Source: Desulfobacterales bacterium
Lineage (GTDB): Bacteria; Desulfobacterota; Desulfobacteria; Desulfobacterales; JAUCGF01
Direction: 5' to 3'
Assembly (NCBI GenBank): GCA_029940345.1
Contig: JAOZRC010000335.1
Coordinates: 1-6,280 of the forward strand
Length of the DNA: 6,280 nt
Shown here: in pieces, positions 1 through 6,280 of the stretch
Numbering within the stretch: the stretch's first letter is position 1
Layout of the letters: each line of letters starts with the position of its first letter
The notes under the pieces: generated by a model
Databases searched by the model: none
The model's input: the letters and a program-made list of their open reading frames with translations, nothing else
Told to the model about the DNA's origin: nothing
Position numbers and translations under genes: made by a program

Positions 1-201
1 GTTACACTCTGCCCACCCTACATTAAAAAGTGTAAACCAACAAATGAAGGATGCCACAAATTGTTTATCAGAATAGCATAATATATCCATATTGGTTTGG
101 GGCAAAAATCATGCCAGAACAAACCTAAATCCGATGACTATATGATCAATTTTTGTATAGACCGCCAGGTTTGCAACCCAAAAAGGTAATTCAGAAGAAT
201 A

Positions 202-723
202 ATGGCCAATTCAAAAAAAGAAAAATCAGCAATTGAAAAGGCGGGCGAGGATCTGCTTGATTTTGCGATTACGCGTAAAGACATAAAATGGCTGATGGCA
301 AACCTGCCTGAAGAAGCTGACATCAATCGAAGTAAGGTGGAATATGAACTTCAGATATTGAAAATTATCAGCGTCGGTTGGAGCATATCCTTTTACCTGG
401 AAAACAGCTCTCAGAAAAATCAGCTCACAGCCCTTTACTGGCAAGCGGTTTTTCAATTTTCAAAGAGCCTGTCTGAAACAACCGAACTGATGATCGGTCA
501 GGATATCAATTATTTTCAGGTGCTAAGGGATCGTCTTGATATGTATGTCAGCGCCTTGGCGAAAAAAACCGATGCGCCGGAACCCGCGGTCGTGATCGGC
601 CCGGAATTTGCCAGGACTTGTGGCAATGCAGATGACACCTTTACCCTTATGACAGGTTCAAGGTTGTTTATCGCTACGACTGGCGGTGTTAAGGAGTATC
701 TGGAAACAATCAAGCTGAGATAG
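202..723 (+). CDS. Hypothetical protein, 173 aa, unrecognised
   Basis: I do not recognise this protein. It is soluble-looking: no signal peptide and no clear membrane segment. The N-terminal 20 residues are Lys/Glu-rich (MANSKKEKSAIEKAGEDLLD), followed by a probably helical stretch to about residue 120 with regular hydrophobic spacing (YELQILKIISVGWSISFYLE, then FQFSKSLSETTELMIGQDIN). A shorter, possibly beta-rich tail (AVVIGPEFARTCGNADDTFT, then LFIATTGGVKEYLETIKLR) ends at TAG. The ATG has only a weak purine-rich ribosome site: AGAAG at 194-198 is close to the start, and AAAAGG at 181-186 is rather far. A real gene is favoured because the frame is open for its full length and composition matches the following dehydrogenase. 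A 179-nt gap with its own promoter-like element separates it from that gene, so a shared operon is not implied. The overlapping minus-strand frames look like shadows. Confidence 0.75.
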   Translation: MANSKKEKSAIEKAGEDLLDFAITRKDIKWLMANLPEEADINRSKVEYELQILKIISVGWSISFYLENSSQKNQLTALYWQAVFQFSKSLSETTELMIGQDINYFQVLRDRLDMYVSALAKKTDAPEPAVVIGPEFARTCGNADDTFTLMTGSRLFIATTGGVKEYLETIKLR

Positions 724-774
724 CCCGATACTGAATTATGATTCAAATTCATATTAAACAAAGATGCAAACTTC

Positions 775-803
775 TTGACAATAACAATACACACCGCTAA
801 ATA
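775..803 (+). promoter_or_regulatory. Candidate sigma70-type promoter for the dehydrogenase/DUF1573 pair
   Basis: TTGACA at 775-780 is a perfect -35 consensus. Seventeen bases downstream, TAAATA at 798-803 is a poor -10 (3 of 6 matches); CTAAAT at 797-802 with a 16-base spacer is equally possible. Transcription would start near 810 and give a leader of about 90 nt containing the palindromes at 831-882. Seen directly: the -35 match. Inferred: function; the weak -10 keeps confidence modest. Confidence 0.4.
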
Positions 804-830
804 AGTTACAATTATATAAATAAAAGTGAG

Positions 831-882
831 GAGTGCAAGCTTCAGCTTGCATCACAAGCAACCCAAGCTGAAGCTTGTATTC
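831..882 (+). repeat. REP-like double palindrome in the 5' leader
   Basis: Two inverted arms, 831-849 and 864-882, match over 19 positions except for two that remain G-U compatible in RNA; the core CAAGCTTCAGCTTG (836-849) and CAAGCTGAAGCTTG (864-877) is a perfect 14-bp inverted repeat around a 14-nt loop. Each arm is itself a palindrome; the first can also fold alone as GCAAGC-TTCA-GCTTGC (835-850). This nested head-to-head form resembles REP/BIME elements mobilised by Y1 (RAYT) transposases. There is no U-tract, so it is not an obvious terminator. It ends 4 nt before the Shine-Dalgarno of the next gene, so when folded it could influence ribosome access. Confidence 0.65.
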
Positions 883-886
883 TCTT

Positions 887-894
887 AAAGGAGG
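887..894 (+). promoter_or_regulatory. Strong ribosome binding site that fixes a TTG start
   Basis: AAAGGAGG lies 8 nt upstream of TTG at 903-905. The next in-frame ATG (915) would be 20 nt away and the ATG at 1029, just before the Rossmann fold, has no ribosome site, so TTG is the supported start. Confidence 0.8.
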
Positions 895-902
895 AACGTT
901 AA

Positions 903-2558
903 TTGACTGAAGAAATGAATAATTCCGTATCAACATGCCCGAAGGGAGAGGCGTTTCCTTTGCCCCAAGATGCGGAATACGACGCCGAGTTTCAACGCCT
1001 GGAAAAATTAGTCGCTGCCCAACGTGCCATGAACCGCGAAATTGTGGTGGTCATGGGCGTCGGCTTTGTCGGAGCGGTGATGGCAGGCGTTGTGGCTGAC
1101 GCGACCGATCCCGATTCCGGCGAACCGTATTATTACGTGATTGGCATGCAGCGCCCATCGGTGCGCTCATTTTGGAAAATTCCCTATCTGAACCGTGGCA
1201 TTGCGCCCGTGGAAGCCGAAGACCCGGAAGTGGCCCCGCTTATCGAACGTTGCGTGAAGGAGAAAGAAAGTCTGACAGCAACCTTTACTTATGATGCCCT
1301 GACGTTGGCGGATGTTGTTGTGGTGGATGTTCAATGCGACTACCACAAAGAAACGTTGGGGGATGTTAAAAACGGTCATGCTGATATTGCGGCACTGGAA
1401 GACAGCTTAAAAGTGATCGCTGAAAAAATTAGGCCTGATTGTTTGGTGTTGATAGAAACCACGGTTCCGCCGGGAACAACGGAATATGTGGCCTATCCTA
1501 CGATGAAAAAAGCGTTTAAGCGGAGAGGCTTGGAAAACGCCGAACCGCTGTTGGCGCATTCTTACGAACGGGTCATGCCGGGCCGCAATTATGTTGCGTC
1601 CGTACGCGATTTTTGGCGCGTATGCAGCGGAATTAATGATATGGCCCGGGAACGAGTCACTGATTTTCTTTCAAAGGTTATCAATGTTGATAAATTTCCG
1701 CTCACCGTGCTGGATCAACCCATTGAGAGTGAGACATGCAAGATTGTGGAAAATTCCTACCGAGCCACGATCCTGGCTTTCCTGGATGAATGGAGCCGGT
1801 TTGCCGAACGCAATCGGGTGGATTTGCTTAAGGTTATCAAAGCCATTAAAGTGCGTCCGACCCATTCTAATATTATTTTCCCCGGCCCTGGCATCGGTGG
1901 GTATTGTCTTCCCAAAGATGGCGGACTGGGTGTATGGGCCTACAACACGCTGATGGGGTTTGATGATGACATTTTCAAAATCACCCCTTCGGCCATCGAC
2001 ATTAACGATACGCGTTCTTTACATGTGACCGAACTTGTGCGTGATGCGCTTCGGAATATGGGTAAAATTGTGGCGGCGTCTAAAACAGCACTCTTAGGCG
2101 TATCCTACCGTGAAGATGTTGGCGACACCCGCTATAGCGGTTCCGAACTGATTGTTCGGAAATTGACTGAAATGGGCGGCGAGGTGGTTATGCATGACCC
2201 GTATGTCAAACATTGGTGGGAGCTTGAAAAGCAGGATGTCTATCCATCACCGGGCCGCTCCTGGGCACGTTTTTTCCGTAACCAGGAGGGTCTCGCTAAA
2301 ACCCGTATGCAGGCTGAGTTGAGCGACGCACTTGAAAGTGTGGATGCGGTTGTTATCGCCGTTCGGCATGATGATTACCTGAATCTTGCGCCTGATGACG
2401 TTGTGCGCATGGTCGGAAATCCCTGTGCTGTGATTGATTGCTTCGGCATTTTGGATGATGATTCCATACGGCGCTATTTCGAACTCGGATGCGAAGTAAA
2501 GGGATTGGGACGAGGTCATATTCAACGAATCAAAGAAATGGTAAGAAGTAAAAAATAG
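903..2558 (+). CDS. UDP-sugar 6-dehydrogenase family (UDP-glucose/UDP-ManNAc dehydrogenase-like)
   Basis: The family oxidises the C6 hydroxyl of a nucleotide sugar to a carboxylate with two NAD+ in the cytoplasm, supplying uronic-acid sugars for capsule, O-antigen or exopolysaccharide. Visible landmarks are the Rossmann NAD motif GVGFVG (52-57), ETTVPPGTT (185-193), the central-domain segment ETCKIVENSYRA (277-288) with the expected Lys280 and Asn284, the catalytic-Cys motif GPGIGGYCLPKD (328-339, Cys335), and the C-terminal domain beginning LLGVSYREDVGDTRYSGSE (about 397-415). At 551 residues it is longer than the usual 420-450, mostly because of about 45 extra residues before the Rossmann strand. 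The substrate cannot be fixed from sequence; the UDP-ManNAc (WecC-like) side is possible. It starts at TTG behind a strong ribosome site and ends with TAG 15 nt before the DUF1573 gene, so the two are probably co-transcribed. Confidence 0.93.
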   Translation: MTEEMNNSVSTCPKGEAFPLPQDAEYDAEFQRLEKLVAAQRAMNREIVVVMGVGFVGAVMAGVVADATDPDSGEPYYYVIGMQRPSVRSFWKIPYLNRGIAPVEAEDPEVAPLIERCVKEKESLTATFTYDALTLADVVVVDVQCDYHKETLGDVKNGHADIAALEDSLKVIAEKIRPDCLVLIETTVPPGTTEYVAYPTMKKAFKRRGLENAEPLLAHSYERVMPGRNYVASVRDFWRVCSGINDMARERVTDFLSKVINVDKFPLTVLDQPIESETCKIVENSYRATILAFLDEWSRFAERNRVDLLKVIKAIKVRPTHSNIIFPGPGIGGYCLPKDGGLGVWAYNTLMGFDDDIFKITPSAIDINDTRSLHVTELVRDALRNMGKIVAASKTALLGVSYREDVGDTRYSGSELIVRKLTEMGGEVVMHDPYVKHWWELEKQDVYPSPGRSWARFFRNQEGLAKTRMQAELSDALESVDAVVIAVRHDDYLNLAPDDVVRMVGNPCAVIDCFGILDDDSIRRYFELGCEVKGLGRGHIQRIKEMVRSKK

Positions 2559-2565
2559 AAAGGAG
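2559..2565 (+). promoter_or_regulatory. Ribosome binding site of the DUF1573 selenoprotein gene
   Basis: AAAGGAG directly follows the dehydrogenase TAG and is 8 nt from the ATG at 2574. It shows that the DUF1573 gene starts independently, although both genes share reading phase across the TAG. Confidence 0.8.
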
Positions 2566-2573
2566 TTTTAATT

Positions 2574-3731
2574 ATGTATGGAAAACATTTTATTATTACA
2601 CTGATGCTTGGCATCGCATTTTGTTTGGGTACAGCTGTCGAAGCAACTGAAAAGCCCGCCGCTGCAAACACGGAAGCTGCTGACCAGACGCAGCCGAAGG
2701 TTTCTGCGACGCCAACCGAAAACCCAAAGGTTCCCTTCCCAACTGTGTCGGCGTCACCAACAGAAAACGTTGATGACACTGCTCCGGTGGCGTTCGTCCC
2801 CCAAAAACGCTTTTCCTTCCCATCAACAATGGATGGAGCGAAAGTGCTTCATGATTTTATGATTCAGAATAAAGGGGATGCGCCTCTGAAAATCACCAAG
2901 GTAAAAACCGGCTGAGGGTGTACGGCTGTTTCGTATACGAAACAAATCCCTCCCGGTGGCGAGGGAAAAATCAGTATTAGCGTAAACACAAGAGGTTATG
3001 GCGGAAGAACTCTCCGAAAACCGATCACCGTTTACACCAATGACAAAAAGAACTCTAAAATTAAACTGGAAGTATCTGGGGCGGTTGAAAAATTCGTCAC
3101 AATTCAACCCAAATATGTCAGATTGCGCGGATTGATCGGCATGGCGCCTGTAAGCACCGTCAAAATTATCCCCGTAGCCAAGTATCCTTTTAAAATTTTA
3201 GAAGTGCGTGCACAAAAAGGCAAGGATATTCGCTTTGAACTTAAACCGTTAAACGATCAGGAGCAGGCCGGTTATGAACTGATTGTCGAAAATTTGAAAA
3301 AAACCAAAGGGCGATATTCAGATACGATTATCATTAAAACTGATAGCAAAGTAAAACCGGAACTTAAAATTCATGTGTATGGTGATATTCTCGATAAGCC
3401 TCGTGAAAAGAAAAAACCCGATCTGAAAAAGGCGCCGCGATCTCCTTTGACGCAGCCAGGCGTCATAATAACACCTAAAGAAAAACCCAAGCAGGCAATG
3501 CCGACAACGGTGACGCCTCCGGCCAAAGGAGCTTCGGACACGGCTGTGCCCGTGAAAACAGCAACGCCGTCACCAAAGGATAAAGATGCGGCTACGGATT
3601 CGGTAAAAGCGAAGACACCGGAAACAGAGGCCAAGCCGACCACGGATCCGTCCACAGGACCTTCGGGCACGGCTGAAACCGAAAAAACAGCAACGCCATC
3701 ACCAAAAGATAAAGCTGCGGCCAAAGAGTAG
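2574..3731 (+). CDS. Exported DUF1573 protein, predicted selenoprotein (in-frame TGA read as Sec114)
   Basis: Read as one 385-residue frame with a single internal TGA at 2913-2915 and a TAG stop. Order: signal peptide 1-24 (hydrophobic core about 6-19, likely cut after Val-Glu-Ala24; Phe before Cys17 argues against a lipobox); Pro/Thr/Ala-rich linker 25-75 with a repeated unit (VSATPTENPKV 43-53, VSASPTENVDD 58-68); DUF1573 domain about 76-171; a second beta-rich domain about 174-273; and a Lys/Pro/Thr/Ala tail 274-385. The DUF1573 part shows HDFMIQNKGDAPLKITKVKT, then TGA-G-C-T, then PPGGEGKISISVNTRGYGG and ITVYTND. In relatives the TGA position is the first Cys of a Cys-Gly-Cys-Thr motif, so this would be Sec-Gly-Cys-Thr. 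After TGA the frame stays open for 271 codons, the domain resumes without a gap, and a SECIS-like stem-loop follows. The downstream part has no ribosome site for its own start. Function is unknown; a periplasmic redox or metal role for the Sec-Gly-Cys pair is inference. Alternatives: a recent Cys-to-stop mutation or a base error. Confidence 0.85.
2913..2952 (+). promoter_or_regulatory. Candidate bacterial SECIS element (UGA plus downstream stem-loop)
   Basis: The UGA is 2913-2915. Outer stem: GAGGG 2914-2918 with CCCTC 2948-2952. Inner stem: TGTTTCG 2927-2933 with CGAAACA 2938-2944, 7 bp, closing a UAUA loop; its centre GTTTCGTATACGAAAC (2928-2943) is a perfect palindrome. If the top G-C pair opens, the loop is GUAUAC and starts with G-U, as bacterial SECIS loops usually do. 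Eighteen nt lie between UGA and the UAUA loop, the same spacing I count in E. coli fdhF. An alternative fold pairs 2918-2924 with 2932-2938 around GCUGUUU, but its loop is only 9 nt from UGA. Role: binds SelB-GTP-Sec-tRNA so that UGA is decoded as Sec. Inferred from position and shape; no folding was computed. Confidence 0.7.
3527..3722 (+). repeat. Diverged direct repeat encoding the low-complexity tail
   Basis: Segments 3527-3593 and 3656-3722 are similar direct repeats exactly 129 nt (43 codons) apart, both in frame. They encode matching peptides containing the shared string KTATPSPKDK, followed by DAAT in one copy and AAAK in the other. Conserved codons with scattered substitutions indicate an old in-frame duplication in a spacer-like, Lys/Pro/Thr-rich C-terminus. 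Confidence 0.75.
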
Positions 3732-3768
3732 TACTGCAACCCGGAAGTTCGTCCCTCGGTTTGTAGTG

Positions 3769-3808
3769 GCGCCGTAAGGCGTTGCTTTTCCGACGCCCTT
3801 ACGGGCGC
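3769..3808 (+). repeat. GC-rich imperfect palindrome, REP-like
   Basis: GCGCCGTAAGGCGT (3769-3782) pairs with ACGCCCTTACGGGCGC (3793-3808): 14 bp with two one-base bulges (3796 and 3803) around the 10-nt loop TGCTTTTCCG. Its outline (GC-rich stem, bulges, extragenic, just after a stop codon) fits REP elements of environmental proteobacteria. The following bases are not T-rich, which argues against an ordinary Rho-independent terminator, though it could stabilise the mRNA 3' end. Confidence 0.6.
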
Positions 3809-3872
3809 TGTCATCGCTTTGGAATAAATCTGGAATCCCGGGGGTTGCACTAGTAGAAAGGTATGATTGGCA

Positions 3873-3901
3873 GGGTGTGTTGAGCAACCGCCAACACACC
3901 C
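3873..3901 (+). repeat. Perfect 10-bp hairpin upstream of the HAD gene
   Basis: GGGTGTGTTG (3873-3882) and CAACACACCC (3892-3901) are perfect inverted arms around AGCAACCGC. The pattern GGGTG-GTT...AAC-CACCC resembles dispersed palindromic repeats I recall from many environmental bacterial genomes; that resemblance is from memory. It ends 30 nt before the HAD start and lacks a T-run. Confidence 0.6.
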
Positions 3902-3931
3902 CGTCATCGTGATGGGTTAAGAATAATAAAC

Positions 3932-4546
3932 ATGCAAAACATTAAAGTTGTCGCGTTTGATTGTGATGGCGTGATGTTTGACACTGCAGAGGTCAACAAA
4001 GCGTATTATAATTCTCTTTTAGGCCGGTTTGGTCGGCCCTTGATGACCGAGTCGCAGTTCAACTTTGTTCACATGCATACCGTGGATGAATCCGTGGCGT
4101 ATCTGTTTGATGAGCAGGGGCTTGAAGAGGTGCATGCCTTTCGCAAATCCATGGATTACCAACCATTTTTAAAATATATGCGAATAGAGCCGTATCTAAA
4201 ACCGCTGCTTAGGCGGCTTCGACCTCGCTATAAAACCGCCATTGCCACCAATCGCACGGATACGATGGATTTTGTTCTGACTGCCTACGATCTGACCCCA
4301 CTCTTTGATCTCGTCATTACCGCCAGGGATGTCAGCAATCCCAAACCCCATCCAGAGCCGCTCAATAAAATTTCAGCGCATTTTAATTGCGCCCCTGACG
4401 ATATGATTTATATCGGCGATTCAGAACTGGACCAAATCGCCGCTCAGGCGGCCGGCGTTCGTTTTATTGCATACAATAATCGATCCCTTCAGGCGGATTA
4501 TCATATTACGGTATTGGATGAGGTTGAAACGATTTTGGCACTATAG
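3932..4546 (+). CDS. HAD-superfamily hydrolase, phosphoglycolate phosphatase-like
   Basis: A 204-residue cytoplasmic phosphatase of HAD subfamily I, with all four family motifs: motif I DCDGVMFD (10-17; nucleophile Asp10, acid/base Asp12), motif II Thr106 in AIATNRT, motif III Lys138 in NPKPHPEP, and motif IV GDSELD (162-167; Asp163 and Asp167 for Mg2+). A helical cap of roughly 60-80 residues follows motif I, as in phosphoglycolate and beta-phosphoglucomutase-like enzymes. Length is slightly below the usual 215-230. Substrate cannot be told from sequence. The ATG at 3932 has no good Shine-Dalgarno (TTAAGAATAATAAAC precedes it), and a stop just upstream excludes an earlier start. It follows the selenoprotein gene by 200 nt and ends 32 nt from the end of the convergent ATPase gene. 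Confidence 0.92.
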   Translation: MQNIKVVAFDCDGVMFDTAEVNKAYYNSLLGRFGRPLMTESQFNFVHMHTVDESVAYLFDEQGLEEVHAFRKSMDYQPFLKYMRIEPYLKPLLRRLRPRYKTAIATNRTDTMDFVLTAYDLTPLFDLVITARDVSNPKPHPEPLNKISAHFNCAPDDMIYIGDSELDQIAAQAAGVRFIAYNNRSLQADYHITVLDEVETILAL

Positions 4547-4578
4547 CTAAATGCCTGGGCCATCCTTCATTCTCTGCT

Positions 4579-6123
4579 TCACACTTTCTCCCATTCATAA
4601 GCGGTGATATTTCTTTCCTCTTTGGAAAACTCGATGCCTATCTGATAGATATCTTTAACATCCGAATATTTTTGATAATATTTTCTGTCCTTGATCTGCT
4701 GCAAAGCCGAATTATTATCTTTTACCAACTCGGTCACCTTGAACTCGAAAATATAGATGACGCCCTCAAATTTCAGCGTCATATCTATTTTGCCATGGTT
4801 GGTGGTGTCTTCAGGTATGACGTCGAGTCCGAGAGAGGCAAAATAGCTGTAGAAAATCGAAGCGTAGTAGCCTTCGTAATTGGCGATACTGTTTTTTCTG
4901 TACCAATCGTGAGGGATAGATGCGAATAAAGCGATAAAAATATCTTTGAAATTATCAGGCTCGCCTTTTTGCAGCGCGCGATAGATTGAAATTTTGTTTT
5001 TGTTTTTTTTGGCGATGTCATACACCAGTTCCGTAAGAATGTAATCGGTAAGCGCTTTTTTTACTTCGAGATTGGGGTATTTCAGCGTGTGTATGATTTC
5101 CGCGCCCAATTGCATCGTTTCGCGAATCGTCAGATAGCCGGCCTGAAACAAAAGTGTTTCCGCTTTTATATTTTCAATATCAAAACTGCCGATAAGCTCT
5201 TCACCCGCCTCAATTTGCTCAATCTCAGGGATAAAATATCTGTTGTTCCGCAAAAGTTTTATTAAAAAAGATGGCGTTCCGGTTTCAAACCAGTAATTTT
5301 TAAACATTTTTGATGGAGAGTCCAAGAAAAGAAGGATATCAAATGGATTGTAAACCCTTTCCCCGAGCCATGCATAGCCGTTATACCATTTTTTGATTTC
5401 ATCAAGGTCGCAATCCGCCAAATATTCATGAAATTCTCTTTCCAAATCATCCTGGGTGTATCCGCAGATGACCCCATATCTTTCATCGGTTGTGATATCT
5501 TGCAAATTGTTCAAACCACTGAAAATTGAAACTTTGCTGAATTTGGACACGCCGGTTAGAAAAACAAATTTAAGGTATTCATCACAGTCTTTGATGACGG
5601 AATATAGGTTTTTTAATCCCTCTCGCATTTCAACAGCGACTTCCGTATCAGTGATATTATCTAATATCGGTTTGTCGTATTCATCTATCAGTATCACCGC
5701 TTTTTTATTAAATTTTTTGTAGATTTTTAAGACGAGTTCATAAAATTTATCTGAAATATTGCTGAACTGAAATTCGATGCCGAATTCATCCGCAGCAAGC
5801 CAAAGCTGATTATTGATCTTTTCATCAAGTGAAGGCCTGTCCTGTATCACGCCTCCGGTAAAGCTGATATTGATCACCGGATAGGATTGCTCCCAATCGT
5901 ACTTGTCATAAATATACAGACCTTTAAAAAGCGCTTTATTGCCTTTGAAAATATTTTTTAGGGTGTCTATAAAAAGGCTTTTACCGAATCTTCTTGGACG
6001 CGAGAGAAAATAGTATTCTCCGTTTTGAATTAATTTCAAAGCAATATCGGTTTTGTCGACATAGATAAAGTCGCCACTTCTTATTTTGCTGAATGTTTGT
6101 ATGCCTATGGGTAGTTTTTTCAT
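4579..6123 (-). CDS. AAA-ATPase-like / PD-(D/E)XK nuclease-domain protein (DUF1703 type)
   Basis: A 514-residue protein of the AAA-ATPase_like plus PDDEXK_9 type (PF09820/PF08011, by recognition). It opens with the family signature PIGIQTFSKIRSGDFIYVDK (5-24). Walker A-like is SRPRRFGKS (41-49), Walker B VILIDEYDKPI (143-153), and a sensor-like strand FVFLTGVSKFS (187-197). The C-terminus carries a PD-(D/E)XK pattern: GKIDM (Asp447), a strand, then EFK (Glu460, Lys462). Domain and catalytic residues look intact and the length is normal for the family. Its biological role is unsettled; members occur in many scattered copies in gut and sediment bacteria, with a defence or mobile-element role suspected. 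The gene is AT-richer than its neighbours, suggesting separate acquisition. The start is supported by AAGGGG (minus strand, 6136-6131), 7 nt upstream of ATG. It is convergent with the HAD gene, with no clear terminator between them. Confidence 0.92.
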   Translation of the reverse strand: MKKLPIGIQTFSKIRSGDFIYVDKTDIALKLIQNGEYYFLSRPRRFGKSLFIDTLKNIFKGNKALFKGLYIYDKYDWEQSYPVINISFTGGVIQDRPSLDEKINNQLWLAADEFGIEFQFSNISDKFYELVLKIYKKFNKKAVILIDEYDKPILDNITDTEVAVEMREGLKNLYSVIKDCDEYLKFVFLTGVSKFSKVSIFSGLNNLQDITTDERYGVICGYTQDDLEREFHEYLADCDLDEIKKWYNGYAWLGERVYNPFDILLFLDSPSKMFKNYWFETGTPSFLIKLLRNNRYFIPEIEQIEAGEELIGSFDIENIKAETLLFQAGYLTIRETMQLGAEIIHTLKYPNLEVKKALTDYILTELVYDIAKKNKNKISIYRALQKGEPDNFKDIFIALFASIPHDWYRKNSIANYEGYYASIFYSYFASLGLDVIPEDTTNHGKIDMTLKFEGVIYIFEFKVTELVKDNNSALQQIKDRKYYQKYSDVKDIYQIGIEFSKEERNITAYEWEKV

Positions 6124-6178
6124 CGTTTGGCCCCTTGTATAGACGTTCAGATCATTAATGTCAAAAGGCTAAAGGAAG

Positions 6179-6206
6179 GTGATAATACACCGCTGCACAC
6201 CGTCAA
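6179..6206 (-). promoter_or_regulatory. Candidate promoter for the AAA/PD-(D/E)XK gene
   Basis: On the minus strand TTGACG (6206-6201) is one base off the -35 consensus, and TATCAC (6184-6179) matches 4 of 6 of the -10 after a 16-nt spacer. It sits about 55 nt upstream of the start codon. A TATTAT also overlaps here, but at a 13-nt spacing that is too short. Confidence 0.3.
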
Positions 6207-6226
6207 TTGACAGCACAGTAAATTTA

Positions 6227-6280
6227 TCACTGATTCCCCAATCCGTTCTGCCCGCCGCAATCCGGGCATTGCCAGGTAAT
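6227..6280 (-). CDS. Possible 3' end of a minus-strand gene with a zinc-ribbon-like motif (partial)
   Basis: Reading in from the right edge, the minus strand gives 17 codons, ITWQCPDCGGQNGLGNQ, then TGA and TAA in tandem. W-x-C-P-x-C-G looks like half of a zinc ribbon. A second minus-strand frame (6169-6279) stays open longer and ends SIDGVQRCIITFL before TAG, so the true frame, or a frameshift between the two, cannot be decided from this stub. If real, the gene would lie upstream of the ATPase gene in the same direction. Confidence 0.22.
   Translation of the reverse strand: MTWQCPDCGGQNGLGNQ

Follow-up and report, generated by a model that had tools for sequence, protein, structure and literature searches.

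Layout of the locus

The window, the whole stretch of 6,280 nucleotides analyzed here, is contig 272 of a draft genome (G000; 6.05 Mb, 93% complete). On its plus strand, positions 2574 to 3731 form a single frame of 385 codons, and the sole interruption is a TGA at 2913 to 2915 (codon 114). The frame runs from the ATG at 2574 through this TGA and 271 open codons to the TAG at 3729 to 3731. The TGA is followed by GGG and TGT, giving the motif U-G-C-T, and sits at the first Cys position of the C-G-C-T motif of DUF1573. Standard ORF calling returned two pieces, one at 2574 to 2915 (113 amino acids) and one, cut at its N terminus, at 3123 to 3731 (202 amino acids). The original prediction had anticipated this split and had read the two open stretches as one protein; both statements were confirmed. 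The features of the locus, with their basis, are as follows.

903 to 2558, plus strand: upstream gene for a nucleotide-sugar dehydrogenase (UDPG_MGDP_dh) (Pfam, locus comparison)
2561 to 2565, plus strand: AGGAG, ribosome-binding-site-like, 8 nt 5' of the ATG and directly past the TAG (2556 to 2558) of the upstream gene (seen in the sequence)
2574 to 3731, plus strand, stop codon included: predicted OS_HP2/DUF1573 selenoprotein gene, 385 residues with U114 (frame, PF07610, NF041425)
2574 to 2645, plus strand: signal-peptide-like N-terminal segment (by eye; helix at residues 5 to 17 of the structure model)
2802 to 3086, plus strand: DUF1573 domain, residues 77 to 171, a PapD/ASH/HYDIN-like beta sandwich in the model (Pfam, structure model)
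2913 to 2915, plus strand: in-frame UGA, predicted Sec codon 114 of U-G-C-T (frame, codon in relatives)
2914 to 2952, plus strand: SECIS-like hairpin (inverted repeat, pairing in relatives)
3090 to 3392, plus strand: second beta-sandwich domain, residues about 173 to 273, without Cys (sequence, structure model)
3393 to 3731, plus strand: Lys/Pro/Ala/Thr-rich C-terminal tail, of low model confidence and less conserved (model, dN/dS against strain HSG9)
3932 to 4546, plus strand: HAD-family hydrolase, 200 nt past the selenoprotein stop, a neighbor common to most of the Sec loci read (Pfam, locus comparison)

The putative signal peptide, read by eye, has a basic start, a hydrophobic core, and an A-x-A-like end. 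Low-complexity linkers at 2646 to 2783 and 3393 to 3731 contain the recurring words S-A-T/S-P-T-E-N and K-T-A-T-P-S-P-K-D-K, and TRF found no tandem repeat within the selenoprotein gene. Among the five window proteins searched with Pfam, that at 202 to 723 gave no match. The minus strand encodes an AAA-ATPase_like and PDDEXK_9 protein (4579 to 6123), which had no homologue in the neighborhoods compared. An inverted repeat at 831 to 882 (19-nt arms, 89% complementary, 14 nt apart) lies just 5' of the sugar dehydrogenase gene.

Assignment to the OS_HP2/DUF1573 family

The joined protein matched PF07610 (DUF1573) over residues 77 to 171 with 76.3 bits (gathering cutoff, 26.1) and all 98 positions (1 to 98) of the NCBIfam model NF041425, "OS_HP2 family (seleno)protein," with 151.5 bits (cutoff, 100). 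In the Global Ocean Sampling selenoproteome of 2008, OS_HP2 is given as pfam07610 with the motif UxC, represented by 2 Sec and 354 Cys sequences (PMC2398784). A DUF1573 domain-containing protein with UGC is also listed in the selenoprotein tables of a 2022 review (PMC9312934), which cites Zhang and Gladyshev 2007 on the deltaproteobacterial symbiont of Olavius algarvensis, and of a 2026 review (PMC13188914). The passages concerned in the two reviews give no function for the protein, and PMC8318568 makes no mention of DUF1573 or OS_HP. The novelty implied by the original prediction, which knew of no described DUF1573 selenoprotein, was thus mistaken. The window gene is a further member of an already described family.

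The window protein shares with NF041425 the full-length domain match and a Sec codon at the same motif, and it differs by a long, charged C-terminal tail; the model name gives no function. It has pfam07610 and UxC in common with the OS_HP2 entry of PMC2398784, which differs in consisting of marine metagenome sequences. The likeness to the Olavius algarvensis symbiont protein (PF07610, UGC, deltaproteobacterial lineage) is one of table description and not of sequence. DUF1573 proteins of the Cys type, such as P0054 of Desulfobacterium sp. N47, carry C-G-C-T at the same place; they differ from the window protein by Cys in place of Sec and by a formate dehydrogenase neighbor, seen in 6 of the 16 Cys loci.

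Selenocysteine machinery in the source genome

All of selA, selB, selC, and selD were found in the source genome. The tRNA-Sec (selC) scored 73.9 bits (Rfam cutoff, 47), SelA 595 bits, and SelD 375.8 bits, and selB was recognized by its wing domain (60 bits) within a frame of 640 codons. The SelD frame itself contains one in-frame TGA, as does the best match to FdhA (905.7 bits). Since in-frame TGA codons are present in SelD, FdhA, and a second formate-dehydrogenase-like frame (L043, L137, and L139), the source genome likely has several selenoproteins. SelB was found in 333 of the 389 sampled genomes of the order, and its co-occurrence with the gene therefore does not discriminate. At least 10 draft genomes with a TGA copy show no SelB among the matches listed (G075, G079, G100, G115, G117, G123, G132, G135, G145, and G148).

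Codon at the Sec position in relatives

We compared the codon at the Sec position in 73 distinct DNA places, the window included. Both kinds of homologue sought by the original prediction were present, with TGA at 59 places and a Cys codon at 13 (12 TGC and 1 TGT). The one remaining place, with AAC, was an off-register match, and TGG occurred at none of the 73. The loci were drawn from the best-scoring matches listed and from long contigs, with a deliberate search for Cys loci, so that the proportions of Sec and Cys are not rates. The places with TGA belong to many families. Together with the PF07610 match, the Cys codons at 13 of 73 places confirmed that the TGA lies at a conserved Cys of the DUF1573 motif. 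The second motif Cys (C116) was invariant in 48 aligned sequences, chosen from 67 for spanning the motif.

NF041425 matched in 343 of the 389 sampled genomes of the order, with 320 exceeding the cutoff; among the best-scoring matches listed, 12 had no stop and the remainder had one TGA. Across 89 sampled genomes of the phylum, including three from the order, the model matched in 40 and exceeded its cutoff in 8. Five of these 8 lie outside the order, and all five have TGA. A tree of 90 rows (73 Sec and 17 Cys), in which some long branches leave details unsure, requires at least six changes of the Sec/Cys label, three of which are forced by well-supported branches. The tree thus needs at least three Sec/Cys changes. 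One genome (G067, contig 37) carries a TGA copy and a stop-free copy in tandem, at 14970 to 15254 and 15924 to 16208.

Selection beyond the TGA

The closest relative, from Desulfococcaceae bacterium HSG9 (L009), has the same TGA. Between it and the window, residues 115 to 273, past the TGA, showed a dN of 0.053 and a dS of 0.590 (dN/dS, 0.09), and residues 70 to 113, before the TGA, showed a dN of 0.088 and a dS of 0.720 (dN/dS, 0.12). The C-terminal tail (3393 to 3731) is fast-evolving (dN, 0.22; dS, 0.72). As judged from this sequence comparison, purifying selection acts on the part after the TGA, and the frame shows none of the decay past the stop that would be expected of a broken gene. 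A possible link of HSG9 to multicellular magnetotactic bacteria, for which our literature search returned no paper, was not used here.

A hairpin at the UGA

A SECIS-like hairpin can be drawn at the UGA. Its lower stem pairs GAGGG (2914 to 2918) with CCCTC (2948 to 2952), and its upper stem of six pairs, which begins eleven nucleotides past the UGA, joins TGTTTC (2927 to 2932) to GAAACA (2939 to 2944), with an extra pair possible between G2933 and C2938. The structure was named by hand from the inverted repeat of the window and was examined over 48 nt from the codon in 48 nonredundant TGA loci and 10 Cys loci, out of the 59 and 13 places above. The motif search feeding this set gave 66 places (55 TGA and 11 Cys), missing some, and 58 loci were left after near-copies (>90% identity) and loci with short flanks had been dropped.

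In the TGA loci, 85.0% of 528 cells were paired, against a shuffle mean of 82.8, and 20 cells were changed on both sides, against a shuffle mean of 7.5; the covariation score was 0.163, against 0.110 in the shuffles. None of 500 shuffles was as high in any of these three measures. When the hairpin was slid along the same loci, 40.3 to 59.3% of cells were paired. Two of the five pair measures in the TGA loci did not exceed the shuffles: 4 pairs had a double change (47 of 500 shuffles as high), and there were 10 further pair types (251 of 500 as high). The 10 Cys loci were 57.3% paired, with no pair measure in excess.

The pair between columns 17 and 30 was UA in 26, CG in 13, and UG in 9 of the 48 TGA loci and was broken in none. 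Of the 44 rows whose codon is AGR or AAR, 11 carry C at column 17, and every one of these carries G at column 30 (Fisher P = 4.1e-6; 0 of 10,000 permutations), and columns 18 and 29 gave a P value of 5.5e-6; these P values include shared ancestry. Column 17 is the second base of a Val/Ala codon, and column 30 is the third base of an Arg/Lys codon, where most changes are synonymous; for this reason the protein sequence alone does not explain the pairing. RNAalifold, run alone on the TGA set, did not return the named hairpin and chose another, weak one (columns 2 to 20). Folding energies differed modestly between TGA and Cys loci (median z, -0.45 versus +0.22; P = 0.0034, uncorrected for kinship).

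Bacterial SECIS elements typically have a G in the first two positions of the apical loop. Such a G was found in 10 of the 48 TGA loci, and in the window only if a loop of 6 nt is assumed; in the same genome, the hairpins folded from FdhA and SelD both carry G in the loop. A search of the window with Rfam, at E values up to 5, gave two sub-threshold snoRNA matches and no SECIS family. Pattern scans of 2400 to 4600 returned 7 promoter-like and 10 terminator-like sites (shuffle means, 3.5 and 3.2); one terminator-like site (2909 to 2928) overlaps the hairpin region, and the scans were not used as evidence. Within the alignments, the predicted hairpin downstream of the UGA is backed by compensatory changes in the TGA loci and not in the Cys loci.

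A predicted exported selenoprotein with a Sec-Gly-Cys site

The machinery genes, the codons of relatives, the selection past the TGA, and the covarying hairpin support the original proposal that Sec replaces the first Cys of the motif. We consider it very probable that 2574 to 3731 encodes one 385-residue predicted exported OS_HP2/DUF1573 selenoprotein and that the hairpin helps the UGA at 2913 to 2915 to be read as Sec. SelB would bind the UGA hairpin and deliver the Sec-tRNA, and the product would be exported, as its N terminus predicts. The locus very likely holds a genuine selenoprotein gene, though not the first of its kind, and it offers an experimental handle on a family present in 343 of the 389 sampled genomes of the order. 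What is new here is the HAD neighbor, the formate dehydrogenase beside Cys relatives, the three or more Sec/Cys changes, and the database entries in which Sec is given as Trp.

The structure model (mean pLDDT, 78.3) has two confident beta sandwiches, at about residues 70 to 275, flanked on one side by an N-terminal helix plus a low-confidence linker and on the other by a low-confidence C-terminal tail. With Cys entered for U114, this residue falls between strands 105 to 112 and 116 to 121; Sec114-Gly-Cys116 would lie in the turn joining two strands of a PapD-like beta sandwich. By fold, the model best matched PapD/HYDIN-like and not thioredoxin-like structures, with 10% and 15% identity between the window protein and the HYDIN/CFA65/VesB-like and PapD/ASH-like beta sandwiches. 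The top Foldseek rows were ciliary central-apparatus chains with an rmsd of at least 9 Å, which we took as a shared fold only. A sequence search of the PDB gave 2qsv (E value, 0.024), a Nif11 protein, and troponins, none of them significant.

The C-x-C tripeptide can act in disulfide exchange. Sec114 and Cys116 would reversibly form a selenenylsulfide bond, and the Sec-Gly-Cys motif would serve as a redox site of the thiol/selenol type in the periplasm, perhaps for a partner protein. The original prediction supposed that such a pair would be an unusually reactive redox or metal-binding site. To our knowledge, no DUF1573 protein has been shown to have redox activity. The protein could instead be a selenoprotein in which Sec-Gly-Cys binds or passes on a soft metal (mercury, copper, or zinc) with no redox switch. 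U-x-C and C-x-C are also spacings of metal sites, and the predicted export and the PapD/HYDIN-like rather than thioredoxin-like fold would suit such a role; Pfam, however, recognized no metal-handling protein among the five window proteins, and we regard metal binding as possible and rather unlikely.

Translation past the UGA and the reading of TGA in databases

UGA always competes with termination, and the hairpin starts at the UGA codon itself. Both points would agree with a main product of 113 residues and a minor, regulated read-through. This product, however, would stop inside the DUF1573 domain, and the residues past the TGA (115 to 273; dN/dS, 0.09) are as constrained as those before it (70 to 113; 0.12), which makes a mainly terminated product improbable.

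At the Sec column, 66 database homologues had W in 24 cases, C in 26, and S in 1, and 15 were unreadable. The entries with Trp include P0005 to P0012 and P0027, and the protein entry with Ser is P0034. Taken at face value, the 24 Trp entries would favor decoding of UGA as tryptophan, by a changed code or near-cognate read-through. Against this, TGG was absent from all 73 distinct DNA places, where the alternative codon was Cys (13 places), and elsewhere in the window TGA does act as a stop codon, at 4579 to 4581, where it ends the minus-strand ORF 4579 to 6123. The W of P0027 looks like a gene-caller reading of TGA, because this entry and the TGA locus L079 share 98.7% identity. Decoding as Trp was rejected as highly improbable, and gene callers appear to have rendered TGA as Trp. 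Some protein-database entries thus have Sec written as Trp, or the protein cut off after it, and searches for the intact family may therefore miss the Sec form. A nonsense mutation or sequencing error in a decaying gene, which a single stop in a contig of a single assembly might suggest, is hardly credible and, short of a shared artifact, is refuted by the relatives, with TGA in 59 of 73 distinct places from many families and, in HSG9, the same TGA with a dN/dS of 0.09 past it.

Gene neighborhood and the HAD phosphatase

Gene neighborhoods were compared in 62 loci with flanks (46 Sec and 16 Cys), from which the off-register matches L072 (AAC) and L128 (ACG) had been removed before counting. 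By tblastn, a homologue of the window HAD hydrolase follows the gene in 40 of the 46 Sec loci and in 3 of the 16 Cys loci; comparison of ORFs gave 35 of 46 Sec loci, and the tblastn figure is preferred. In 25 of the 40 Sec loci with HAD, the estimated HAD start falls -14 to +13 nt from the selenoprotein stop. The three Cys loci with HAD (L057, L058, and L119) all have an estimated gap of -4 nt and therefore look like a Sec/Cys exchange in the same locus. The kept adjacency of the HAD phosphatase suggests joint expression rather than a known joint pathway, and it gives a neighboring gene to consider with the family.

PriA is the upstream neighbor in 27 of the 46 Sec loci and 2 of the 16 Cys loci; in the window and in HSG9, and only in these two of the 62 loci, its place is taken by the nucleotide-sugar dehydrogenase. 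A formate dehydrogenase alpha homologue adjoins the gene in 6 of the 16 Cys loci and in none of the 46 Sec loci. In L055 it was the query itself, and it matched at 58 to 63% in L050, L051, L054, and L056 and at 28% in L053; the neighbors in L050 and L055 were separately named as formate dehydrogenase.

We also considered that the selenoprotein and HAD phosphatase genes form a selenium-gated operon in the order, in which the Sec codon, besides making a periplasmic redox site, would switch a cytoplasmic phosphatase. Because the HAD start lies within -14 to +13 nt of the stop in many Sec loci, HAD translation would be tied to ribosomes getting past the UGA and, if the idea holds, would fall when selenium is short. 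We regard this gating as doubtful. The gap in the window is 200 nt, and gating would therefore be weaker or lost there. An inverted repeat at 3868 to 3906, with 15-nt arms, lies between the selenoprotein and HAD genes and is a possible terminator or attenuator.
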